64,000 nucleotides of DNA from assembly GCA_000163555.2 (NCBI GenBank), contig ADAC02000001.1:682001-746000 (forward strand), given 5' to 3'. The stretch's first letter is position 1. The number at the start of each line of letters is the position of its first letter. Positions 1 to 64,000 of the stretch are shown piece by piece. The translations under genes were made by a program, and so were the position numbers. Source of the stretch: an alpha proteobacterium HIMB114 (GTDB taxonomy: Bacteria; Pseudomonadota; Alphaproteobacteria; Pelagibacterales; Pelagibacteraceae). Under the pieces are notes generated by a model. The model saw only the letters and a list, made by a program, of their open reading frames with translations, was not told where the DNA came from and ran no database searches.

Positions 1-367
1 TATTTTCGATAACATTTCTTGTCACATTAAACATTGAGTTTAAATTAATATTAATTACAGCGTTCCATTCTTCTACAGACATCTTGTGTAAAAATTTATC
101 TTTTGTTATACCTGCATTATTAATTAAAATATCGATCGTCTTTCCAGACTCTTCTTCAATTTGTTTAATTGCTTTAACGCAATCTTCATAATAAGAAACA
201 TCGAATTTTATAACTTTAATTCCAGTTTCTTTAGAAAATTCATTTGGACCTTCTGGTGTTCCAATATAACTTGCAACAACTTCATATCCGTCATCTTTTA
301 ATTTTTTAGAAATTGCAGCACCAATTCCTCTTGTACCGCCTGTTACTAGTGCCAATCTATTTGTCAT
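1..367 (-). CDS. phaB: Acetoacetyl-CoA reductase, short-chain dehydrogenase (3' end outside window)
   Basis: The translation from the ATG at 367 begins MTNRLALVTGGTRGIG, the Rossmann TGxxxGIG motif of short-chain dehydrogenases, and contains the NNAGIT motif. PhaB reduces acetoacetyl-CoA to (R)-3-hydroxybutyryl-CoA with NADPH, the monomer for polyhydroxybutyrate. The catalytic Ser-Tyr-Lys region lies beyond the window edge, so FabG (3-oxoacyl-ACP reductase) cannot be excluded by sequence alone. The PHA assignment rests mainly on phaP, phaC and phaR lying next to it. No clear Shine-Dalgarno sequence precedes the start. Confidence 0.8.
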   Translation of the reverse strand, partial: MTNRLALVTGGTRGIGAAISKKLKDDGYEVVASYIGTPEGPNEFSKETGIKVIKFDVSYYEDCVKAIKQIEEESGKTIDILINNAGITKDKFLHKMSVEEWNAVININLNSMFNVTRNVIEN

Positions 368-399
368 TGTGAAAACGCTTATATTACTTTCTTAAATTA

Positions 400-445
400 C
401 TACAAGGTTAGATATAAAATCTGGGGGAGAAACCTAACCTTGTAG
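400..445. terminator. Inverted repeat between phaP and phaB, possible terminator
   Basis: A perfect 12-bp inverted repeat (CTACAAGGTTAG at 400-411 and its complement at 434-445) encloses a 22-nt loop just downstream of the phaP stop. There is no convincing T-tract on either side, so it could be a weak terminator or an mRNA-stabilising hairpin that separates abundant phasin mRNA from phaB. Confidence 0.45.
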
Positions 446-458
446 ATAAGTACTAAAA

Positions 459-926
459 TTAGTTTTTAGTAGTTTCAGCTTTAACAGTAGCTTTAGCAGT
501 TTCTTCAGAAACAACTTTTTTAAGCTCAGTTAAACCATCTAAAAATCTAGTATTTAGAATTTGGTATGCTTCGTTAGCAGTTTTTTCATTGATTTTAGAT
601 AATTCAGCAACGTTTTTTTGTGCTTCTACGATTGCTTTTTTAACTAATTCAATTGATTTAGCTGCTTGATCTTGAGTATTACCTTTTGCAACTTCAGTAG
701 TAGCTTCTTTTGCGCTAGAGATAGCAGTATTAAGAATTTCTACTTGTTTGCTTGCGAAAGCATTTACACCTTCGAAAACAGCTTTAGATGCACCAGCAAC
801 TGCTTCAAGAGTTTTCTTTTGAGCATCAATGTAGTTTGCAGAATTTACATCTACATTTGGTAATTTTGTTGCTGATAATACTTTTTGAAAATCAAACATT
901 TCAAATGGATTGTTAGCGTTGAACAT
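459..926 (-). CDS. phaP: Phasin (PHA granule-associated protein)
   Basis: This small, Ala/Lys-rich, almost entirely helical protein coats PHA granules and limits their coalescence. It shows the phasin pattern FEMFDFQKV followed by repeated amphipathic segments such as EAVAGASKAVFEGVNAFASKQ. The reading frame is open to 998, but the ATG at 926 (MFNANNPFEMF) is preceded by an AAGGAG Shine-Dalgarno at 933-938, so the 155-residue start is preferred over the upstream one. It is divergent from phaC and shares with it an intergenic region carrying TGC/GCA palindromes, the expected target of PhaR. Confidence 0.88.
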   Translation of the reverse strand: MFNANNPFEMFDFQKVLSATKLPNVDVNSANYIDAQKKTLEAVAGASKAVFEGVNAFASKQVEILNTAISSAKEATTEVAKGNTQDQAAKSIELVKKAIVEAQKNVAELSKINEKTANEAYQILNTRFLDGLTELKKVVSEETAKATVKAETTKN

Positions 927-974
927 ATTGTTCTCCTTATTTTTAGTGTTATCGTTCATAACTGAGGGTGATAT

Positions 975-1101
975 ATATTGCGATGCGCAATATTTCAATA
1001 GATAAAAACCTCATATATTATAAATTATTGATTTTATTGATTTATTTTTATGTGCGAAGCAAAATAATATATTGCAATGTAAAAGAATATATTGCATTTG
1101 C
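975..1101. promoter_or_regulatory. Candidate PhaR operator array between phaP and phaC
   Basis: The divergent intergenic region holds several TGC/GCA elements: a perfect 8-bp inverted repeat with 3-nt spacer, ATATTGCG-ATG-CGCAATAT, at 975-993; TGC-GAA-GCA at 1053-1061; the palindrome ATTGCAAT at 1071-1078; and an 11-bp direct repeat AATATATTGCA at 1066-1076 and 1086-1096, exactly 20 nt apart. As I recall, PhaR in other alphaproteobacteria binds TGC-N3/4-GCA-type sites and controls phaP and itself. Assigning these sites to the PhaR encoded downstream is inference. Confidence 0.55.
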
Positions 1102-1145
1102 TCATAAAAGCTATTTATATGCTTTTAACCTTAAGAAAGTGAATA

Positions 1146-3008
1146 ATGAAAAAAGAAAATAATACAACAGATTTTACAAAAATTCAGACACCAAATTTTG
1201 ATCAGTTAAACGACATATTTGAAAACAACTTAAAAATTTATAATAATTTTATTAATAATATGTCTGAGCCAAAAAAAGGTGATCAGAATGAAAAAAAGAA
1301 CAACAAAAATAAAGATAATTTTACCCCAGTAGATTTATTAAATTTAATTAACCCAACTACAACAAAGATCACAAATTCTTTATTTGATATTTCAAGTAAA
1401 ATGACAACTAAGCCAGATGCTTATTACCAAAATATTAATAAATGGATTCAGGAAATAACTTCTTTAAACTTTTATTTTATCTCGCGTTTATCTAATAAAC
1501 CTGCTGATCCAATAGCAGTACCCGATAAAACAGATAAAAGGTTTTCAACTCCAGAATGGTCTGAAAATATTTTCTTTGATTTTATAAAACAGTTTTATCT
1601 TCTTACTTCTCGTATGATGGATAGTATTGTAGATTCATTAGAACATATTGATCCAAAACAAAAAAAATTAATTAAATTTTATACCAACCAAATCAATGCA
1701 GCTTTTTCACCAACAAATTTTGTTGCAACTAACCCGGAAGTATTAAACCAAACTATAAAAGAAGGTGCTCAAAACTTAGTAAGAGGTTTTGAGAATTTCA
1801 GAAAAGATTATCTAAAACATCCAAATAAAATGTTTATTTCCCAAACAGCCGAGGAGTTCACTGTGGGTGATAATATTGCAAATACTAAGGGATCAGTAAT
1901 TTTTAAAAATAATGTTTTTGAATTAATTCATTATTCTCCAGAAACTAAGCAACAGTTTGAAAAACCAATGCTTATTATCCCTCCATTTATCAATAAGTTT
2001 TACATCATGGATTTGAATGAAAAAAAATCTATGATCAAATATTTATTAGAAAAAAATCAAAATACATTCTTAATCTCTTGGAAAAATCCAAAAGCAGATA
2101 GTAAAGATTTTGGTTTTAATGAATATATAAATGATGGTGTGCTAAAAGCTTTAGAGCTTGTTTGCAAAGAAACAGGATCAGATGGCGCAAACACTGCATC
2201 TTACTGTGTTGGTGGAACATTAACATCAATGGTTCTTGCTCACTTAGCAAATCAAAAAAATAATAAATATAAAATTTTATCATCAACATTCTTCACAAGC
2301 CTTGTCGACTTTACTGAGCCTGGTGATCTTGGTGTTTTTATTAGTGAAGAGCAAATCGAAATGATTGAAAAGCAAATGAAAGGCAAAGGTTACTTTGATG
2401 GTAAAGATATGGCAGCATGCTTTAATTTTATGAGACCTGGTGACCTGTACTGGAATTATGTAATTAATAATTATTTAAAAGGAAATCAGCCTACGGCATT
2501 TGACATGCTATATTGGAATAGTGACTCTACTAGAATACCAGAAGTTCTACATAGTGATTATTTAAGATCAATGTACTTAAATAACTTATTAGTTAAAAAA
2601 CAATATAATTTTGATGGAAACATCTTAGATATGTCTAAAATTTCTACTCCAATGTTTCATGTTGCAACTACTGATGATCATATTGCTCCTTGGAAATCTG
2701 TATTTATGGGTTTGTCTCAATACAAAAGTAATATTGAATTCACTCTAGCAAACTCAGGTCATATTGCTGGTATTATACAAGGAAAAGGTGCAAAACCTGG
2801 CAAGCAATATTATTTTGAAAATAGTAAAATTGAAAAAGACTCAGAAAAATGGTTAGAAAATTCTAAAAGAGTTGAAGGATCATGGTGGCCTAAATGGACT
2901 GATTGGCTAAAACAATATTCTGGTGATTTAAAAAATATTAATGAAATCAATTTAAATAATTTGAAAGAGCTGTATAAAGCTCCAGGAAAATACGTATTAG
3001 AAAAATAA
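1146..3008 (+). CDS. phaC: Poly(3-hydroxyalkanoate) synthase, class I-like
   Basis: PhaC polymerises (R)-3-hydroxyacyl-CoA into PHA on the granule surface. The alpha/beta-hydrolase core carries the lipase-like box SYCVGG with catalytic Cys at residue 354, Asp 511 in TDDHIAPW and His 539 in SGHIAG, which is the expected Cys-Asp-His triad. At 620 residues it is within class I size, with a long Lys/Asn-rich N-terminal part (about residues 1-110) that is poorly conserved in the family. It is co-transcribed with phaR, whose ATG overlaps its stop codon (TAATG). Confidence 0.95.
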   Translation: MKKENNTTDFTKIQTPNFDQLNDIFENNLKIYNNFINNMSEPKKGDQNEKKNNKNKDNFTPVDLLNLINPTTTKITNSLFDISSKMTTKPDAYYQNINKWIQEITSLNFYFISRLSNKPADPIAVPDKTDKRFSTPEWSENIFFDFIKQFYLLTSRMMDSIVDSLEHIDPKQKKLIKFYTNQINAAFSPTNFVATNPEVLNQTIKEGAQNLVRGFENFRKDYLKHPNKMFISQTAEEFTVGDNIANTKGSVIFKNNVFELIHYSPETKQQFEKPMLIIPPFINKFYIMDLNEKKSMIKYLLEKNQNTFLISWKNPKADSKDFGFNEYINDGVLKALELVCKETGSDGANTASYCVGGTLTSMVLAHLANQKNNKYKILSSTFFTSLVDFTEPGDLGVFISEEQIEMIEKQMKGKGYFDGKDMAACFNFMRPGDLYWNYVINNYLKGNQPTAFDMLYWNSDSTRIPEVLHSDYLRSMYLNNLLVKKQYNFDGNILDMSKISTPMFHVATTDDHIAPWKSVFMGLSQYKSNIEFTLANSGHIAGIIQGKGAKPGKQYYFENSKIEKDSEKWLENSKRVEGSWWPKWTDWLKQYSGDLKNINEINLNNLKELYKAPGKYVLEK

Positions 3009-3523
3009 TGATTGAAATAAAAAAATACTCAAATAGAAGATTATATAATACTGAAACTAGCTCTTATATTACTCAAGAGGATATCGTTTCTTTAATCAAA
3101 CAAGGAAAGCAATTTAAAATTAAGGATGTTGAGTCTAAAAAAGATATTACTTCAAGTATTTTAACTCAAATCGTTTTAGAAAGAGAAACTACTGGTACAA
3201 ACTTAATTCCTGAGGAATTTTTAAAACAAATTATTCTTTTTTATGAGAATGATAGATCATCAGAGATGTTTGGTTTTTTAAGTAACGTAATGAATTTTGC
3301 TGATGCAAATAAATTTTTTAATAATGGCTTTCAAAATATTATGAAATTTAATCCTTTTGATTTCCAAGCTTATTTTAATAATAATTCAAATAATAATGAT
3401 GCTAAGGAGACTCCTCCTGCTGAAAATAATGCATCAAAAGAAAATGAAATAACAGAATTAGCTAATCAAATTGATGAGCTTAAATCTGAAATCAACAAAT
3501 TAAATAAAGAAAAAGTTAATTAA
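3008..3523 (+). CDS. phaR: PHA synthesis repressor / granule-sensing regulator
   Basis: The N-terminal 60 residues (IKKYSNRRLYNTETSSYIT...) match the PHB/PHA accumulation regulator DNA-binding domain, followed by a second accumulation-regulator region. Residues 120-171 are Asn/Glu/Lys-rich and predicted coiled coil. PhaR is known to bind both nascent PHA and DNA, releasing phaP when polymer appears. Translation is coupled to phaC by a 1-nt stop/start overlap. Its 3' end overlaps the convergent dihydroorotase gene by 8 bp. Confidence 0.93.
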   Translation: MIEIKKYSNRRLYNTETSSYITQEDIVSLIKQGKQFKIKDVESKKDITSSILTQIVLERETTGTNLIPEEFLKQIILFYENDRSSEMFGFLSNVMNFADANKFFNNGFQNIMKFNPFDFQAYFNNNSNNNDAKETPPAENNASKENEITELANQIDELKSEINKLNKEKVN

Positions 3524-4826
3524 AACTATAAGGCTGTCCAGAGCTTTTTAGAATTAGCTCCTGATTCCAAACTACAATTTTTCCACTAATAACTGTTCCA
3601 GAGGGAGAGACGTCAATATTAGTTCCATTAAATGGAGTCCAGCCACAATTACTTTCTATCCATTCATCATTTATAGTAAATTTTTGGTTAAGTTTATAAA
3701 TTGTTAAATCTGCAATATGACCAACCTCAAGCGCTCCTCTATTTTTAATGCCAAAAATTTTACAAGGGTTAATACACAAAAGTTCAACTAATTTTTTTAA
3801 ATTAATTTTACCTTTTAAAAAATAATCAGTCATTATTAATCCTATAGTCTGTGTACCTGGCATACCAGACGGGCTTTTTGGATAAGGTTGTTTTTTTTCC
3901 TCAATTGTATGAGGAGAATGGTCAGAACCAATGATGCTAATCAAATTATCTTCTACCCCTTTCCATATTCCATCACTATGTTCTTTGGTTCTTATAGGAG
4001 GGTTGATTTGTGCAAAAGTATCAAGCTGATCATAGATATCCGGGGCATATAAAGATAAATGTTGTGGTGTTGTTTCTAAAGTTGTGTGCGTTGGTTTTTT
4101 GTCTCTTACATAATCAACTTCATCTTTAGTTGTTATATGTAAAATATGAATGTTTTTTTTATATTTATTTGAAAGTTCTATTAATTTTTTTGTAGATGAA
4201 ACCGCACAATCAACACTTCTCCATTTATAATGTGATTTAACATTACCCTCTTCAATTGTACTTTTTCTCGACATGAGCATATCTTCATCTTCAGAATGAA
4301 TAGATACTATTCTTGGTGAGTTTTTAATAACTTGCTCAATATAAAAATCGTCCTTAACCAAAAGATCACCAGTTGAGGAACCGACAAACATTTTAACTCC
4401 GCAGCATCCATCAAAGCCTTTTAAAAAATCTAATTTGTCTGAATTTTCGTTAGTAGCCCCAAAATAAAATGCATAATTACAATGCATATTATCTTTTGCT
4501 CTTGATAGCTTATCATTAAGCGCATCTGCATTATCTGTTATTGGAGAAGTATTTGGCATCTCAAATATTCCTGTAATACCACCCATCACAGCCGCTCTAC
4601 TTCCGCTCTCTAAGGTTTCTTTTTTGGGATGACCAGGTTCTCTAAAATGCACATGAGTGTCGATAAAACCAGGAAAAATTGTAAGACCAGCACAATCTTT
4701 TACTTCATGTGGACCATCTGGAATATTCTTATCTATTTTTTTAATCTTATTATCTTCAATTAAAATATCTAAGTTTTGAAGCTCATCATTGTAGCAAACT
4801 TGACCATTTTTTAATAATAATGACAT
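3516..4826 (-). CDS. pyrC: Dihydroorotase (class I, amidohydrolase superfamily)
   Basis: The protein has the HxH metal motif DTHVHFREPGH (His 58 and 60), the VKMFVGSS segment carrying the usual carboxylated lysine, and GSDHSPHT with the metal-binding Asp. These fit a class I dihydroorotase, which cyclises carbamoyl-aspartate in pyrimidine synthesis. Allantoinase is a close relative and cannot be ruled out from motifs alone, but no purine-catabolism genes are nearby. Length 436 residues is normal. It starts 10 bp from the divergent ygfZ, so its promoter must lie within ygfZ. Confidence 0.82.
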   Translation of the reverse strand: MSLLLKNGQVCYNDELQNLDILIEDNKIKKIDKNIPDGPHEVKDCAGLTIFPGFIDTHVHFREPGHPKKETLESGSRAAVMGGITGIFEMPNTSPITDNADALNDKLSRAKDNMHCNYAFYFGATNENSDKLDFLKGFDGCCGVKMFVGSSTGDLLVKDDFYIEQVIKNSPRIVSIHSEDEDMLMSRKSTIEEGNVKSHYKWRSVDCAVSSTKKLIELSNKYKKNIHILHITTKDEVDYVRDKKPTHTTLETTPQHLSLYAPDIYDQLDTFAQINPPIRTKEHSDGIWKGVEDNLISIIGSDHSPHTIEEKKQPYPKSPSGMPGTQTIGLIMTDYFLKGKINLKKLVELLCINPCKIFGIKNRGALEVGHIADLTIYKLNQKFTINDEWIESNCGWTPFNGTNIDVSPSGTVISGKIVVWNQELILKSSGQPYSFN

Positions 4827-4836
4827 AATAAAAGTA

Positions 4837-5658
4837 ATGAGATCTAATTATACAACTAACATAGAAAACAAAAGAGTAATTTCAATAACTGGGGATGAAT
4901 CCGAGACTTTTTTAAATAATATTATCACTAACGATGTAAAAAAAATAAACTCTAATAATTCTATTTATTCTTGTTTATTATCACCTCAAGGGAAAGTTAT
5001 AAGTCATTTTTTTATATCAAAGATAGATAATAAATTTCTTATAATAGTAGATGATTATTTATCTGATGATCTCATAGAAAAGCTTAATTTTTATAAATTA
5101 AGGTCCCAAGTAGATATAAAAGATGAAAATTTATATAATGTTATATTTACAACAGATGAGAATTTTAAATTTAATTCAATTTTAGATTTTGAAGATCCAA
5201 GAATTCCTAATTTTGGTAAATATTTTATTTCAAAAAAAAATGACAATTTAGGTATTAATTTAGAAGATAGTGAAAAATATTATAAATTAATAAATTTAAA
5301 TGGACTGATTGATAGCATTTTTAATCAAATACAAGGTCAATATTTTTCTTTAGAATTAAATATGCAAGAGTTAAACGCTATTGATTTTTCCAAAGGTTGT
5401 TATGTCGGTCAAGAAAATACAGCCAGAATGAGTCTAAAAGAAAAAATATCAAAAAAACTATTTCGTCTTAATAGTGAAAGCAAGCTAAGTTCTGGTGAAG
5501 AAATATTCTTTAACAAAGAAATAATTGGAAAAATTGTTAGTGAGAATCCAAATTTTGCAATGATCAAAATGTTAAAGTTTAATGAATTTAATGATAAGGA
5601 TTTAAAAACCCAAGATGATATAAAAGTAAAAATTTCTAAACCTAATTGGATGAATTGA
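4837..5658 (+). CDS. ygfZ: YgfZ/CAF17-type folate-binding Fe-S cluster protein
   Basis: The signature KGCYVGQE lies at residues 186-193 with the invariant Cys 188 found in YgfZ/CAF17 proteins. The family is related to GcvT, binds tetrahydrofolate and supports repair or assembly of certain [4Fe-4S] enzymes. The 273-residue length is slightly short, and the sequence is very Asn/Lys-rich like many genes here. The nearby nadA product is itself a [4Fe-4S] enzyme. It is followed after 2 bp by the tRNA-Leu gene on the opposite strand. Confidence 0.87.
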   Translation: MRSNYTTNIENKRVISITGDESETFLNNIITNDVKKINSNNSIYSCLLSPQGKVISHFFISKIDNKFLIIVDDYLSDDLIEKLNFYKLRSQVDIKDENLYNVIFTTDENFKFNSILDFEDPRIPNFGKYFISKKNDNLGINLEDSEKYYKLINLNGLIDSIFNQIQGQYFSLELNMQELNAIDFSKGCYVGQENTARMSLKEKISKKLFRLNSESKLSSGEEIFFNKEIIGKIVSENPNFAMIKMLKFNEFNDKDLKTQDDIKVKISKPNWMN

Positions 5659-5660
5659 AA

Positions 5661-5745
5661 TGGTGCGGTCAGAGAGACTTGAACTCTCACGGGAAAACCC
5701 ACACGGCCCTCAACCGTGCCTGTCTACCAATTCCAGCATGACCGC
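5661..5745 (-). tRNA. tRNA-Leu (anticodon GAG)
   Basis: The reverse strand gives a class II tRNA with acceptor stem GCGGTCA/TGACCGC, encoded CCA end, a long variable arm (GGGTTTTCCC region), T-loop GTTCAAG and anticodon stem CACGG/CCGTG around loop TTGAGGG. The anticodon is therefore GAG, reading CUC/CUU leucine codons. The 3' end is 2 bp from the ygfZ stop codon. Confidence 0.96.
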
Positions 5746-5821
5746 TTTTTTACTGTATTCAGAATATAAAATGTGACATTAATGTTAAGTATTTTTTTTT
5801 AAATAAATATTATATTTAATT

Positions 5822-6823
5822 ATGAGTAACGAACTTAAGTTTAATTCTGAAATAGAGAGCATAACAAGCCCACTATATAAAAAAATACAAGGTGTCATCC
5901 CAGAGATTGAATGGCCAACAATGGCTCCTTATATTTACGAAATCAATAAACTTAAAAAAGAAAAAGACGTCACAATTTTAGCTCATAACTATCAGGCGCC
6001 AGAAATTTTCTATGGTGTCGCAGATATTGTTGGAGACTCACTTGGGCTAGCGATTGATGGAGCGAAAGTAAAAACAGATAAAATTTTAATGTGCGGTGTT
6101 CATTTTATGGCTGAGACTGCAAAAATTATGTCGCCTGAAAAAAAAATTATACTTCCTGATTTATCGGCTGGTTGTTCATTGGCAGAGTCAATTACCCCCG
6201 CGGATGTAAGAAAATTAAAAGCAGAAAACCCAGGAGTGCCAGTTGTTACTTATGTCAATACATCTGCAGATGTTAAGGCTGAAACAGATATATGTTGTAC
6301 ATCGGCTAATGCGGTCAAAATTGTCGAGTCTCTTAATGTAGATAAAGTTATTTTCTTACCAGATGAATATTTAGCAAAATATGTGGCGAGTAAAACTCAA
6401 GTTGAAATTATTTCATGGAAAGGAAAATGTGAAGTACATGAGAAGTTTACTGATACAGAAATTTTAGAACTAAGAAAAAAATACCCTGATTTAAAAGTAA
6501 TCTCTCATCCTGAATGTCCTCCAGATGTTATAAAAGCTTCAGACTACACTGGATCTACAGGATCGATGATTGATTATGTTAAAAATACAAAAGCTAAAGA
6601 TATCTTTTTAGTCACTGAATGTTCGATGAGTGATAACATTCAAGTTGAAAACCCAAATATTAATTTTGTTAAACCTTGTAACCTTTGCCCTCATATGAAA
6701 AAAATTACATTACAGAGTATTTTAAAATCATTAAAAGAAGACAATAATTTTATTGAAATTGATAATGAAATTATTTTGAAGGCTCGCGGTGCAATTGAAA
6801 AAATGATTGCTGTTGGCAGATAA
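5822..6823 (+). CDS. nadA: Quinolinate synthase A
   Basis: NadA condenses iminoaspartate and dihydroxyacetone phosphate to quinolinate for NAD synthesis using an oxygen-sensitive [4Fe-4S] cluster. The sequence shows TILAHNYQAPEI, GDSLGLA, CGVHFMAETAKI, ECSMSDN and the C-terminal PCNLCPHMKKITL motif, with the expected conserved cysteines. Length 333 residues is normal. nadC follows after 5 bp. No nadB (aspartate oxidase) is visible in the window, so the source of iminoaspartate is encoded elsewhere. Confidence 0.96.
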   Translation: MSNELKFNSEIESITSPLYKKIQGVIPEIEWPTMAPYIYEINKLKKEKDVTILAHNYQAPEIFYGVADIVGDSLGLAIDGAKVKTDKILMCGVHFMAETAKIMSPEKKIILPDLSAGCSLAESITPADVRKLKAENPGVPVVTYVNTSADVKAETDICCTSANAVKIVESLNVDKVIFLPDEYLAKYVASKTQVEIISWKGKCEVHEKFTDTEILELRKKYPDLKVISHPECPPDVIKASDYTGSTGSMIDYVKNTKAKDIFLVTECSMSDNIQVENPNINFVKPCNLCPHMKKITLQSILKSLKEDNNFIEIDNEIILKARGAIEKMIAVGR

Positions 6824-6828
6824 CATTA

Positions 6829-7656
6829 GTGAGTGAAAATCAAATAAAGCAATTAATCAATCTTTCAATCCAAGAAGATAAAATTCATCAAGATATTACA
6901 TCCAAACTAACAATTCCTAATAATCTAATTGTATCAGTAAATATTATTTCTAAAGGTAATGGGATTCTATTTGGAGTAAATATAGTAAAAAAAATTTTAA
7001 AAACTATTGATAAAAAAATAAAAATAAAAATTTTTAAATCAGATGGAAAAGGAATTAAAAAAGGGAATAAAATTATAAATTTAAAAGGTAAAGGACAATC
7101 AATCCTTAAAAGCGAAAGAATAATTTTAAATTTCTTAGGTCACTTAAGTGGAGTTGCTTCTGAAACTAAAAAACTAGTTAATCAAACTAAAAAATATAAA
7201 ACAAAAATTTGTTGTACGAGAAAAACGTTGCCTGGTATGCGTTACCTTCAAAAACTAGCAATAAAGGCAGGAGGTGGTTTTAATAATAGATATGATTTGG
7301 AACAGGAAATTTTCATTAAAGATAATCACCATTTAGATAAAGTAAAATTTCGTGATAAAATTATTCAAGTTATAAATAAAAATAAAAATAAAAAAATTAT
7401 TAATGCTGAAGTTGATAATCTAAATCAATTAAAACAAATTGTAGATTTAAAAATTGATAGAATTTTGCTTGATAATTTTTCAACAGTAAGTTTGAAAAAA
7501 GCTTTAAAAATAATACCAAAAACTATTCAAACAGAAGCTTCGGGTAATATTAATCCAAAAAATATTATTCAATACGCCAGAACTGGAGTGAAACGAATAT
7601 CTTTAGGTTATTTGACTCACTCAGTGAAAAATTTTGATTTTTCTCTTGAATTTTAA
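6829..7656 (+). CDS. nadC: Nicotinate-nucleotide pyrophosphorylase (quinolinate phosphoribosyltransferase)
   Basis: The motifs NFLGHLSGVAS, CTRKTLPGMRYLQKLAIKAGGG, IKDNHH and TEASGNIN identify NadC, which converts quinolinate and PRPP to nicotinate mononucleotide. The start is GTG at 6829, 5 bp after the nadA stop. The gene is far more Lys/Ile/Asn-rich than nadA, showing relaxed surface composition. It ends directly against the convergent ppdK stop with no intergenic base. Confidence 0.94.
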   Translation: MSENQIKQLINLSIQEDKIHQDITSKLTIPNNLIVSVNIISKGNGILFGVNIVKKILKTIDKKIKIKIFKSDGKGIKKGNKIINLKGKGQSILKSERIILNFLGHLSGVASETKKLVNQTKKYKTKICCTRKTLPGMRYLQKLAIKAGGGFNNRYDLEQEIFIKDNHHLDKVKFRDKIIQVINKNKNKKIINAEVDNLNQLKQIVDLKIDRILLDNFSTVSLKKALKIIPKTIQTEASGNINPKNIIQYARTGVKRISLGYLTHSVKNFDFSLEF

Positions 7657-10323
7657 CTAACTTCTTTTTGATAAAATTTTAGCTTGAGCAGCTGAAAGCC
7701 TAGCGATTGGTACTCTATAAGGTGAGCAAGAAACATAATTTAATCCTGCTTTCTGACAGAACATAATTGAATCTGGATCACCGCCGTGCTCACCACAAAT
7801 TCCTAATTTAATTTTTGATTTATTTTTCTTTGCATTCTTACAAGCAAGTTCTACCAATTGTCCCACTCCATTAACATCTATGCTTACAAATGGATCAATT
7901 TTAAAAATATTATTATCTACATAATCATCTAAGAACTTACCCGCATCATCTCTACTAATACCTAGAGTGGTTTGAGTTAAATCATTTGTTCCAAAACTAA
8001 AAAAATCCGCATGCTTCGATATATCATGAGCATTAAGCGCAGCTCTTGGTAACTCAATCATTGTTCCAACCATATAGTCTAGTTTTTGATTATATTTTTT
8101 TGATATCTCTTTTGCTTTACTATCTACAAGTTCTTTTAAAATTTCTAATTCTTGACCTGTAGCAACAAGTGGGATCATAATTTCTGGTAAAACTTTTATT
8201 TTTTCTTTCTTACACTGCAATACTGCTTCAAAAATTGCTTCACATTGCATCTCGTATATTTCTGGATAAGAAATGGCTAATCTACAACCTCGATGACCTA
8301 ACATTGGATTTTCTTCATGAAGATCAGAGATTCTATCTTTAATTTCTTTTTCTGAAATTCCCAAGGAAGATGCCACAGATGAAATTTCTTTTTCACTTTT
8401 TGGTAAAAACTCATGAAGAGGCGGATCTAATAATCTAATAGTAACGGGCAAACCTTTCATGATGGAGAAGATTTCATAAAAATCTTTCTTTTGAAAAGGT
8501 AATATTTTACCCAAAGCTTCGCTACGATCTTCTTTTGATTTTGATAAAATCATTTGTCTGACATATAAAATTCTTTCTTCATCAAAAAACATATGTTCTG
8601 TTCTGCATAAACCTATACCTTCTGCCCCAAACTCTCTTGCAACTTTTGTATCTAATGGAGTTTCAGCATTAGTTCTAACTTGCATTTTTCTAGTTTTATC
8701 AGCCCAAGACATGATTTTTGAAAAATCACCTGAAATATCTGGTTTAATGGTTTTGACTTCACCTGACATTACTTCTCCGCTTGATCCATCTATTGTGATG
8801 ATATCACCCTCTTTAAAGACTCGATTGCCAACTTTAAATTCTTTACTTTGATAATCAATTTGAATTGTTCCTGAACCAGATACACATGGCTTACCCATTC
8901 CTCTGGCTACAACTGCCGCGTGACTTGTCATACCACCGCGACAAGTTAAGATTCCTTCTGCTGCATTCATACCGTGAATATCCTCTGGTGATGTTTCTAA
9001 TCTAACAAGTATTGTTTTTTGATTTTGTGATTTCAAAGTTTCAGCATCATCTGCAGAAAAAGTAATTTTTCCAGATGCTGCTCCTGGAGAAGCTGGTAGT
9101 CCTTTTGCTATAATATCTTTCTCGGCTTTTGGATCTAGAGTTGGATGTAGCAAGGTATCTAACATTTTCGGATCAATTCTTAATAACGCCTCATCTTTTT
9201 TAATTAAGTTTTCTTTCACCATATCTACTGCTATTTTAATTGCAGCTTTTGCAGTTCTTTTTCCAGATCGTGTTTGAAGCATCCAGAGTTTTTTATTTTC
9301 AACTGTAAACTCAATATCTTGCATGTCTTTGTAGTGTTTCTCTAATTTTTTATAAATTTGAACCAATTGCCCATAAACTTTTGGCATTGTTTCTTCCATT
9401 GATAAGGCATCTGATTTTGCTTCTAATCTTGCTTTTTTAGTAATGTTTTGTGGTGTTCTTATTCCAGCAACTACATCCTCACCTTGAGCATTGATTAAAT
9501 ATTCACCATAAAAACTTTTTTCACCAGTTGATGGATTTCTTGTAAACGCAACTCCTGTTGCGCAATCATCTCCCATGTTTCCAAAAACCATTGATTGAAC
9601 ATTTACTGCTGTTCCCCACTCTTCTGGAATATTATTTAATTTTCTATAAGTCTTTGCTCTTTGGTTTCTCCATGATTGAAACACTGCCCCAACCGCTCCC
9701 CATAATTGTTGGTAAACATCTTGAGGAAAATCTTTTTTGATTTCTCTTTTAATAACATCTCTAAAATCTTTAATTAATTTTTTCCAATCTTCTGCATCCA
9801 AATCAGTATCTAGTGTTACACCTTTAGTTAATTTATAATTTTCAATTAAATCTTCAAAATTATGATGATCAACACCAAGCACAACATTGCTATACATTTG
9901 AATAAAACGTCTGTAGCTATCATATGCAAATGTTTCATTTTTAGTCTTAGCGGCCAAACCTAGAACTGTTTCATCATTTAAACCTAAGTTCAAAACCGTG
10001 TCCATCATACCAGGCATAGAGACTCTTGCTCCTGATCTTACAGATACTAAAAGTGGATTCTTTTTATCTCCAAATTTTTTACCAATTTTCTTTTCTACAT
10101 CTTTGATCGCAGACTTTACTTGCTTGTCTAAGCCGACTGGATTTTTTCTGTTTCTTTTATAAAATTCATTACATGCTTCAGTTGAAATCGTAAAACCTGG
10201 TGGCACAGGAAGGCCTATTTTTATCATTTCAGAAAGATTTGCACCCTTTCCGCCTAATAGATTTTTTAAACCAGTTTTGTCTTTTTTTGGTGTTTTGCTA
10301 AAATTATAAACCCAAGTTGCCAT
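7657..10323 (-). CDS. ppdK: Pyruvate, phosphate dikinase
   Basis: This 888-residue protein interconverts pyruvate/ATP/Pi with PEP/AMP/PPi. An N-terminal ATP-grasp domain (GGKGANLSEM) precedes the swivelling phosphohistidine domain with GGMTSHAAVVARGMGKPCV, and a C-terminal PEP/pyruvate-binding barrel contains GTNDLTQTTLG and GICGEHGG. All key motifs are present and length is typical. In carbon-limited plankton it can serve gluconeogenesis. glyS lies 2 bp upstream on the same strand, so it may be the last gene of an S49 peptidase-glyQ-glyS-ppdK transcript. Confidence 0.97.
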   Translation of the reverse strand: MATWVYNFSKTPKKDKTGLKNLLGGKGANLSEMIKIGLPVPPGFTISTEACNEFYKRNRKNPVGLDKQVKSAIKDVEKKIGKKFGDKKNPLLVSVRSGARVSMPGMMDTVLNLGLNDETVLGLAAKTKNETFAYDSYRRFIQMYSNVVLGVDHHNFEDLIENYKLTKGVTLDTDLDAEDWKKLIKDFRDVIKREIKKDFPQDVYQQLWGAVGAVFQSWRNQRAKTYRKLNNIPEEWGTAVNVQSMVFGNMGDDCATGVAFTRNPSTGEKSFYGEYLINAQGEDVVAGIRTPQNITKKARLEAKSDALSMEETMPKVYGQLVQIYKKLEKHYKDMQDIEFTVENKKLWMLQTRSGKRTAKAAIKIAVDMVKENLIKKDEALLRIDPKMLDTLLHPTLDPKAEKDIIAKGLPASPGAASGKITFSADDAETLKSQNQKTILVRLETSPEDIHGMNAAEGILTCRGGMTSHAAVVARGMGKPCVSGSGTIQIDYQSKEFKVGNRVFKEGDIITIDGSSGEVMSGEVKTIKPDISGDFSKIMSWADKTRKMQVRTNAETPLDTKVAREFGAEGIGLCRTEHMFFDEERILYVRQMILSKSKEDRSEALGKILPFQKKDFYEIFSIMKGLPVTIRLLDPPLHEFLPKSEKEISSVASSLGISEKEIKDRISDLHEENPMLGHRGCRLAISYPEIYEMQCEAIFEAVLQCKKEKIKVLPEIMIPLVATGQELEILKELVDSKAKEISKKYNQKLDYMVGTMIELPRAALNAHDISKHADFFSFGTNDLTQTTLGISRDDAGKFLDDYVDNNIFKIDPFVSIDVNGVGQLVELACKNAKKNKSKIKLGICGEHGGDPDSIMFCQKAGLNYVSCSPYRVPIARLSAAQAKILSKRS

Positions 10324-10325
10324 TT

Positions 10326-12389
10326 TTAAGATCCATCTAATTTTGAAAAATCAGTAAATTTTTCAAAGGTTTTACATAAGAGAGTTAATAATTCTAGCCT
10401 ATTTTTTCTTACCTGTTGATTATCATCGTTGACCTTTACATTATCAAAGAAATTATCCGTCATAGGTTTTAACTCTGACAATAAAGTTATAGTTTTTTCA
10501 TTATCTCTTAGTCGACTGGGAGTTGTAAAATAATCTCTAGCTTCGTTTAATTTAATAAGTATTTCATCTTCAGAAGGGTGTTGAAATAAAACATTATCCG
10601 GATTTCCAAAAAACTCTTCTTCTTGATTTGATTGATCTAAAATGTTTTTTGATCTTTTGTAAATTGAAATAGCATCCTGGCCTTGGGATTTTTTTAAACA
10701 TTTTGAAAGTTCATTTATATTTTTCATAATTAAATAAAAATCATCTGACCTGTTGTTTCCTAAAATTGAATTGGTAACATCTAATCTTGCACCTTTATCC
10801 TTTAAATTAATTTTAAATCTTTCAATAAAAAATTGAAAAAGATCCTCTATAACTTTTTCATTTGATAATTGGTAATTTTGAGAAAGGTAAAGATTCTTTG
10901 AATTATTTAATATCTCTTTTAAAGACAAACTAATTTTATTTTCAGTTATTAATCTTAAAACACCAAAACAAGCTCTCCTTAGAGCAAAAGGATCTTTTGA
11001 ACTTGTTGGTTTTTCATCAATTCCAAAAAAACCAATTAAAGTGTCAATCTTATCAGCAACTGCAACTGCAATTGAAATTTTTTCTTTTGGGACTTTTCCA
11101 CTTGGGCCAAGAGGTAAATAGTGATTTTGAATAGCATTACTAATTTCTTGGCTAAAACCTTGCTCTAATGCAAAGTATCTTCCAATAGTACCTTGCAACT
11201 CTGGATACTCCCCTACTAAATCAGAAACCAAGTCTGCTTTACAAATTGAACCAGCAATTTCTGTATCTTCTTTATTTGCTCCAATGGTATCGGCAATCAC
11301 AGAACTCAACTGACGAATTCTTTGAGTCTTGTCATAAAGCGTGCCCAGCTTTTGATAAAATACTATTGAATTTAATTTAGTAACTTGTTTAACTAAATTT
11401 TGCCTTTTATTTTTATCCCAAAAAAATTTAGCATCTGATAATCTTGCATCAATTACTTTTTCGTTTCCTTTAGTAATTAAATTTTTATTATCAAAATTAT
11501 TTGCAACAAATAGAAATGAATTTATCATTTTATTTTCCTGCTCTGACTTCATGGGAAAATACCTTTGATGATTTACCATTGTTAAGTTCAATAATTCATC
11601 TGGTAATACTAAATACTCTGAGTCAAACTTACCCTTTAAAATTACTGGGGTTTCTACTAAATTTGTAACTTCATCAACTAAAGCATTATTAATTTCAAAA
11701 GAGCATTTATTTTTTTTTAATAGTTTCTCTAGCTCAATATTTATTTTTGACTCTCTTTTTATATGATTAATTTCAATTTTATTTTTTTCTAAGTTTTTTT
11801 TATAATCTTTAAAATTTTTAATTTTAACTTCTTTATCTTCAAAAGGCCCGTTCACATAAGTAGAGTTTGATGAATTAATATGAAAAAAACTAAAATCTAA
11901 AACTTTATTATCAAGTAAACACAGTATAGACTTTAAAGGCCTTCCCCAAAAACAATCATGATCAGACCATCTCATCGACTTTTTCCAATTAATAGTTTGA
12001 AGAATTGAAGGTAATTTTTTCCTTAAAATATCAGAAGTCAGTAAAGTTTTAGCTGGTAATTTTACAAAATAAAATTCTCCTTTATCTGTACTTTTTTGAA
12101 TTAAATCCTCTTTTAGAGCATTTTTAGATTTCAAAAATCCCTCAAGCGCTTGATCGTTGCATCCAACCTTGGGTCCTTTCACCTCCTGAGATTCTATTTT
12201 TTGATTTAAAGTAATATTTTCAATTAAAACTATTAATCGTTTAGGAGTAGAAAAAACATCAAGTCCTTTGAACTTAATATTATTTTCATTTAATTCCTTG
12301 AATATTAATTCGTGAATTTGTTTTCTAGCATGAATCTGTAAGCCGTGTGGAATTTCTTCAGAGTAAAGTTCTAGAAAAAAATCTGACAT
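10326..12389 (-). CDS. glyS: Glycyl-tRNA synthetase beta subunit
   Basis: The N-terminus FFLELYSEEIPHGLQIHARKQ and internal NHQRYFPMK, KADLVSDLVGEYPELQGTIGRYFALEQG and ADKIDTLIGFF motifs are those of bacterial GlyS, which with GlyQ forms the alpha2beta2 glycyl-tRNA synthetase. Length 687 residues is usual. It overlaps the glyQ stop by one base, indicating translational coupling and balanced subunit output. Confidence 0.97.
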   Translation of the reverse strand: MSDFFLELYSEEIPHGLQIHARKQIHELIFKELNENNIKFKGLDVFSTPKRLIVLIENITLNQKIESQEVKGPKVGCNDQALEGFLKSKNALKEDLIQKSTDKGEFYFVKLPAKTLLTSDILRKKLPSILQTINWKKSMRWSDHDCFWGRPLKSILCLLDNKVLDFSFFHINSSNSTYVNGPFEDKEVKIKNFKDYKKNLEKNKIEINHIKRESKINIELEKLLKKNKCSFEINNALVDEVTNLVETPVILKGKFDSEYLVLPDELLNLTMVNHQRYFPMKSEQENKMINSFLFVANNFDNKNLITKGNEKVIDARLSDAKFFWDKNKRQNLVKQVTKLNSIVFYQKLGTLYDKTQRIRQLSSVIADTIGANKEDTEIAGSICKADLVSDLVGEYPELQGTIGRYFALEQGFSQEISNAIQNHYLPLGPSGKVPKEKISIAVAVADKIDTLIGFFGIDEKPTSSKDPFALRRACFGVLRLITENKISLSLKEILNNSKNLYLSQNYQLSNEKVIEDLFQFFIERFKINLKDKGARLDVTNSILGNNRSDDFYLIMKNINELSKCLKKSQGQDAISIYKRSKNILDQSNQEEEFFGNPDNVLFQHPSEDEILIKLNEARDYFTTPSRLRDNEKTITLLSELKPMTDNFFDNVKVNDDNQQVRKNRLELLTLLCKTFEKFTDFSKLDGS

Positions 12390-13324
12390 TATTGTTTTTC
12401 AATCCAGAGTTCTCCACATGCTTTTGCTAAAGCTCTAATTCTTGTAATATAGTTAGCTCTTTCAGCAACACTAATCACTCCTCTTGCATCTAACAAATTA
12501 AATAAGTGACTAGCTTTTAAACACTGGTCGTAAGCTGGTAAACAAAGCTTTTTTTCTGCTAAATCTTTTGACTCTTTTTCAACTTTATTAAACTGGTCAA
12601 ATAAACTTTCTGTATTTGCATGTTCAAAATTATATGCTGAAAATTCTTTTTCAGCTTGTAAAAATACATCTCCGTATTTGACACCTTCATGATTCCAATC
12701 AAGATCATAAACATTATTTTTATTTTGAATAAACATACAAATTCTCTCTAAACCGTAAGTAATTTCTGATGACACAGGCTTGCACTCAAATCCTGCCATT
12801 TGCTGGAAATAAGTAAATTGAGTAATTTCCATTCCATCACACCACACTTCCCAACCTAGTCCTGATGCGCCTAATGTAGGACTCTCCCAATCATCTTCAA
12901 CAAAACGAATATCATGATCTTTATAAATAATTCCAAGAGCCGTTAGGCTTTTTAAATATAATTTTTGAATATCTTCTGGCGAAGGCTTTATGATTACTTG
13001 AAATTGGTAGTAATGCTGAAGACGATTTGGATTTTCTCCATAACGTCCATCTGTTGGCCTTCTTGATGGTTGAACATACGCTGCTTTCCAATGTTGTGGT
13101 CCAAGTGATCTTAATGTAGTTGCTGGATGAAATGTACCGGCGCCTACTTCAATATCATATGGTTGTAAAATTACACATCCTTGATCTGACCAAAATTTTT
13201 GCAGTTTAAAAATAATTTCTTGAAAAGTAAGATAAGGAACTTTTTTTTTTAATTTTTTAACTTTAGGTTGTTTTTTAATTTTCGTTTTAACTTTTTTTTT
13301 TACTAAGTTTTTCTTTTTGGTCAT
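12389..13324 (-). CDS. glyQ: Glycyl-tRNA synthetase alpha subunit
   Basis: The catalytic alpha subunit is recognised by [39 protein letters not shown] (split motif; read at residues 31-70) and [26 protein letters not shown]. About 30 residues before this are an unusual lysine-rich tail ([18 protein letters not shown] and onward). No other Met lies between it and the core, and the ATG overlaps the upstream peptidase stop (ATGA), so the tail is probably translated. It could bind RNA non-specifically, which is speculation. Confidence 0.96.
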
Positions 13325-14127
13325 AGTCCAAATTTATTCCATAATGATCTTGTTTCAATTTCGTCTGCGACATTTGAAAATTGATTTGATATTTGGCTTG
13401 ATAATTTTCTTTTTAACCAGCTTTCAGGTTTATCAAATTTCTTAATTACAACTTTTTTTCCAAATTTTTCTTGAATAACATCTTCCATGTTACCAAGGCC
13501 ATCAACTAATCCTAATTCTTTAGATTGAATACCGGACCAAAATTCACCAGTGAATAATTGATCATCTTTATCAGATGAAATTTTATCTTTTCTACTATTT
13601 TTTACCAAGCTAATGAATTGATCGTGCAAATCTAATTGTATTTTTTTTAATCTTTCTATGTCCTCTGGCTTTTCATCCATAAAAGGATCTAGAGTACTTT
13701 TATTTTTACCTGCAGTATGAACTCTTCTTTCAATACCAATTTTTTTAATAAGTTCTTTTAATCCAAATGATGAATATATAACTCCAATAGAGCCTACAAT
13801 CGAACTGGGGTTCGCATAAATTTCATCACCCGCACAAGCTAGCATATATCCTCCAGATGCAGCCACATCTTCAGCAAACGTTATAACCTTTACTTTTTTT
13901 TCTTCAGCCAATCTTCTGATTAACGAATAAATCAAATGAGATTGTACTGGCGACCCACCTGGTGAATTAATTGAGATTGCTACAGCAGATAGTTTTTTTT
14001 GATTAAATGCTTTTTTAATAATTTTCTCATGACTACTTAGACTCATGCCTTGCTGAAATCGTCCAACATTTCCGATAACTCCGCTTAATCTAATGTGTGC
14101 AACTTGTGGTTTTTTCGAAAAAATCAT
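13321..14127 (-). CDS. S49 family serine peptidase (SppA/SohB-like)
   Basis: The Ser-Lys dyad peptidase motifs are visible: SINSPGGSP at about 53-60, [13 protein letters not shown] with nucleophile Ser 91, SIVGSIGV, and [11 protein letters not shown] with the likely general-base Lys 143. Family members degrade signal peptides or membrane-associated peptides. At 268 residues it is a single-domain form and, unlike most SppA, shows no N-terminal membrane segment, so its location is uncertain. It overlaps glyQ by 4 bp and appears to be the first gene of that operon. Confidence 0.9.
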
Positions 14128-14233
14128 AACTATAAAAAATACTTATATTTATTGGTAATTTAATTAAAAGTGCTTATTACAACTGCGTCATTTCATTGTT
14201 AACAAATCATCATTAAATAAGCTAATAACACAT

Positions 14234-15247
14234 ATGCTTTTAAACGTATTACCATTTAAAAAGATAAAAACTAACCCTTTTGAGGAAATTAAATCGGCAT
14301 ACCAAGAACAACTGAAAAAGGTCGATGATCATATCAAGTTAAAACTGTCGAGCCATGTTGAACTAGTTGGGGAGATGGCAACTCATCTTATGAGCACAGG
14401 TGGCAAAAGACTAAGGCCACTTTTAACAATATGCTCTTCTGAAATATTTAACTACAAAGGTAATAGACATATTAATTTGGCAGCTTGTGTAGAACTAATT
14501 CATAATGCCACTTTATTGCATGATGATGTAATTGATAAAAGTGAGTCTAGAAGAGGCTTTAAAACAACTAATGCAATTTGGGGAAACAAAAGTTCAATTT
14601 TAGCAGGTGATTACTTGCTTAGCCGATGTTTTGAAATGATGGTAGATGATGGATCGCAAGAAGTTCTAAAAATCTTGTCATCAGTGTCGTCTGAAATCGC
14701 GCAAGGTGAAATTATGCAATTACAATTTGAAAAACAAGTTGATATGGTTGAGAAAAATTACCTAGATATTATTTCTGCAAAAACTGCATCTTTATTTGGT
14801 GCTTCAATGAGAGTTGGAGGTTGTATCAATGATAGATCGAACAAAGAAAAAGAAGCGCTAGAATCTTATGGAAGAAATCTAGGAATTTGTTTTCAAATTA
14901 CAGATGACATTCTAGATTATTCATCAAAAGAGCAGGTGTTTGGGAAAAAAATTGGAAATGATTTTTTAGAAGGAAAAATAACATTACCAATCATTTTACT
15001 ATTTCAAAAATCAACTCCTAAAGAAAGAGAAATGCTACAAAAGTATTTTTCGCAAAGTGTAAGATCTGAAAATGATTTTGAGCAAACATTAAAATTAATA
15101 AATAAATATCAAATTATTGAAACTTGTAAAAAAAGAGCTGATTACTTTTCAAATGTAGCTTCTGACTCACTATCAGTATTTGAAAAAAACTTTGTTGTAG
15201 AAAAACTACAAGAATTATCTTTCTATATTGTAAATAGACTTAATTAA
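14234..15247 (+). CDS. ispB: Long-chain polyprenyl diphosphate synthase
   Basis: The two aspartate-rich motifs of trans-prenyltransferases are present: LLHDDVID (first) and ITDDILDY (second), with GGKRLRPLL near the N-terminus. Length 337 and the shorter-chain-blocking small residues before the first motif fit an octaprenyl- or decaprenyl-diphosphate synthase supplying the ubiquinone side chain. Product length cannot be read from sequence. It is convergent with tspO and overlaps it by 8 bp. Confidence 0.9.
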   Translation: MLLNVLPFKKIKTNPFEEIKSAYQEQLKKVDDHIKLKLSSHVELVGEMATHLMSTGGKRLRPLLTICSSEIFNYKGNRHINLAACVELIHNATLLHDDVIDKSESRRGFKTTNAIWGNKSSILAGDYLLSRCFEMMVDDGSQEVLKILSSVSSEIAQGEIMQLQFEKQVDMVEKNYLDIISAKTASLFGASMRVGGCINDRSNKEKEALESYGRNLGICFQITDDILDYSSKEQVFGKKIGNDFLEGKITLPIILLFQKSTPKEREMLQKYFSQSVRSENDFEQTLKLINKYQIIETCKKRADYFSNVASDSLSVFEKNFVVEKLQELSFYIVNRLN

Positions 15248-15719
15248 TTAAATATAATCCAAAATTTAAAACTGAAGCAAAGATTACCCAAAGTAAATAA
15301 GGTACCATAAGTATAAAAGATATTCTTGATCTCGGAAAATATAAAACCATTAAAACACTAATCGCTATAATTAAAAATATAATATTTATAAAAGCAGCAA
15401 AAATTAAGTGATAATAAAAAAATATAAAACTCCATGTTAAATTAATTACTAAATGATAAAAATAAATTTTAATAATTTTTTTTGAAAAACTTGGTTCGCT
15501 CACTTTAGTTTTTTCATAAACAATCCAAATCGCAATACTCATAAACGCATAAAGTGTTGTCCAAACAGGAGCAAAAACCCAATCAGGTGGAGAAATTGGT
15601 AAACGATTTAATGATTGGTACCAAGGATCAATATTTATTCTTGTAACATAACCTGCAATTGATGATGAAAAAAAAGTGACTAATAATATTAAGATTAAGC
15701 TCTTATACTTTTTAATCAT
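15240..15719 (-). CDS. tspO: TspO/MBR family membrane protein
   Basis: Five hydrophobic segments and the signature PPDWVFAPVWTTLYAFMSIAIW plus NLTWSFIFFYYH place this in the TspO/peripheral benzodiazepine receptor family (159 residues, normal length). Family proteins bind porphyrins and in Rhodobacter modulate pigment gene expression in response to oxygen. Its ATG overlaps the stop of a 53-codon ORF that in turn overlaps gcvP, so it is probably expressed from the glycine-riboswitch operon. Confidence 0.93.
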   Translation of the reverse strand: MIKKYKSLILILLVTFFSSSIAGYVTRINIDPWYQSLNRLPISPPDWVFAPVWTTLYAFMSIAIWIVYEKTKVSEPSFSKKIIKIYFYHLVINLTWSFIFFYYHLIFAAFINIIFLIIAISVLMVLYFPRSRISFILMVPYLLWVIFASVLNFGLYLIN

Positions 15720-15880
15720 TAAAAACTAAAATGCCTGGAATAATATAGAGCTAATAGACCTAAAATATGACCGTAGTAAGTTAAGTTAACAAAAACTCTA
15801 AAAATAAATTTATGATCATCTTTCATTTTTAGATAATCACAGATTACATTACCTGGATTATATAGTACTTCAAATTTCAC
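15719..15880 (-). CDS. Small conserved-looking ORF between gcvP and tspO (unknown function)
   Basis: A 53-codon frame starts with GTG at 15880, overlapping the gcvP stop (TAGTG), and ends with TAA overlapping the tspO start (TAATG). The translation begins VKFEVLYNPGNVICDYL, then KMKDDHKFIFRVFVN, and has a hydrophobic stretch LTYYGHILGLLALYYSRHF near the C-terminus that could be one membrane segment. I do not recognise a family. Stop/start overlaps at both ends are strong support for real translation despite its small size. Confidence 0.72.
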   Translation of the reverse strand: MKFEVLYNPGNVICDYLKMKDDHKFIFRVFVNLTYYGHILGLLALYYSRHFSF

Positions 15881-18741
15881 TATGCCGCTTCTTCGTCACG
15901 GTAACTATCTAAAGATGGGCATGAGCAAACTAAGTTTCTATCACCATGAACATTGTCTACCCTTGCCACAGGTGGCCAGAATTTATTGGCTTTTAAATAG
16001 CTAAGCGGGAATGCTGCTTGCTCTCTTGTATACTTATGTGTCCAAGAGTCAGATGATAATTCCAAATTCGTATGAGGTGCATTTTTAAGTGGATTATCTT
16101 GTTTATCAAAAACCTCGTTTTGAACCATTTTAATTTCTTTTCTGATATTGATCATCGCATCACAAAACTTATCCATTTCTAATAAGCTTTCACTTTCAGT
16201 TGGCTCAATCATTAATGTACCAGCAACTGGCCAAGACATTGTTGGAGCATGATAACCATAATCTATTAATCTTTTAGCTATATCTTCTTCTGAGACTCCA
16301 GACTCAGCTTTTATTGGCCTAAAATCCAAAATGCACTCATGAGCTACTAGATTATTTTTTCCTTTGTATAGAGTTTGATAAGAACTCTCTAATTTTTTTG
16401 ACATATAATTCGCGTTTAATATTGCAACTTCAGTTGCTAATCTTAAACCTTCTGCTCCCATCATTTTAATGTACATCCATGAAATCGGTAGAATACTTGC
16501 GCTTCCCCAAGGTGCTGCCGACACAGAGCCCATCCCAGTTTTAGGGCCAGAATTGACAAGAACATGATTTGGTAAAAATGGCTCTAAATGTTTTCCAACA
16601 CCAATAGGTCCCATTCCAGGTCCACCGCCACCATGCGGAATACAAAAAGTTTTATGAAGATTCATATGACAAACATCTGGTCCAAACTTTCCAGGTTTTG
16701 CTAATCCTACTAGAGCATTTAAATTTGCTCCATCCATATATACTTGACCACCATGCGAATGAATAACATCACAAATCTCTTTAATATGCTCTTCAAATAC
16801 CCCGTGTGTTGAAGGGTAAGTAACCATTAAAGCTGCCAGTTGTTTTGAATTTTCTTCAGCTTTTTTGCTTAGATCATTAATATCAACATTACCGTCTTTA
16901 TCACAATTAACGACAACAACTTTCATGCCCGCCATCTGTGCACTTGCTGGATTAGTTCCATGTGCTGAACTTGGTATCAAACAAATATTTCTATCTTTGT
17001 CTCCATTATTTAAATGAAACTTTCTAATTACCATCAATCCCGCATACTCACCTTGCGCGCCTGCATTTGGTTGTAAAGATACTCCAGAAAATCCTGTAAT
17101 TTCTGTAAGCATATCTTCGAGATCAGCAAACATTTTTGAATAACCTTTAGCCTGATCCAAAGGTGCAAAAGGATGAATACCGCCAAACTCTGGCCACGTT
17201 ACTGGTATCATTTCTGCAACAGCATTTAATTTCATCGTGCACGATCCAAGTGCAATCATCGATCGATTTAATGCTATATCTTTATCTTCTAATTTTTTTA
17301 AATATCGAAGCATTTCTGTTTCAGAATGATATGAATTAAAGATCTCATGAGTTAAAAATTTAGAAGTTCTTTGAAGTGAATTTTCAATTGAAGAAATATT
17401 TACTTTATCAATACTACCGACTTGTTCATCTAAACCAAAAATTTTAAAGAGATTATTTAAATCTTTAATTTCTGTTGTTTCATCAAAAGAAACTGAAAGC
17501 GCATGTTGATCTATTAATCTTAAATTGACTTTAAACTCTAAGGCTTTTGCATAAATCTCTTGCGTTTTATCTTTTGTATTTATTGTAACAGTATCAAAAA
17601 ACTGATCTGATAAAATTTCAAATTTTGTTTTTACAATATCTGCAAATGCATTTGCAAATTTTGCCGTTCTTTCTCCGATATGTTTTATACCATCAGGACC
17701 ATGATAAATTCCATATGCTGCTGCCATTATTGATAATAATGCTTGGGCTGTACAAATATTACTCGTCGCTTTTTCTCGTCTAATATGTTGCTCTCTTGTT
17801 TGAAGAGCCATTCTCAAAGCTTGATCATTATTTCTATCTTTTGATACACCAATCAATCTTCCTGGCATTGCGCGTTTAAATTCATCTTTAGTTGCAAAAA
17901 AGGCTGCGTGAGGACCACCGTAACCCATTGGAACACCAAAACGTTGAGAGTTACCTACAACAATATCTGCACCCATCTCTCCTGGGGGTTTTAATAATGT
18001 TAAAGCTAATAAATCAGTTACTAGAATAGCTTTTCCATTTTTATCTTGAGTTTTTTTAATAAAATTTTCTGCTCCGTTTATTTCTCCATAAGTATTGGGA
18101 TATTGATAAATTGAACAAAGCAAATCTCCTTCTATTTTACCTATGTTGTCATCATCCCCAATTATAACTTCGAGATTAAAAGGTTCTGCTCTTGTTTTTA
18201 CAACATCAATAGTTTGTGGATTGCAATTTTTTGATATGAAGATCTTGTGAAGTTTGCTCTTATCTATTCTTTGACAAAGCGCTACAGCTTCAGCAGCTGC
18301 AGTTCCCTCATCCAATAGTGAGGCATTCGCGATATCCATACCCGTAAGATCAGTAACCATCTGTTGGAAGTTTAATAACATCTCTAATCTTCCTTGAGCT
18401 ACTTCGGGTTGATATGGAGTGTAAGATGTATACCAACCTGGATTTTCTAATAAATTTCTTAATATTACATTTGGCGTATAAGTTCCGTAGTAACCCATAC
18501 CAATAAAGCTTTTAAAGATCTTGTTTTGACTTGCGATTTGCTTCAATTGTTGAAGAGCTGCATTTTCAGAAATAGGTGAATCGATATTTAAAGCACTGTT
18601 TTCTAAAATTTTTTCAGGAACTATTTTTTTAATAAATTCGTCTAAAGAATTAAATCCCAAATAAGATAACATCTTATTTTGATCTGAAGATGATGGACCA
18701 ATATGTCTTCTAATAAATTCTTTGTTCCTGTTATCTGTCAT
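15880..18741 (-). CDS. gcvP: Glycine dehydrogenase (decarboxylating), P-protein, single-chain form
   Basis: GcvP is the PLP-dependent decarboxylase of the glycine cleavage system. Its 953 residues are the fused form: N-terminal half with EFIRRHIGPSSSDQNKML and YTPYQPEVAQGRLEMLLN, C-terminal half with the PLP lysine in HMNLHKTFCIPHGGGGPGMGP and a typical LGSCTMKLNA. It overlaps the gcvH stop by one base and is followed by a coupled small ORF and tspO. Regulation is expected from the tandem glycine riboswitch upstream of gcvT. Confidence 0.98.
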   Translation of the reverse strand: MTDNRNKEFIRRHIGPSSSDQNKMLSYLGFNSLDEFIKKIVPEKILENSALNIDSPISENAALQQLKQIASQNKIFKSFIGMGYYGTYTPNVILRNLLENPGWYTSYTPYQPEVAQGRLEMLLNFQQMVTDLTGMDIANASLLDEGTAAAEAVALCQRIDKSKLHKIFISKNCNPQTIDVVKTRAEPFNLEVIIGDDDNIGKIEGDLLCSIYQYPNTYGEINGAENFIKKTQDKNGKAILVTDLLALTLLKPPGEMGADIVVGNSQRFGVPMGYGGPHAAFFATKDEFKRAMPGRLIGVSKDRNNDQALRMALQTREQHIRREKATSNICTAQALLSIMAAAYGIYHGPDGIKHIGERTAKFANAFADIVKTKFEILSDQFFDTVTINTKDKTQEIYAKALEFKVNLRLIDQHALSVSFDETTEIKDLNNLFKIFGLDEQVGSIDKVNISSIENSLQRTSKFLTHEIFNSYHSETEMLRYLKKLEDKDIALNRSMIALGSCTMKLNAVAEMIPVTWPEFGGIHPFAPLDQAKGYSKMFADLEDMLTEITGFSGVSLQPNAGAQGEYAGLMVIRKFHLNNGDKDRNICLIPSSAHGTNPASAQMAGMKVVVVNCDKDGNVDINDLSKKAEENSKQLAALMVTYPSTHGVFEEHIKEICDVIHSHGGQVYMDGANLNALVGLAKPGKFGPDVCHMNLHKTFCIPHGGGGPGMGPIGVGKHLEPFLPNHVLVNSGPKTGMGSVSAAPWGSASILPISWMYIKMMGAEGLRLATEVAILNANYMSKKLESSYQTLYKGKNNLVAHECILDFRPIKAESGVSEEDIAKRLIDYGYHAPTMSWPVAGTLMIEPTESESLLEMDKFCDAMINIRKEIKMVQNEVFDKQDNPLKNAPHTNLELSSDSWTHKYTREQAAFPLSYLKANKFWPPVARVDNVHGDRNLVCSCPSLDSYRDEEAA

Positions 18742-19118
18742 TAAGCGTTCTCCGTTACAAATTTGTCATAATCATCTTTACTCATCAATTCATTGACTTG
18801 TTCAGGATTAGTCACCTTTACTTTAAAAAACCATCCGTTTCCTTCTGGATCTTGATTTACAAGAGAGGGGTCAGAAACTATTGCTTCATTACTTTCTGTA
18901 ACTTCTCCAGCAATCGGTGAATAAACATCACTTGCTGCTTTTACAGACTCTACAACTGCAGCCTCTCCTCCAGCTTCAAACGTTTTTCCTTTATCTGGAA
19001 CCTCAGTAAAAACAATATCTCCTAATTGCTCAGTTGCATGTTTTGTTATACCAATCGTTGCCGTATCCCCATCTAGTTCAACCCACTCATGTTTTTTTGA
19101 ATATTTTTTTTCAGCCAT
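18741..19118 (-). CDS. gcvH: Glycine cleavage system H protein (lipoyl carrier)
   Basis: This 125-residue lipoyl-domain protein shuttles the aminomethyl group between P, T and L proteins. The lipoylation lysine is in VESVKAASDVYSPIAGEV, and the N-terminus KYSKKHEWVELDGD is characteristic. It lies 11 bp after gcvT and overlaps gcvP by one base. Confidence 0.97.
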   Translation of the reverse strand: MAEKKYSKKHEWVELDGDTATIGITKHATEQLGDIVFTEVPDKGKTFEAGGEAAVVESVKAASDVYSPIAGEVTESNEAIVSDPSLVNQDPEGNGWFFKVKVTNPEQVNELMSKDDYDKFVTENA

Positions 19119-19129
19119 AACTTTCCTTT

Positions 19130-20239
19130 CTATTTCACGTAACTTTTTTTATAAAAAGGCATCTTAAAAATTTTAGCAGCATGCCTTTTTCCCCTCACTT
19201 CTAATTCTAAATCTTCTCCTTCATTAGAAAATTCTTTTAATACATAGCCCATTGCAACAGGTCCGTTTACACTTGGACCAAATCCACCACTTGTTACAAC
19301 TCCTATTTCTTTATCACCTTTAAAAACTTTTGAACCTTCTCTAGCAATTGTTTTTTCAGGTTTGATCCCTACTCTCTTTTTTAAAGCACCATTCTTAATT
19401 TGATCTTTCACAATTGAAGCGCCTAAAAAATTTCCTTCTTCTTTGTTTTTCTTTGATAACGCCCAAGTTAAACTTGCTTCTACAGGTGTAGTTTTGGTAT
19501 CTAGATCATGGCCATATAAACATAAACCAGCTTCTAATCTCAAAGAATCTCTTGCTCCTAAACCAATAAGCTTAACATTATGATCATCTAATAAAGTTTT
19601 GCAAAATTTTTCAGCTAAAGAATTTTTTATTGATACCTCAAAACCATCTTCTCCAGTATATCCCGAACGCGTGACATAAATATCTTCATTATTAAATTTA
19701 AACTTTGATCCGTTCATAAAAGTTAGAGCTGAAACTCCAGGGATGATATTATTTAAAATTTCAACAGCTTTAGGACCTTGTATTGCAATTAAAGATAAGT
19801 CTTCATGTAATTTAGTTTTTGAAGGATCGATTACTTCGTGAATTCTTTTAATATCGTGATGTTTGCAAGCCGCATTAAGAACTATATTTAGTCCACCTTC
19901 AATTTTCGTGACAATCAAATCATCATCAATACCACCATCTTTATTCATCAAAACAGTGTACTTAGATTGGTTGTTATTTAATGATTTTAAATCAATAGGA
20001 ACTATTTTTTCTAAAGGCAAATACTCTTCTTCAGTTCCATAGATTGAGAATTGACCCATATGGGAAACATCAAAAATTCCAGCATTAGCTCTTACATGTA
20101 AGTGCTCTTTCATAATGCCTTCAGGATATTGCACTGGCATTTGGTATCCCGCAAATGGAACCATCTTTCCACCAACGGATACATGAAAATCGTAAAGCGC
20201 TGTTTTTAAATCTGTAATTTTTTCTGCGTTTTGACTCAT
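19130..20239 (-). CDS. gcvT: Aminomethyltransferase (glycine cleavage T protein)
   Basis: GcvT releases ammonia and passes the C1 unit to tetrahydrofolate. Motifs include FAGYQMPVQYPEGIMKEHLHVR, GIFDVSHMGQ, SRSGYTGEDGFE-type (RSGYTGEDGFEV) and GLGARDSLRLEAGLCLYGHD. Length 369 residues is usual. It is the first gene of the operon and begins 18 nt after the second aptamer of the glycine riboswitch. The start is within reach of aptamer refolding, fitting translational or transcriptional control. Confidence 0.98.
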   Translation of the reverse strand: MSQNAEKITDLKTALYDFHVSVGGKMVPFAGYQMPVQYPEGIMKEHLHVRANAGIFDVSHMGQFSIYGTEEEYLPLEKIVPIDLKSLNNNQSKYTVLMNKDGGIDDDLIVTKIEGGLNIVLNAACKHHDIKRIHEVIDPSKTKLHEDLSLIAIQGPKAVEILNNIIPGVSALTFMNGSKFKFNNEDIYVTRSGYTGEDGFEVSIKNSLAEKFCKTLLDDHNVKLIGLGARDSLRLEAGLCLYGHDLDTKTTPVEASLTWALSKKNKEEGNFLGASIVKDQIKNGALKKRVGIKPEKTIAREGSKVFKGDKEIGVVTSGGFGPSVNGPVAMGYVLKEFSNEGEDLELEVRGKRHAAKIFKMPFYKKSYVK

Positions 20240-20256
20240 TAATAAACTCTGTTCAT

Positions 20257-20403
20257 ATGCCCGTCTGTCGATTTACCTGAGAGATTTGCTCCTTCGGTGG
20301 GACTTTAATCCGCTTTCCAGAGTTTATTTTATATACGGTCCATTTACCTGAGAGTTTCCTGGGCTTTGCTCCTTCGGTGCTGATTTAACAGACTCTCCCG
20401 CAT
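20257..20403 (-). ncRNA. Tandem glycine riboswitch upstream of gcvT
   Basis: On the minus strand two similar aptamers are arranged in tandem: aptamer 1 at about 20403-20335 and aptamer 2 at about 20325-20258. Each contains the conserved CACCGAAGGAGCAAA core followed by CTCTCAGGTAAA and a closing GAC/GGAC element, joined by a short AT-rich linker. This is the well-known cooperative gcvT (glycine) riboswitch, which turns on glycine catabolism when glycine is abundant. No strong intrinsic terminator is evident between aptamer 2 and the ATG. Confidence 0.96.
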
Positions 20404-20430
20404 ATAAAGTTATATATCAATTCAAAACAA
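20402..20430 (-). promoter_or_regulatory. Candidate sigma70 promoter of the gcv operon
   Basis: On the minus strand TTGTTT (20430-20425), a 17-nt spacer and TTATAT (20407-20402) form a reasonable housekeeping promoter. Its expected start site falls at the first bases of riboswitch aptamer 1, which is the position the RNA structure predicts. Confidence 0.5.
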
Positions 20431-20681
20431 TAACTACAATTAACCATTAGTTGTATCAAGCATAACTGTTGGTCATATCTGACTATATTATATCAGGTTT
20501 TGTATACTTATATTTATAATGCCTCTAGATTAGTCCCAATATTGTAATTTTCTATCATAGAGCATCATGCAACTAGGAATTATGATTCTCAAAAATCTAA
20601 CTTTCGGATATATTCAGATTTTTTTATAATTATTTTTTTACCCGCTTCTTATGGAAATAGTTTTTGTATAAGAAAAACCTT
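20431..20681. other. AT-rich intergenic region with one bidirectional hairpin
   Basis: About 250 bp hold no convincing reading frame. The only structure I support is AAAAATCT/AGATTTTT at roughly 20591-20624, an 8-bp stem with an 18-nt-scale loop flanked by A and T runs. It could end the leftward methyltransferase transcript before the gcv promoter. I see no tRNA, known riboswitch or repeat in the rest. Confidence 0.4.
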
Positions 20682-21398
20682 CTAATCACTTTTACTGATC
20701 GTCAAACAGATTAACGAGTCTTTAAAATTAATAATATTAGGATATCGATTTTTAATTTCTTGAATACCTTTAATTAGTTCTTTTTCATTAAATTTAAGAA
20801 GTATAGAAATATACCTTTTTCTAATCATAGCTAAATATAATTTTTGTTTAATTTTAACTTTAAAATTAAAAAAATTATACTTAATGTTGTTAAAATTTGT
20901 TGAGATTTTTTTTCTTATTTTTGAATCTTTCTTGTAAGATATTTGTAATTTATTCTGCATCTTATTAAATGTAGGAATTTGACTTTGTTTCTCATTTATT
21001 GAAAAAATCATTAATTTTCCATTCTCACTTAATGTATTGTGACAACTCTTTGTTAATTTTAGAATTTTATTTAACGGAAAAAAATGAATGGTTTGTTTTA
21101 TAATTATTAAATCAAATTTTTTTTTGTTAATTTTTAAAAATCTAAAAGCATCGGTTTTCTTAAATATGAAGTTTCGATCTTTATTCTTATGGTTAACTAG
21201 ATCAACACCAATTGGTTTATTTTTTAATTTTAATTTAGTTTTTATTTTTCCTAGAATTTTACCTCTTCCACAACCTATATCTAATATATGTGAATCTTTA
21301 TTGAGTTTTTTGTTTTTAATTAAAAATTTAATAAAACTTTCAATGTATTCTTTTGAGGAAAGCCATGTTCTATTATCCCAATTTTTAAGATGAGGCAT
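20682..21398 (-). CDS. Class I SAM-dependent methyltransferase
   Basis: The SAM-binding motif I HILDIGCGRGKILGKI at about 40-55, motif II-like IGVDLVNH and a DLIIIKQTIHFFPL segment identify a class I methyltransferase of 238 residues. No signature tells the substrate. The C-terminal half is extremely Lys/Asn/Ile-rich. It is divergent from the ADP-ribosylglycohydrolase-like gene across 51 bp, and the two share the same extreme AT bias. Confidence 0.82.
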   Translation of the reverse strand: MPHLKNWDNRTWLSSKEYIESFIKFLIKNKKLNKDSHILDIGCGRGKILGKIKTKLKLKNKPIGVDLVNHKNKDRNFIFKKTDAFRFLKINKKKFDLIIIKQTIHFFPLNKILKLTKSCHNTLSENGKLMIFSINEKQSQIPTFNKMQNKLQISYKKDSKIRKKISTNFNNIKYNFFNFKVKIKQKLYLAMIRKRYISILLKFNEKELIKGIQEIKNRYPNIINFKDSLICLTISKSD

Positions 21399-21449
21399 AA
21401 TTTAATTTAAATTAATTTAATCTTAATTAAAATAAAGTATTACTAATTA

Positions 21450-22421
21450 ATGTTAAAAAAACTTCATATTTTTCTGGGCGCAACAGTTGGTGATGCAGCC
21501 GCTAGGCCATTGCACTGGGTGTATAATGAGAAAAAATTAAAATCTTATTTAAAAAATAAAAAAGAAGTAGCATTCTTAAAAAATAACAAATGTCCTTTTT
21601 ATTCAATAAATACTGGAGAAGTATCAGGATATAGTGATGTAGGCCAAGTTATGTTTAAAACGCTCATAGAAAATAATAATAAGAAAATATTAGTTGATAA
21701 TTTTAAAAAAAATATAATAAAAAATTTTGGTCAGGGTTCAAATTATTGGAAAAATTTAAAGTTTAGAAAAAAATATAAAAAAATTAAATGGAAAAAACCA
21801 ATTCAAGGTCCTTGGATACATCAAAATATATTGGAGACGATACAAAATATTAAATTAAAAAAAAAAATTACAGGTGGAAAAAAAGTAAATGAGTCTGATG
21901 GTTTTTGTGCGACTCTGCCGTACTACTTACAAAATCAATCAATAGCTATAAATAAACTAATTATTAAAACTATCTCAAATAATAAGCTAAGTGTAAAATT
22001 TGCTTTAGCAAAATTAGAAATCATAAATTTTGCAGATAAAAAATATAAAAACCCTGTAAATTTTTTTTTAAAAAAATATAAAAATAATAATTATTTTAAA
22101 GAAGTTGTAGAAAATATTAAAAAAGTTAAACAAGATAAAAATAAGCCTCATACTTTTGTTGTAAAAAAATTTGGCAAAGCATGTAGTTACCCTGGAACAT
22201 TTAATGGGTCAATTCATGCAATTATAACCTCTAATAGCTTTAAGAGTGCTATCAACAAAACTATTAAAGCGGGTGGGTGTAATTGTTCTAGGGCAAATTT
22301 TGTTGGTGCTTATTTTTCAGCCTTAAAAGGTCTTCAAAATATTCCAAAAAAATGGATTTTAAAAACTAAACCTGCAAAAGAAATTTTGAGAAATATATCT
22401 AAATATCAAAGCATTTGCTGA
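21450..22421 (+). CDS. ADP-ribosylglycohydrolase-family protein with altered metal motifs
   Basis: The N-terminal GATVGDAAARPLHWVY and C-terminal AGGCNCSRANFVGAYFSALKG-type pattern followed by IPKKWI match the DraG/ARH fold. Typical hydrolases bind two Mg ions with (T/S)DDT and GGDTDT. Here those sites read YSDVGQVM and GGCNCSR (Cys 277, Cys 279). This resembles the J1-crystallin/SelJ-like branch rather than DraG itself, as far as I can recall those sequences. ADP-ribosyl hydrolysis should therefore not be assumed. 323 residues, no signal peptide. Confidence 0.78.
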   Translation: MLKKLHIFLGATVGDAAARPLHWVYNEKKLKSYLKNKKEVAFLKNNKCPFYSINTGEVSGYSDVGQVMFKTLIENNNKKILVDNFKKNIIKNFGQGSNYWKNLKFRKKYKKIKWKKPIQGPWIHQNILETIQNIKLKKKITGGKKVNESDGFCATLPYYLQNQSIAINKLIIKTISNNKLSVKFALAKLEIINFADKKYKNPVNFFLKKYKNNNYFKEVVENIKKVKQDKNKPHTFVVKKFGKACSYPGTFNGSIHAIITSNSFKSAINKTIKAGGCNCSRANFVGAYFSALKGLQNIPKKWILKTKPAKEILRNISKYQSIC

Positions 22422-22470
22422 TAAAAATTAAACTTATTTTTTCATAAATTTAAAAATTACGATTAGAAAA

Positions 22471-23439
22471 TTAGGTTCTATTTATTTTTTCCGATAATAA
22501 TTTAGCATTTATCCAAGCATTTTCAGCTCTTCCACCTGTAAACCAATCACCAGTAATACCGATGAATTTTTTATCATCCCAAAAAACTTCAGAAGATTGA
22601 TTTTCAGAAAAAGCATATAGCCAACCATGAACATTTTTATGAATCACCTCAGAATCATTAATTTTAAAAATATCTAAAAATTCACTCAAAGTTTCATTTA
22701 AGATATGCTCTTTGTTTTCTCTGTATCTTTTAAAGTTCGCAAAACCATACTCTTCAGTGGTTTGAAGAGTTAACAATGTAAGATTCTTGTTATTTAAATC
22801 TCTAAATTTAGAACTTTCATTTGCACACCAAGATATAATTTTATTATTTTTAATTACATAGCCTGAATATTTAAAAATCGGAGTTTCTTTTAAAGCTAGC
22901 ATGACAGTAAAACATGGCTTCATAAAATTTTCCTTTATGTCAAATCTTAAATCTAAATCTTTTATTAAAATTTTTGTTTGTTCTTGAGGAAGAGTTAAAA
23001 TAATTTTTTTTGCAAGGTGCTCATTTGAACTATCGTCAATAAGTTTCCAATGATCATTTTGATACTCAATTTTTTCAATTCTAGTTTTAAAATGACATTG
23101 ATCTAAATTGATATTTGATTTTACAAAATCATTATTGCCAGTGATACCAATCAATTTTTCAGATGGAGGTAAAACAGAGACTTTTCCATCAATCTCGACA
23201 AAATCTCCATCCCATTGCTTGACACTTTTATTTAATTTTAAAAATTCTGAAAAGTTTTTATCTTTAGGAGAAATGTATTGAAGACCATGATCAAATACTC
23301 CAATATCATCTACTTTCCTTGTAGAAGATCTACCTCCTGGTCCTCTAGCTTTTTCAAAAACTTTAATATCTTTTTCATTTAAATAATAACAAAGTGTAGA
23401 GGTAGAAAATCCGGCTCCTAATATTGCAATATTATTCAT
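22471..23439 (-). CDS. Renalase-like FAD-dependent oxidoreductase
   Basis: The protein begins with an FAD Rossmann motif IAILGAGFSTSTLCYYL, then KARGPGGRSSTRK and VFDHGLQYISP, and ends with ITGDWFTGGRAENAWINA. This pattern is that of bacterial renalases and related amine-oxidase-fold proteins (322 residues), which oxidise aberrant isomers of reduced NAD(P). The biochemical role is inferred from family resemblance. It is 2 bp downstream of the EamA transporter gene and probably co-transcribed with it. Confidence 0.78.
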   Translation of the reverse strand: MNNIAILGAGFSTSTLCYYLNEKDIKVFEKARGPGGRSSTRKVDDIGVFDHGLQYISPKDKNFSEFLKLNKSVKQWDGDFVEIDGKVSVLPPSEKLIGITGNNDFVKSNINLDQCHFKTRIEKIEYQNDHWKLIDDSSNEHLAKKIILTLPQEQTKILIKDLDLRFDIKENFMKPCFTVMLALKETPIFKYSGYVIKNNKIISWCANESSKFRDLNNKNLTLLTLQTTEEYGFANFKRYRENKEHILNETLSEFLDIFKINDSEVIHKNVHGWLYAFSENQSSEVFWDDKKFIGITGDWFTGGRAENAWINAKLLSEKINRT

Positions 23440-23441
23440 GA

Positions 23442-24290
23442 TTATTTTTTAAATGATTTTAACAATAGTGCTAAGAAAATAATTGTACCACCAATAAAAA
23501 CTCCAATAGATGGATTTTCATTAACAAATATCCATGCCCACAAGGGTCCAGCAATAGCTTCGGAGAAAGCAAATATACCAACTTTTGCAGACTCTGTTGT
23601 TCTTGAACCCAGGGTTAGACAAATAAATCCTGGTGCATATTGTAAAGATCCAAATAAAAAAGCTAAAAAGAAATCATGAGATGTCATCATTAAATTGTTG
23701 CTCATCATTGCCCCAACAGCCATACAAAAAACTCCTGATAGAGCGACTGCAGGAACCATATCTGTATGCTGATATTTTCTAATGATCATAACAATACTTG
23801 TAAAACAAATTGGAGTTACAAAAGCAAAAGCATTACCAAGCATTGTACCGTTTGAAATTTTGGTTCCAATCATGATGAAGATTCCAATTGAGGCCATTAA
23901 GATTGCAATACCAGTAGTTAAATTAATTTTTTCTTTGAGAATGAAGTATCCAGCAACTGCCAACATAAAAGTTTGAGTGCTGATAATAAATAAAACATTA
24001 GCAACCGTTGTATGTTTCATGGCAAACATATAGGCACCACTGCCCGTTGCATATAATGCTGCACAAAAAATACCAATGATTCCAACGTTTTTAAATTTAT
24101 TAATCACATTATTTTTTGATGAAAAAAATAAGTAAATCAAAACTGCAGGCGCAAAGAAAAAAGATCTCCAAAAATAAATTGTCCATACGTCTTGGTTTTC
24201 AAACAGTTTAAATAAAGCTCCACCGGAACTTAGGAATAATCCTCCAAGGGATACCAACAAAAAACCAGGAATTTTATAATTGGATAACAT
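23442..24290 (-). CDS. EamA/DMT-family transporter
   Basis: About ten hydrophobic segments in 282 residues with two internally similar EamA halves (LLSSGGALFK..., and LFGSLQYAPGFICLTLGSRTTESAKVGIF...) indicate a drug/metabolite transporter-superfamily permease, often a metabolite exporter. Substrate is not readable. It is divergent from the ProC-like gene with 25 bp between them. Confidence 0.85.
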   Translation of the reverse strand: MLSNYKIPGFLLVSLGGLFLSSGGALFKLFENQDVWTIYFWRSFFFAPAVLIYLFFSSKNNVINKFKNVGIIGIFCAALYATGSGAYMFAMKHTTVANVLFIISTQTFMLAVAGYFILKEKINLTTGIAILMASIGIFIMIGTKISNGTMLGNAFAFVTPICFTSIVMIIRKYQHTDMVPAVALSGVFCMAVGAMMSNNLMMTSHDFFLAFLFGSLQYAPGFICLTLGSRTTESAKVGIFAFSEAIAGPLWAWIFVNENPSIGVFIGGTIIFLALLLKSFKK

Positions 24291-24315
24291 GTTTGATTAG
24301 TTTAATACTAACTTT

Positions 24316-25092
24316 ATGAAACTTGGTTTTATTGGAACAGGAACTATTACAACGGCAGTCATTGAGGGCTTACTTAAGTCAAAAGCAGGTCTTGGGCAAA
24401 TTAATATTTCTTTACGTTCTAATAAAAACTCATCAAAATTAAGACGTAAATCAAAAAAGATTAGAGTTTTTAATAAAAACCAAGAAATCATTGATCAATC
24501 CTCAATTGTTTTTGTCAGCCTATTACCAAAAGTAGCAAGTAAAGAACTATCAAAACTTAAATTTAAAAAGGGTCAAATCGTTGTGAGCTTTGTCTCAACT
24601 TTAAATTTAAAAACTTTAAAAAAATTATGCAAACCTGTTACAAAAATTGTAAAAGCTGCACCTCTACCTATGGCAGAAGATGGGCTTAGTCCAACTATTA
24701 TTTATCCAAATCACAAAATTGTAAAAAGTTTGTTTGAACTTATTGGAACTGTTGTGGTCGCTAAGAATGAAAATCAAAATAATCACCTTTGGGTGATGTC
24801 ATCTTTTATGGCAACCTATGTATCTATTATAAAAACACTAAAAATATATTTACAAAAAAATAAAGTTCAAAAACAAGATGCAGATAAGTATCTTAATACT
24901 TTTTTAACCGGTATGTTATTTGAAATAAACAACCAAAACTTTGATTTAGATAAATCAGTTAAACTACTTCAAACAAAAGGTGGGATTAATGAAGAGCTTT
25001 TAAAAAGATTAGAAAAAGATAAGTTTTTTAAAAAAATGGAAAATAATTTTAACAAAATTTATTTAAGACTAAAAAAAGCTAACGATAAATAG
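24316..25092 (+). CDS. Pyrroline-5-carboxylate reductase-family protein (divergent)
   Basis: The N-terminus [21 protein letters not shown] is the ProC-type NAD(P)-binding motif, and [19 protein letters not shown] and [13 protein letters not shown] correspond to the RAMPN... and SPGGTT... regions of ProC. Both signatures are degenerate and the protein is only 258 residues, so it may be a ProC paralogue or a related imino-acid reductase rather than the main proline enzyme. It is followed by gloA after 8 bp with a good AGGAGG Shine-Dalgarno between them. Confidence 0.7.
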
Positions 25093-25100
25093 GAGGGCAT

Positions 25101-25604
25101 ATGTTTATTGAAGTTGAAGGAAATTGTAAAATTCCGGACAAAGAAACTCAAAATTACAGATTAAACCATACCATGATCAGGGTAAAAGATCCTGCAAAGT
25201 CAGTTGATTTTTATACAAGAATAATGGGTATGAAACTGTTAAGAAAAATTGATTTTCCTGCAGCAAAGTTTTCTTTGTATTTCCTAGGTAGCTTTAATGA
25301 AAAGGAAGTGAAAGATATTCCTGAAACCGATGATGAAAGAAGAGCATGGGTGCTTAGTCAAAAATCAATTTTAGAACTCACCCATAACTACGGTACAGAA
25401 GATGATAAAGATTTTACTTACCATGATGGAAATAAAGACCCAAGGGGCTTTGGCCACATAGCTTTTCGTGTTCCTAATGTGCAAAAGGCATGTGAACGTT
25501 TTGAAAAACTTGGAGTTACATTTCAAAAAAAGCCTGAAGATGGACGTATGAGTAATATTGCATTTATCAAAGATCCAGACGGATACTGGATTGAAATTGT
25601 TTAA
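25101..25604 (+). CDS. gloA: Lactoylglutathione lyase (glyoxalase I)
   Basis: The VOC-fold motifs [48 protein letters not shown] and [10 protein letters not shown] include the four expected metal ligands (His, Glu, His, Glu). GloA isomerises the methylglyoxal-glutathione adduct. An AGGAGG Shine-Dalgarno precedes the ATG at 25101. The stop overlaps the rhodanese-protein start by one base, so the two are translationally coupled. Confidence 0.95.
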
Positions 25605-26857
25605 TGCAAATTATTGAAGTTAAAAACGCTATTAAACTATTAAAAAATCCAAAACAAAATATTGCTTTTTTAGATATCAGAGAAAGAAAGCAATACGTAC
25701 AAAGCTTTGCATTTGGAACTATCAATTGTCCTTTATCTAAATTTAAAACCACAATTAAAGATTTTGTACCCGATCAGTCTACCGCTATATTATTTATAGG
25801 TTTTAAAAATTCAGTTCAGACTAAAAAAGTTGGAAGAATAACCAAATCTTTAAATTATAAAAATGTTTTTCAAATCGAAGGTGATTATAAAAAATGGAAA
25901 AAAGAAAAGTTACCAGTTTGGGCTGGCGAATATACATTTTCAAAAGCATTTGGTGAGTGGATTGAAATTACTTCAGAAGTTAAAAATCTATTCCCAAAAC
26001 AACTCAAAAAAATTCATCAAAAACCACACAATTACTTACAAATCGATGCAAGGCCAAAAAAAGAATTTGAAAAATTTACACTGCCAAACTCAGTACAATG
26101 TTCAGGAGGTGAGCTTCCTTGCTTTATTAATAACCAAACTAATTTAAAAAAGGATTATATCGTTCACTGTGCAGGAAGAACACGAAGTATTGTTGCTTAC
26201 CAAACATTAAAGGATTTTAATTTTAAAAATAAAAAATATGTACTCAATGGAGGTACACAAAACTGGGTTTTAAATGGATATGACAGAGATTTTAAAAATA
26301 AATCAAAAATCAAATCTACAAAACTAAAATTTAAATCAGATTTAAATCTTGCAAACAAAATCGCAAAAAAATTTAATATTCCAAAATCATCACAAAAAAA
26401 TAACAATAAAAACTGTTATTACTTTCAATTAAATTCTGAAATTAAAAATTTTAAAAAAATAAAAGGATGGAAGCAGGTAAACGCTACAACCTTGGTTCAA
26501 AATACAGATAAGTTTATTGCATCAACCAAAACTAAAATATTTATATTCTCTAATATTCCAACCTCTGCTGTTTTTGCTACGATTTGGTTAAGACGAATGG
26601 GGTATGATGCGATTTGGCAAATTAAAAACCCAAGATCATTTAAAAAAAGTTATTCGATTACAAAACCTGATCCAACGTATTTCTTTCCAAAAAGACATCT
26701 TGGAAACAAATCACATTCAAGAGGTTATTTAAATTGGGAGCATTCTCTTATCCCAACAATAAGAAAGTGGGGTTGTAAGCAACCTTGGGTATCTGCAAAT
26801 CAAAACAATCTAAGAGATATTAAGCATACGATTTATAAAGTTTACAAAAACTTTTAA
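25604..26857 (+). CDS. Multi-domain rhodanese-like sulfurtransferase
   Basis: Three rhodanese-like modules can be traced in 417 residues. Module 1 (about 1-110; AFLDIRERKQYVQSFAFGTINCP) has no active-site Cys in its loop. Module 2 (about 130-235) has the active loop HCAGRTRS. Module 3 (about 280-417) is degenerate. Such proteins transfer sulfane sulfur. Translation is coupled to gloA, suggesting a shared role in glutathione or thiol chemistry, which is inference. It ends directly against convergent pdxH. Confidence 0.8.
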   Translation: MQIIEVKNAIKLLKNPKQNIAFLDIRERKQYVQSFAFGTINCPLSKFKTTIKDFVPDQSTAILFIGFKNSVQTKKVGRITKSLNYKNVFQIEGDYKKWKKEKLPVWAGEYTFSKAFGEWIEITSEVKNLFPKQLKKIHQKPHNYLQIDARPKKEFEKFTLPNSVQCSGGELPCFINNQTNLKKDYIVHCAGRTRSIVAYQTLKDFNFKNKKYVLNGGTQNWVLNGYDRDFKNKSKIKSTKLKFKSDLNLANKIAKKFNIPKSSQKNNNKNCYYFQLNSEIKNFKKIKGWKQVNATTLVQNTDKFIASTKTKIFIFSNIPTSAVFATIWLRRMGYDAIWQIKNPRSFKKSYSITKPDPTYFFPKRHLGNKSHSRGYLNWEHSLIPTIRKWGCKQPWVSANQNNLRDIKHTIYKVYKNF

Positions 26858-27475
26858 TTAAGGATATAAAATTTCTTTAGACCACGCCTGCCCTATACGA
26901 CTATAGCATAATCTTTGATGTAATCTGTTTTTTACATCTTTCCAAAATTCTATTTTATAAGGCGTTAGTGCCCAGCCTGACCAGTACGCTGGTCTTGGGA
27001 CATTGTTTTCATCAGGGTATTTTTCTTTAAATTCTTTAATTTTATTTTCAAATTCATCACGGTGTTTCATCACTTCAGATTGCGATGATGCCCAAGCTCC
27101 AATACGACTACCGTATGGTCTTGAATTATAATATTCATCAGCTGTTTTGCTATCAACAAGCTCAACGGATCCTTGAATACGAATTTGTCTGAGTAATGAT
27201 TTCCAATGGAAACACATCGAAGCCTTTGGGTTTCCTTTTAAATCCTTACTCTTTTTACTCTCTAAATTTGTGTAAAAAATAAAACTGGTATCCGTTAAAC
27301 CTTTTAACAATACTACTCTGTTATCGGGTTGGCCTGCGCTGTCTACAGTTGCAACATTTACTGCATTGGGATCATTAGGTTCAGATTTTTTTGCTTCTTC
27401 CATCCATGCCTTGAATAGATCAAATGGATTTTCTTCATTTAAAAAAGCTAGATCTAGTCCTAATTTTTCATTCAT
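26858..27475 (-). CDS. pdxH: Pyridoxamine 5'-phosphate oxidase
   Basis: PdxH makes pyridoxal 5'-phosphate using FMN. The motifs RVVLLKGL, FIFYTNLESKKSKDL, FHWKSLLRQIRIQGSVE and the C-terminal WALTPYKIEFW...RLHQR are diagnostic, and 205 residues is normal. It supplies the cofactor used by the gcvP product among others. The gene is convergent with the rhodanese gene with no spacer. Confidence 0.95.
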   Translation of the reverse strand: MNEKLGLDLAFLNEENPFDLFKAWMEEAKKSEPNDPNAVNVATVDSAGQPDNRVVLLKGLTDTSFIFYTNLESKKSKDLKGNPKASMCFHWKSLLRQIRIQGSVELVDSKTADEYYNSRPYGSRIGAWASSQSEVMKHRDEFENKIKEFKEKYPDENNVPRPAYWSGWALTPYKIEFWKDVKNRLHQRLCYSRIGQAWSKEILYP

Positions 27476-27507
27476 AATTAAGCCAAATTAACCTATATAA
27501 TACCCTT

Positions 27508-28593
27508 ATGTCATTCAATACTTTTGGGAAATTATTTAGATTTACAACGTGGGGCGAGTCTCATGGTCCTGCTCTTGGTTGTGTGGTTGATGGATGTCCT
27601 CCAAACATACCTTTAAAAGACAGTGATATACAAAAAGAACTTAATCGAAGAAAACCTGGGCAATCTAAATTCGTAACGCAAAGAAAAGAAAGTGATGCTG
27701 TACATATTTTATCTGGTGTTTTTGAAGGTAAAACTACAGGAACTCCTATTTCACTTGTAATTTACAATGAAGATCAAAAATCAAAAGACTATGGTGATAT
27801 CAAAGATAAATTCAGACCAGGTCATGCTGACTTTACTTATTTTAAAAAATATGGAATTCGAGATTACCGAGGTGGGGGAAGATCATCTGCCAGAGAAACT
27901 GCTGCGCGAGTTGCAGCGGGTGCAATTGCGAGAAAAGTTTTAGAACAAAAACTTGGAAAAAAATTTAATATTGTTGGAGCAGTGACGCAAGTCGGTCCTG
28001 TTTTTTCAAACCCAGAAAATTGGGATGATAAACAAATTAGTAAAAATCCATTCTTTGCTGCTGATAAAGATGTTGTCTCCATATACGAACATTACCTCAT
28101 GGATATTAGAAAATCTGGAAGTTCATGTGGTGCAATGATTGAACTTAGAGCAAGAGGTATTCCTGTTGGTCTTGGTGCTCCTATTTATTCAAAACTTGAT
28201 GCAGATATTGCGGCAGGTTTAATGAGTATTAATGCAGTAAAATCTGTAAACATAGGTGCGGGAAGTGAAGTGGCATCGTTATCAGGTGAATTAAATTCAG
28301 ATGAAATGAGAGCATCTGGCAAACAAGTAAAATTTAAATCTAATAAAGCTGGTGGAATTTTAGGTGGGATTTCCTCTGGACAAGAAATCATATGCTCATT
28401 TGCAGTAAAACCTACCTCATCTATTTTGAACACAAGAGAGACTGTAAATAAAAAAGGAAAGAATACAAAAATTTCTGTAAGGGGAAGACATGATCCTTGT
28501 GTTGGAATTCGAGCCGTTCCAATTGGTGAAGCGATGCTAGCATGTATTTTGTTAGATCATTACTTGATGCATAAAGCGCAATGTGTAAAATAA
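27508..28593 (+). CDS. aroC: Chorismate synthase
   Basis: The sequence [47 protein letters not shown] and [14 protein letters not shown] are the three chorismate synthase signatures. The enzyme makes chorismate from EPSP with reduced FMN. Length 361 residues is usual. It is divergent from pdxH (32 bp) and is followed without a gap by the rhomboid gene. Confidence 0.97.
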
Positions 28594-29325
28594 GTGATCC
28601 CACTCAAAGACGATAATCCAACATCCTCAACCCCAATCATTACTTACTTTTTAATTGGAGCGTGTGTTGTTATTTTTTTATTAGAACTTTCATCTCCTAA
28701 TTATGATAGTGGAGCAATATTTTATTCCTGGGGATTTATCCCTGCATCCTTTTTTCATAACTTTGAAGTTCCAAGTGAAGTTTACCGAGTTACACCTATG
28801 GCGACATTGTTTACCTCAATGTTTATGCATGGAGGGTTCATGCATCTTATTGGCAACATGCTTTATATGTGGATCTTTGCAGATAATATTGAAGATGAAC
28901 TTGGGAAAACCAAGTTTATTATTTTTTACCTCTTATCAGGTGTAGCTGCAGCTTTAACACAAGGCTATATGAATACAGAGTCTACTATTCCTATGGTTGG
29001 CGCGAGTGGTGCCATTGGAGGAATACTTGGAGCTTACATCGTTAATCATCCCAAAGCCAAAGTGCTCGTTTTAATCCCTCTTGGGTTCTTCTCCCAGATC
29101 ATAAAGATCCCAGCAATTTTTGTTCTAGGTTTTTGGTTTGTTCTTCAGTTCATCAGTTCAGCTGCGACAAGTAGTACAGGCGGTGGTGTTGCTTACGGTG
29201 CTCACATCGGTGGTTTTATCTTTGGAGCTATCGCAATCCTGTTCTTCAATCGAGGAGTAAGAAGAAAACCTGCACGAGCAAAAAAAGTTTCAAAAAAAAT
29301 CAAAAATCCTTGGGATCAAGCCTAA
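28594..29325 (+). CDS. Rhomboid family intramembrane serine protease
   Basis: Six or more hydrophobic segments, the GGFMHLIGNMLYMWIF motif, catalytic Ser in GASGAIGG and catalytic His in YGAHIGGFIFG identify a rhomboid protease of 243 residues. The start is GTG at 28594, immediately after the aroC stop. The C-terminal tail RRKPARAKKVSKKIKNPW is basic and cytoplasmic. Substrates are unknown. Confidence 0.93.
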   Translation: MIPLKDDNPTSSTPIITYFLIGACVVIFLLELSSPNYDSGAIFYSWGFIPASFFHNFEVPSEVYRVTPMATLFTSMFMHGGFMHLIGNMLYMWIFADNIEDELGKTKFIIFYLLSGVAAALTQGYMNTESTIPMVGASGAIGGILGAYIVNHPKAKVLVLIPLGFFSQIIKIPAIFVLGFWFVLQFISSAATSSTGGGVAYGAHIGGFIFGAIAILFFNRGVRRKPARAKKVSKKIKNPWDQA

Positions 29326-29405
29326 CCCAATCTGACAAATAAAAACCCTAAATTGGGTGTGGATAATATTGTGTTAAAAATGTGATTTGGGTTTAATGCG
29401 TTTGT

Positions 29406-29834
29406 ATGAAATTTTTCAAATGTCCTTGCTGCTCAAAACTACATTTTACTACTGTAAATGGAATAACATTTGAAAATGACTTTATAACGCTTCAGGATTT
29501 TACTATTAAGAAAAAGCTTAAATGCGAAAAATGTCAAAATAACCTAGCTATTTTAACCCATAATAAAAGAAGTGAGACTAAAATTATTTGGGAAGAATAT
29601 TACAAAGTTTACGATGATGGCTTTAAAAAACAACAACAGCTTCAATCAAAAAAAGAAGAGATTTTAAAAATTGAAAGTGAAAGTGATAAACAAAAACAAT
29701 TAGAAAATGTTTTAAAAGAAATTAGAAATCTTCAAAACGAAGTAAATATTAAACAATCAAAACTTAGAATAAAAGCTAGGATTATATCTCCAGAAGCTTC
29801 ACTTGGAATGAGTGAAAGACTATCAAGTAGTTAA
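29406..29834 (+). CDS. Hypothetical protein with zinc-ribbon-like cysteines and coiled coil
   Basis: I do not recognise the family. The N-terminal 45 residues contain CPCC at 6-9 and CEKC at 40-43, a possible zinc ribbon, followed by a strongly charged predicted coiled coil (about 68-120; QQLQSKKEEILKIESESDKQ). The C-terminal ISPEASLGMSERLSSS is soluble. The stop overlaps the convergent GMC oxidoreductase gene by 4 bp. The preceding 80-nt spacer contains CCCAAT/ATTGGG inverted segments. Confidence 0.7.
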   Translation: MKFFKCPCCSKLHFTTVNGITFENDFITLQDFTIKKKLKCEKCQNNLAILTHNKRSETKIIWEEYYKVYDDGFKKQQQLQSKKEEILKIESESDKQKQLENVLKEIRNLQNEVNIKQSKLRIKARIISPEASLGMSERLSSS

Positions 29835-31525
29835 TTTTTTCTTAAAATCTTTTTAGCAATCGTCTCTGCAATTAACATCACTGGTGCGTTGGTATTTCCT
29901 GATGTAATTGATGGCATAACAGATGCATCAATCACTCTTAATTTTGAAATTCCTCTTAATCTGCATTCAGAATCTAATACGGTCATTGGATCTTTTGCAT
30001 TTCCATTAACATCAACCTCACCCATCGCACATGTTCCTACAGGATGAAAAATTGTCGTTCCAAGATCACGAGCTGCATTTTGAAGTTCTGAGTCAGAATT
30101 TAAATTTGGACCTGGTAACATTTCCTCAGGTGTAAAAGGTTTTAAAGCATTACTTTTCATAATTGATCTTGTTTTTTTTAATCCACTTACTGCAACATCA
30201 AGATCTTCTTGCGTTGATAAATAGTTGCACATGATTTTTGGATACTCAAGTGGATCAGAACTTTTTGCATGAATGTAACCTCGCGATGTTGGTCTTAGAT
30301 TACAAACACTAGGTGTAATTGCGTTAAAAGGATGTAAATCATCTCCAAACTTTGGAAGTGATAAAGGTTGTACATGCCATTCAAGATTTGCACTTTTTTG
30401 ACTTTCATCACTTTTAGTAAAAGCCCCTAATGTTGATGGTGGCATCGTCAATGGTCCAGTTCTAAAAAATAAATATTCTAATCCCATTATCATTCTTGAA
30501 AATATATTTTGATACATTGTGTTAACTGTTTTACAGTTTGATACTTTGTAAACTGTTCTAATTTGTAGATGGTCTTGTAAATTTTCTCCAACACCGGGTA
30601 AATCATGAACATGTTCAACATTAATTTTATTTATTAATTCTTTTGACCCTATTCCTGATACTTGTAAAAGATGTGGAGTGCTAACTGCACCAGATGATAA
30701 AATGACCTGTTCTTTAGCAGTTACATTTAATTTTTGTTTTTGATTTAAAATTTCTAAACCATAGGTTTCAATTTTAGAATTAGCCCATCCTCTTTCATTA
30801 TATTTTTGATTTTGTTTGATCTCTTCAGTTTTCTGTCTCGTTAAAACTTTTAAAACTTGAGTCTTGGTCATGATGGTTAAGTTTTTTCTATTTTGAATAG
30901 GTTTTAAAAAAGAGTCTGACATGGACCAACGGATCCCTTTTTTTTGGTTCATGTGAAAATAAGCACACCCTTCATTGTCCCCTCGATTAAACTCTTCAAT
31001 TTTTGGAATACCATTTTCATCAGCAGCATCTCGCCATGCATCTAGTATTGGCCAGCTTACTCTTGGATATTCAACTCTAATCTCGCCTTTGGTTCCGTGC
31101 CATTCATTTTCACCACCAAAATAATTTTCTATCGATTTATAAGTCTCTAAAGCGCTCCCCCAATTCCACGTTGGGTCATTTGTTGCTTGGTTCCATAAAT
31201 CGTAATCACTCTTTTGGCCTCTCATATAAATCATAGCATTGATGGATGAACAGCCACCTAAAACTCGGCCCCTTGCATAATGAATAGATCTTCCATTTAA
31301 GCCAGGATCTGGCTCTGTTTTAAAGCACCAATCAGTCCTTGGATTTGCAATAGTATATAAATATCCAACCGGAATTTTGATCCATATCCAATTATCCTGA
31401 CCTCCAGCTTCTACAAGAAGTACTCTGTGATTTGTATCTGCTGATAAGCGGTTAGCTAATAAACAACCCGCACTACCAGCCCCTACAATAATAGTATCAA
31501 ATTCGAGGTTTTTTTGTTCCACCAC
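29831..31525 (-). CDS. GMC-family FAD oxidoreductase (choline/alcohol dehydrogenase type)
   Basis: The FAD motif TIIVGAGSAGCLLANRLS, the GMC signature ARGRVLGGCSSINAMIYMRG, GAVSTPHLLQVSGIG, and C-terminal HPVGTCAMG and DASVMPSITSGNTNAPV identify a 564-residue GMC oxidoreductase close to choline dehydrogenases and alkanol dehydrogenases. A choline substrate (BetA) is possible given betaine-type transport genes elsewhere in the window, but no betB is adjacent, so substrate remains open. Confidence 0.9.
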   Translation of the reverse strand: MVEQKNLEFDTIIVGAGSAGCLLANRLSADTNHRVLLVEAGGQDNWIWIKIPVGYLYTIANPRTDWCFKTEPDPGLNGRSIHYARGRVLGGCSSINAMIYMRGQKSDYDLWNQATNDPTWNWGSALETYKSIENYFGGENEWHGTKGEIRVEYPRVSWPILDAWRDAADENGIPKIEEFNRGDNEGCAYFHMNQKKGIRWSMSDSFLKPIQNRKNLTIMTKTQVLKVLTRQKTEEIKQNQKYNERGWANSKIETYGLEILNQKQKLNVTAKEQVILSSGAVSTPHLLQVSGIGSKELINKINVEHVHDLPGVGENLQDHLQIRTVYKVSNCKTVNTMYQNIFSRMIMGLEYLFFRTGPLTMPPSTLGAFTKSDESQKSANLEWHVQPLSLPKFGDDLHPFNAITPSVCNLRPTSRGYIHAKSSDPLEYPKIMCNYLSTQEDLDVAVSGLKKTRSIMKSNALKPFTPEEMLPGPNLNSDSELQNAARDLGTTIFHPVGTCAMGEVDVNGNAKDPMTVLDSECRLRGISKLRVIDASVMPSITSGNTNAPVMLIAETIAKKILRKN

Positions 31526-31616
31526 AGTTTTCTAAATATTTTAAATTTATATTCTACAGGCGTATTGAGGCAGTAACTTACTCACATTTTACCTTATTAT
31601 TTAATCAAATGTTCTC

Positions 31617-31649
31617 GTTTTGATTCTGTTTTGATTCTAATTTGATTCA
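31617..31649. repeat. Three tandem 11-bp repeats upstream of the GMC oxidoreductase gene
   Basis: GTTTTGATTCT occurs twice in tandem (31617-31627, 31628-31638), followed by a third, partly conserved copy AATTTGATTCA (31639-31649). The 11-bp period is about one DNA helical turn. The array lies about 90 bp before the leftward GMC start and 25 bp beyond the stop of the transporter gene, so it could be an operator for the GMC gene. Confidence 0.6.
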
Positions 31650-31673
31650 AAAATACAACCTCAGAAGGTGTTG

Positions 31674-32906
31674 TTAATAACTCTTAGGAACATCAACTCT
31701 TCTTAACATAATGATCCCAGCTAACACTAAAACCGTTATCGATAAGAAACCAAGGTCTAAACTGGTAAAATAAGTAATCGTTCCAACCATAATTGGACCA
31801 AGAATTGCTGTTGATCTTGATGCCAAAGTGAATAATCCGAAACCTTGGCCAAGATTACTTTGGCTTACAAAACTTGTCATAAAGACACGGCTTGCACTTT
31901 GAAGTATTCCAAAGAAACAAGCTCCAATTTGAAATATAATAATAAAGACTGTTTTTTCCTGGAAAAAAATAAGTCCAATTATCGTAAATAAAACAACAAA
32001 TAAAGAATATTGTATTAATAATTTACTTCCAATTTTATCATTCAATATCCCGCCAATAAATGATCCTATAGCTTGGATGACGGATGTGATGATGACGAGT
32101 TGAAAAATTTCTTTAACGCTTAAACCTAAAACTTTTACTGCAAATATTGAAAAAGAAATTTGTATTGCAATGATTGCATCAGCGTAAAATAATCTTGCGA
32201 TCAAAAAATTTCCAAGATTAGTTATTTTTTTTTCATGATAAACTAAACTTAATAAAGACTGAACATCTTCTTTTTTTGTGACAGGTCTAGGCTCTATAAA
32301 CTGAATGAAGGCAAATATTGGAATAGAAAAAATTAAAAACCAAATAGCAACTGCAACTGGCACAACTCTAATATGTTCAAACTGAGATTTATCTAAATTT
32401 AAAAAAGTTTGCTCTGGTAAAATAAATAAATTTACTAATAAAAGTAATAATGGAATAATTGTAATAAATCCTAGAGCAAAACCTAGTCCTGATACAAAAC
32501 CTCGATTATTTTTTTTAGAAAAATCAAATAAGTATGAATTATAAAACATTTGGCATAACTCATAGAAAAAATTAGCTATAAAAAAAATAGCTAAGCATTT
32601 AAAAATACTCTCAGTACTGGGGGCGCAGCTCCATAAAAAAAAAGTTGAAAAAATACAAAGTAGAGTTGAAATATAAAAAAAATTTCTTCTTCCACCTTTA
32701 ATTTGATCACTAAATGATCCTAATTTAATCCCAACAATAGAAACAACAATCGCGCACAGTCCAACAGTCCATTGCCAATATGCAGAACCAATCTGAGGAT
32801 CACCAACAATTTGGTTAGCAAAGTAAGGCGAAAAAATTAGACTGATAATTAATACTTGAAAAGGTGAATTAGCTACATCAAATAACCCATAAACATATTT
32901 TTTCAT
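31674..32906 (-). CDS. MFS transporter, UMF1 (Atg22-like) type
   Basis: The opening KKYVYGLFDVANSPFQVLIISLIFSPYFANQIVGD matches the YxLxDxANS start of UMF1/Atg22-like transporters, and about twelve hydrophobic segments follow in 410 residues. Family members are thought to export amino acids or other small molecules. The substrate is unknown. It lies 7 bp after the winged-helix protein gene and almost certainly shares its transcript. Confidence 0.82.
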   Translation of the reverse strand: MKKYVYGLFDVANSPFQVLIISLIFSPYFANQIVGDPQIGSAYWQWTVGLCAIVVSIVGIKLGSFSDQIKGGRRNFFYISTLLCIFSTFFLWSCAPSTESIFKCLAIFFIANFFYELCQMFYNSYLFDFSKKNNRGFVSGLGFALGFITIIPLLLLLVNLFILPEQTFLNLDKSQFEHIRVVPVAVAIWFLIFSIPIFAFIQFIEPRPVTKKEDVQSLLSLVYHEKKITNLGNFLIARLFYADAIIAIQISFSIFAVKVLGLSVKEIFQLVIITSVIQAIGSFIGGILNDKIGSKLLIQYSLFVVLFTIIGLIFFQEKTVFIIIFQIGACFFGILQSASRVFMTSFVSQSNLGQGFGLFTLASRSTAILGPIMVGTITYFTSLDLGFLSITVLVLAGIIMLRRVDVPKSY

Positions 32907-32913
32907 AAAGAAA

Positions 32914-33459
32914 TTATTTATTTTCTTTTAGAAATTCTTCGACTAAACCGTTTTTATTCATTTGTCTAATCATAGCTTTGTAAGATTTGAGTGTTTTGTC
33001 TGCGAATGGAGAATGATTTTTTAAAAAGTCAGGACCTAATATAATCCCATCAATTTTAGATTTTGCTAATATCTTTCTTTTAACTAAGTTTTCAATTTTT
33101 CTTCTTGTAGTTTCCTCAGGCATTTCTAAAACATTTGAGATACTATTAATTCCTAATTTACGACCTCTTGTTTTAAAAAAACCTTCTGAACGAGTTTGCT
33201 CAACATCTGACTTTAATTTATCTAATCTTGCAATGGGTTCTTCTCTAATTTTATTAGACTCATAAATTGCATGCTGCATGACTACAGCAATAACCATAAA
33301 TGAATCAAAATCTAATTTATAATCTACTTTGACTCTACGATAATAATCTGTCAAAAAAACTAGAAAAGCATAAGATGCAATTGACAAGTCACTATTGGGT
33401 TGCTCAACTTGATCTTTCATTAACTGTTCACCAGTTAATTTATTAATCGCAGAACTCAT
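32914..33459 (-). CDS. Putative winged-helix transcription regulator
   Basis: No named family is recognised. Residues about 97-135 (RGRKLGINSISNVLEMPEETTRRKIENLVKRKILA, read in segments) look like a helix-turn-helix plus wing, with a helical N-terminal part that could dimerise. The gene is upstream of the UMF1 transporter and preceded by three 20-bp-phased repeats. That layout is what one expects from an autoregulated local regulator of an export gene, but this is inference. 181 residues. Confidence 0.65.
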   Translation of the reverse strand: MSSAINKLTGEQLMKDQVEQPNSDLSIASYAFLVFLTDYYRRVKVDYKLDFDSFMVIAVVMQHAIYESNKIREEPIARLDKLKSDVEQTRSEGFFKTRGRKLGINSISNVLEMPEETTRRKIENLVKRKILAKSKIDGIILGPDFLKNHSPFADKTLKSYKAMIRQMNKNGLVEEFLKENK

Positions 33460-33497
33460 AAAGTCTCCCTCTCTCTCTAAAAGCTTGTAAATACATA

Positions 33498-33557
33498 AAC
33501 TTAAAATGGGATATTACAACTCAAAATGGGAAATGTTAACCTAAAATGAGTTTCAAG
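33498..33557. repeat. Three direct repeats with exact 20-bp phasing, candidate operator array
   Basis: Copies start at 33498, 33518 and 33538, each opening with AACNNAAAATGRG (AACTTAAAATGGG, AACTCAAAATGGG, AACCTAAAATGAG). The period is exactly 20 bp, about two helical turns, so all sites face the same side of DNA. The array fills most of the gap between the outer-membrane protein stop and the winged-helix gene start (both leftward). Confidence 0.7.
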
Positions 33558-33562
33558 AATTT

Positions 33563-34303
33563 TTAGAACTTGTAACCGATACTACCAACTAAAAAGTCTT
33601 GGTTTTGAGAGTCTAAAGTTGAGGAAATTGGACCTTTTCCCATATTATCTACATATTTTAAAGAAAGCTCCAAACGCTTTGTTACATCCATATCAAATCT
33701 AATTGATTTCACTCCACGTAAATTCACACCCTCGGCATATCCAAGTTTTAAATGAACTGGATAATCAGCAATGCTTGTGAGATTTTTTTTATTATATCTT
33801 AAATCAAATACTCTTTGAGAATGTCTTACCCCAGCTAAAACTGCACCATTCGATAACTCTTCTCTATAATCAGCGCTTATAAATACATCCTTTGAAAAAT
33901 ATTGTTGGACAACGATACCTAGATGAGAATTGTCAACTTGTTTTGCTGGATTTTCATCATGCCAAAGTATTTTTCCATACGGATAAAATATAGTACCTTT
34001 TCTTTTATATAATAATCCTAATCTTTGATTAAACTCAGTATTCATTGTTTCATCACCAGAAGTCGTATCATTATAATTAATAATATAATTAAAACTCTTT
34101 ATCGATAAATTATCTGTTAAAGGATAGGTAAAATGTAAATCTAGTGCAGGTCCTGGTCTTGTATCATCATAACGTGTTCCAAGATCATCAACGAGAGTTG
34201 TGAAGTACCTTACTCGACCATCAACTTTTAATTTAGTGATATCTGCTAACAAATCAGTTTTGAAAATTAAAAATGCAAAAAAAAAGGTAATAATTTTTTT
34301 CAT
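33563..34303 (-). CDS. Predicted outer-membrane beta-barrel protein
   Basis: A signal peptide (MKKIITFFFAFLIFKTDLLA) is followed by alternating amphipathic strands (for example VDGRVRYFTTLVDD, LSLKYVDNMGK) and ends in GSIGYKF with a C-terminal Phe, the usual BamA-recognition signature. At 246 residues it could form a small barrel. I cannot name the family or cargo. It starts 5 bp after the dxs stop and is probably co-transcribed with it. Confidence 0.72.
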   Translation of the reverse strand: MKKIITFFFAFLIFKTDLLADITKLKVDGRVRYFTTLVDDLGTRYDDTRPGPALDLHFTYPLTDNLSIKSFNYIINYNDTTSGDETMNTEFNQRLGLLYKRKGTIFYPYGKILWHDENPAKQVDNSHLGIVVQQYFSKDVFISADYREELSNGAVLAGVRHSQRVFDLRYNKKNLTSIADYPVHLKLGYAEGVNLRGVKSIRFDMDVTKRLELSLKYVDNMGKGPISSTLDSQNQDFLVGSIGYKF

Positions 34304-34308
34304 TTTGA

Positions 34309-36219
34309 TTATTTTATTATCTTAATTCCATCTTTATTAAAAAAAACGTTCTCAATTTTTTCTGCAATCTGTTTAGCATTAAGACCTGCTATGTCATACA
34401 TTTTTTCAGGTGTGTCTTGATCAATAAATATATCAGGTAGAGTCATTGATCTAAATTTTAAACCTTTATCAAAAAAACCTTTTTCAGATAATAAATGTGA
34501 CACATGAGAACCAAATCCACCGATAGATCCTTCTTCAATGGTAATTATCATTTCATGTTCTCTTGCACATCTTAGAATTAAATCTTGATCAAGTGGTTTT
34601 GCAAATCTTGCATCAACAATGGTAGTCGTAATTCCTTTTGAATCAAGTTGTTTGGCAGCTATTTTACATTCCTCTAACCTTGTTCCAAAATTTAAAATGC
34701 AAACAGTAGATCCTTCTTGGATTATTCTCCCTTTCCCAATTTCAATGGTCTCATTAATATCGGGTAGTTCTAGTCCAACACCGTTCCCTCTTGGATATCT
34801 AAATGCGCACGGTGTATCATTAATTTCAACTGAGGTATTAATCATTCTTACAAGCTCTGCCTCATCACTTGCTGCCATTACAATAAAGTTTGGAAGTGTT
34901 GATAGGTATGTAATATCAAATGCCCCTGCATGTGTTGAACCATCTGCCCCAACCAATCCTGCACGGTCAATTGCAAATCGAACTGGTAATTTTTGAATAG
35001 CTACATCATGAACCACTTGGTCATAAGCACGTTGCAAGAATGTAGAATAAATTGCTGCATAAGGTTTATATCCTTCTGTTGCAAGTCCTGCAGCAAAGGT
35101 CACCGCATGTTGCTCAGCAATCCCTACATCAAAAGATCTTTTTGGAAATTTGTTTTGAAAAATATTTACTCCAGTTCCAGATGGCATTGCCGCTGTTACA
35201 GTTACAATCTTGCTATCCTTTTCAGCATGCTTTGTTAAAGTTTCTCCAAAGACTGAAGTGTATGACGGGATGTTAGATTTTGATTTAGATTGTTCACCTG
35301 TTTCAACATTAAACTTGGTTACCCCGTGATACCTATCTTTTGAGTCTTCTGCTGGCTTATAGCCTTTTCCTTTTTCTGTAATAGCATGAATTAAAAAAGG
35401 ACCTTCATGTTTAGAATTTTTAACGTTTTCTAGGACAGGAAGCAGATGATCAAAGTTATGACCATCAACAGTACCCACATAAAAGAAGCCCATTTCTTCA
35501 AACAAAGTCCCCCCAACCGCAAGTCCTCTAAGATATTCCTCAGCTTGACCAATGCTTTTCTTTAAAGATTTTGGAAACTTGTTTGATAATTTTTTAAAGA
35601 ATTCTCTAAAACCAATATATTTATTCCCAGATAATAGTTTTGCCAGGTATGAACTCATTGCTCCAACTGGTGGTGCAATCGACATATCATTGTCATTTAA
35701 AATCACGATCAACCTTGAATCCATGGATCCAGCGTTATTCATCGCCTCATAAGCCATACCCGCGCTCATGGCCCCGTCGCCAATAACTGAAATAATATTA
35801 TTTGTTTTACCATCTAAATCTCTAGCCACAGACATTCCAAGTCCTGCAGATATAGAAGTTGAACTATGTGCTGTTCCAAAAGGATCATATTCACTCTCAG
35901 ATCTTTTGGTAAAACCTGATAGACCACCTCCTTGTCTTAAAGTTCGTATACGATCACGTCTTCCTGTAATGATTTTATGAGGATACGCTTGATGCCCAAC
36001 ATCCCAGATCAATCTATCTTTTGGAGTATCAAATACATAATGAATGGCTAAAGTCAGTTCAACAACACCAAGTCCTGCTCCAAGATGACCTCCTGTAACA
36101 GAAACAGCATCAATCATCTCTTCTCTCAATTCTTTTGCTAGTGTTGTGAGATCTTTTTTATCAAAAGAACGAAGGTCATGAGGATAATTAATTTTATCCA
36201 GCAGTGGAGTTTTTGACAT
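34309..36219 (-). CDS. dxs: 1-deoxy-D-xylulose-5-phosphate synthase
   Basis: Dxs makes DXP from pyruvate and glyceraldehyde 3-phosphate, the entry step of the MEP isoprenoid pathway. Visible motifs are [16 protein letters not shown], the thiamine motif [18 protein letters not shown], and [18 protein letters not shown]. Length 636 is typical. In many proteobacteria dxs follows xseB-ispA. Here those two genes lie 6-7 kb away on the same strand with the rhodopsin and carotenoid genes in between. Confidence 0.97.
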
Positions 36220-36258
36220 GACTTTATTTTAACTGATTAGAAAATTATTGGAATAAAT

Positions 36259-36286
36259 AAAAAAAAGGCCCGCCGAAGCGGGCCTT
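36259..36286 (-). terminator. Rho-independent terminator after proteorhodopsin
   Basis: On the minus strand AAGGCCCGC-TTCG-GCGGGCCTT (36286-36265) is a 9-bp GC-rich stem closed by a UUCG-type tetraloop and followed by eight Ts. It ends the proteorhodopsin transcript 20 bp after its stop and insulates dxs. Confidence 0.93.
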
Positions 36287-36306
36287 AATTTAAGCTCTAA
36301 GCCTTA

Positions 36307-37008
36307 TTACTTTGCTGATGCAGGAGTAAGTGACTTAGCTGTATGCCAGATCACTAAACCAAAGATCAACTTGTTAATAAAGTCTGCTAGGTTGTAAATG
36401 ATGTTTAACGAAACTTCGTCCGCTGAACCAGTCATATAACCAAATAGGTAACCTAATGGATATACCGCCCAACCGATAGTAACGATCCACTTACAGAATT
36501 CGAAACAGCTCGCAGCAGCGCCTTTTAATTTTTTCGCTTCTTGACCTGCTTCACCTGCAAATACTTCATATAGGATGTAGATCCATCCAGCCATACCGAT
36601 GATGAAACCTAAGTTGATGCCGATGTAACCAGCTTCTCCTAAGTAACCACCTACTAGCATGATGATAGTACCGATTAATAGTCTCCAGAAAATACCACCA
36701 GAAACTTTTTTAACTGCTGATAAGATGAAGTAGAACTCAATCATCAATAATGGCACAGTTAGTAACCAGTCGATATATCTAAATACAGTTGGTGAAGTAC
36801 CAGTTGTTACCCAAACGTCTCTCATGTACATGTAGTGCACGAATGCAATACCAGTAACTAGACCAGATAACGTAACTGAAGTTCTCCAAGATGCTTTTAC
36901 TGAATTTCTTTCGATGAAAAAGAAAACAGTTGCCGCTAACATAGTCATAGAAATCAACCAGAAAGTAACTCCAGTGAAGTCATTTGACTGTAGTATTACG
37001 TTTTTCAT
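36307..37008 (-). CDS. Proteorhodopsin, green-tuned light-driven proton pump
   Basis: Seven hydrophobic segments span 233 residues. Key residues by comparison with the reference green proteorhodopsin: counter-ion Asp 80 (D97) in RYIDWLLTVPLL, proton donor Glu 91 (E108), His 58 (H75) in FVHYMYMRDVW, spectral-tuning Leu 88 (L105, green), and retinal-binding Lys 213 (K231) in DFINKLIFG. The D-E-K set predicts an outward proton pump. The N-terminus lacks the cleavable signal seen in many homologues. An AAGGAG Shine-Dalgarno precedes the ATG. Retinal genes diverge upstream. Confidence 0.98.
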   Translation of the reverse strand: MKNVILQSNDFTGVTFWLISMTMLAATVFFFIERNSVKASWRTSVTLSGLVTGIAFVHYMYMRDVWVTTGTSPTVFRYIDWLLTVPLLMIEFYFILSAVKKVSGGIFWRLLIGTIIMLVGGYLGEAGYIGINLGFIIGMAGWIYILYEVFAGEAGQEAKKLKGAAASCFEFCKWIVTIGWAVYPLGYLFGYMTGSADEVSLNIIYNLADFINKLIFGLVIWHTAKSLTPASAK

Positions 37009-37014
37009 ATTTCT

Positions 37015-37062
37015 CCTTTTTGTTTAAACAAAAAAAGCGAAGCCATTCGGATTCGCTCTTAA
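37015..37062 (-). promoter_or_regulatory. Structured 5' leader of proteorhodopsin with terminator-like hairpin
   Basis: On the minus strand AGCGAATCC-GAAT-GGCTTCGCT (about 37056-37035; 9-bp arms, one mismatch) is followed by seven Ts. Directly after comes the perfect palindrome TTTTTGTTT/AAACAAAAA, whose right arm runs into the AAGGAG Shine-Dalgarno. The first hairpin looks like an intrinsic terminator placed before the coding region; the second could pair the U-tract. Attenuation or 5'-end stabilisation are both possible. Confidence 0.55.
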
Positions 37063-37066
37063 CTGC

Positions 37067-37104
37067 GGCAATTTATACTTATATTTGCGTTCATTAAAAC
37101 CCAA
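37067..37104 (-). promoter_or_regulatory. Candidate proteorhodopsin promoter
   Basis: Minus strand reads TTGGGT then TATAAG and TATAAA within an AT-rich tract at about 37104-37071. Spacing is 15 or 20 nt depending on the -10 chosen, so the match is imperfect. The implied start would be just before the leader hairpin. Confidence 0.35.
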
Positions 37105-37183
37105 AAAAAACATTAATTTCCACAAAAAGACGCTTTTTTCCTGAAAAAATGCAACTTTTAATATACTTTTTAGATAGTTCAAA

Positions 37184-38656
37184 ATGAGTGAAGTTAAAAA
37201 AATTGCAGTCATAGGATCTGGTTTCGGTGGCATTGCTGCAGCGTTAAGACTGAAAGCAAAGGGTCATGAAGTTACTTTAATTGAAAAACAAAATGATCTT
37301 GGTGGACGTGCAAGAGTTTTTAAAAAAGATGGCTATACTTTTGATGCTGGACCCACTGTTATCACTGCACCGCAATTAATTTATGAACTTTTCCAACTGT
37401 TTGATAAAAAATATCAAGACTATGTAAACATCGTTCCTCTTAAAATTTGGTATCAATTCATATTTGATGACCTATCTAAATTAAATTATGGTGAAGATTT
37501 AAACCAATTGTTACAAGATATAGAAAAAATTGATCCAAATGACAAAAGGGGATTTGAAAAGTTATTAATTGAGTCTGAAAAAATATTTAATATTGGATTT
37601 TTAAAATTAGCAGACAAACCTTTTCACAAAGTATGGTTTATGCTCAAACAAATTCCAGCATTACTTAAACTTAAAAGTTATAATTCAGTTTTTACTTTCA
37701 TTTCTTCGTTTATTAAAAATGAAAAGCTCAGAAAAGCATTTACTATTCATCCATTACTTGTTGGTGGCAACCCTTATAGCACGACTTCAATTTATGCATT
37801 GATCTTGTTTTTAGAAAGAAAATGGGGAGTTCATTATTCCATTGGGGGTACTGGAAATATTATTAGTGCATTTGAGAAATTAATGAATGAAGTGGGTGTA
37901 AAAATTATTAAAGGACAAGAAATTGTAAAAATAAATCATGAAAATAGAAAAGTTATTAATATAGTCTTAAAGAATAATGATTTTTTAGAAATTGATAGTG
38001 TTGTTTGCAATGCTGATCCACCTAAAGTTTATGATGAATTAATATATCCAAAAATTAATAACAAATTATTTAATTTAAAGACTGATAGGTTGAAATATTC
38101 AATGGGATTATATGTTTATTATTTTGGAACAAAAAAGAAATATGAAAATATTGAACACCACACAATTTATCTTGGTAAGTCCCACAAACAATTGTTAGAC
38201 AAAATCTTTTATACCAAAACGCTTGATGATGATTTTAGTTATTACCTACACCGCCCTTCAGCAACCGATCAAAGCATGGCGCCAGCTGGTAAAGATTGTT
38301 TTTATGTCTTAGTACCGGTTCCCAATAATCAATCTAAAATAAACTGGGAACAAGAGGGCAAAGCCTTTAAAGATAAAGTGATAAGAAAACTAGAACAAAC
38401 TTGTATGCCAGAGCTATCCAAATATGTTGAAGCAGAAATTTTTGTTACTCCAGATTATTTTGAAAAAGAATTAAATACCAAATACGGATCTGGTTTTTCA
38501 ATTGAACCCGTATTTACGCAATCAGCTTACTTTAGGTTTCATAATAAATCTGAGATATTAGATAATCTATATTTTGTAGGAGCAGGTGCTCATCCAGGAG
38601 CAGGTATTCCAGGAGTATTATCCTCTGCTAAAGTTTTAGATCACCTAGATATTTAA
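37184..38656 (+). CDS. crtI: Phytoene desaturase (lycopene-forming, CrtI type)
   Basis: The FAD motif KIAVIGSGFGGIAAALRLKAKGHEV and the C-terminal CrtI signature YFVGAGAHPGAGIPGVLSSAKV are clear, with DAGPTVITAP after the dinucleotide fold. CrtI desaturates phytoene to lycopene. Length 490 residues is normal. It heads the rightward crtI-crtB-crtY-blh-ispH run and is divergent from proteorhodopsin. The start has no evident Shine-Dalgarno and only a short leader to a TAATATACT-type -10. Confidence 0.96.
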   Translation: MSEVKKIAVIGSGFGGIAAALRLKAKGHEVTLIEKQNDLGGRARVFKKDGYTFDAGPTVITAPQLIYELFQLFDKKYQDYVNIVPLKIWYQFIFDDLSKLNYGEDLNQLLQDIEKIDPNDKRGFEKLLIESEKIFNIGFLKLADKPFHKVWFMLKQIPALLKLKSYNSVFTFISSFIKNEKLRKAFTIHPLLVGGNPYSTTSIYALILFLERKWGVHYSIGGTGNIISAFEKLMNEVGVKIIKGQEIVKINHENRKVINIVLKNNDFLEIDSVVCNADPPKVYDELIYPKINNKLFNLKTDRLKYSMGLYVYYFGTKKKYENIEHHTIYLGKSHKQLLDKIFYTKTLDDDFSYYLHRPSATDQSMAPAGKDCFYVLVPVPNNQSKINWEQEGKAFKDKVIRKLEQTCMPELSKYVEAEIFVTPDYFEKELNTKYGSGFSIEPVFTQSAYFRFHNKSEILDNLYFVGAGAHPGAGIPGVLSSAKVLDHLDI

Positions 38657-39517
38657 ATGATGAATAATACTGCTCAAGATATTTTAAAAAAACACGCAAA
38701 GTCTTTTTATTTTGCAGGGTTATTGCTTGATAAAAAAACGCTTAATGATGCAGCAATTTTATATGCTTTTTGCAGACAACTTGATGATGCGGCTGATGAG
38801 GAAGATCAACAAACTAAGCTTAATGATTTAATTACAGATTATAAAAAAGAAGCTCCAGAAGACCTAATTAATAAGGAATTTAAAAAGTTACAAAGGACAT
38901 ATCAATTAGATCAAAAATTTATTGATGATTTAATTATAGGTGTCTCATCAGATATTGATTTCAAGCAACCTAAAAATTTAAGCGAACTGATAAAATACAG
39001 TTATCAAGTTGCTGGTACTGTTGGAGGTTTGATGGCAAAAATCCTTGGTGCAAATGATCATAACGCTTGGAAATTTGCTGTAGATCTTGGAATTGGAATG
39101 CAAATTACAAATATATCGAGAGATATTAAAGAAGATGCAAAAAATGGGAGGGTTTATATTCCAGAAGATATGCTACCAAATAATTTTAAGCCAACTGACA
39201 TTACTAATGGATCAAATGATGGATTAATTTTTAATTTAACAAAACAATTACTAGAGATTGCTGAATCATATTATCAAAGTGGCTTTGAAGGTATTTATTA
39301 TATACCTAAAAAAAATAAGTTTAGTATTCTAATTGCAGGAGTACTCTATAACTCTATTGGTAAAAAAATTATCAAAAACAAAACGCTTTTTTTGAAACAA
39401 CGAATTTACTTAAATACTTTTGAAAAACTTTTAATCTTAATGGCAAATGTATTTACAAAATATAAATCAAAAGAACCTGTACATTTAACCCATCAGCTTC
39501 ATTCAAATTATTTTTAA
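38657..39517 (+). CDS. crtB: Phytoene synthase
   Basis: Squalene/phytoene synthase motifs include the first Asp-rich region CRQLDDAADEED at about 39-50 and the second NISRDIKEDAKNGRVYIPEDML. CrtB condenses two GGPP to phytoene. Start is directly after the crtI stop (TAAATG), with a second in-frame ATG next to it. 286 residues. Confidence 0.95.
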   Translation: MMNNTAQDILKKHAKSFYFAGLLLDKKTLNDAAILYAFCRQLDDAADEEDQQTKLNDLITDYKKEAPEDLINKEFKKLQRTYQLDQKFIDDLIIGVSSDIDFKQPKNLSELIKYSYQVAGTVGGLMAKILGANDHNAWKFAVDLGIGMQITNISRDIKEDAKNGRVYIPEDMLPNNFKPTDITNGSNDGLIFNLTKQLLEIAESYYQSGFEGIYYIPKKNKFSILIAGVLYNSIGKKIIKNKTLFLKQRIYLNTFEKLLILMANVFTKYKSKEPVHLTHQLHSNYF

Positions 39518-39519
39518 AT

Positions 39520-40611
39520 ATGATTTATGATATTACAATTATTGGAGCAGGATGTGCGGGATTGTCTCTTGCCCATCAAATTTCTAAAACTAATCAGAAT
39601 AAAAAAATTATTATTCTAGACTCAAAAACGGAATTTCAAAATGATCGTACATGGTCTTTTTGGAAAATAAATGATCACGACTTTGAGGATTGTTTAGAAA
39701 AACAATGGTCTAATTTTGAAATTAAAAATAAAGAGAAAATAAAAATATTTAATCAAACAAAATATCCCTATCAAACGATTAATAGTTTAAAATTTTATGA
39801 AAAAATTAAAAATAATTTAAATGATAAATTTGTTCTCAAATTAGGATTTCAAATTAAAGACATTCTAAAAACTTCAGAAGTTTTCCAAATTAAAAATAGT
39901 AACGAAGTTATAGAAAGTAAATTAGTCTTTGATAGCCGTGTACCAGAAATTAAAACGGGAAATCTTTATCAACATTTTTATGGCTTTACTATTGAAACAA
40001 ATCAAAATGCTTTTGATGAAAATAAATTAACTTTAATGGACTTTAAACAAAAAGAACAAGGCGTTCATTTTTTTTACATTCTACCATTTAAAAGTAATCA
40101 GGCTTTAATTGAGACAACCTGGCTATCAAAATTAAATGAATTAAATAAAGAAAAGTATGTTGATGAACTTCATCAGTACATTCAAAATGATCTTGGCATC
40201 AATCAATTTAATATTATTCGTGAAGAAATTGGTGCAATTCCAATGTTCAGAAGATCCTCAAAAAATGAAATGGGTTATTATGATATCGGTATCAGAGGAA
40301 ATATAAATCGCATGAGCACAGGGTATGCATTCCCATATATACAAGCACATTCTAAAATCATTACCGATGCTTTAGATCAATTAAGTTTCAAAAGATCAAT
40401 TTCAGCTAAATATGAATTTTTAGATCAATTGTTTGTTAAAGTATTAAAGAACCATACAAATCAAATGGCTGATATATTTTTTAAACTTTTTGATCAAAAT
40501 AATCAGGAAAGCGTAATTAGATTTTTATCTAGTGAAGGAAGCTGGTTAGATGATATGAAAATTATATCAAAGATGCCAAAACTATTATTTTTAAAAAATT
40601 TATTTAATTAG
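39520..40611 (+). CDS. crtY: Lycopene beta-cyclase (CrtY type)
   Basis: The N-terminal YDITIIGAGCAGLSLAHQIS flavin motif, DRTWSFW and RMSTGYAFPYIQAHS correspond to bacterial CrtY, which closes both ends of lycopene to give beta-carotene. 363 residues, 2 bp after crtB. It completes the substrate for Blh. Confidence 0.93.
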   Translation: MIYDITIIGAGCAGLSLAHQISKTNQNKKIIILDSKTEFQNDRTWSFWKINDHDFEDCLEKQWSNFEIKNKEKIKIFNQTKYPYQTINSLKFYEKIKNNLNDKFVLKLGFQIKDILKTSEVFQIKNSNEVIESKLVFDSRVPEIKTGNLYQHFYGFTIETNQNAFDENKLTLMDFKQKEQGVHFFYILPFKSNQALIETTWLSKLNELNKEKYVDELHQYIQNDLGINQFNIIREEIGAIPMFRRSSKNEMGYYDIGIRGNINRMSTGYAFPYIQAHSKIITDALDQLSFKRSISAKYEFLDQLFVKVLKNHTNQMADIFFKLFDQNNQESVIRFLSSEGSWLDDMKIISKMPKLLFLKNLFN

Positions 40612-40615
40612 TCAT

Positions 40616-41530
40616 ATGCCATTAAACAAAATTCAAAATATATTACTTATTATATTCTCTATATTTGGATCCCTTTCATACATATTATTTACCAATAACT
40701 TCATTCAAGATGATTTAACCCTACTATTTTTTTGTTTCTTTTTAATTCTCGTGCTTGGAGTATCGCATGGTGCACTGGATCATATTCGTGGCAAAAGAAT
40801 TTTGGAGCCAAAATTTAATAAAGCATGGTCCATCTTATTTTTTCCTGGATATATCATTTTAGGTTTAATCGTCATTATTAGCTGGGTTACCTTTCCGCCA
40901 GTGACCTTATTATTATTTTTAATAACTGCTGGTTATCATTTCGGAGAAGAGGATCTTAGTTTTTTCAAAGATGACAATGGCGTTATCTTTACTATAGCAA
41001 GTCTTTTAAAAGGTTTTTTGATTATTACATTGTCCTTTCATTATAGTTTTGAAAACACATCATTATTTTTTGAATATTTAATGGTTCCACAAAATTATTA
41101 TGAGGCACTCATTCCTTATAAATCTACTTTATTCTCGGTTAATTTAATATGTTTGGTTAGCGGTTTAATTTATTTATTCAAAAATAATATTAATCACCTC
41201 GTATTAATTTTACTTGAGGTATTATTAATCACTTTATCTTTTGTTTATTTACCTCTCATACTAGCCTTTTCACTTTACTTTTGTTTTCTTCATTCTTCTA
41301 AACACATTATTGGACTTGCAAGAGAATTAGATAAACAGGATATAAATAATGGATTAAAGCTATTTTCTATTAAAGCGATCCCCTTAACATCTATTACGGC
41401 ACTTGCTGCAGTATTATTTGTCTTTTTATTAAGTGAAAAACTCGATGAAAATATCATTAAAACGATTTTTATTGGTTTGGCTTCACTTACACTTCCTCAT
41501 ATATTATTAGAAATTTTAGATAAAAAATAA
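40616..41530 (+). CDS. blh: Beta-carotene 15,15'-dioxygenase, Brp/Blh family
   Basis: The polytopic membrane protein (304 residues, about eight hydrophobic segments) carries the conserved His motifs GVSHGALDHIRGKR, GYHFGEEDL and HSSKHI that bind the catalytic iron. Blh cleaves beta-carotene into two retinals, the proteorhodopsin chromophore. It is 4 bp after crtY, and its stop overlaps the ispH start (TAATG). Confidence 0.95.
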   Translation: MPLNKIQNILLIIFSIFGSLSYILFTNNFIQDDLTLLFFCFFLILVLGVSHGALDHIRGKRILEPKFNKAWSILFFPGYIILGLIVIISWVTFPPVTLLLFLITAGYHFGEEDLSFFKDDNGVIFTIASLLKGFLIITLSFHYSFENTSLFFEYLMVPQNYYEALIPYKSTLFSVNLICLVSGLIYLFKNNINHLVLILLEVLLITLSFVYLPLILAFSLYFCFLHSSKHIIGLARELDKQDINNGLKLFSIKAIPLTSITALAAVLFVFLLSEKLDENIIKTIFIGLASLTLPHILLEILDKK

Positions 41531-42474
41531 TGAGTGAAGATTTAGATATATTACTTTGTGCTCCAAGAGGTTTTTGTGCTGGGGTTGACCGTGCTGTTGA
41601 AATTGTAGAAAAAAGTTTACAAAAGTTTGGTACGCCAGTTTATGTAAGACATGAAATCGTTCACAATAAACATGTTGTCCAAAATTTAGAAAATAAAGGA
41701 GTCATCTTTGTTGATGAGCTTGATGAAATTGAAGATAAAACAAGACCAGTAATTTTCTCAGCCCATGGAGTATCAAAAAAGGTTTATGAAGATGCTGAAA
41801 TAAAAAATATTCAGTTTATTGACGCAACATGTCCATTAGTTTCAAAAGTACATCGAGAAGCAGAGTTACTAAATAAACAAGGTTACCAAATTATTCTTAT
41901 CGGTCATAAAAATCACCCTGAAGTGATTGGGACTATGGGTCAGTTGCCAGCAGGAGAAGTTACATTAATAGAAAATATTGAAGATATAAAAGACATCAAA
42001 CTAAACAAAGAAAAAATAGCTTATATTACTCAAACAACACTATCCGTTGATGATACTAAAGATATTATTGATGCTCTAAAAATAGAATTTCCAAATATTA
42101 AAGAGCCTATTAAAAGTGACATTTGTTACGCAACAACTAATAGACAAGCAGCGGTTAAAAATATTGCAGCAAAATGCGATGTCTTTTTTGTTGTAGGAAG
42201 TCAGCAATCTTCAAATTCAAAAAGACTTGTTGAAGTGGCTAAAAAAAATGGAAGCAAAGAAAGCTACCTTGTTCATCAAGAATTTAAATTACCTACTGAT
42301 CTGATAAAAAAATCTAAGTGCATTGGAGTTTCATCTGGAGCATCTGCGCCTGAAGTTTTAGTTGATCGACTAATAGATCAAATCAAAGAAATCAGAAATA
42401 TTAAAGTTCAAGATATAGAAATTATTAAAGAAAACGTTGAGTTTAAACTTCCAAGAGAACTTAGAGAAAATTAA
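41530..42474 (+). CDS. ispH: 4-hydroxy-3-methylbut-2-enyl diphosphate reductase
   Basis: This [4Fe-4S] enzyme makes IPP and DMAPP, the last MEP step. The cluster cysteines lie in APRGFCAGVDRAVEIVE, DATCPLVSKVHRE and SDICYATTNRQ, with SSGASAPEVLV near the end. 314 residues. Its one-base overlap with blh couples precursor supply to the retinal operon, which is a notable arrangement. Convergent with ispA (4-bp overlap). Confidence 0.97.
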   Translation: MSEDLDILLCAPRGFCAGVDRAVEIVEKSLQKFGTPVYVRHEIVHNKHVVQNLENKGVIFVDELDEIEDKTRPVIFSAHGVSKKVYEDAEIKNIQFIDATCPLVSKVHREAELLNKQGYQIILIGHKNHPEVIGTMGQLPAGEVTLIENIEDIKDIKLNKEKIAYITQTTLSVDDTKDIIDALKIEFPNIKEPIKSDICYATTNRQAAVKNIAAKCDVFFVVGSQQSSNSKRLVEVAKKNGSKESYLVHQEFKLPTDLIKKSKCIGVSSGASAPEVLVDRLIDQIKEIRNIKVQDIEIIKENVEFKLPRELREN

Positions 42475-43349
42475 TTTTTTCTCTCAATAATAAAATTAAT
42501 ACAATTTAATAATTCATCAGTTTGAGAAAAAGAACTTAATTGGTTTGTAATTTCAGATTTTAGATCAGCAATAAGTGCTTTGGTTTTTTCTTCTCCTAAA
42601 TGAACAATTAAAGTATTTTTTCCTTTACTCTCATCTTGTTGAGTAGGTTTGCCTAAAGTTTCAGATTTTCCATACTTATCTAAAAAATCATCTACAATTT
42701 GAAATAATAAACCTATTTTAATTCCAAGATCTTTAAATGTTTTTGCTAATTCCTTTTTATGAGAAAGTAATGGCGCAACCTCAGTACAAAAACCCATGAG
42801 TGCACCGGTTTTTTTATTTTGCATATCGATAATGGTCTCTTTATCAACTTCGCTTTTTTTTAAACTTAAATCAAAAAATTGACCTCCTGCAATTCCAAGA
42901 TGTCCAGATGAAGATGATAAAGCATGAATGATTTTGGTTTTAATATCTTCATCAATTTCAAACTTTGGATCAGAGATCATTTCAAATGCCAAGGTTAATA
43001 AAGAGCTTCCAGCTAAAATTGCAGTGTACTCACCATACGCTTTATGTGTGCTTTCTTTTCCTCTTCTAAAATCATCATTATCCATCGAAGGTAAATCATC
43101 ATGAATTAAAGAGTAACTGTGAACGCACTCTACTGCTGCAGCAATTGGAATATATTTTTTTTCATCAATATCAAAAATTTTACACGTGGACTGAACGAGA
43201 TAAGACCTAATCATCTTGCCTCCAGAGAATAAACCGTATTCCATAGCTTCGTATAATCTATTATCTGCAGATTGGTTCTTGAAATAACTTTTAAGAAAAG
43301 CATTAACCTTATCTGCAGTAAGCTTTAGCTCTTGCTGAAAATTAGACAT
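42471..43349 (-). CDS. ispA: Short-chain polyprenyl diphosphate synthase (farnesyl or geranylgeranyl)
   Basis: The Asp-rich motifs SLIHDDLPSMDNDDFRRGKESTHKAYGE and FQIVDDFLDKYG define a trans-prenyltransferase, and position next to xseB fits IspA. The rhodopsin cassette here contains no separate crtE, so this enzyme or ispB may have to make the GGPP used by CrtB. Chain length is set by residues just before the first DD motif and cannot be settled by eye. 292 residues. Confidence 0.9.
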   Translation of the reverse strand: MSNFQQELKLTADKVNAFLKSYFKNQSADNRLYEAMEYGLFSGGKMIRSYLVQSTCKIFDIDEKKYIPIAAAVECVHSYSLIHDDLPSMDNDDFRRGKESTHKAYGEYTAILAGSSLLTLAFEMISDPKFEIDEDIKTKIIHALSSSSGHLGIAGGQFFDLSLKKSEVDKETIIDMQNKKTGALMGFCTEVAPLLSHKKELAKTFKDLGIKIGLLFQIVDDFLDKYGKSETLGKPTQQDESKGKNTLIVHLGEEKTKALIADLKSEITNQLSSFSQTDELLNCINFIIERKN

Positions 43350-43355
43350 GAATTG

Positions 43356-43613
43356 TTATTTTTTTTTTCTTACAAATGGTTTTTCTGTAACATTGCCATT
43401 TTTATCAATTTCGATTTGATCAATTTTCATGTTTGCTTCTTTTAATTTTTGATCGCAATGTTTTTTTAACTGAATACCACGTTGATATTTTTCAATAGAT
43501 TCTTCTAACTCAATTGATCCATTTTCTAAATCAGAAACAATTGTCTCCAGCTCAGCCATTGCCTTTTCAAAGGACATTTTTTCAATATCAGCGTATTTGT
43601 TTGCTTTATTCAT
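43356..43613 (-). CDS. xseB: Exodeoxyribonuclease VII small subunit
   Basis: The 85-residue helical protein has the XseB pattern MSFEKAMAELETIVSDLENGSIELEESIEKYQRGIQLKKHCDQKL (read in segments), a coiled-coil partner of XseA. It is 6 bp upstream of ispA, the common proteobacterial xseB-ispA order. Confidence 0.93.
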   Translation of the reverse strand: MNKANKYADIEKMSFEKAMAELETIVSDLENGSIELEESIEKYQRGIQLKKHCDQKLKEANMKIDQIEIDKNGNVTEKPFVRKKK

Positions 43614-43652
43614 TTATAGATTTTAACCTTGATGCATAATAAATATTTCAAA

Positions 43653-44597
43653 ATGAAAAACTATTCAAATATCTTTAGCCCTACTGATAAAAATTTAAAA
43701 AAGTGCTCTAAGATATTAAAAAACCATGGCATCGCGGCATTACCAACTGAAACGGTCTATGGATTAGCTGGAAATGCATATTCAAATCGTGCTGTTACAA
43801 AAATATACAGTTTAAAAAAAAGACCAAAGAAAAACCCATTAATCGTTCACTTTGACTGCCTTCAATCTATCCTTAAAGAAACCGAGCAAAATCCATATCT
43901 TCAAAAACTATATCGCAAGTTTTCTCCAGGACCCATTACCTATGTATTAAAATTAAAAAAGAAATCTAAAATTTCAAAAAAACTTATTAATAAAAATGGA
44001 ACCATTGCATGTAGGGTTCCTGCAAACGCACATTTTAGAAAAATAATAAGGCTTGCTCATACACCTCTAGCAGCGCCAAGTGCTAATATCAGTAATCATG
44101 TATCTCCTACTTCATCAAAGGATGTTTTTGATGAATTTGGAAAAAAAATTAAATTCATATTAGATGGTAAACGATCAAAGGTTGGAATTGAATCTACTGT
44201 AGTCAATCTCGTTGGAAGACCTAAAGTATTACGCCCTGGCAAAATAACAAAGTATGAAATTCAAAAGGTCATAAAACATGTTACAAAAAATATATCTAAA
44301 GAAATTTTATCTCCTGGGCAGCTTAAAAAACATTACTCTCCTGGTATACCTGTTTTTTTAAATCAACAAAAACCAAAACCATATGGTGCTTTGCTTGTAT
44401 TTGGCAAAACAAAATTAAAAGGAAAAAATATATTCTATCTTTCAAAATCAAAATCATTGGATGAGTGTGCAAAAAAACTTTATCTAAAGTTAAGACAAAT
44501 TAAAAAATTAAAATATAAAACTATAACTGTTACAAAAATTCCAAATCAGGGTATTGGAATAGCAATAAATAACAGATTAAAAAGAGCATCATCATGA
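43653..44597 (+). CDS. L-threonylcarbamoyladenylate synthase (TsaC/Sua5 type)
   Basis: The YrdC-domain signature ILKNHGIAALPTETVYGLAGNA and KKRPKKNPLIVHF, LAAPSANISNHVSPT and KVGIESTVVNL identify the enzyme that makes threonylcarbamoyl-AMP for the tRNA t6A37 modification. The C-terminal extension (about 200-314) fits the Sua5 subtype. The frame is open upstream (TTG 43629, ATG 43632), but the ATG at 43653 (MKNYSNIFSPTDKNL) fits family N-termini best. It overlaps the following ABC gene by 4 bp. Confidence 0.9.
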   Translation: MKNYSNIFSPTDKNLKKCSKILKNHGIAALPTETVYGLAGNAYSNRAVTKIYSLKKRPKKNPLIVHFDCLQSILKETEQNPYLQKLYRKFSPGPITYVLKLKKKSKISKKLINKNGTIACRVPANAHFRKIIRLAHTPLAAPSANISNHVSPTSSKDVFDEFGKKIKFILDGKRSKVGIESTVVNLVGRPKVLRPGKITKYEIQKVIKHVTKNISKEILSPGQLKKHYSPGIPVFLNQQKPKPYGALLVFGKTKLKGKNIFYLSKSKSLDECAKKLYLKLRQIKKLKYKTITVTKIPNQGIGIAINNRLKRASS

Positions 44598-45325
44598 AAC
44601 CAATTGAAGTTAAAAACTTAAAAAAACAATTTAAAACTACTGAAGCTGTAAAAGGAATTAATTTTTCAATTAATCAAAGTGAAACTTTAGCACTTCTTGG
44701 TCCAAATGGATGTGGAAAAACCACAACCATTGGAATGTTGCTTGGCTTAATTACTCCAACATCAGGAAACATATTTATTAATGAAGAAGAATTAAATTAC
44801 AAAGATCATCAGTTCTTAAATATTATGAATTTTGCATCACCTTATGTCGAGCTTCCAAAAAAACTCACCGTTTTAGAAAATTTAAAAGTTTATGGGAGAA
44901 TGTATTTAATAAAAAATTTTAAAGAAAAAATTGATCAACTCATAGAAGATTTAAACTTAAAACCTTTTTTAAATAAAAGAACAGGTGAACTTTCATCGGG
45001 TCAAAAAAACAGAGTGTCTTTAGCGAAATCTTTAATTAATGATCCAAAGATCTTACTACTTGACGAACCAACAGCAAGTTTAGATCCTGATACCGGTGAC
45101 TATGTAAGAAGTTATTTAGAAAAGTATAAAAAAGAAAATGATATTAGTATTCTCTTGGCCTCTCATAATATGGATGAAGTCACAAGATTAAGTGATTATG
45201 TTTTAATGATGAAAGAAGGTCAGATTATTGATCATGGTAAAGCGAAAGATTTAATTGATAAACACGGAAGAGAAAATTTAGAACAAGTATTTTTAAAATT
45301 AGTGAGGCAGAAAAATGAACATTAA
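44594..45325 (+). CDS. ABC transporter ATP-binding protein (ABC-2 exporter)
   Basis: Walker A GPNGCGKTT, signature LSSGQKNRVSLAKSL, Walker B ILLLDEPTASLDPD and the switch His in LASHNMDEV are all present in 243 residues. The type matches drug or polysaccharide-type ABC-2 exporters. It overlaps the upstream tsaC-like gene by 4 bp and the permease gene by 11 bp, so the pair works together. Substrate unknown. Confidence 0.93.
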   Translation: MKPIEVKNLKKQFKTTEAVKGINFSINQSETLALLGPNGCGKTTTIGMLLGLITPTSGNIFINEEELNYKDHQFLNIMNFASPYVELPKKLTVLENLKVYGRMYLIKNFKEKIDQLIEDLNLKPFLNKRTGELSSGQKNRVSLAKSLINDPKILLLDEPTASLDPDTGDYVRSYLEKYKKENDISILLASHNMDEVTRLSDYVLMMKEGQIIDHGKAKDLIDKHGRENLEQVFLKLVRQKNEH

Positions 45326-46106
45326 AAGATCTTCATCATTAATGCTAAGGCATTTTTATTTAATCAGGTCATCTTTCCCAAGAATTTTTGACCTCATTTA
45401 TTGGCCAACTGTACAGATTATTCTATGGGGCTTTGTCTCTAAATTTTTTACAATGCATAGTGATTATTTTAACAATGTTGCTGGTGTCATATTAAGTGCT
45501 GCAATTCTTTACGACTTCTTATTTAGATCAAGTATTAGCTATAATATGCTTTTCTTAGAGGAAATTTGGAGCAGAAACATTATTAATTTATTTGTCTCTC
45601 CACTTAAAATATCTGAGATTATCATGGCATTAACGTCATCTGCTTTAATTCGAACCATGATTGGGTTAGTTCCTGCTGCTTTTATAGCTATTCCATTGTT
45701 TGGAATATCCATATTTGAACTTGGGGTTCCCTTGATACTCTTATTATTTAGCCTTTATTTATTTGGTGTAACCCTTGGACTCTTGGTTACTGCAGGCCTT
45801 GTTAGGTTTGGTCCATCATTTGAAAATGTAGCATGGGCTAGTTTATTTTTTATTGCTCCACTAGGATGTATTTATTATCCTGTAGAGATACTGCCCAGTT
45901 GGGTTCAGCCCATTGCACTTGGATTACCACTTGCGCATATATTTGAAGAAACGCGAAATATCCTTGTTAATCAAACGGTCAGTTTTACAAACATTTATTA
46001 TGCGATTGGCTTAAACCTAATTTACCTCACCCTTGCTATCTCAATATTTTACAAATCGTTTGCTAGCGCTAAAAGAAACGGAACATTAGTTAATATTGGT
46101 GAATAA
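45315..46106 (+). CDS. ABC-2 type transporter permease
   Basis: Six hydrophobic segments in 263 residues with the ABC-2 membrane pattern (SPLKISEIIMALTSSALIRT, LGCIYYPVEILPSWVQPIALGLPLAHIFEE) identify the membrane partner of the preceding ATPase. Nothing in sequence shows the cargo. Confidence 0.9.
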   Translation: MNIKRSSSLMLRHFYLIRSSFPRIFDLIYWPTVQIILWGFVSKFFTMHSDYFNNVAGVILSAAILYDFLFRSSISYNMLFLEEIWSRNIINLFVSPLKISEIIMALTSSALIRTMIGLVPAAFIAIPLFGISIFELGVPLILLLFSLYLFGVTLGLLVTAGLVRFGPSFENVAWASLFFIAPLGCIYYPVEILPSWVQPIALGLPLAHIFEETRNILVNQTVSFTNIYYAIGLNLIYLTLAISIFYKSFASAKRNGTLVNIGE

Positions 46107-46136
46107 TTTTTAAAATATTGATAAATATTAGCTCAT

Positions 46137-46213
46137 GCGCCTGTAGCTCAACTGGATAGAGCGCCAGATTTCGGCTCTGGAGGTTCAGGGTTCGACTCCT
46201 TGCAGGCGCGCCA
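46137..46213 (+). tRNA. tRNA-Arg (anticodon TCG)
   Basis: A cloverleaf with acceptor stem GCGCCTG/CAGGCGC, discriminator G and encoded CCA, D-arm AGCTCAACTGGATAGAGC, anticodon stem CCAGA/TCTGG around TTTCGGC, and T-arm AGGGTTCGACTCCT. The anticodon TCG reads CGA and related CGN arginine codons. Confidence 0.96.
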
Positions 46214-46280
46214 AAATAAAAAGTCCTATAAAAATTTACAAATGTTCCAAAAATATATTCCAAACCACAAGATATGCTAA

Positions 46281-46389
46281 ATACAACTTTATAGTTGTAT
46301 ACGGTTCAACTGAACCTCTCATTTGTTATACCTATTAGTAGAGTAATTTGTAAATTGCAACGCTACTAATTGTATAAACTATAAGTTGT
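46281..46389 (+). promoter_or_regulatory. Multi-hairpin 5' leader before the betaine-type binding protein (candidate regulatory RNA)
   Basis: Three stems are visible: ATACAACT/AGTTGTAT (46281-46300), GGTTCA/TGAACC (46303-46316), and ATTAGTAG/CTACTAAT (46334-46370). The 3' segment ACTATAAGTTGT (46378-46389) can also pair with ACAACTTTATAGT of the first hairpin, giving a mutually exclusive long stem enclosing the other two. The leader ends just before the AAGGAGAG ribosome binding site. No known riboswitch class is recognised. Confidence 0.5.
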
Positions 46390-46407
46390 AAAAATTAAGG
46401 AGAGAAA

Positions 46408-47418
46408 ATGAAAAAAATATTAACGGTTTTAATAGGAGCTTGGTTCTTGTTATTATCTAACACGGGTGAAAGTAATGCCGCCTGTAAAAATGTAAAAATT
46501 GCAAACATGAACTGGGCATCAGCTGGTCTGATGGCCAATATAGATAAGATTGTCCTTGAAAAGGGGTTTGGTTGTAATGTTGAACTTATTCAAGCTGATA
46601 CAGTTCCAGCATTTACATCAATGAATGAAAAAGGTTCACCTGATATCGTTCCAGAACTTTGGGCCAACTCATTTATTACACCGCTGAATAAAGCGATTAA
46701 AGAAGGAAGACTTCACAGATTAAACAAAGGTCCAATTACCGGACTTGGTGAAGGATGGTGGGTCACTCCTGCATTTAGAAAAAAACATCCTGAAATTAAA
46801 ACTGTGATGGATTTATTAAAAAGACCAGATTTATTTCCACATCCAGAAGATAAATCAAAAGGTGGATTTGTGACTTGTCCTGCAGGTTGGGCATGTCAAT
46901 TAAGTAATGCAAACCTTTTTAGAGCTTTTGAAATGGAGAAAAAAGGTTGGAAACTTATTGATCCAGGTTCTGCAGCTGGTTTAGATGGAACAATTGCAAA
47001 AGCAGCTGAGAGAGGACAAAATTGGGTTGGTTACTATTGGGCACCAACTGCAATGATTGGAAAATATAATCTAGTGAAACTTGATTGGGGAATTCCATTT
47101 GCAGGAAAAGAAAATTGGGATGGATGTATTGCAAAACCCGAGAAAGATTGTGCAAATCCAAAGCCAACTGCATGGATTACACCAGCTGTAAACACTGTGG
47201 TTACTGATAAGTTTAGAAAAAATGCTGATAAAAATTTAATCACATATTTTGAGAAAAGAACTTATCCAGGCAAAGTAATGAACGGTATGCTTGTTTACAT
47301 GACAGAAAATCAAGCAGATGGTTCTGATGCTGCAATCGAGTTTTTTAAAAAACACGAGACTGTTTGGACGAAATGGCTTCCAACAGATGTAGCAAACAAA
47401 ATTAAAAAATCATTATAA
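46408..47418 (+). CDS. Glycine betaine/proline-type ABC transporter substrate-binding protein (OpuAC family)
   Basis: A signal peptide (MKKILTVLIGAWFLLLSNTG, cleavage near SNA-AC) is followed by an OpuAC fold with NMNWASAGLMANIDKIVLEKG, EGWWVTPAFRKKHPEI and NWVGYYWAPTAMIGKYNLVKL rich in Trp/Tyr that could form an aromatic cage for a quaternary amine. Ligand could be glycine betaine, proline betaine, DMSP or choline. A strong ribosome binding site precedes the ATG at 46408. The permease follows after 18 bp. Confidence 0.88.
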   Translation: MKKILTVLIGAWFLLLSNTGESNAACKNVKIANMNWASAGLMANIDKIVLEKGFGCNVELIQADTVPAFTSMNEKGSPDIVPELWANSFITPLNKAIKEGRLHRLNKGPITGLGEGWWVTPAFRKKHPEIKTVMDLLKRPDLFPHPEDKSKGGFVTCPAGWACQLSNANLFRAFEMEKKGWKLIDPGSAAGLDGTIAKAAERGQNWVGYYWAPTAMIGKYNLVKLDWGIPFAGKENWDGCIAKPEKDCANPKPTAWITPAVNTVVTDKFRKNADKNLITYFEKRTYPGKVMNGMLVYMTENQADGSDAAIEFFKKHETVWTKWLPTDVANKIKKSL

Positions 47419-47424
47419 TATTAT

Positions 47425-47473
47425 CTCGCTCTAAAGATGGAATATCTTATAAACTTTCCCTCTTTAGGGCGAG
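47425..47473 (+). promoter_or_regulatory. 13-bp hairpin that covers the permease start codon
   Basis: CTCGCTCTAAAGA (47425-47437) and TCTTTAGGGCGAG (47461-47473) form a 13-bp RNA stem with one G-U pair and a 23-nt loop. The A of the permease ATG (47437) is the last stem base. It begins 7 nt after the binding-protein stop. It could protect the upstream mRNA end and lower permease translation. Confidence 0.65.
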
Positions 47474-48324
47474 AAACACTTCGAGATTTAAAAAAAGGAG
47501 TAGATAGTTCTTTTAAAGACTTTTCACGATCATATGGTGAAGGTATAGAAAATTTTTTTGACCCCTTATTACAATTTTTAGTTTTTTTTGAAAAATTATT
47601 AATTAACTCTCCTTGGCCAATTATTATTGCAGTTATTGCTTTTTTGACTTGGAAAGCATCTCAAAAATTAAGTTTAGTCTTTGGTACAGTTTTATCATTT
47701 ATTATTATTGGTTTGTTTGGAATGTGGGAAGATACCATGTCGACACTTGCAATTATTTCAGTTGCTACACTACTTTGTTTATTAATTGGTGCACCTATTG
47801 GAATTGTAATGGCAAAATCAAACAAAGTTTCGGTAGTGATGTCTCCAATTTTAGATACCATGCAAACCATTCCTACGTTTGTTTATTTAATCCCAATCAT
47901 CATGTTACTTGGAATTGGAAAAGTTCCAGGTTTAATCGCAGTTTGCATTTATGCAATTCCACCGATTGTAAGATTAACAAATCTTGGAATTAGAGAGGTA
48001 AATGCAAAATTGATTGAAGCTGGAAAAGCGCTTGGAATTTCTAAGTTTGTCATTCTATACCGAATAGAATTTCCTTTAGCACTTCCATCAATAATGACTG
48101 GAGTTAACCAAACTATCATGATGTCTCTTGCAATGGTGGTCATTGCATCAATGATTGGAGTGAGTGGTCTTGGTGTTCCAATCTTAAGATCAATTTCAAA
48201 TCAATATCTTGCTCTAGGTTTAATGAATGGGTTAGCAATTGTTGCACTTGCAATCATATTTGACCGAATATCTCAGCACTACGCAAGGCGAATGCAAAAA
48301 CACAAAGATGTAATGAAAAAATAA
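47437..48324 (+). CDS. Betaine-type ABC transporter permease (ProW/OpuAB family)
   Basis: The binding-protein-dependent permease motif is visible in IREVNAKLIEAGKALGISKFVILYRIEFPLALPSIM (EAA loop, read in segments), with about seven membrane segments in 295 residues and a MQTIPTFVYLIPIIMLLG region typical of ProW. It has no evident Shine-Dalgarno, and its start codon lies in a hairpin. No cognate ATPase (ProV) follows; the next genes are the amino-acid transporter, so an ATPase must come from elsewhere. Confidence 0.9.
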   Translation: MEYLINFPSLGRETLRDLKKGVDSSFKDFSRSYGEGIENFFDPLLQFLVFFEKLLINSPWPIIIAVIAFLTWKASQKLSLVFGTVLSFIIIGLFGMWEDTMSTLAIISVATLLCLLIGAPIGIVMAKSNKVSVVMSPILDTMQTIPTFVYLIPIIMLLGIGKVPGLIAVCIYAIPPIVRLTNLGIREVNAKLIEAGKALGISKFVILYRIEFPLALPSIMTGVNQTIMMSLAMVVIASMIGVSGLGVPILRSISNQYLALGLMNGLAIVALAIIFDRISQHYARRMQKHKDVMKK

Positions 48325-48381
48325 TTCAACTAAAAATTGAATATCTTATATCTCAAAACCATAAGAGAAATAATTAAATAA

Positions 48382-48410
48382 TTGTAATTTGGCTTATATT
48401 TTTCTATCTT
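48382..48410 (+). promoter_or_regulatory. Candidate aapJ promoter
   Basis: TTGTAA (48382-48387), a 17-nt spacer and TATCTT (48405-48410) lie about 30 bp before the aapJ ATG at 48444, which is preceded by AAAAGGGGAAC as ribosome binding site. Match is moderate. Confidence 0.4.
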
Positions 48411-48443
48411 AAGGTATCTTTAATTTAAATTAAAAGGGGAACA

Positions 48444-49487
48444 ATGAAAAACATAATGAAAGCAATTGGTAGTTTATCAGTATTAGCTTTTGTTTTAACG
48501 GCTTGCGGCGACGGCGGTGGAGCTAAAAAAACAACTAGTACTTTAGATACTACTAAAAGTCAGGGCTTTGTGAAATGTGGTGTTTCGCAAGGTGTGCCAG
48601 GATTTTCAAATGCTGACGCGTCTGGAAACTGGACAGGTATCGACGTGGATGTTTGTAGAGCAGTAGCTGCTGCAGTTCTAGGCGATGCTAGTAAAGTAAA
48701 ATATACAGGTTTAAGTGCTAAAGAAAGATTTACAGCACTTCAAGCTGGTGAAATTGATATATTATCAAGAAATACTACTTGGACATTAGAAAGAGATGCT
48801 TCAATCGGATTAACATTCGTTGGTGTAAACTTCTATGATGGTCAAGGTTTCATGGTGAGAAAAAGCACAGGTTTAAAATCTGTAAATGATTTTAAAAATG
48901 GTGTGAAAGTTTGTACTAACCTTGGAACAACAACTGAGCTTAACATGGCTGACTTCTTTAAATCTAAAGGTGTTAAATACGAGCCTGTAGTATTTGAAAA
49001 AGCTGACGAAGTTGTTCAAGCTTATGATGCTGGTAGATGTGATACATATACTACAGATAAATCAGCACTAGCTGCACAAAGTACTAAAATGAAAGATCCA
49101 ACTGAGCACGTTGTATTACCTGAAACAATCTCAAAAGAACCATTAGGTCCTGTTGTGAGACAAGGTGATTCAAAATGGGAAGATGTTGTAAGATGGTCAT
49201 TAAATGTTTTCATCGAAGCTGAAGAATATGGCGTTAATTCTGGAAACATTGACTCAATGAAAGAAAGCAAGAACCCAGCTATTCAAAGAATAGTAGGTGC
49301 TGAAGGTACTAAAAATGGTGAAGCCCTAGGTTTAGATAATCAGTGGAGCTATAGAATTATCAAGCAAATTGGTAACTATGGTGAAAGCTACAAAAGAAAC
49401 CTAGCTGACACTAATATTATGCCTGAAAGAGGTCCAAACCAACTATGGACTAAAGGCGGAATTTTATACGTACCGCCAGTGAGGTAA
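48444..49487 (+). CDS. aapJ: General L-amino acid ABC transporter substrate-binding protein
   Basis: The 347-residue protein has an N-terminal signal with lipobox LTAC (Cys 21), so it is predicted to be a lipoprotein rather than a free periplasmic protein. The family-3 solute-binding core is clear: GFVKCGVSQGVPGFSNADASGNW, DVDVCRAVAAAVLGD, LSAKERFTALQAGEIDIL, and C-terminal RGPNQLWTKGGILYVPP. It is followed by an intrinsic terminator before aapQ, which favours excess binding protein over membrane parts. Confidence 0.95.
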   Translation: MKNIMKAIGSLSVLAFVLTACGDGGGAKKTTSTLDTTKSQGFVKCGVSQGVPGFSNADASGNWTGIDVDVCRAVAAAVLGDASKVKYTGLSAKERFTALQAGEIDILSRNTTWTLERDASIGLTFVGVNFYDGQGFMVRKSTGLKSVNDFKNGVKVCTNLGTTTELNMADFFKSKGVKYEPVVFEKADEVVQAYDAGRCDTYTTDKSALAAQSTKMKDPTEHVVLPETISKEPLGPVVRQGDSKWEDVVRWSLNVFIEAEEYGVNSGNIDSMKESKNPAIQRIVGAEGTKNGEALGLDNQWSYRIIKQIGNYGESYKRNLADTNIMPERGPNQLWTKGGILYVPPVR

Positions 49488-49504
49488 TTATATACTTAAA
49501 AAAA

Positions 49505-49532
49505 GGGCTAGAATTTCTAGCCCTTTTTTTTT
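49505..49532 (+). terminator. Intrinsic terminator between aapJ and aapQ
   Basis: GGGCTAGA-ATT-TCTAGCCC (49505-49523) followed by nine Ts is a near-perfect rho-independent terminator 17 bp after the aapJ stop. Read-through past it would set aapQMP expression below aapJ. Confidence 0.9.
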
Positions 49533-49551
49533 ACATAAATCCCAAAATAAT

Positions 49552-50748
49552 ATGTCATTTTTAAAAAATAAAGTCGAAAGAATTGATCAGTACTTGAGTG
49601 ATCACCCAAGAATTAAATTTGTTTTACCTCAAGCATTACTTTTTGCATTTTTAATTTTAATAGTTGGCTACTTTTCTTTCAATGCAAGTACCAACTTAGA
49701 GGCTCGTGGAATTGATACTGGATTTAGTTTTTTAAATAAGAAAGCATCATTTGATATTCAGTTTAGTTTAATTGAGTTTGACTCTAGTATGACATATGGT
49801 CGTGCTTATTTAGTAGGTTTATTAAATACAATTTTAGTTTCTGTTATTGGAATTTTATTTGCAACTATTCTTGGTTTTATATTTGGTATTTTAAGACTTT
49901 CATCAAATCCTTTAGCATCTGGATTGGCGACTTCTTATATCGAATTTTTTAGAAATATTTCTTTATTACTTCAAATCTTTTTTTGGTATTTTACAGTACT
50001 TCGTTTTTTGCCTCAGACAGAAAATTCTATTGTTTTATTTGACTCAATATATGCAAATATCAAAGGTGTCTATTTTCCAAAATTTGTTTGGACAAATTTA
50101 AGTTTCCTAATTTATGGTTTAATTTTTACATTTGTCTCAATTTACTTTTTTAATATCTATGCCAGAAAATTAAGGGAAAATACTGGAAAAATTTTACCTC
50201 AATTTTTAATATCTCTTGGAATTTTAATAATTTTACCAACATTAGTTGTGTTTATTTTTGGTGTTGGTGTTGAGTTTTCTCATCCAAAACTTGAAATTAA
50301 AATGGGAATTGCAAACTACATTGGTGGTTCATCAATTATACCGGAATTTTTAGCCCTAGCCTTTGCATTATCAATTTATACATCAACTTTCATTGCAGAA
50401 AACGTTCGAGCTGGAATTTTAGGAATTGATAAAGGACAAAAAGAAGCTGCAGCATCAATTGGATTAACTAATGCCCAAGTTTTAAGACTGGTTGTAATTC
50501 CTCAGGCTTTAAGAATTATTATACCACCAACAACAAACCAATATTTAAATCTTACTAAAAACTCGTCTCTTGCAGCTGCTATTGCATACCCAGATATTGT
50601 TTTAGTTTTTGCTGGAACAGCTTTAATGCAAACAGGTAGAGCGATTGAAATTGTTACCATCACAATGCTTACTTATTTAACGTTAAGTATAAGTATTTCT
50701 ATCTTTATGAATTGGTACAACAAAAAGGTTTCATTGACAGAAAGATAA
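49552..50748 (+). CDS. aapQ: General L-amino acid ABC transporter permease
   Basis: The 398-residue polytopic protein has the His/Glu/Gln/Arg/opine permease pattern: TYGRAYLVGLLNTILVSVIGI near the N-terminal half, YIEFFRNISLLLQIFFWY and the EAA loop GIDKGQKEAAASIGLTNAQVLRLVVIPQALR. The large loop between segments, typical of AapQ, is visible at about 160-245. It lies 2 bp before aapM. Confidence 0.94.
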   Translation: MSFLKNKVERIDQYLSDHPRIKFVLPQALLFAFLILIVGYFSFNASTNLEARGIDTGFSFLNKKASFDIQFSLIEFDSSMTYGRAYLVGLLNTILVSVIGILFATILGFIFGILRLSSNPLASGLATSYIEFFRNISLLLQIFFWYFTVLRFLPQTENSIVLFDSIYANIKGVYFPKFVWTNLSFLIYGLIFTFVSIYFFNIYARKLRENTGKILPQFLISLGILIILPTLVVFIFGVGVEFSHPKLEIKMGIANYIGGSSIIPEFLALAFALSIYTSTFIAENVRAGILGIDKGQKEAAASIGLTNAQVLRLVVIPQALRIIIPPTTNQYLNLTKNSSLAAAIAYPDIVLVFAGTALMQTGRAIEIVTITMLTYLTLSISISIFMNWYNKKVSLTER

Positions 50749-50749
50749 T

Positions 50750-51796
50750 ATGAATAAAACTTTAAACTACATTAGAGAGAAATTTTTTTCATCACCCATA
50801 GATGCATTTCTTACAATTTCAATCAGTTATTTAATCTATTTGACCATTCCACCACTTCTTGATTGGATGTTCATCAGCGCAACTTTTTCTGGTGAAAGCA
50901 AAAAAGAATGTGTTTCAGGTGGAGCATGCTGGGTATTTGTTAAAATTTGGTTTAATAGATTTTTATATGGAATGTATCCAAATGATGAGGTTTGGAGAGT
51001 AAATCTTCCATTTGGAATTTTGGTAGTATCGATTATTGTCTATAGATTTTTAAATGAGAAATATAAAAAATATCTGTTTTTATTTTTAATTATTCCGTTT
51101 CCAATTTTATCATTAATGCTTTTTTCAGGTGGTTTTCTGGGTTTGATGCCAGTTGAAACTAGAGAATGGGGAGGATTATTTTTAACGCTTGTTATATCAA
51201 TATTTGCAATCATCTTCTGTTTCCCATTAGGCGTTCTTTTGGCAATGGGAAGAAGATCAAATCTTCCAGTAGTGAGATATTTTTCAGTTGGCTTTATTGA
51301 ATTTTGGAGAGGGGTTCCTCTTATTACAGTTTTATTTATGGCAGGCGTTATGTTCCCGCTTCTTTTACCGGCTGGAACTAATATGGATAAATTAGTTAGA
51401 GTTATTATTGCAATTACCTTGTTTGAAGCTGCTTATATGGCTGAAGTGGTTAGAGGTGGATTGCAAGCTGTAGGTCGCGGCCAATATGACGCCTCAAAGG
51501 CAATTGGTATGGGGTATTGGAAAAGTCATATCTTTATTATTCTTCCACAAGCTTTAAAGTTAGTGATACCTGGAATTGCTAATACTTTCATTGCACTATT
51601 TAAAGATACACCTTTAGTTTTTGTGGTTGGACTACTTGAAATTTTAGGAATGGTAAATTTAGCAAAAACAAATCCTGCGTGGCTTGGAATGGCAACAGAA
51701 GGTTATGTATTTGTAGCTTTAGTTTACTGGATTTTTTGTTTCGCTATGAGCAGATATAGTTTAAGTATAGAAGAGAAATTAAAAACAACTAACTAG
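50750..51796 (+). CDS. aapM: General L-amino acid ABC transporter permease
   Basis: This partner permease (348 residues) has [21 protein letters not shown] and the EAA loop [35 protein letters not shown] Cys-containing periplasmic segment [23 protein letters not shown] matches AapM orthologues. It is 5 bp before the ATPase gene. Confidence 0.94.
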
Positions 51797-51801
51797 GGAC
51801 A

Positions 51802-52533
51802 ATGGAAAATATAATTCAATTAAAACAAGTTAATAAATGGTACGGTGATTTTCATGTCCTAAAAGACATTAACTTTGAAGTTAGCGAGAAAGAAAAAGTT
51901 GTTATTTGTGGTCCCTCTGGATCAGGAAAGTCTACATTAATTAGATGCATCAATAGATTAGAAGAACATCAAAAAGGTGAAATCATAGTGGATGGCATGA
52001 CCCTTGATGAGAATACAAAAAATATCTCAGCAATTAGAAGTGAAGTTGGAATGGTATTTCAACAATTTAATTTGTTTCCACACTTATCTATTTTAGAAAA
52101 TTGTACACTTGCTCAAATTTGGGTGAAGAAAAAAACAAAAAAAGAATCTGAAGCTTTAGCTATGGATTATTTGAAAAAAGTTCAAATTGATGATCAGGCT
52201 GCAAAGTTCCCAGGACAGTTATCAGGTGGTCAACAACAAAGAGCTGCAATTGCAAGAGCGCTTTGTATGGAGCCAAAAATTATGCTTTTTGATGAGCCTA
52301 CTTCTGCATTAGACCCTGAAATGATTAAAGAGGTTTTAGATGTGATGGTTGATTTAGCAAAAGGTGGGATGACAATGTGCGTGGTAACACACGAGATGGG
52401 TTTTGCAAAAGAAGTTGCAGATCGTGTCGTATTTATGGATGAAGGGAATATTGTTGAAGCTAAAAAGACTAAAGACTTCTTTGATAACCCAGAGAATGAG
52501 AGAACAAAACTTTTCCTAAGTCAAATTCTATAA
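51802..52533 (+). CDS. aapP: General L-amino acid ABC transporter ATP-binding protein
   Basis: Walker [11 protein letters not shown]-loop [20 protein letters not shown], signature [15 protein letters not shown], Walker [15 protein letters not shown] and switch His in THEMGF are present in 243 residues. It powers AapJQM. The orphan betaine-type permease upstream has a different ATPase class, so sharing is unlikely. Confidence 0.96.
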
Positions 52534-52567
52534 ACTTTTTGTTTATATAAGATATACTTTAACTCAG

Positions 52568-53545
52568 ATGAATAACTATAATTTTGTAGTTGATGAAAAC
52601 TTTGATCAAAAAAGAATTGATCAAGTTGTAGCAAAACAATATCCAAAAATTAGCAGATCAAAGGTAAGTAAAATTATAAAAACTGAGCTCCTTAAGCTAA
52701 ATGGTCAAATTTTAAAAGATCCATCTCATAAAGTTAAATCAGGAGACCAAATCGAATTTGAAAATTTGATAGAAGAGACCATTAATCTTATCCCAAAGAA
52801 AATGGACCTTAACATTATATTTGAAGATCAAGATATCATTATCATAGATAAGCCTATTGGAATGGTCGTTCATCCAGGTGCAGGAAACTATGAAGATACG
52901 ATGGTTAATGGTTTACTTTATCATTGTAAAAATAATCTTTCAGGTATGAATGGTGAAGATCGCCCTGGTATAGTTCACCGTATTGATAAAGATACCAGTG
53001 GACTATTAGTAGTTGCTAAAAATGATCAAGCACATGCCTTTATTGCAAAACAATTTGAAGAACACTCTATAAAAAGAAGTTATTTAGTTTTTGTCTATGG
53101 AATTCTTAGACCTCTTCATGGAAAAATTGAAACCTTGATTGGTAGGAATAAAACTAACCGACAAAAAATGAGCGCAGATGTGATTAGAGGTAAAGATGCA
53201 ATAACGAATTATGAAACGCTAGAAGTTTTTAAAGGAAATAAAATTCCAGATATCAGTTTAGTCAAATGTATTCTTGAGACCGGACGAACTCATCAAATTC
53301 GAGTTCACATGTCTCATAAAGGTAATCCAATTTTAGGAGATCAAACTTATGGTAAAAAGATAAAAAAAATTAGAGGTATTGATCAAGAATTTGAAGAAAT
53401 TTTAAAATCATTAAAAAGACAAGCGCTACACGCACATACTCTTGGATTTATTCATCCAACAACAAATGAAGAGGTATTCTTTGCCTCAGAATTGCCAGAT
53501 GATTTAAATAAATTAAAAAATAGGCTAGAAACACTAAAAAATTGA
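52568..53545 (+). CDS. rluD: RluA/RluD-family 23S rRNA pseudouridine synthase
   Basis: An N-terminal S4 domain (KRIDQVVAKQYPKISRSKVSKIIKTELLKLNG, read in segments) precedes the catalytic motif RPGIVHRIDKDTSGLLVVAKND with the conserved Asp. The RluD assignment, as opposed to RluA or RluC, rests on the S4 domain and the next-door rpoH, a common alphaproteobacterial order. 325 residues. Confidence 0.88.
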   Translation: MNNYNFVVDENFDQKRIDQVVAKQYPKISRSKVSKIIKTELLKLNGQILKDPSHKVKSGDQIEFENLIEETINLIPKKMDLNIIFEDQDIIIIDKPIGMVVHPGAGNYEDTMVNGLLYHCKNNLSGMNGEDRPGIVHRIDKDTSGLLVVAKNDQAHAFIAKQFEEHSIKRSYLVFVYGILRPLHGKIETLIGRNKTNRQKMSADVIRGKDAITNYETLEVFKGNKIPDISLVKCILETGRTHQIRVHMSHKGNPILGDQTYGKKIKKIRGIDQEFEEILKSLKRQALHAHTLGFIHPTTNEEVFFASELPDDLNKLKNRLETLKN

Positions 53546-53582
53546 GCCTTGAAGGTTTGAAATTAAAAATTACATATACAGC

Positions 53583-54485
53583 ATGAGTAAAGAAATAAGT
53601 AAAACCAATCTACCTGTTTTATCTCCTGACGGGAGTTTTGACTCTTATTTACAAAAGATAAGAAAATTTCCAATGCTGGATGCAGCAGAGGAATATATCC
53701 TAGCTAAAAATTGGAGGGAAAAAGGTGACAAAGAATCTGCTCATAAACTAGTTACTTCTCACTTGAGATTGGTTGCAAAAATTGCAACGGGTTACAGAGG
53801 ATATGGTCTTCCAATGAGTGAATTAGTTTCTGAAGGTAATATTGGATTAATGACTGCTGTTAAAAAGTTTGATCCTGAAAGAGGATTTAGATTAGCTACC
53901 TATGCAATGTGGTGGATTAAAGCGTCTATGCAAGAATATATTTTAAGATCTTGGAGCTTAGTTAAAATTGGAACAACTGCTGCACAAAAAAAGTTATTTT
54001 TTAATTTAAGAAAAATGAAAAACCAAATTATGAGATCAGACCAAACTGATCTTTTGCCAGAACAAGTTACAGAAATTGCAAACCGACTAGATGTGACTGA
54101 AGATGAAGTGAATTCAATGGATCAAAGAATGAAAGGTCCTGAAGCATCACTAAATGCTACTATTTCTGGTGAAGAAGGTGAGTCAGAATGGCAGGATTGG
54201 GTCGTGGATGAAAATGCTGACCAAGAGTTACAAATTGCGCACCGTCAAGAAACTAATAAGAGAAAAGCGTTACTAGATAAAGCAATGTCTATTTTAAATG
54301 AAAGAGAAAAAGAAATTTTATTTGATCGAAGATTAAATGAAGAGCCAAAGACATTAGAAGAATTGAGCCAAAAATATAATATTAGTCGTGAAAGAATTCG
54401 ACAAATTGAAAATAGAGCATTTGAAAAACTACAAAAAGAAATGCTTGAACAAGCAAAAGACCAAAAACTAATTTCTGTAAATTAA
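53583..54485 (+). CDS. rpoH: RNA polymerase sigma-32 (heat-shock) factor
   Basis: Region 2 ([37 protein letters not shown]) and region 4 ([26 protein letters not shown]) are intact, and the RpoH box QKKLFFNLR distinguishes it from RpoD. 300 residues. The 37-nt upstream spacer holds TTGAAG-N17-ACATAT so close to the ATG that a nearly leaderless mRNA is possible. It overlaps purA by 4 bp. Confidence 0.96.
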
Positions 54486-55774
54486 TTATTAAAAGGATTT
54501 TCGAGAAGAATAGTATCTTCCCTTTCAGGACTTGTTGAAATACTTGAAATTTTAGCACCAATAAAATCTTCTACGGCACCAACATAAATTTTTGCAAGAT
54601 CTGGAAGGTCTTCAATATTTCGAATTCCTTTTGTTTCAGATTTCCAACCTTTAAATGTTTTGTAAATTGGTTTTACTTTTTTTTGATCTTCAACAGCTGC
54701 AGGGAAATAATCAATTTCCTTTCCATCAAGTTCATACTTTTCACAAAATTTAATCTCATCAAAATCATCAAGTACATCAAGTTTAGTTAATGCTATGCCA
54801 TGAATACCTGCAACTTTGATCGTTTGTCTAACAAGTACACCATCAAACCAACCGCAACGTCTTTTTCGATTTGTCACTGTTCCAAATTCATGTCCACGTT
54901 TTCCTAATTTTTCTCCATCGGCATCTTCAAGTTCAGTTGGAAAAGGACCCTCACCCACTCTAGTCGTATAAGCTTTTGTAATTCCAAGAACATAACCAAT
55001 GGTATCAGGGCCACAACCAGATCCTGTTGCAGCATTTGCAGCTACCGTATTAGATGATGTGACAAATGGATACGTTCCATGGTCGACATCGAGTAAAATA
55101 CCTTGCGCACCTTCAAATAATATTTTTTTGTTTTCAGATTTAAATTCATCAATTTTTTTCCAAACCGGTTGAGAATATTTTAAAATCTCAGGTGCAATCT
55201 TCATCAGTTCTTTTTTTAATTCTTTTTTTTCATAAATCTTTTTATTCAACCCTTTTCTAATTGCATTGTGATGTTGGAGTACAATATCTAGTCTTTGATC
55301 TAGGTTGCTTTCAGATCTTAAATCCATGACACGAATTGCTCGTCTTCCTACTTTATCTTCATAAGCTGGACCTATTCCTCTTCGTGTTGTTCCAATTTTT
55401 CCTTTTCCAGCAGCATCCTCTCTAATTTCATCCATTTCACTGTGATAAGGTAAAATTAAATTAGCAGTTTCAGCTATAATTAAATTTTTTTCTGTAACTT
55501 TAACACCCTGGTCTTGAATAGACTTAATCTCTTCTAATAGTGCCCAAGGGTTAACTACAACGCCATTTCCAATAACTGAAATTTTACCAGGTCTGACAAT
55601 TCCTGAAGGTAAAAGTTTTAATTTATAAGTGATGCCATCAATAACTAGTGTGTGTCCAGCATTATGACCACCTTGAAAACGAACAACAACATCTGCTTGA
55701 TCTGACAACCAATCTACAATTTTACCTTTGCCCTCGTCTCCCCATTGCGAACCTACGACAACCACATTCTTCAT
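54482..55774 (-). CDS. purA: Adenylosuccinate synthetase
   Basis: The GTP-dependent enzyme of AMP synthesis is recognised by [42 protein letters not shown] and the [17 protein letters not shown] region. 430 residues is normal. Last gene of a long leftward block, 2 bp after thiD. Confidence 0.97.
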
Positions 55775-55776
55775 AC

Positions 55777-56589
55777 TTACTTAAACTCTTTATTTATACT
55801 AACAGATGTTAGATGGTTAATTGGACCATGACCTTTTCCATAATTAATCTTAGATCCAATAGCTTGATTAACATATTTGATACCGAGTTCGCATGCTTTG
55901 TTTATAGTTTTTCCACATGCTAAATAAGTTGTAATTGCGCTTGATACTGTGCAGCCTGTTCCATGAGTATTTTTGGAATTAATTTTTTTATTTTTAAATA
56001 CTTTAATCTCTTTTTTATTAATCAAAACATCTCTTACAAAACTACCTTTTAAATGGCCTCCTTTAATTAGAACATTCGTTGCTCCTTTATTAATTAAAAT
56101 TGACCCTGCATAAATCATATCTTCAGGCGTATTAATTTTCATATTTGATAAAACTTCAGCCTCAGGAATATTGGGTGTAATCAAATATGCATGTTTGATC
56201 ATTTGTTTTTCTAAAAACTGAATTGCTTTATTATTAATTAATTTAGCCCCACCTTTTGCGACCATCACTGGATCTAGAATAATATGTTTTGTTTTAATTT
56301 TTTTTAAGCAACTAATTACTTGCTTAATCACTTCAACAGAATGAAGCATGCCAATTTTGATGGCATCAGGTTTAATATCATTTGCTGTAAACATGATTTG
56401 GTTTGCAATTTCTTTTGGTGGTATAGCAACAATTGATTTCACACCAGTTGTATTTTGAGCTGTGATGGCTGTTACTGCAGTCATCGCGTAACCACCAAGT
56501 GCAGAAACTGTTTTAATGTCTGCTTGTATTCCGGCACCACCAGAAGAATCGGATCCTGCGATAATTAAAATCTTTGCTCTTGGTTTCAT
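55777..56589 (-). CDS. thiD: Hydroxymethylpyrimidine (phospho)kinase
   Basis: [43 protein letters not shown] and [13 protein letters not shown] match ThiD, which phosphorylates HMP and HMP-P for thiamine synthesis or salvage. 270 residues. No other thiamine gene is in the window; streamlined plankton often take up HMP, a plausible but unproven role here. It overlaps glmM by one base. Confidence 0.93.
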
Positions 56590-57917
56590 TAATGAACTGT
56601 TTTTTTAATAATTGAAATGCACTTTTGTAATAATTTTTTATTATCAGACTCTCCCATAATTCTAATTTTAGGCTCTGTTCCAGATTTTCTTACTAGCATC
56701 CTTCCTTGGCCTTTCATTAATTTATTAGCTTGGTTAATTGCTTTTTTGCATTTTGGAGAATTAATAATATTTTTATCTTTTACCATTACATTTTCTAAAA
56801 TTTGAGGAGTAAGTTTGAATAAGTTAAATAGGTTGCTTGTTTTTTTTGATTTTCTTAAGCTAAATAAAACTTCTAAAGCAACCAGTAAACCGTCACCGGT
56901 TGTTGCAAACTTTCCAAGTATAATATGTCCAGATTGTTCACCACCTAAGTTAAAGTTATTTTTTTTCATCACTTCTTTAACATAGCGGTCACCAACATCT
57001 GCACGTTTAAATTTAATTTTTTGATTTTTAAAATATTTTTCTAAACCATAGTTAGACATTAAAGTACCAACAACACCGCCTTTGAGTAATCTTTTTTTTC
57101 TCCATCTTGTAGCTAGCATTGCAATAATTTGATCACCATCAATAATTTTACCTTTTTCATCACAAATAATAATCCGGTCAGCATCTCCATCAAGTGCTAT
57201 TCCAATATGAGCTTTATATTTTTTTACTGCTGATTGAATTTTATTTGGAAAAGTCGATCCACAATTTTTATTTATATTTAATCCATTGGGTTCAGTTCCA
57301 ATAGCAATAACTTTTGCACCAAGAGATCTAAGTAGTTTAGGTCCAGCTTTATAGCCTGCGCCATTTGCACAATCTAAAACAATTTTTAGTTTCTTAAGAT
57401 TAAAGTTTTTTGGAAAATTTTTCTTTAAAATATCAATGTATAAATCAGTACCTGTTTCTAATCTTTTTACTCTTCCTAATTTTTCTGCATTGATAAGGTG
57501 TTTTTGAGTATTGGTATCAATAATTTTTTCAATTTTTTTTTCAATTTTATCTGACAGCTTCATTCCATCTGGGCCAAACAGTTTCATACCATTATCATCA
57601 TAAGGGTTATGAGATGCAGTAATCATAATGCCCATATTTGCTTTCATACGTTTTGTGATCATTGCTAGTGCGTTGGTTGGCATTGGACCAAAAGTATAAA
57701 CGTTCATTCCAGCAGAGGTTAATCCAGATACTAATGCAGGCTCTAAAGTATAACCTGATAACCTTGTATCTTTTGCAATAATAGCAACGGGTTTATTTTT
57801 TTTTGGATTTGTAAAATAGGTCGCCGCGGCCAAACCAAATTTAAAGAATTTTTCACCGTTAATTAAACCTTGGTTTACTTTCCCTCTAATACCATCTGTT
57901 CCAAAATATTTTTTCAT
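56589..57917 (-). CDS. glmM: Phosphoglucosamine mutase
   Basis: The N-terminus KKYFGTDGIRGKVN, the phosphoserine loop TASHNPYDDNGMKLFG, metal-binding DGDADR, GGEQSGHI and RKSGTEPKIRIMGE define GlmM, which makes glucosamine 1-phosphate for peptidoglycan and LPS. 442 residues. One-base overlaps with both thiD and folP indicate translational coupling. Confidence 0.96.
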   Translation of the reverse strand: MKKYFGTDGIRGKVNQGLINGEKFFKFGLAAATYFTNPKKNKPVAIIAKDTRLSGYTLEPALVSGLTSAGMNVYTFGPMPTNALAMITKRMKANMGIMITASHNPYDDNGMKLFGPDGMKLSDKIEKKIEKIIDTNTQKHLINAEKLGRVKRLETGTDLYIDILKKNFPKNFNLKKLKIVLDCANGAGYKAGPKLLRSLGAKVIAIGTEPNGLNINKNCGSTFPNKIQSAVKKYKAHIGIALDGDADRIIICDEKGKIIDGDQIIAMLATRWRKKRLLKGGVVGTLMSNYGLEKYFKNQKIKFKRADVGDRYVKEVMKKNNFNLGGEQSGHIILGKFATTGDGLLVALEVLFSLRKSKKTSNLFNLFKLTPQILENVMVKDKNIINSPKCKKAINQANKLMKGQGRMLVRKSGTEPKIRIMGESDNKKLLQKCISIIKKTVH

Positions 57918-58972
57918 TAAATTGAGTTTAAAGCCTCCTGAACTTTTAATGCTTCATAAGATTCTTTTATATCATGAACTCTAAAACACTGTACACCTTG
58001 GTTATACCCAGTTATGACCGCAGCCAAAGTACCACCTAATCTATCTTTACTATCTTTATTTTTCATAACTTTGCCAATAAAACTTTTTCTTGATGGTCCT
58101 AACATAATTGTACATCCTAATGAATGGAATAAGCCAATGTTAGAAATAAGATTTAAATTGTGATCCAAATTTTTACCAAAGCCAATACCTGGATCTAAAA
58201 TAATATTTTGTTTTAAAAACTTTCTTTTAGTTAATTGATTAATTTTATTTTCAAAATAATCATAAATATCTAAGAGTACATTTTGATAGCTTGGGTTGTT
58301 TTGCATAATATCTGGTGTTCCTTGAGAATGATTTAAAATAATTGGTTTTTTTAACTTTGCTACAACGCTTAATGATTGTGAATCAAAATCCATCGCAGAA
58401 ACATCATTAATAATTTTTGCACCTTTTTTTATTGCAGCAACCATAACTTGTGATTTTCTTGTATCGATTGAGATTTTATATTTCTTAATTTTTGAGATAA
58501 CTTGTAATACCCTTTTTTTCTCATTTTCTACTGAAATAAATTTTGCACCTGGTCGCGTAGACTCGCCACCAATATCAATGATATCAGCGCCTTGATTTAT
58601 CATTTCTTTAGAATGTTTGATTGCTTGTTTTAATTTATTAAATTTACCACCATCGGAAAAGCTATCTGGTGTAACATTTAAAACACCAAAAATTTTGAAA
58701 GTATCAAGATTTAGTCCTGATATTTTTTTTCTTTTTTGAGTGATGTTTCTAATTTTTTTTAAAACTTCTTTTTTTAACCTGGATGGTAAATTTTTTAATT
58801 GATTTATATTTATTGTTTTAATTCGGTTTTTTTTACCACGTGTTGTGATTTCTACTTTACCAAAAGCTAAGTTTTTATTTGCACATATGGGTAAGGCCTG
58901 TTTTAATTTAATTAATTTTCTGGCGTCTGAACCATAAGACATACTTATGGGTCTTACATAAATTTTTTGCAT
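57917..58972 (-). CDS. folP: Dihydropteroate synthase with N-terminal extension
   Basis: The DHPS signatures FGVLNVTPDSFSDGGKF and DIIDIGGESTRPGA are intact, followed by a TIM barrel ending in RVHDIKESYEAL. The enzyme joins pABA to hydroxymethyl-dihydropterin in folate synthesis. An extra 90 residues precede the barrel (Lys-rich; about 1-90), making 351 rather than about 280 residues. The extension resembles the N-terminal region of other alphaproteobacterial FolP only loosely. Confidence 0.94.
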   Translation of the reverse strand: MQKIYVRPISMSYGSDARKLIKLKQALPICANKNLAFGKVEITTRGKKNRIKTININQLKNLPSRLKKEVLKKIRNITQKRKKISGLNLDTFKIFGVLNVTPDSFSDGGKFNKLKQAIKHSKEMINQGADIIDIGGESTRPGAKFISVENEKKRVLQVISKIKKYKISIDTRKSQVMVAAIKKGAKIINDVSAMDFDSQSLSVVAKLKKPIILNHSQGTPDIMQNNPSYQNVLLDIYDYFENKINQLTKRKFLKQNIILDPGIGFGKNLDHNLNLISNIGLFHSLGCTIMLGPSRKSFIGKVMKNKDSKDRLGGTLAAVITGYNQGVQCFRVHDIKESYEALKVQEALNSI

Positions 58973-58982
58973 CGATTATTGA

Positions 58983-60890
58983 TTAAGTAAGCTTTGGCTT
59001 TAAACCAATTGAGCCTAGAGCAGATTCTTTTTTACCACTACCTTGATTTTGATCTGGTTTATCAGAATGTCTAGTTGGATAAGTATCTTTGTATAAAATA
59101 TTTGAGATTTCATCAAAAGTTAAAGTTTCATAATCCATTAAAGCTTTTGCAAGTTTATGTAGATCATCAATTTTGTCTTCCATAATCTTTTGAGCTTTTT
59201 GGTAACCTTCAAACACAATTCGTTTAACTTCTTTATCAATCTTTTGCACAGTCTCTTCTGACATACTTTGGTTTTTAGTAATTGATCTTCCAAGAAATAC
59301 TTCTTCCTCATTATCACCATAAGCAATTGGTCCTAATTCTTCAGACATTCCATATTTTGTCACCATGTCTTTTGCTATTTGTGTTACTTTTCCAATATCA
59401 GAACTTCCTCCACCACCTGCGCCTGTTGTGACTTTATCTTTTCCAAATATTTTTTCTTCAGCAACTCTTCCGCCCATTGCCATGGCAATCATTCCTTCAA
59501 ATTGATCTTTTGATTGATAATCTTCATCTTTTTCAGGTAACCACATCACCATTCCACCAGCCATTCCTCTTGGAATAATCGTTGCTTTATGCATTTTTAT
59601 ATTTTTAATTTTTACATTTAGTCCAACGATTGCATGACCTGCTTCATGGTAAGCCGTTAATTTTTTATCATCTTCTGTAATGACTTTAGAACGTCTTTCA
59701 GCTCCCATCATGATTTTGTCTTTTGCTTCTTCAACATCAATCATGGTTACAATTCTTTTATTTTTTCTAGCAGCAAGTAATGCTGACTCGTTAATAATAT
59801 TAGCTAAATCTGCTCCAGAAAACCCAGGTGTTCCTCTTGCAATTGTTCTTAAATCTACATCTGGTCCTGTTTGAATTTTTTTTGCGTGTACTTTTAGTAT
59901 TGCTTCTCTTCCAATAATATCAGGTCTTGGGACAATAACTTGTCTGTCAAATCTTCCAGGTCTTAATAAAGCAGGATCTAAGACGTCAGGCCTGTTTGTA
60001 GCTGCAATTAAAATAACTCCATCATTTGTTTCGAATCCATCCATCTCAACTAATAATTGGTTTAATGTTTGCTCTCTTTCATCATTTCCTCCACCAAGTC
60101 CTGCACCTCTACTTCTTCCAACTGCATCGATTTCATCTATGAAAATAATACAAGGCGAATTTTTCTTTCCCTGTTCGAACATGTCTCTTACTCGTGATGC
60201 TCCAACCCCAACAAACATTTCTACGAAATCTGATCCCGAAATTGTAAAGAATGGCACATTAGCTTCACCAGCCACTGCTCTTGCAATTAAAGTTTTACCT
60301 GTACCTGGAGGTCCAACTAACAAAGCACCTTTTGGAATTTTTCCACCAAGTCTTTGATACTTTCTTGGATCCTTTAAGAATTCTACAACCTCTTCTAATT
60401 CTTCTTTAGCCTCTTCAACTCCTGCAACATCTTTGAATGTCACTCGGCCTTTAACTTCATTCATTAGTTTTGCTTTAGATTTTCCAAAACCCATCGCTCC
60501 ACCTTTGCCTCCTTGCATTTGACGCATGAAGAAAATCCAAACTCCAATTAATAATAACATTGGGAACCATGACAATAAAACACCAAAGAATGATGGCATA
60601 CTATCTTCAGAAGGTCCTGCAGTAATTGCCACTCCTTTATCAGTTAATTTTTGAACTAGTTCAGGATAATTTGGAGAATAAGTTTTAAACCTTGTTCCAT
60701 TTGAAAAAGTTCCGGAAACTTCACTTCCTCTAATGTCAACTGAAGTTACGTTACCTTTGTCTACTTCGGTAATGAAGGTAGAAAATGGAAGGTCTCTAGA
60801 TGATGTATTATTTGGATTTTGGAATAGATTAAACAAACCTAAAACCAAAAGGGCGATGATACCCCACATCATCAGATTTTTAATATTCAT
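58983..60890 (-). CDS. ftsH: ATP-dependent zinc metalloprotease FtsH
   Basis: Two N-terminal membrane segments (about 5-22 and 102-122) flank a periplasmic domain; then Walker A GPPGTGKT at 193-200, Walker [10 protein letters not shown], the second region of homology and the zinc motif HEAGH at 415-419. FtsH degrades misfolded membrane proteins and regulatory proteins such as RpoH, which is encoded in the same window. 635 residues. Confidence 0.97.
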
Positions 60891-60945
60891 ATAATATAAA
60901 GTAATTATTAATTTGTTTTAAACAAGATCAAAAAGGTCCTATTTA

Positions 60946-61947
60946 TCAACGTTTTCTATTTTCTTTTTTTACTTTGACTAAATTAAGGCCATTTTCAAAA
61001 ACATAACCACCAAGAGTAACTTTATTAGTATTATTTTTAGATAAATCTGTAATTAGGCGATCAATACCTTTTGCTCTTGGAGGATAACTCTTTTTTTTTG
61101 TCAAAAAAAAGGAAATAGATCTAAAAATAACCTCATTAGGTTCTTTAAATAATTTTTTTGAAATATTGGAAATATTTCCTTTTTTTGTAATATATTTCTT
61201 TACAGCTTGATTAGAATAAAATTCTAATGCCTCGCTTGCCTTGTCTAAATTAGTTAACGTTTTTAAAAGTCTCTGATCACCAAGACCCTCTTTTTCCATA
61301 AAATTTCTTAATTTTCTTACTCTGGATCTTAGGTATTTATCTTTAAAATTAGATGGATCATTAACAGAAAAACTAAAGTTTTTTTTAGCAATTTTAACTA
61401 GTTCATTTTTTTTAGTATTTAAAAATGGTCTTAAAAAGTAAATGTTCTTATATTTTGATACTTTTTTAATTGGCGATAGTCCTGTTAAACCACTACCTCG
61501 ACTTAACCTAATATAAAAATTTTCAACTTGATCATCTAGATGATGCCCTAATAGAATTTTTTTAACTTTTTTTCTTTTACAAAATTCAATGATTTTATCA
61601 TATCTTTTAACTCTAGCTTCAGAGTGAAAATTGCTAGAATTCTCAAATTTTATCTTAAAAATATTAGATTTTATTTTATGTTTTAATAAAGCTGATTTAA
61701 CTTTTTTTGCTTCTTTACCGCTATTTTTTCTAACACCGTGATCAATAATTACGCATTCAAAGGTTTTATTGCGATCAATAGAATATACTTTGGACAAATA
61801 AGCTAAAGCCATACTATCTGGTCCACCAGATACCCCAATAACAAATTTTTTTTCTTTTAAATTTTTGTCTAAAAAGTTTTTAAAATGAGGAAAGATATTT
61901 TCTAAGCTTTTATCCAATGCTTGGGCACTTGTATTTTTTCTTTTCAT
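60946..61947 (-). CDS. tilS: tRNA(Ile)-lysidine synthase
   Basis: The PP-loop VIGVSGGPDSMALAYLS, HHLDDQVENFYIRLSRGSGLTGLSPI and the N-type ATPase fold define TilS, which converts the CAU anticodon of tRNA-Ile to lysidine. 333 residues is on the short side. The start at 61947 lies 38 bp inside ybgF; no later ATG precedes the PP-loop, although a TTG is available in that stretch. tilS-ftsH is a common bacterial order. Confidence 0.93.
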   Translation of the reverse strand: MKRKNTSAQALDKSLENIFPHFKNFLDKNLKEKKFVIGVSGGPDSMALAYLSKVYSIDRNKTFECVIIDHGVRKNSGKEAKKVKSALLKHKIKSNIFKIKFENSSNFHSEARVKRYDKIIEFCKRKKVKKILLGHHLDDQVENFYIRLSRGSGLTGLSPIKKVSKYKNIYFLRPFLNTKKNELVKIAKKNFSFSVNDPSNFKDKYLRSRVRKLRNFMEKEGLGDQRLLKTLTNLDKASEALEFYSNQAVKKYITKKGNISNISKKLFKEPNEVIFRSISFFLTKKKSYPPRAKGIDRLITDLSKNNTNKVTLGGYVFENGLNLVKVKKENRKR

Positions 61948-62833
61948 ACTTCGCCTTTTGGATAACAGACTGTTTAGCTTTAGGATACTGTTTCTTTATA
62001 CCATCAAGCATCTGACAACCTTGGTCTTTTTCACCTAGCTCAGATAATGTGACTCCAAGCTTTAATAAATTTTGTGGTCCTTTAGAACTTTGAGGATATT
62101 TTTGATATCCATCTAAATAAGCAGCTGCTGCATCATGATAAAGTTGCCTGATATAAAAAGTTTCTGCATACCAGTATTGTGCGTTTCCAGCGAGTTTATG
62201 TTTTGAATTTTTTTTAACAAATTCTCTTAAAGCTAATTCGGCTTGATCATAATCACCGACTTTGATCAAACTTGTTGCAAATTTGTATTGCTCCTCAGGA
62301 GATTTTTTTGGTAAAATTTCTTTAACTTCTGGCTCTTCAATTTTCACAACACTTGCAGGATTAATTGAACTTGTTTGTTGTTGCTCAGGTTCTTTTTGAA
62401 CCACCATGTTCCCTAAATTTTGAGGTTTGTCTGTTCCAGGAAATTGTTTTGGTTTTGTTTTTTTTGTAACTTGTTTAACATCACCTGTTTCTAAATCTGA
62501 TAATCTTAATTCATTATCTTTTTGCGTTTTATTTAGTCTTTCATTTAACTGTTCAAATGAAAACATAACTTCTTCATGACTAGCAGTAAGTTTTTGCATT
62601 TGCTCTTCAAGCTCTGTTATTTTTACAAGCTGTCGAGTTAAAGCACCTTCCAGCGAACCTGATGCTTGAGTTTTTCCAGAACCTTTGAAACTTTGTGAGT
62701 AAACTGCTTTTTCCAAAGTCTGCATATCTTTTTTGATTTGCTGCAATTCTTTTAAAACTTGATTTAATTTTTCATCTGCTCTGGCAGTAGAAAAAATTAA
62801 TAGGAATGAAAAAATAAAAATAATAAATCTCAT
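61910..62833 (-). CDS. ybgF: Tol-Pal system periplasmic protein YbgF/CpoB
   Basis: The protein has a signal peptide (MRFIIFIFSFLLIFSTARA), a coiled-coil segment at about 65-125, a variable Gln/Pro/Lys linker and C-terminal tetratricopeptide repeats (SPEEQYKFATSLIKVGDYDQAELALREFVKKN, AQYWYAETFYIRQLYHDAAAAYL). CpoB coordinates outer-membrane constriction with peptidoglycan synthesis. 307 residues, downstream of pal and overlapping tilS by 38 bp. Confidence 0.92.
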   Translation of the reverse strand: MRFIIFIFSFLLIFSTARADEKLNQVLKELQQIKKDMQTLEKAVYSQSFKGSGKTQASGSLEGALTRQLVKITELEEQMQKLTASHEEVMFSFEQLNERLNKTQKDNELRLSDLETGDVKQVTKKTKPKQFPGTDKPQNLGNMVVQKEPEQQQTSSINPASVVKIEEPEVKEILPKKSPEEQYKFATSLIKVGDYDQAELALREFVKKNSKHKLAGNAQYWYAETFYIRQLYHDAAAAYLDGYQKYPQSSKGPQNLLKLGVTLSELGEKDQGCQMLDGIKKQYPKAKQSVIQKAKYEKKKYKCPSIG

Positions 62834-62860
62834 TAAGTTAAGTAATACCTAAAAAATTGG

Positions 62861-62892
62861 CAAAAAAAAGACCCTGCGTTTAGGCAGGGTCT
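62861..62892 (-). terminator. Rho-independent terminator after pal
   Basis: On the minus strand AAGACCCTGC-CTAAAC-GCAGGGTCTT (62892-62867) is a 10-bp stem followed by eight Ts. It lies between pal and ybgF and would reduce transcription into the ybgF-tilS-ftsH block, giving pal higher expression. Confidence 0.9.
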
Positions 62893-62924
62893 TTAATTAA
62901 TCTTTTAAACCTTATGTAAACTGA

Positions 62925-63392
62925 TTACTTTGCTTTTACAGTTACAGATCTTCTGTTTTGAGACCATGCTAGTCTTGAAGATTCTGGGTTTACAGGTCTT
63001 TCTTTACCGTAACTGATTACAGTCACGTTACTTCCGCTAACACCTTGAGACATTAAATAGTCTCTCACAGCGTTTGCTCTTCTTTCACCTAATGCTAAGT
63101 TGTACTCTCTAGTACCTCTTTCATCGGCATGACCTTCTACCACCACACTAATTCCAGAAGACTTAATATAAGCTGCTTGCTTATTTAAAGTACTTTTAGA
63201 TGCAGTGTGTAAACCTGATTTGTTTGTTGCAAAGAAAACTCTATCAGGAACACCAGCTGCTAAAAATTTAACAGTGTCTGTTCCAGTATACCAATCATTT
63301 GCAGATCTTTTTTTTCCGCCAGTTGCACAGGCAGATACTAAAAAACCTAAAACTGCTACAAGAGCGAAATTTCTAATATTAGTTAATGACAT
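62925..63392 (-). CDS. pal: Peptidoglycan-associated lipoprotein
   Basis: Pal anchors the outer membrane to peptidoglycan. The lipobox VSAC places the lipidated Cys at residue 22, and the OmpA-like domain has GHADERGTREYNLALGERRANAVRDYL and SYGKERPVN. 155 residues. tolB lies upstream, separated by 94 bp without a clear promoter. Confidence 0.96.
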   Translation of the reverse strand: MSLTNIRNFALVAVLGFLVSACATGGKKRSANDWYTGTDTVKFLAAGVPDRVFFATNKSGLHTASKSTLNKQAAYIKSSGISVVVEGHADERGTREYNLALGERRANAVRDYLMSQGVSGSNVTVISYGKERPVNPESSRLAWSQNRRSVTVKAK

Positions 63393-63486
63393 ATATCCTC
63401 TTAAAATTTAAATTTTATTAATCTCACTTCTACATAATTGAAAACGAGTTTCAACCCTAGATTAATAAAAAAAACCTTCAATTCGC

Positions 63487-64000
63487 CTATTTTGACAATA
63501 AACCAGACCAAGATGGGTCTGATGCGTCAGTTGGAGTTTTAATTTTGACTTCATTGTAACCAGTAATATCAATAGCCCATAACTTTGCACTAGAGCCTTG
63601 TCCTTTTTTTCCACCAGCTGTTTCACGATAGAAAATCAACACTCTTCCATTTGGCGACCATGATGGTGCTTCTTGATAAAAGTTTTGTGTTAACAATCTT
63701 TCACCTGTTCCATCGGTTCGCATAACACCGATATAAAATTTTCCTTTATGAATTTTTGTAAATGCAATTAAATCTCCTCTTGGAGACCAAACTGGAGTTC
63801 CATACAAACCTTTTCCTCTTGAAATTCTTTTAACACCCCTTCCATCACTTCTCATGGTATAAATTTGTTGAAAGCCACTTCGGTCTGAATTGAACACAAT
63901 AAATCTTCCATCAGGTGAAAATGATGGCGATGTATCAATTGCAGGATTAGATGTTATCTGCTCGACACGTCTTGACTCGATATCCATTGTATAAATATCT
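63487..64000 (-). CDS. tolB: Tol-Pal translocation protein TolB (N-terminal part outside window)
   Basis: Only the C-terminal beta-propeller is in the window: repeated blades [32 protein letters not shown] and [16 protein letters not shown], ending [11 protein letters not shown]. The frame stays open to the window edge, so the ATG at 63987 is an internal Met. TolB binds Pal and TolA in the periplasm and is the expected neighbour of pal. Confidence 0.95.

Follow-up and report, generated by a model that had tools for sequence, protein, structure and literature searches.

The leader preceding the OpuAC-family transporter genes of the window (the whole 64 kb stretch of DNA analysed here, from a genome of 1.24 Mb that is SAR11-like to judge by its relatives) carries at 46229-46327 what is taken, with slightly better than even confidence, to be a promoter/operator DNA module for osmolyte uptake. 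This stretch would be the window's copy of a cis-regulatory DNA module made up of a promoter, an operator-like inverted repeat, and two downstream boxes, which SAR11-type bacteria would keep before genes for betaine/DMSP-type binding proteins; a putative DNA-binding regulator would bind the repeat, at the transcription start or slightly beyond it, and set expression of the osmolyte ABC transporter. The basis for proposing it is its conservation, the fixed order and spacing of its boxes, its near-single copy number, its position before opuAC or proX genes, and the lack of any RNA fold common to its members; the boxes' action as DNA, the site of the transcription start, and the existence of a regulator are three things we infer. 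The block is a more interesting object than the RNA switch proposed in a preliminary description of this leader, whose broader claim, that the region is regulatory, is borne out by the strong conservation.

The leader lies directly 3′ of a tRNA-Arg (TCG) gene (46137-46213; ARAGORN and Rfam), which is outside the control block and on the + strand, as are the leader features and transporter genes described below. From the tRNA to the start codon there are 194 nt (46214-46407), close to the 190 nt first described; the actual leader is probably shorter, about 120 nt: judging by the conserved TATGCT at 46273-46278, transcription would begin near 46285, within the 5′ arm of the long stem discussed below. 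TATGCT, a -10-like box and putative promoter element, is unchanged in seven of the eight genomes of the genus, and TGCTATATT corresponds to it in locus L167; it can alternatively be read as an extended -10, TGCTAAAT, at 46275-46282. A consensus scan for sigma-70-type promoters found none on the + strand within the leader, and the -10-like boxes are candidates. The inverted repeat CAACT-TTAT-AGTTG (46284-46297) can be read as a local hairpin or as an operator-like palindrome, and also supplies the 5′ arm of the long stem. It is followed by the P2 hairpin GGTTCAACTGAACC (46303-46316), which folds, and which occupies the site of GGTTACAT in relatives, the sequence having been replaced; by a TTTGTT box (46322-46327), invariant in seven aligned leaders and the counterpart of T[AG]TGTT in relatives; by the lineage-specific P3 hairpin (46327-46376) and 3′ arm of the long stem P1 (46377-46390); and by a ribosome binding site, AAGGAGAG (46397-46404), mostly unpaired in every fold.

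The gene 3′ of the leader (46408-47418) encodes an OpuAC-family osmolyte-binding protein, much as the preliminary description supposed (Pfam OpuAC, PF04069, 1.2e-49), 63% identical to the Pelagibacter-type OpuAC. Its only PDB relative by sequence is 7yle, which is RnDmpX, and all eight RnDmpX residues given for the DMSP pocket in the available text of PMC10030565 (W35, T64, W84, E113, W152, A153, Y200, and W202) are identical in the 7yle alignment; the protein is DmpX-like, with DMSP as a putative substrate. It shares its family, its kinship to 7yle, and the eight residues with the DmpX/OpuAC osmolyte ABC transporters of marine bacteria; unlike the case in the window, no leader or operator is described for the DmpX system in that available text (PMC10030565). 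The cognate permease (47437-48324; BPD_transp_1) is ProW/ChoW-like, with scores below cut-off for the choline/betaine permease models. Between the two genes, at 47424-47474, is a very stable 18-pair hairpin (z -7.7) containing the listed permease ATG (47437); because it does, either this start codon has been misassigned or the hairpin restrains permease translation. A further hairpin (AAAAAAAGGGCTAG...CTAGCCCTTTTTTTTT, 49498-49531), terminator- or attenuator-like, lies 3′ of an amino-acid binding-protein gene (48444-49487) and 5′ of its permease, as expected for unequal expression of a binding protein and its permease.

The inverted repeat, with an N3 or N4 center, is found 5′ of opuAC/proX genes across the family, and in the family's opuAC leaders it lies at about -82 and is followed by two boxes. 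The full motif is the repeat CAAYY-N3/4-RGTTG, then TTnCA, a spacer of 12-14 nt, and T[A/G/T]TG(T/C)T; genomes with it 5′ of opuAC number 62 of 399 in one genus (g4) and 15 of 23 in another (g3), nearly always with a single copy. The g4 layout, ACAAT-N17-TTG-N7-TTTGC-N14-T[AG]TGTT, matches once each in 64 of the 399 genomes and not at all in reversed controls; matches in G242 and G307 were unrelated shared sequence and were removed, leaving 46 distinct genuine sequences. The g3 layout consists of CAAYY-N3-RGTTGT, GGTTACAT, and TRTGYTT. As the strict pattern RGTTGT-GGTTACAT-TRTGYTT it is found in 12 of 118 genomes of the family, all of them g3, once per genome and, where checked, always before opuAC; a looser pattern finds 15 of the 23 g3 genomes, once each except for two copies in G118, of which the one that was read is also 5′ of opuAC. 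Of 20 pattern loci retrieved, 19 have an opuAC gene downstream; the remaining one is an unrelated match. Searching with a covariance model built from the g4 element (R1) did not recover the window block and gave a weak match in L006; because of this, the apparent g1-g4 homology rests on the shared layout and the g3 intermediates. Several g3 opuAC leaders (among them L144, L145, L150, L152, L160, and L161) have a second palindrome, (A)TTTCACATGAAA(T), some 10-15 nt 5′ of the repeat. At seven Pelagibacter-type loci (L040, L041, L043, L066, L069, L078, and L079) the gene divergent from opuAC resembles Bhmt or is betaine-demethylase-like, as read from the protein ends; in such genomes the block may act on a locus for betaine catabolism.

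Nearer to the window, five sister species (G002 and G004-G007) share the promoter-proximal block 46229-46306 at 81-94% identity, with identity ending at 46301-46306. It has the same syntenic place and the same neighbors, except that G002 and G007 lack the tRNA and the upstream neighbors; the tRNA is therefore not part of the block. In these species the pair of genes behind it encodes a ProW-like permease and ProX, the latter of the E. coli type and scoring above cut-off for the NCBIfam equivalog. Compared with these, the window's binding protein is non-orthologous (about 25% identity to ProX), and its permease is about 50% identical. Before ProX, the pattern in the window's genus is CAACT-N4-RGTTGTATACGGTTACAT...TTTGTT; the window keeps the repeat, GGTT, and TTTGTT, without ACAT. 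A pattern drawn from the first block is absent from other genera of the family, and within the window's own genome a loose inverted-repeat pattern gave hits not above the reversed control. Synteny shows that the window lineage swapped a ProX/ProW pair for a DmpX-like OpuAC pair behind a retained promoter. Most simply, then, the 5′ arm of the long stem would belong to a promoter region older than the gene it now controls; because of their distribution among genomes, the 3′ arm, which is missing from the five ProX-type leaders, and P3 would have arrived with or after the exchange.

Invariant boxes separated by a spacer of constant length and freely varying sequence, as found here, are typical of protein-binding DNA. 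RNAalifold gave no pairs on alignments of g4-type (22 sequences) or g3-type (16 sequences) leaders, pair counts for covariation in the inverted repeat were no better than in shuffles, and its outer pairs are frequently A.A; of nine g3/g4 leaders tested, all but L041 have z near 0. A 9-pair long-range helix in leaders of the g3 type shows 87% pairing, and in two genera U-A has given way to C-G; 43 of 500 shuffles reach the same level. Among the 46 distinct g4 sequences the closing pair of the repeat is T-G in seven, C-G in four, and C-A in three. In leaders read without restriction to the pattern, the third box always has A, G, or T as its second base, never C; the downstream box was ruled out as a -10 element on this ground. 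Against the DNA reading, T[A/G/T]TG in this box also fits a start codon, and transcription starting at the -10-like boxes would put the module wholly inside the mRNA, making a role as RNA possible. The module might then act in the 5′ UTR as a short 5′-terminal hairpin with unstructured boxes, controlling opuAC translation or mRNA fate, possibly with a tiny uORF starting from T[A/G/T]TG. The presence of -10-like boxes just 5′ of the repeat in several lineages, the G-U variants at its closing pair, the avoidance of C in the third box, and the weak long-range covariation in g3 would all suit such a role; the missing consensus fold, the mostly ordinary stability of the leaders, a frame after the third box that varies in length and stop position between lineages, and the lack of a ribosome binding site before this box make it doubtful. 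A minimal uORF as a stand-alone explanation was dropped because of this variable frame length and stop, and is kept only as part of the 5′ UTR alternative. That such an element (a 5′-terminal hairpin, two boxes, and possibly a minimal uORF) exerts post-transcriptional control over betaine/DMSP uptake in SAR11 is considered quite unlikely; if true, it would be a new post-transcriptional control of osmolyte uptake in very abundant ocean bacteria.

The window's own leader does fold, largely as the preliminary description had it. The minimum free energy (MFE) structure of 46275-46395 (-29.8 kcal/mol, z -4.29, with none of 200 shuffles as low) contains the long stem, as 46282-46289/46383-46390 and 46291-46296/46377-46382, together with local hairpins P2 (46303-46316) and P3 (46327-46376), and of 999 windows, each 121 nt long, along the + strand of the whole 64 kb it has the lowest z. 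The reverse strand of the leader folds too (z -4.48), as expected for inverted repeats in DNA. Mutually exclusive stems had been described; this holds for the long stem and the local hairpin at 46283-46298, which are nearly isoenergetic (maximum pair probability 0.59 and 0.41, respectively, for a transcript from 46279), and no other pair excludes another. The leader was also said to belong to no recognized RNA class, and Rfam agrees: at gathering and relaxed thresholds it has no match, the best sub-threshold hit having an E-value of at least 1.5, and the whole window yields only tRNA and a glycine riboswitch. The latter aptamer (20326-20410, - strand) precedes gcvT-like (19130-20239) and gcvH-like genes, an arrangement known for SAR11.

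The observation of pairing is thus correct; its interpretation as a switch lacks support. Under that interpretation P1-P3 would be a leader RNA, a riboswitch or thermosensor, coupling an osmolyte, its precursor, or temperature to translation of the binding protein. The very stable fold with two nearly isoenergetic states is what such a switch would need, and 115 nt of leader (46293-46407) are identical in the only other genome with the complete leader, G001 (96.5% identical overall), while the binding-protein gene differs at 70 of 1011 positions (6.9%), 60 of them third codon positions. Confinement to these two genomes counts against it: a nucleotide search with the leader against 80 opuAC loci found, beyond short stretches, only G001/L002, and the 3′ arm of P1 and the whole P3 hairpin are restricted to the window's genome (G000) and G001. 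Only one leader substitution in G001, A46291C, involves a stem: it disrupts the long stem and falls in the loop of the local hairpin, which is the predicted MFE form there; covariation, the support originally proposed for P1-P3, is accordingly absent for P1 and P3 as far as two sequences allow, and the wider block has no consensus fold. Nor was an expression platform found. The ribosome binding site is hidden in neither state (unpaired probability 0.5-0.9 for any assumed transcript start), the sole terminator-like site is weak, and no terminator is tied to the alternative stem. With no Rfam match either, a ligand- or temperature-sensing switch is very improbable.

What the extra stem might do instead is a separate question. 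Because 115 nt are unchanged while the gene has diverged by about 7%, the leader is probably under selection, or was recently shared by recombination. In the tRNA-Arg, the window and G001 (L002) have six differences at 46186-46202, clustered in its 3′ half, a possible sign of recombination at the tRNA. The stem is read as a lineage-specific addition to the leader, probably selected, that may perhaps act on mRNA stability: the extra segment, 46329-46398, would form the long stem through complementarity to the operator, is kept in both genomes that have it, and would most likely affect mRNA stability or leader shape, not serve as a ligand switch. One version of this, by analogy, would make P1/P3 a hairpin for RNase III or for stability; it applies just to the extra segment and can hold alongside the DNA module. 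P1 and P3 together would make a long, almost continuous duplex close to the 5′ end, and in E. coli, cutting by RNase III at a stem-loop in betT mRNA sets its stability under osmotic stress (PMC4067347); with an internal mismatch in G001 on the other side, this is a possible explanation held tentatively. The long stem might also be a by-product, arising by chance or from a duplicated half-site in AT-rich DNA and having no function of its own. AGTTGTA, the right half of the inverted repeat, occurs at 46293-46299 and again at 46384-46390, in the 3′ arm, and G001 does not keep the stem intact; the identity of 115 nt between genomes whose gene differs by 6.9%, and a leader z lower than in any other of the 999 windows, speak for something more, and this reading is rather doubtful.

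Elements of comparable kinds are known. Comparison of SAR11 leaders has yielded candidate structured RNAs (SAM-V, rpsB, ffh, SAR11_0636, and others; PMC2704228), likewise intergenic cis elements in the same group of organisms; secondary structure is conserved in the main motifs of that set, whereas none is detectable in the window block, and Table 1 of that paper names no opuAC/proX leader. The betT element (PMC4067347), studied in E. coli, is like the window stem a stem-loop in an osmolyte-transporter mRNA, and serves as an analogy. For the DNA module itself, a parallel is offered by the BusR/c-di-AMP operators of Gram-positives where, according to the available text of PMC8517857, an osmolyte transporter is under DNA control via bipartite sites, as proposed here.

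As judged from sequence comparison, the conserved block adds a new cis-regulatory element to a kind already familiar. To our knowledge, few regulators have been identified in SAR11 bacteria; betaine and DMSP uptake is relevant to the cycling of carbon and sulfur. A compact block, nearly always in one copy per genome and before genes for osmolyte-binding proteins, is a direct target for finding the putative regulator, and the window shows a case in which a transporter pair was exchanged behind a promoter that was kept, with ProX/ProW in the sister species and a DmpX-like pair here.
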